Origin: Verrucomicrobiota bacterium | GTDB taxonomy: Bacteria; Verrucomicrobiota; Verrucomicrobiia; Verrucomicrobiales; DEV007 | NCBI GenBank assembly: GCA_027618625.1 | Contig: JAQCER010000293.1 | Location: 1 to 5,488 of the forward strand | Reading direction: 5' to 3' | DNA length: 5,488 nucleotides | Shown here: positions 1 to 5,488 of the stretch, piece after piece | How positions within the stretch are numbered: the first letter of the stretch is position 1 | How the letters are laid out: each line of letters opens with the position of its first letter | Notes under the pieces: model-generated | The model's input: only the letters and a program-made list of their open reading frames with translations | The model's database searches: none | Told to the model about the DNA's origin: nothing | Translations under genes and position numbers: made by a program

Positions 1-315
1 GAATTGGAATCTCCCGCCGCAACCCCCGCGGGATGGAAAGGCACGTTCCAGAAGGACGCGGATGGACTCGGCTACACGCTGGAATATGCGATTCCGTGGC
101 GGCTGCTGCATTGCGAGAACGATCCCCCGCGCGCCGGCGACGTCATGGGGGCGTTGTGGACGGTGCATTGGAGCGATGCCGACGGGCGAATCTGCCGCGG
201 GCAACTCGTCGATGTGTCGAACCCGCAAGCCCGTTCCAGGGCCGGAGTGCATCCGCCGGCGTTCTTCCTCGACGGCACGACCTGGGGCCGCGCTGTCTTC
301 CTTCCGAACCAATAG
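1..315 (+). CDS. C-terminal end of a protein with a CBM9/DOMON-like carbohydrate-binding domain (5' partial)
   Basis: The frame is open from base 1 to a TAG at 313-315, giving 104 codons of a C-terminus; the true start lies upstream. The TTG at base 4 is an internal Leu codon, since an in-frame Glu codon precedes it and no N-terminal signal is visible. Residues 24-33 read GYTLEYAIPW, followed by a 'GDVMGALWTVHWSDADGR' stretch and a terminal TTWGRAVF (about 93-100). This order (amphipathic 'Y.lE.aIPW' strand, Asp/Gly-rich turn, 'WG...' last strand) is typical of the last strands of CBM9-like/DOMON beta-sandwich domains, which bind sugars and often sit at the C-terminus of exported PVC-phylum proteins. 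Enzymatic domains, if any, lie off the window. The next gene starts 30 bases after the stop, so co-transcription is likely. The family call is by pattern only; the full-length function is unknown. Confidence 0.7.
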   Translation, partial: ELESPAATPAGWKGTFQKDADGLGYTLEYAIPWRLLHCENDPPRAGDVMGALWTVHWSDADGRICRGQLVDVSNPQARSRAGVHPPAFFLDGTTWGRAVFLPNQ

Positions 316-345
316 TCTTCGTCTGCCGGCCAATTATTTTACTTT

Positions 346-1479
346 ATGAAACATACATTCCATCCAACCAATCGCCGCCAATTTCTGGCCACCTCTGGAC
401 TTATCGCCGGGGCTGCCGTATCCCGACCGCTCTATGGGGCTGGGGCTGCCAGTAATGAGATCCACGTCGGGTGCATCGGAGTGGGCAACCGAGGGGCCGT
501 ACATGTGCGGGCGTTGCTGGCCACACCTGGGGTCCGCGTCGTGGCCATCTGTGACTTGAAACCCGAACGGGTCACTGCTGCTCAGGAAGCTGTCGTGGAA
601 GCCGGACAACCCAGGCCTTTCGGCACTGCCGATTGGAAGGAACTGCTCGCGCAACCAGACTTACAAGCTGTCACCAGCGCCTTGCCAGTCGATTTGCATG
701 CCGATTGTTATCAAGATGCACTCAAGGCCGGGAAAGATCTCTACGCTGAGAAGCCCATGTGCATTACACTGGCTGAGTGTGATGCGTTTGTGAAAGCCGC
801 CGAGGCCGCTAAAAATCAGATTGTGCAGATCGGGTTCCAACGCCGTGCGGATCCGAAGTTCATCGAATCTATGGAACTCATTCACAGCGGGGGCATCGGT
901 AAACTCATCGAAGGCCGCATCCTCTGGTCTAACGCCTGGGGACCGCTCTATGATTGGTTCGGCAAGAAGGAACGGTCGGGCGACTGGATGCTTGAGCAAG
1001 CGGTGCACAACTGGGATGTCATGAACTGGGCCAACCAGTGTCAGCCCAAACGGGCCATGGGCATGGGGATCGATACGCTGTTCCGCGAAAACCAGCCGGA
1101 TCGCAACGTGCATGACTACTACAGCGGGGTGCTGGAGTACGAAAATGGAGTGATCGTTAATATCCTTCATAGTTGGATCGCTCCCGGCGGACTGGATCGT
1201 GAATACACGCAACTGGTTGGCACGCAGGGTGGCATTGATTTCAATCCTGGCATGGTGACCTTCCGTTCTGACAGCAATAAAAAACCGCAGAAAGTGGGTG
1301 TTCGCGCAACTGCGGACAACACAGCCCTGGCCTTCGCAGCCTTTGCCAAATCGGTGCGCGATCGTTCTCCCAGCATTGCCCCCCCGAGCATGGGGCGCGC
1401 GGCAGTGGTTACGTGCCTGATGATGCGTGAAGCGGTGGCTAAAGGCACCGTCGTGACGCGCGAAGACATCGGGGCCTAG
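346..1479 (+). CDS. Tat-exported Gfo/Idh/MocA family NAD(P)-dependent sugar oxidoreductase
   Basis: The 377-residue product is complete. ATG 346 is the only plausible start: no ATG, GTG or TTG lies in frame between it and the preceding stop, and it places the leader at the N-terminus. Residues 9-14 are NRRQFL, a twin-arginine motif, followed by a hydrophobic stretch (LIAGAAV) and Ala-rich cleavage region to about 35. The Rossmann fold begins at 39-50 with GVGNRG (45-50) and an acidic Asp70 in ICDLKP. Residues 135-137 are EKP, with Lys136 as the family's likely catalytic lysine. A second conserved segment, LEQAVHNWD, carries His221 and Asp224. The C-terminal alpha/beta domain (YSGVLEYENGVIVN onward) completes the fold. 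Such Tat enzymes fold in the cytoplasm and are exported with bound nucleotide, as in GH109. Substrate is not readable. Its DUF1080/ThuA neighbour suggests oxidation of a sugar 3-hydroxyl, as for ThuB (inference). No clear Shine-Dalgarno precedes the start; the leader is AT-rich. Confidence 0.93.
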   Translation: MKHTFHPTNRRQFLATSGLIAGAAVSRPLYGAGAASNEIHVGCIGVGNRGAVHVRALLATPGVRVVAICDLKPERVTAAQEAVVEAGQPRPFGTADWKELLAQPDLQAVTSALPVDLHADCYQDALKAGKDLYAEKPMCITLAECDAFVKAAEAAKNQIVQIGFQRRADPKFIESMELIHSGGIGKLIEGRILWSNAWGPLYDWFGKKERSGDWMLEQAVHNWDVMNWANQCQPKRAMGMGIDTLFRENQPDRNVHDYYSGVLEYENGVIVNILHSWIAPGGLDREYTQLVGTQGGIDFNPGMVTFRSDSNKKPQKVGVRATADNTALAFAAFAKSVRDRSPSIAPPSMGRAAVVTCLMMREAVAKGTVVTREDIGA

Positions 1480-1509
1480 AATCGGCGGATCGCACTCAAA
1501 CCTCTCAGT

Positions 1510-1563
1510 ATGAAGCTCGTCAGCATTCCGTTTATCCTTGCTCTGACATCGCTGTCCCAGGCT
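1510..1563 (+). other. Sec signal peptide of the fusion protein
   Basis: Residues 1-18 are MKLVSIPFILALTSLSQA: a single Lys, a hydrophobic core, then a small-residue S-Q-A ending that fits signal peptidase I cleavage before Glu19. There is no Cys near the cleavage site, so it is not an obvious lipoprotein. It sends the whole fusion across the inner membrane, which agrees with the downstream c-type heme motif, because heme is attached outside the cytoplasm. Confidence 0.85.
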
Positions 1564-4500
1564 GAGCCCATCTCCCTCTTCGATGGTAAGTCGCTCGACG
1601 GCTGGGAGGGCGAAACAGCCAGGGTTTGGCGCGTCCGCGATGGGGTGATCGTCGGCGGTTCACTGGAGGGAAATCCAGCAAACGAATTTCTAACCACACA
1701 AAAGAGTTACGGCAATTTTGTCCTGCGGGTGGAATACAAACTGGTGGGCACAGAGGGATTCATCAATGGTGGAGTGCAGTTTCGCAGCCAGCGCGTCAAG
1801 AATCCACCGAATGAAATGCGCGGCTATCAGGCGGACATTGGCGGAGGATATTCCGGATCGCTTTACGATGAATCACGCCGCAACAGGGTGCTGGTTACAG
1901 CAGACAAGGCATTGGTCGACAAGCTGGAGAAACCCGGCGACTGGAACACCTACGAAGTCCGCTGCGAAGGCCCGCGCATTCGCCTGATACTCAATGGAAC
2001 CCAGACGGTGGACTTCACTGAAACGGAAGCAGGCATGGAAGCAGATGGCTTGATTGGTCTGCAGATCCACGCGGGCGCGAAATCGGAAATTTCGTTTCGC
2101 TCGCTAACGGTAGAGGAACTCCCGAAAGATGGCGCTAACGGTGCAAAAACAGAGCAGGGCAAAATCCCCAACAAGCCTGCCCCACCGCTGAATCGCTTCG
2201 CACCGGATGCGATTGTCCCACCGGTGACGACGCCATTTCCAGAAGGAAAGTTCACGCTGGGAGAACAGGAGACGGTGGTATTCGTGGGCGGGACGAACTT
2301 TGTGCGCGAGGCGAAGTCGGGCGAGTTGGAGGCGAGCCTGACGGAAGCGTTCGCCAAACAGAAGCCCGTTTTTCGCTCGATGGCGGTGGATGCGGACACC
2401 GTTTATTTGCAGGAGCGCGAGCTGAACTTCGGCACATGGCGGCAGCAGCTCGAAGCGGTCGGACCGACGGTGGTGATCGCGCAGTTCGGGCAGATGGAGG
2501 CGCTCGACGGCGTGGCCAGGCTGCCGGAGTTCGTCGCTGCGTATCATCGGCTGCTCGATGAATTTTCAGCCCGCACCGTGCGCATGGTGCTGGTCTCGCC
2601 GATGCGATTTGAAAAACCGGCCTTCCCTGACGTGCCAGATCTCACTGTGCGCAACGACGAGGTGCGCGCTTATGCGGAAGCGGTGAAGTCGATCGCTGCG
2701 CAGCGCGGTGCGGTGTTCGTGAATCTCGCCGAAGCTCAATATGCGGGAGGGGCTGAGGGTCGCGGCAGCGCAGGGCGACTCGCGGACGGGAGCCAGCGAA
2801 TCGCGGACAACGGCGTTCACCTGACCGATCTCGGGAGGTCGCTGATGGCGGATCTGATCTACGACTCGCTCGTACCGTCGCCAGCCCGAAAGCCCTCCGG
2901 GCATCCGGAGTTGCTTGCGGCGATCGTCGCCAAGAACCGCCTGTGGTCGCAATGCTGGCGGCCGGCCAACTGGCCCTTCGCCTACGGCGACCTCACCAGT
3001 TGGCCGTTCAGCAAACCTGCGGGCGGACAGCCGGATTTGCACGGTGCGCTTGCCCAGCATCGTCCGCTGCTCGTGCTGGCGGATGCCCGCATCGCGGCAA
3101 TCGCGAACGGCGGGAAGGCACCGCCGGCTCCGCCCGCTGACACGCCGCCGGCGGACGAAGCGGCGCTCACGCCAGAGGAGCAGCTCGCAACTTTCACCGT
3201 GGCCGATGGCTACGAGGTGACGCTCGTCGCATCGGAAAAGGACGGTGTGGTGAAGCCGATCCAGATTTCGTGGGACGAGCGCGGGCGCTTGCTGGTGGCG
3301 TGTTCGCCGGGCTACCCGCATCCCGAAGTCGGCGCCCCGCCGCGCGATTTCGTCCTCATGGCCGAGATGAAAGACGGCAAGGCGAGCAAGACGTGGCGCT
3401 ACGCCGACGGGCTGACGATGACGAACGGCATGGAGCCGGGCGACGGCGGCATGTTTGTCTGCGACTACGACGAACTGCTCCACTTCCGCGATACCGACAA
3501 CGATGGCAAAGCCGACCAGCGCCGCGTGGTGCTTTCCGGTTTCGGCATCGGCGACACGCATCAGCTCATCAACTCGATCAACCACGGCGACGACGGCTCG
3601 CTGTGGTTTTCGCAGGGGTATCACGTCCACTCGCACGTCGAAACGCCGTGGGGGATCGCGCGGCTTGATCGGGCCGCGGTCTGGCGGTTGCGTCCGCGCA
3701 CACTGCGGCTGGAGGGTTTTTTCAATCGCGCCAAGTCCGCGGCGAACTGCTGGGGCGTGGTCACAGATGACTGGGGAAACATCTTCCACAAAGGCGCCGA
3801 CCGCTCCCAAGGCTACTACAGCCAGCCCGGCCTCGTGCGCGCGGCGACGGGTTTCGTTCCGGACGAATACCATGGCGTGGGCGGGATGTTTCATAGCCAC
3901 AGCAAGACGATGTCCATCGACCTGCTCGGCTCAAAGGCCCTGCCCGACGACGCGCAGGGTTGCGCCGTCATCGCCGGCTTCATGGCGAGCGAAGTGGAGC
4001 TGCACCGCATCCTCGACGACGGCTCCGGCTTCCGAGCCACGCAGTTGCCCGTGTTGCTCAGTTCGTCGAACAACGCCTTCCGCCCCGTGGACGTGAGTCA
4101 GGGGCCCGACGGCGCGATCTACGTGTGCGACTTTTACAACCCGATCATCGGCCATTACCAGGCCAGCTACCGCGACCCGAAGCGCAACAAGAAGCATGGC
4201 CGCATCTGGCGCATCAGCGCGAAAGGCCGCGCGCCCGTGGTGCAACCGGACCTCGCGGCGATGGATGAAACGACGCTGCTGGCGCAACTCAGTTCCCCCG
4301 AACGCTGGACGCGCTATCAAGCTCAACGTCTGCTCTTCTGGAAACCCACCCATGCCGTGATCAAGGCCCTGGATGCCTGGACCGCCAGGACCACCGACGA
4401 ATCCCTCCTCCGCCAGGCTCTTGGCATCTACGAGGCTCACGAAACGGCGCGGCCTCAGTTGCTCCAGCGCTTGCTCGCCAGCAAGGACGCCCGCGTCCGC

Positions 4501-5488
4501 GCCTATGCCACGCGCATGGCGGGCATGTGGTCCGACCGCATTCCCGATGCTGTCGACCTCTTGAAAGATCGCGCCGCCGATCCCGATGCCCGCGTCCGCC
4601 TCGAAGCCATCGTCGCCGCCACCTACGTCGCCAGGCCGGAAGCCGTGGAAATTCCCGCCATCGCCTCCGGTCAGCCTGGGGATAAATTTATCGACTACTC
4701 CCTAACCCAAAGCATCAGAGCCCTCAAACCCCAGTGGCAGCCGCACCTGGACAAACTGACCTTCGCTGGAAATGCCACCCAGCGTGATTTCGTCACCCTC
4801 ACTGGCGGCGCAGCCCCGCCACCAGAGCATCCCGGCAAGCCCATTTACGATTCCATCTGCATGAACTGCCACCAGGCCAACGCCCTGGGATTGCCGAAAA
4901 TTTATCCACCCCTGGCCGGCAGCGAATGGGTCAAGGGCGACAAAGGAGCCCTCATCAAAATGCTCCTCCACGGCCTCTCCGGACCCATCACCCTGAAAGG
5001 CGAACCCTACGGCACCGGCAACCCCATTCCCATGCCGCCCAGCGGACTCGATGACCAAAAAACCGCCGATGTCCTCACCTACATCCGCGCCAGCTTCGGC
5101 AACAAAGCCGATGCCGTCACCGCCGAAGAAGTCCGCGCCCTCCGCGAAAAACACAAAGACCGCAGCACCCTCTGGACCATCCCGGAACTCGCATCCGGGA
5201 TCGCCCTCGCGAAAACGGCGGACGGAAAATCCAAGCTCGTCATCGTCGCGGGAAAGCCGTCGCACCCGCCGCGGATGCATGAGTTCAACGCGGGGACGCA
5301 ACTGCTCGCAAAATGTCTCGCACAGGGTGCGCCGGAGTTGCATGTCGATGTCATCCTCAACGGATGGCCGGCCGATGAGAAGATTTTCGACGGCGCGGAT
5401 GCGGTCGTTTTCTACATGGACGGCGGGCCGAATCACGAAGTCGTGAAGGGCGACGGCTCGCGCATCGCGAAGGTCGAGGCGTGGGTGA
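1510..5488 (+). CDS. Giant exported fusion: DUF1080 + SGNH-like + dehydrogenase-type propeller + HEAT + cytochrome c + ThuA (3' partial)
   Basis: One frame stays open from ATG 1510 to the window edge (at least 1326 codons, no internal stop). ATG 1510 is chosen because it begins a clear signal peptide; no other usual start codon lies in frame after the TAG at 1477. Order by residue: signal peptide 1-18, DUF1080 21-204, linker, SGNH-like 254-456, conserved 'WRPANW' segment near 482, Pro/Ala linker 538-557, propeller 555-906, HEAT-like 918-1052, cytochrome c 1109-1197, ThuA from 1240. The SGNH-propeller-HEAT-CxxCH core matches the 'PVC-type heme-binding' proteins (TIGR02604-like). DUF1080 in front and ThuA behind are usually separate proteins or found in other fusions. 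It should act outside the cytoplasm. A role in 3-keto-sugar cleavage coupled to electron transfer is inference. Spacing to the dehydrogenase gene is 30 bases. Codon preference changes sharply along the gene. Its C-terminus is unseen. Confidence 0.9.
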   Translation, partial: MKLVSIPFILALTSLSQAEPISLFDGKSLDGWEGETARVWRVRDGVIVGGSLEGNPANEFLTTQKSYGNFVLRVEYKLVGTEGFINGGVQFRSQRVKNPPNEMRGYQADIGGGYSGSLYDESRRNRVLVTADKALVDKLEKPGDWNTYEVRCEGPRIRLILNGTQTVDFTETEAGMEADGLIGLQIHAGAKSEISFRSLTVEELPKDGANGAKTEQGKIPNKPAPPLNRFAPDAIVPPVTTPFPEGKFTLGEQETVVFVGGTNFVREAKSGELEASLTEAFAKQKPVFRSMAVDADTVYLQERELNFGTWRQQLEAVGPTVVIAQFGQMEALDGVARLPEFVAAYHRLLDEFSARTVRMVLVSPMRFEKPAFPDVPDLTVRNDEVRAYAEAVKSIAAQRGAVFVNLAEAQYAGGAEGRGSAGRLADGSQRIADNGVHLTDLGRSLMADLIYDSLVPSPARKPSGHPELLAAIVAKNRLWSQCWRPANWPFAYGDLTSWPFSKPAGGQPDLHGALAQHRPLLVLADARIAAIANGGKAPPAPPADTPPADEAALTPEEQLATFTVADGYEVTLVASEKDGVVKPIQISWDERGRLLVACSPGYPHPEVGAPPRDFVLMAEMKDGKASKTWRYADGLTMTNGMEPGDGGMFVCDYDELLHFRDTDNDGKADQRRVVLSGFGIGDTHQLINSINHGDDGSLWFSQGYHVHSHVETPWGIARLDRAAVWRLRPRTLRLEGFFNRAKSAANCWGVVTDDWGNIFHKGADRSQGYYSQPGLVRAATGFVPDEYHGVGGMFHSHSKTMSIDLLGSKALPDDAQGCAVIAGFMASEVELHRILDDGSGFRATQLPVLLSSSNNAFRPVDVSQGPDGAIYVCDFYNPIIGHYQASYRDPKRNKKHGRIWRISAKGRAPVVQPDLAAMDETTLLAQLSSPERWTRYQAQRLLFWKPTHAVIKALDAWTARTTDESLLRQALGIYEAHETARPQLLQRLLASKDARVRAYATRMAGMWSDRIPDAVDLLKDRAADPDARVRLEAIVAATYVARPEAVEIPAIASGQPGDKFIDYSLTQSIRALKPQWQPHLDKLTFAGNATQRDFVTLTGGAAPPPEHPGKPIYDSICMNCHQANALGLPKIYPPLAGSEWVKGDKGALIKMLLHGLSGPITLKGEPYGTGNPIPMPPSGLDDQKTADVLTYIRASFGNKADAVTAEEVRALREKHKDRSTLWTIPELASGIALAKTADGKSKLVIVAGKPSHPPRMHEFNAGTQLLAKCLAQGAPELHVDVILNGWPADEKIFDGADAVVFYMDGGPNHEVVKGDGSRIAKVEAWV
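1570..2121 (+). other. DUF1080 / 3-keto-disaccharide hydrolase-like domain (PF06439 type)
   Basis: Residues 21-204 form a concanavalin-like domain with the family's hallmarks: LFDGKSLDGW at 23-32, NGGVQFRS at 86-93, GYQADIG at 105-111, YDE at 119-121, a 'PGDWNTYEV' strand, 'NGTQTVDF', and GLQIHAG with His187. The segments are in the canonical order and the length is that of a full domain, so it looks intact. Characterised members hydrolyse or eliminate the glycosidic bond of 3-keto glycosides made by a partner oxidoreductase; here that partner would be the Gfo/Idh/MocA gene just upstream (inference). Many PVC members remain uncharacterised, so the reaction is not certain. Confidence 0.88.
2269..2877 (+). 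other. SGNH/GDSL-hydrolase-like domain with degenerate active site
   Basis: Residues 254-456 follow the pattern of the SGNH-like domain that precedes the propeller in PVC-type heme proteins: an ETVVFVGGTN first strand (254-263), a 'LNFGTWRQQL' region, FGQMEAL (326-332), a 'VRMVLVSPMRFE' strand and DNGVHLTD (433-440). Block I has GGTN where classical enzymes have GDS(L), so the nucleophilic Ser is absent. Block III has Met329 where relatives commonly have the Asn of G-x-N. His437 is kept, but the residue three before it is Asn, not Asp. It may be a binding or structural module rather than an esterase (inference). An 'NRLWSQCWRPANW' segment at about 476-488, also typical of this protein class, follows. 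Confidence 0.72.
3172..4227 (+). other. PVC-type putative membrane-bound dehydrogenase beta-propeller domain (TIGR02604-like)
   Basis: Residues 555-906 carry hallmarks of this propeller class: 'PEEQLATFTVADGYEVTLVA' at the start, 'PIQISWDERGRLLVA', an acidic DTDNDGKAD loop (661-669) resembling a calcium-binding turn, GDTHQLINS with His684, HVHSHVETPWG with His705/707/709, 'WGVVTDDWGN', HSHSKT with His795/797, and near the end 'DFYNPIIGHYQ' and 'HGRIWRI'. Relatives resemble glucose/sorbosone dehydrogenase propellers and are annotated as putative membrane-bound dehydrogenases, but their substrates are mostly unknown. No transmembrane segment is evident here. A Pro/Ala-rich linker at about 538-557 separates it from the SGNH-like domain. 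Fusion to a cytochrome c is consistent with electron transfer from a sugar-type substrate (inference). Confidence 0.87.
4261..4665 (+). other. HEAT-like alpha-helical repeats
   Basis: Residues about 918-1052 are helical and contain repeat signatures such as 'LSSPERWTRYQAQRLL', 'LLASKDARVRAYATRMAG' and 'RAADPDARVRLEAIVAA', each with the D-x-x-V-R or equivalent turn of HEAT repeats. This is the usual spacer between propeller and cytochrome c in PVC-type heme proteins. Probably a scaffold positioning the heme domain; no catalytic residues are apparent. Confidence 0.75.
4834..5100 (+). other. Class I cytochrome c domain with CMNCH heme-binding site
   Basis: Residues 1109-1197 contain Cys1117-x-x-Cys1120-His1121 (CMNCH), the covalent c-type heme site with His as proximal ligand, after a typical 'GKPIYDSI' helix. 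'YPPLAGSEWV' and 'LLHGLSGPI' follow in the usual order, and Met1175 in IPMPPSG is the likely distal ligand, followed by the C-terminal helix 'ADVLTYIRASFG'. All expected elements are present, so the domain should bind heme. It presumably passes electrons from a dehydrogenase domain to the respiratory chain or a periplasmic acceptor (inference). Confidence 0.92.
5227..5488 (+). other. Start of a ThuA-like (trehalose utilisation) domain, cut by the window edge
   Basis: From residue 1240 the sequence reads KSKLVIVAGKPSH, followed by 'HEFNAGTQLLAKCL', 'VDVILNGWPADEKIFDGADA' and VVFYMDGGPNH. These are the first strands and helices of the ThuA class I amidotransferase-like fold: a beta strand ending in a Gly/Ser/His loop, a His1257-containing helix start, and the 'D..V.Y.DGG..H' segment. 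Only about 87 residues are visible; a full domain usually needs over 200. ThuA acts with the ThuB dehydrogenase in rhizobial trehalose and related disaccharide use through 3-keto intermediates. Its presence after DUF1080 and near a ThuB-family gene strengthens a keto-sugar theme. Confidence 0.82.

Follow-up and report, generated by a model that had tools for sequence, protein, structure and literature searches.

A five-module cytochrome protein of Verrucomicrobiota and its probable chimeric join to a ThuA-type sequence

Domain organization of the open frame

The window analyzed here is the whole of contig C277 (5,488 nucleotides), leaving no flank for extension. It carries a forward-strand frame that is open from the ATG at 1510 through the last codon at 5485–5487, and is still open at the contig end (1510–5487; 1326 residues in translation, without a stop). 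The original prediction read this frame as one six-module polypeptide, with a DUF1080 domain in front of a cytochrome core and a ThuA module behind it, which raises the question of whether all six modules belong to one evolved protein. Chance cannot account for such a long open frame; joining any two coding sequences keeps the frame about one time in three.

The Pfam domains in the frame are, in order, DUF1080, Lipase_GDSL_2, DUF7133, HEAT_2, and Cytochrom_C. Together with TIGR02604 from NCBIfam, this order bears out the predicted modules and their arrangement, except for ThuA. Five modules are thus confirmed in one frame: DUF1080, an SGNH-like domain, a DUF7133/TIGR02604 propeller, HEAT repeats, and a CxxCH cytochrome c. 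The prediction was also right in regarding the SGNH-propeller-HEAT-heme core as a PVC architecture.

A signal-peptide-like segment, MKLVSIPFILALTSLSQA, recognized by eye in the translation, forms the N-terminus (1510–1563, + strand). The neighboring gene upstream (346–1476, + strand), outside the protein, encodes a Gfo/Idh/MocA oxidoreductase with a Tat-like N-terminus (PF01408, PF22725), for which no NCBIfam model reached its cut-off. Among the loci listed, only the window's own has this oxidoreductase beside a homolog, and a search of 31 other genomes returned no matches at E 1e-30. Lacking a match in relatives, the gene is uninformative on origin.

The SGNH/GDSL-like domain (residues 286–442; 2365–2835, + strand; PF13472) narrowly belongs to its family, with a Lipase_GDSL_2 score of 33.4 bits against a cut-off of 32.9; the corresponding domain of the metagenome protein P0001 falls just under it, at 32.1. 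Its fold matches 4q9a. The catalytic block-I serine of SGNH/GDSL hydrolases is missing. At positions 261 and 262, which we take to be the block-I serine motif, the 120 homologs listed have Gln (87), Gly (32), or Glu (1) at the first position, and Ser at the second in only one case.

The propeller (residues 555–905; 3172–4224, + strand) is recognized by both DUF7133 (PF23500; E 1.5e-58, 199 bits against a cut-off of 27) and TIGR02604 (173 bits against 122). In the structure model it has the propeller fold of the PQQ-dependent sugar dehydrogenase family, resembling members that include an AA12 pyranose dehydrogenase (6jt5, 6h7t, 3a9g). When its sequence by itself was compared with the PDB up to E 10, only chance matches appeared, and no sugar dehydrogenase. 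HEAT repeats follow (residues 982–1046; 4453–4647, + strand; PF13646, HEAT_2, 28.3 bits against 27.7), with flanking helical repeats visible in the model. The mono-heme cytochrome c domain (residues 1109–1193; 4834–5088, + strand; PF00034, E 1.6e-7) contains the heme site CMNCH (residues 1117–1121; 4858–4872). Both cysteines and the histidine of CxxCH are invariant in all 120 homologs listed, and Met1175 is conserved; PDB matches are to copper nitrite reductase (6qpv), in its cytochrome c domain. The model covers residues 19–1217, and was built from an 84-row alignment (pLDDT 87); a single-sequence structure of residues 218–1230 was useless (pLDDT 35).

The DUF1080 domain and its link to the core

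DUF1080, a 3-keto-disaccharide hydrolase domain, occupies residues 20–201 (1567–2112, + strand; PF06439, E 8e-40, 137 bits against a cut-off of 26.8, profile positions 2–186 of 187). Its PDB sequence match is 4jqt, and its fold matches BT3469, BT2157, and 3-keto-glycoside eliminase/hydratases. It is followed by a linker, GKIPNKPAPPLNRF (2113–2193, + strand), about which the codon composition shifts.

How common the whole combination might be had been left open. Its front half is common: DUF1080 precedes the same core in 97 of the 120 homologs listed, Verrucomicrobium spinosum included. The predicted continuity from DUF1080 into the SGNH-like domain therefore holds in most of these relatives; the other 23, among them the 97%-identical P0001, have no DUF1080. 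The link is also present in P0002–P0005 (77–79% identity). It is natural within this cytochrome protein family, despite the codon difference seen here.

The third-position GC content (GC3) of the window is 0.63 in DUF1080 and 0.79 in the core, whereas the two differ by 0.05 or less in all 11 DUF1080-bearing loci checked. Word usage of the region 316–2150 fits the bin, while that of the core fits poorly. At a chunk size of 1900 bases, the two core chunks are both farther from the bin mean than any of its own 69 chunks; at 1500 bases, one of the two falls within the spread of the bin's 89 own chunks. The distance ratio of the core to the median is 1.46, compared to 0.61–1.18 in 12 relatives' loci (3–5 flank chunks each). 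These values are only suggestive of a core foreign to the bin. The contig sample comprised 20 of 941 contigs, six of the 20 having been picked for carrying related genes.

Taken together with the lack of DUF1080 in P0001, P0006, and P0013, the proteins closest to the core, the GC3 gap and word usage could indicate a contig that is chimeric twice, with DUF1080 and the oxidoreductase upstream of it likewise derived from a genome other than that of the core. We consider this improbable, given the following observations, in addition to the DUF1080-core link of P0002–P0005. P0001 shares the window's N-terminus (22 of 24 residues identical), in a region that is variable elsewhere, and retains what appears to be a remnant of the DUF1080 start (AEPISPF-GKIPNKP, compared to AEPISLFDGK...GKIPNKP in the window). 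The DUF1080-core link was therefore probably present in their common ancestor, and the deletion point inferred for P0001 would sit at the GK of the linker. Moreover, the GC content of the core exceeds that of the upstream flank in 16 of 16 relatives' loci, hand-picked from 56 (the five-module L063, L064, and L077 were among those left out), by 0.02 to 0.07, and the window, at 0.055, lies within this range.

The ThuA-type tail and the junction

The last 98 residues of the frame resemble the front of ThuA-type proteins (5194–5487, + strand), and are cut by the contig end after about a third of such a protein. They align to residues 14–111 of the 307-residue stand-alone ThuA P0121, with 85% identity over 92% of the tail. 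P0121 itself matches PF06283 with 60 bits, while Pfam assigns no family to the ThuA part, either within the full frame or to residues 1228–1326 alone, and a PF06283 search of the bin did not include this contig among its matches. The tail is thus identified as ThuA through homology only. Its best matches are the fronts of stand-alone proteins, mostly of 305–312 residues, with their own signal peptides: P0121–P0128 are 79–85% identical to the tail, and the ThuA of genome G567, a separate 309-residue gene, 76%. A hydrophobic stretch precedes the mature start in 117 of 118 scored ThuA relatives (120 listed). The mature start in the window would be Lys1235 (nucleotide 5212), and only the final residues of the signal peptide are retained ahead of it.

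Alignments of both sides place the junction (5182–5200, + strand) within this signal peptide, where the native cytochrome C-terminus, PELA, abuts SGIALA, the end of the ThuA-type signal peptide, followed by KTADG. Counted from the position equivalent to residue 1228, none of the 120 homologs listed runs on for more than 8 residues. A stop within 8 codons also ends 32 of the 33 cytochrome c matches of at least 100 residues in a partly redundant set of loci (L021–L033 and L050–L105). P0001, which represents a cluster of 83 sequences and is 97% identical over residues 217–1230, terminates in ELAPGK. Third-position G/C usage shifts with a best change-point at 5209 (none of 2000 shuffles was as strong), and only some 290 bases separate the join from the end of the contig. 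A stop-loss or frameshift at the native end was considered and rejected, as the native last codons are replaced and the other two frames are stop-free until 5280 and 5444; without a nearby stop in those frames, the read-through is not accounted for by one indel or a lost stop codon.

We therefore favor, as the probable explanation, a five-module PVC cytochrome protein that lost its stop when, likely through an assembly chimera, its gene was joined into the signal peptide of a ThuA gene that is normally separate. The 3′ end of the cytochrome gene would have been joined inside the predicted ThuA signal peptide, so that the stop codon is missing. The native end in relatives, the signal-peptide remnant, the codon switch, and the nearby contig end all support a chimera, and we infer that the join arose in assembly, not in the cell. 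Short-read assemblers do not normally create joins on the few bases possibly shared here, which counts against it. The other parent is unseen, because no stand-alone copy of the exact ThuA was found in the bin or the protein set (best match in the latter, 85%). Another ThuA copy in the bin was rejected as a parent, the next best match there being only 48% identical. The join of cytochrome to ThuA is in frame, which was counted against a chimera.

The main rival is an in-frame deletion within the cell, that is, a real and very recent fusion in which a deletion in this strain removed the stop and most of the signal peptide of a downstream ThuA gene. This is possible, though not what we would expect. 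The frame is preserved, as are the residues Ala-Leu-Ala-Lys, which span the end of the ThuA signal and the mature start, and the gene can gain or lose modules, as P0001 illustrates. A natural cytochrome c-then-ThuA order in one frame is also found in another PVC family, in four cases (L203, L204, L242, and L243), so that the idea of fusion is not absurd; this too counts against a chimera. On the other hand, the signal-peptide remnant would sit in mid-chain without a linker, and ThuA follows the cytochrome c in none of the 120 homologs listed. For the closest relatives, L050–L055, the flanking sequence retrieved around the orthologous gene (only ∼340 bases downstream for L053) has no ThuA match. 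In the genomes of eight such loci, ThuA matches occur at other places, none exceeding 56% identity to the tail. Across 286 genomes of the class, at least 10 matches appeared to read past the cytochrome; the 10 that were retrieved proved to be cytochrome only, and none of the retrieved stretches matches ThuA. The relatives searched yielded no second instance of the join.

These results also bear on the predicted six-module polypeptide, of which the open frame and five modules are confirmed, and ThuA as an evolved sixth module is not supported. The original prediction named, as evidence against itself, related genomes in which a stop divides cytochrome c from ThuA; all 120 homologs listed end there, and the nearest ThuA relatives are separate proteins with signal peptides of their own. 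A real six-part enzyme is therefore doubtful, and we regard as very remote an evolved, functional form with two keto-sugar-acting modules around an electron carrier. PVC sugar proteins do recombine modules freely, as seen in ThuA-NPCBM-DUF7133-HEAT-cytochrome c (P0242), DUF1080-ThuA (L195), and propeller-HEAT-cytochrome c-ThuA (L204). However, the same six-module arrangement was found in no independent relative searched, the junction falls within a signal peptide, and the tail is 85% identical to stand-alone ThuA proteins compared to 55–58% for fused ones.

Comparison with known systems and possible function

The five-module chain is already known, and by sequence is common among Verrucomicrobiota. 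V. spinosum P0044 (PVC-type heme-binding CxxCH protein, 1222 residues) and Prosthecobacter debontii P0120 (putative membrane-bound dehydrogenase domain protein, 1204 residues) have the five modules in the same order, with 55% identity over 91–92% of the query, but both terminate at the native cytochrome end, without ThuA, where the window runs on. P0001 has a signal peptide, SGNH-like domain, propeller, HEAT repeats, and cytochrome c like the window, but no ThuA, and its DUF1080 is apparently deleted. Proteins that join ThuA to a PVC cytochrome core are organized differently. In P0242, P0246, and P0247 (of which P0242 was checked with Pfam), ThuA is N-terminal and NPCBM replaces DUF1080/SGNH; ThuA is N-terminal in all seven long proteins matching the tail. 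ThuA lies behind CxxCH in one frame in L204 (1311 residues), L203 (1535), L242 (1505), and L243 (1520), the last two located by motif only; DUF1080 has no match in L203 or L204, which, unlike the window, contain a nearly complete ThuA behind a linker, with an SGNH domain between cytochrome and ThuA in L203. Further long frames, at 50–58%, are also among the matches.

BT2157, identified as a 3-ketotrehalose hydrolase in PMC9007349, and the eliminase-hydratases (3osd, 8tda, 8rr2, 8v31) share the DUF1080 fold, but are without the cytochrome core and only 17–19% identical, so that no substrate is implied for the window's domain.

The five-module protein is predicted to be exported and to handle sugars, and fold and family suggest a most likely mechanism. 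Once exported, the protein would use its propeller to oxidize a sugar or glycoside in the manner of PQQ sugar dehydrogenases, handing the electrons to the tethered c-type heme, from which they would reach the respiratory chain. DUF1080 would cleave or hydrate a 3-keto-glycoside, whose source would be either the propeller itself or another dehydrogenase, for instance the neighboring Gfo/Idh/MocA protein. The SGNH-like domain, missing its nucleophile, would bind rather than hydrolyze. No functional tests of this family are reported in the literature found. The family is well suited to asking whether PVC cytochromes act as sugar dehydrogenases coupled to 3-keto-glycoside cleavage, and two proteins 97% identical, one with DUF1080 and one without, offer a natural experiment on this coupling. 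Correcting the six-module claim, with a likely cause, keeps the join from being propagated as a new architecture.

A more speculative reading, which we hold tentatively, is domain shuffling caught in the act: a form without DUF1080 (P0001), a form with a DUF1080 of foreign codon usage (the window), and then a captured C-terminal ThuA. If true, it would place a sugar oxidase, a hydrolase, and a built-in electron wire on a single chain. DUF1080 is both present and absent within about 3% protein divergence of one cytochrome gene.

Module content and distribution of the five-module family

The 5488-base window spans the whole of contig C277, which belongs to a draft genome (the bin) of 941 contigs that is 70.8% complete. 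Translation from the ATG at 1510 to the contig end gives a single stop-free frame of 1326 residues. Of the six modules originally predicted in this frame, five were recovered by Pfam and NCBIfam in the expected order: DUF1080, SGNH/GDSL (a weak Pfam match), the DUF7133/TIGR02604 propeller, HEAT repeats, and a mono-heme cytochrome c. The sixth, ThuA, has no Pfam match, whether the whole frame or the 98-residue tail alone is searched, and is recognized by the 85% identity of the tail to the N-terminal part of a ThuA protein that itself matches PF06283. The five-module part is a real, ordinary protein of known kind.

A search of ∼5.8 billion proteins scored 7994 candidates and yielded 875 matches; the list covers 120 of these matches. 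DUF1080 is present in 97 of these 120 homologs and absent from 23, which settles how common it is ahead of the SGNH-propeller-HEAT-cytochrome c core: the arrangement is frequent. Pfam confirmed the five-module chain in Verrucomicrobium spinosum (P0044) and Prosthecobacter debontii (P0120), and when the bin and 56 relatives were searched, 56 of these 57 genomes contained some match.

In the SGNH-like domain (window 2278–2301 and homologs), the block-I serine is missing from nearly all 120 listed homologs, while an invariant histidine is retained. Because of the missing serine, the domain in this family is probably not a hydrolase.

The cytochrome c-ThuA junction

Each of the 120 listed homologs terminates no more than 8 residues from the site equivalent to residue 1228. 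At the level of genome loci, which are partly redundant, 32 of 33 cytochrome matches are followed by a stop no more than 8 codons further on; the sole exception, L087, continues for 67 codons. The best relatives of the tail are stand-alone proteins, most of 305–312 residues, and residues 1229–1234 (SGIALA) align with the end of their predicted signal peptides, placing Lys1235 on the mature start. With the GKxS motif (118 of 120 listed ThuA relatives) as an anchor, a hydrophobic stretch precedes it in 117 of the 118. Third-position G/C usage breaks best at 5209 (reached by 0 of 2000 shuffles; Fisher p = 3.6e-7 for 100 codons before versus 98 after). A C-rich style toward the stop is also common to loci L050, L051, and L054. 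No nearby stop was found in the other two frames at the junction. A tail-only search of long proteins found seven, all with ThuA at the N-terminus.

The proposed linkage of cytochrome c to ThuA in one chain is thus not borne out, as a stop is present at the native end in every listed relative and the nearest ThuA relatives are separate proteins. The join is likely an artefact, probably an assembly chimera; a very recent fusion is the most it could be.

A real recent fusion is a possible but distinctly less probable explanation. In its favor, the join is in frame, and natural frames with ThuA downstream of cytochrome c do occur, if infrequently, in another PVC family. Among the 30 other ThuA matches in frames of at least 900 residues, taken from the list of 57 genomes, ThuA is N-terminal (start before residue 300) in 26; it lies at 415 of 1738 in L214, and L195 is a DUF1080-ThuA frame. 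CxxCH precedes ThuA in two, both checked by Pfam: L203 (2030–6634, plus strand) and L204 (5299–9231, minus strand). When the L204 ThuA was searched against 386 genomes of the order, the two matches ranking next (L242 and L243; 66–67% identity) were likewise preceded by CxxCH, their frames being 1505 and 1520 residues long, and further long frames matched at 50–58%. Unlike the window, L203 and L204 carry a nearly full ThuA behind a linker, and in L203 an SGNH domain separates the cytochrome from ThuA, an order that departs from the main five-module family.

The DUF1080-SGNH junction and the origin of the core

The DUF1080-SGNH junction is natural in the family. An improbable alternative is a second chimera, in which the DUF1080 side comes from a genome other than that of the core. 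Composition provides its basis: GC3 is 0.63 in DUF1080 versus 0.79 in the core, while the difference is at most 0.05 in all 11 DUF1080-bearing loci among 16 hand-picked ones. By tetranucleotide profile, window 316–2150 fits the bin (rank 18 of 69 chunks; 20 of 941 contigs), while the core at the same chunk size lies beyond all 69. The case for a foreign core is softened by 1500-base chunks, where one of two core chunks falls within the range of 89 bin chunks, and by the core being GC-richer than the upstream flank in 16 of 16 relatives' loci, as in the window.

The core tree (121 tips) has six DUF1080 state changes by parsimony; the window clusters with P0001, P0006, and P0013, none with DUF1080, and the next branch, P0002, has it. 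The metagenome protein P0001 lacks DUF1080 (window 1564–2175) though 97% identical elsewhere, with a short remnant apparent. Since 22 of 24 N-terminal residues are common to both and AEPISPF-GKIPNKP aligns with AEPISLFDGK...GKIPNKP of the window, P0001 reads as a DUF1080 deletion from a DUF1080-bearing ancestor. We infer recombination in such an ancestor rather than a second chimera.

Close core relatives (74–87%) come from genomes outside the 57; within the bin's own family, identity peaks at ∼55%, and no near copy turned up when 74 genomes of that family were searched at the DNA level. The genomes of L052, L053, and L055 belong to other families (f45, f45, and f2). Window 2200–5190 has a GC content of 0.64–0.65, exceeding 20 of 20 sampled bin contigs (0.547–0.600). 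With its closest orthologs in other families, poorly fitting word usage, and high GC, the core may have been acquired, or the contig misbinned.

Neighboring genes

A Gfo/Idh/MocA oxidoreductase gene (346–1476, plus strand), with a Tat-like N-terminus by eye (NRRQFLATSG), has its stop codon ending 30 bases ahead of the ORF on the same strand. No comparable gene lies beside the homologs in the loci printed, and no match at E 1e-30 was found in 31 other genomes. The end of an open frame at 1–315 (plus strand; GC ∼0.66) has no Pfam match. Elsewhere in the bin, contig C194 carries a stand-alone DUF1080 gene of the window subtype (1073–1698 of locus L172; 58% identity), broken by a frame change.
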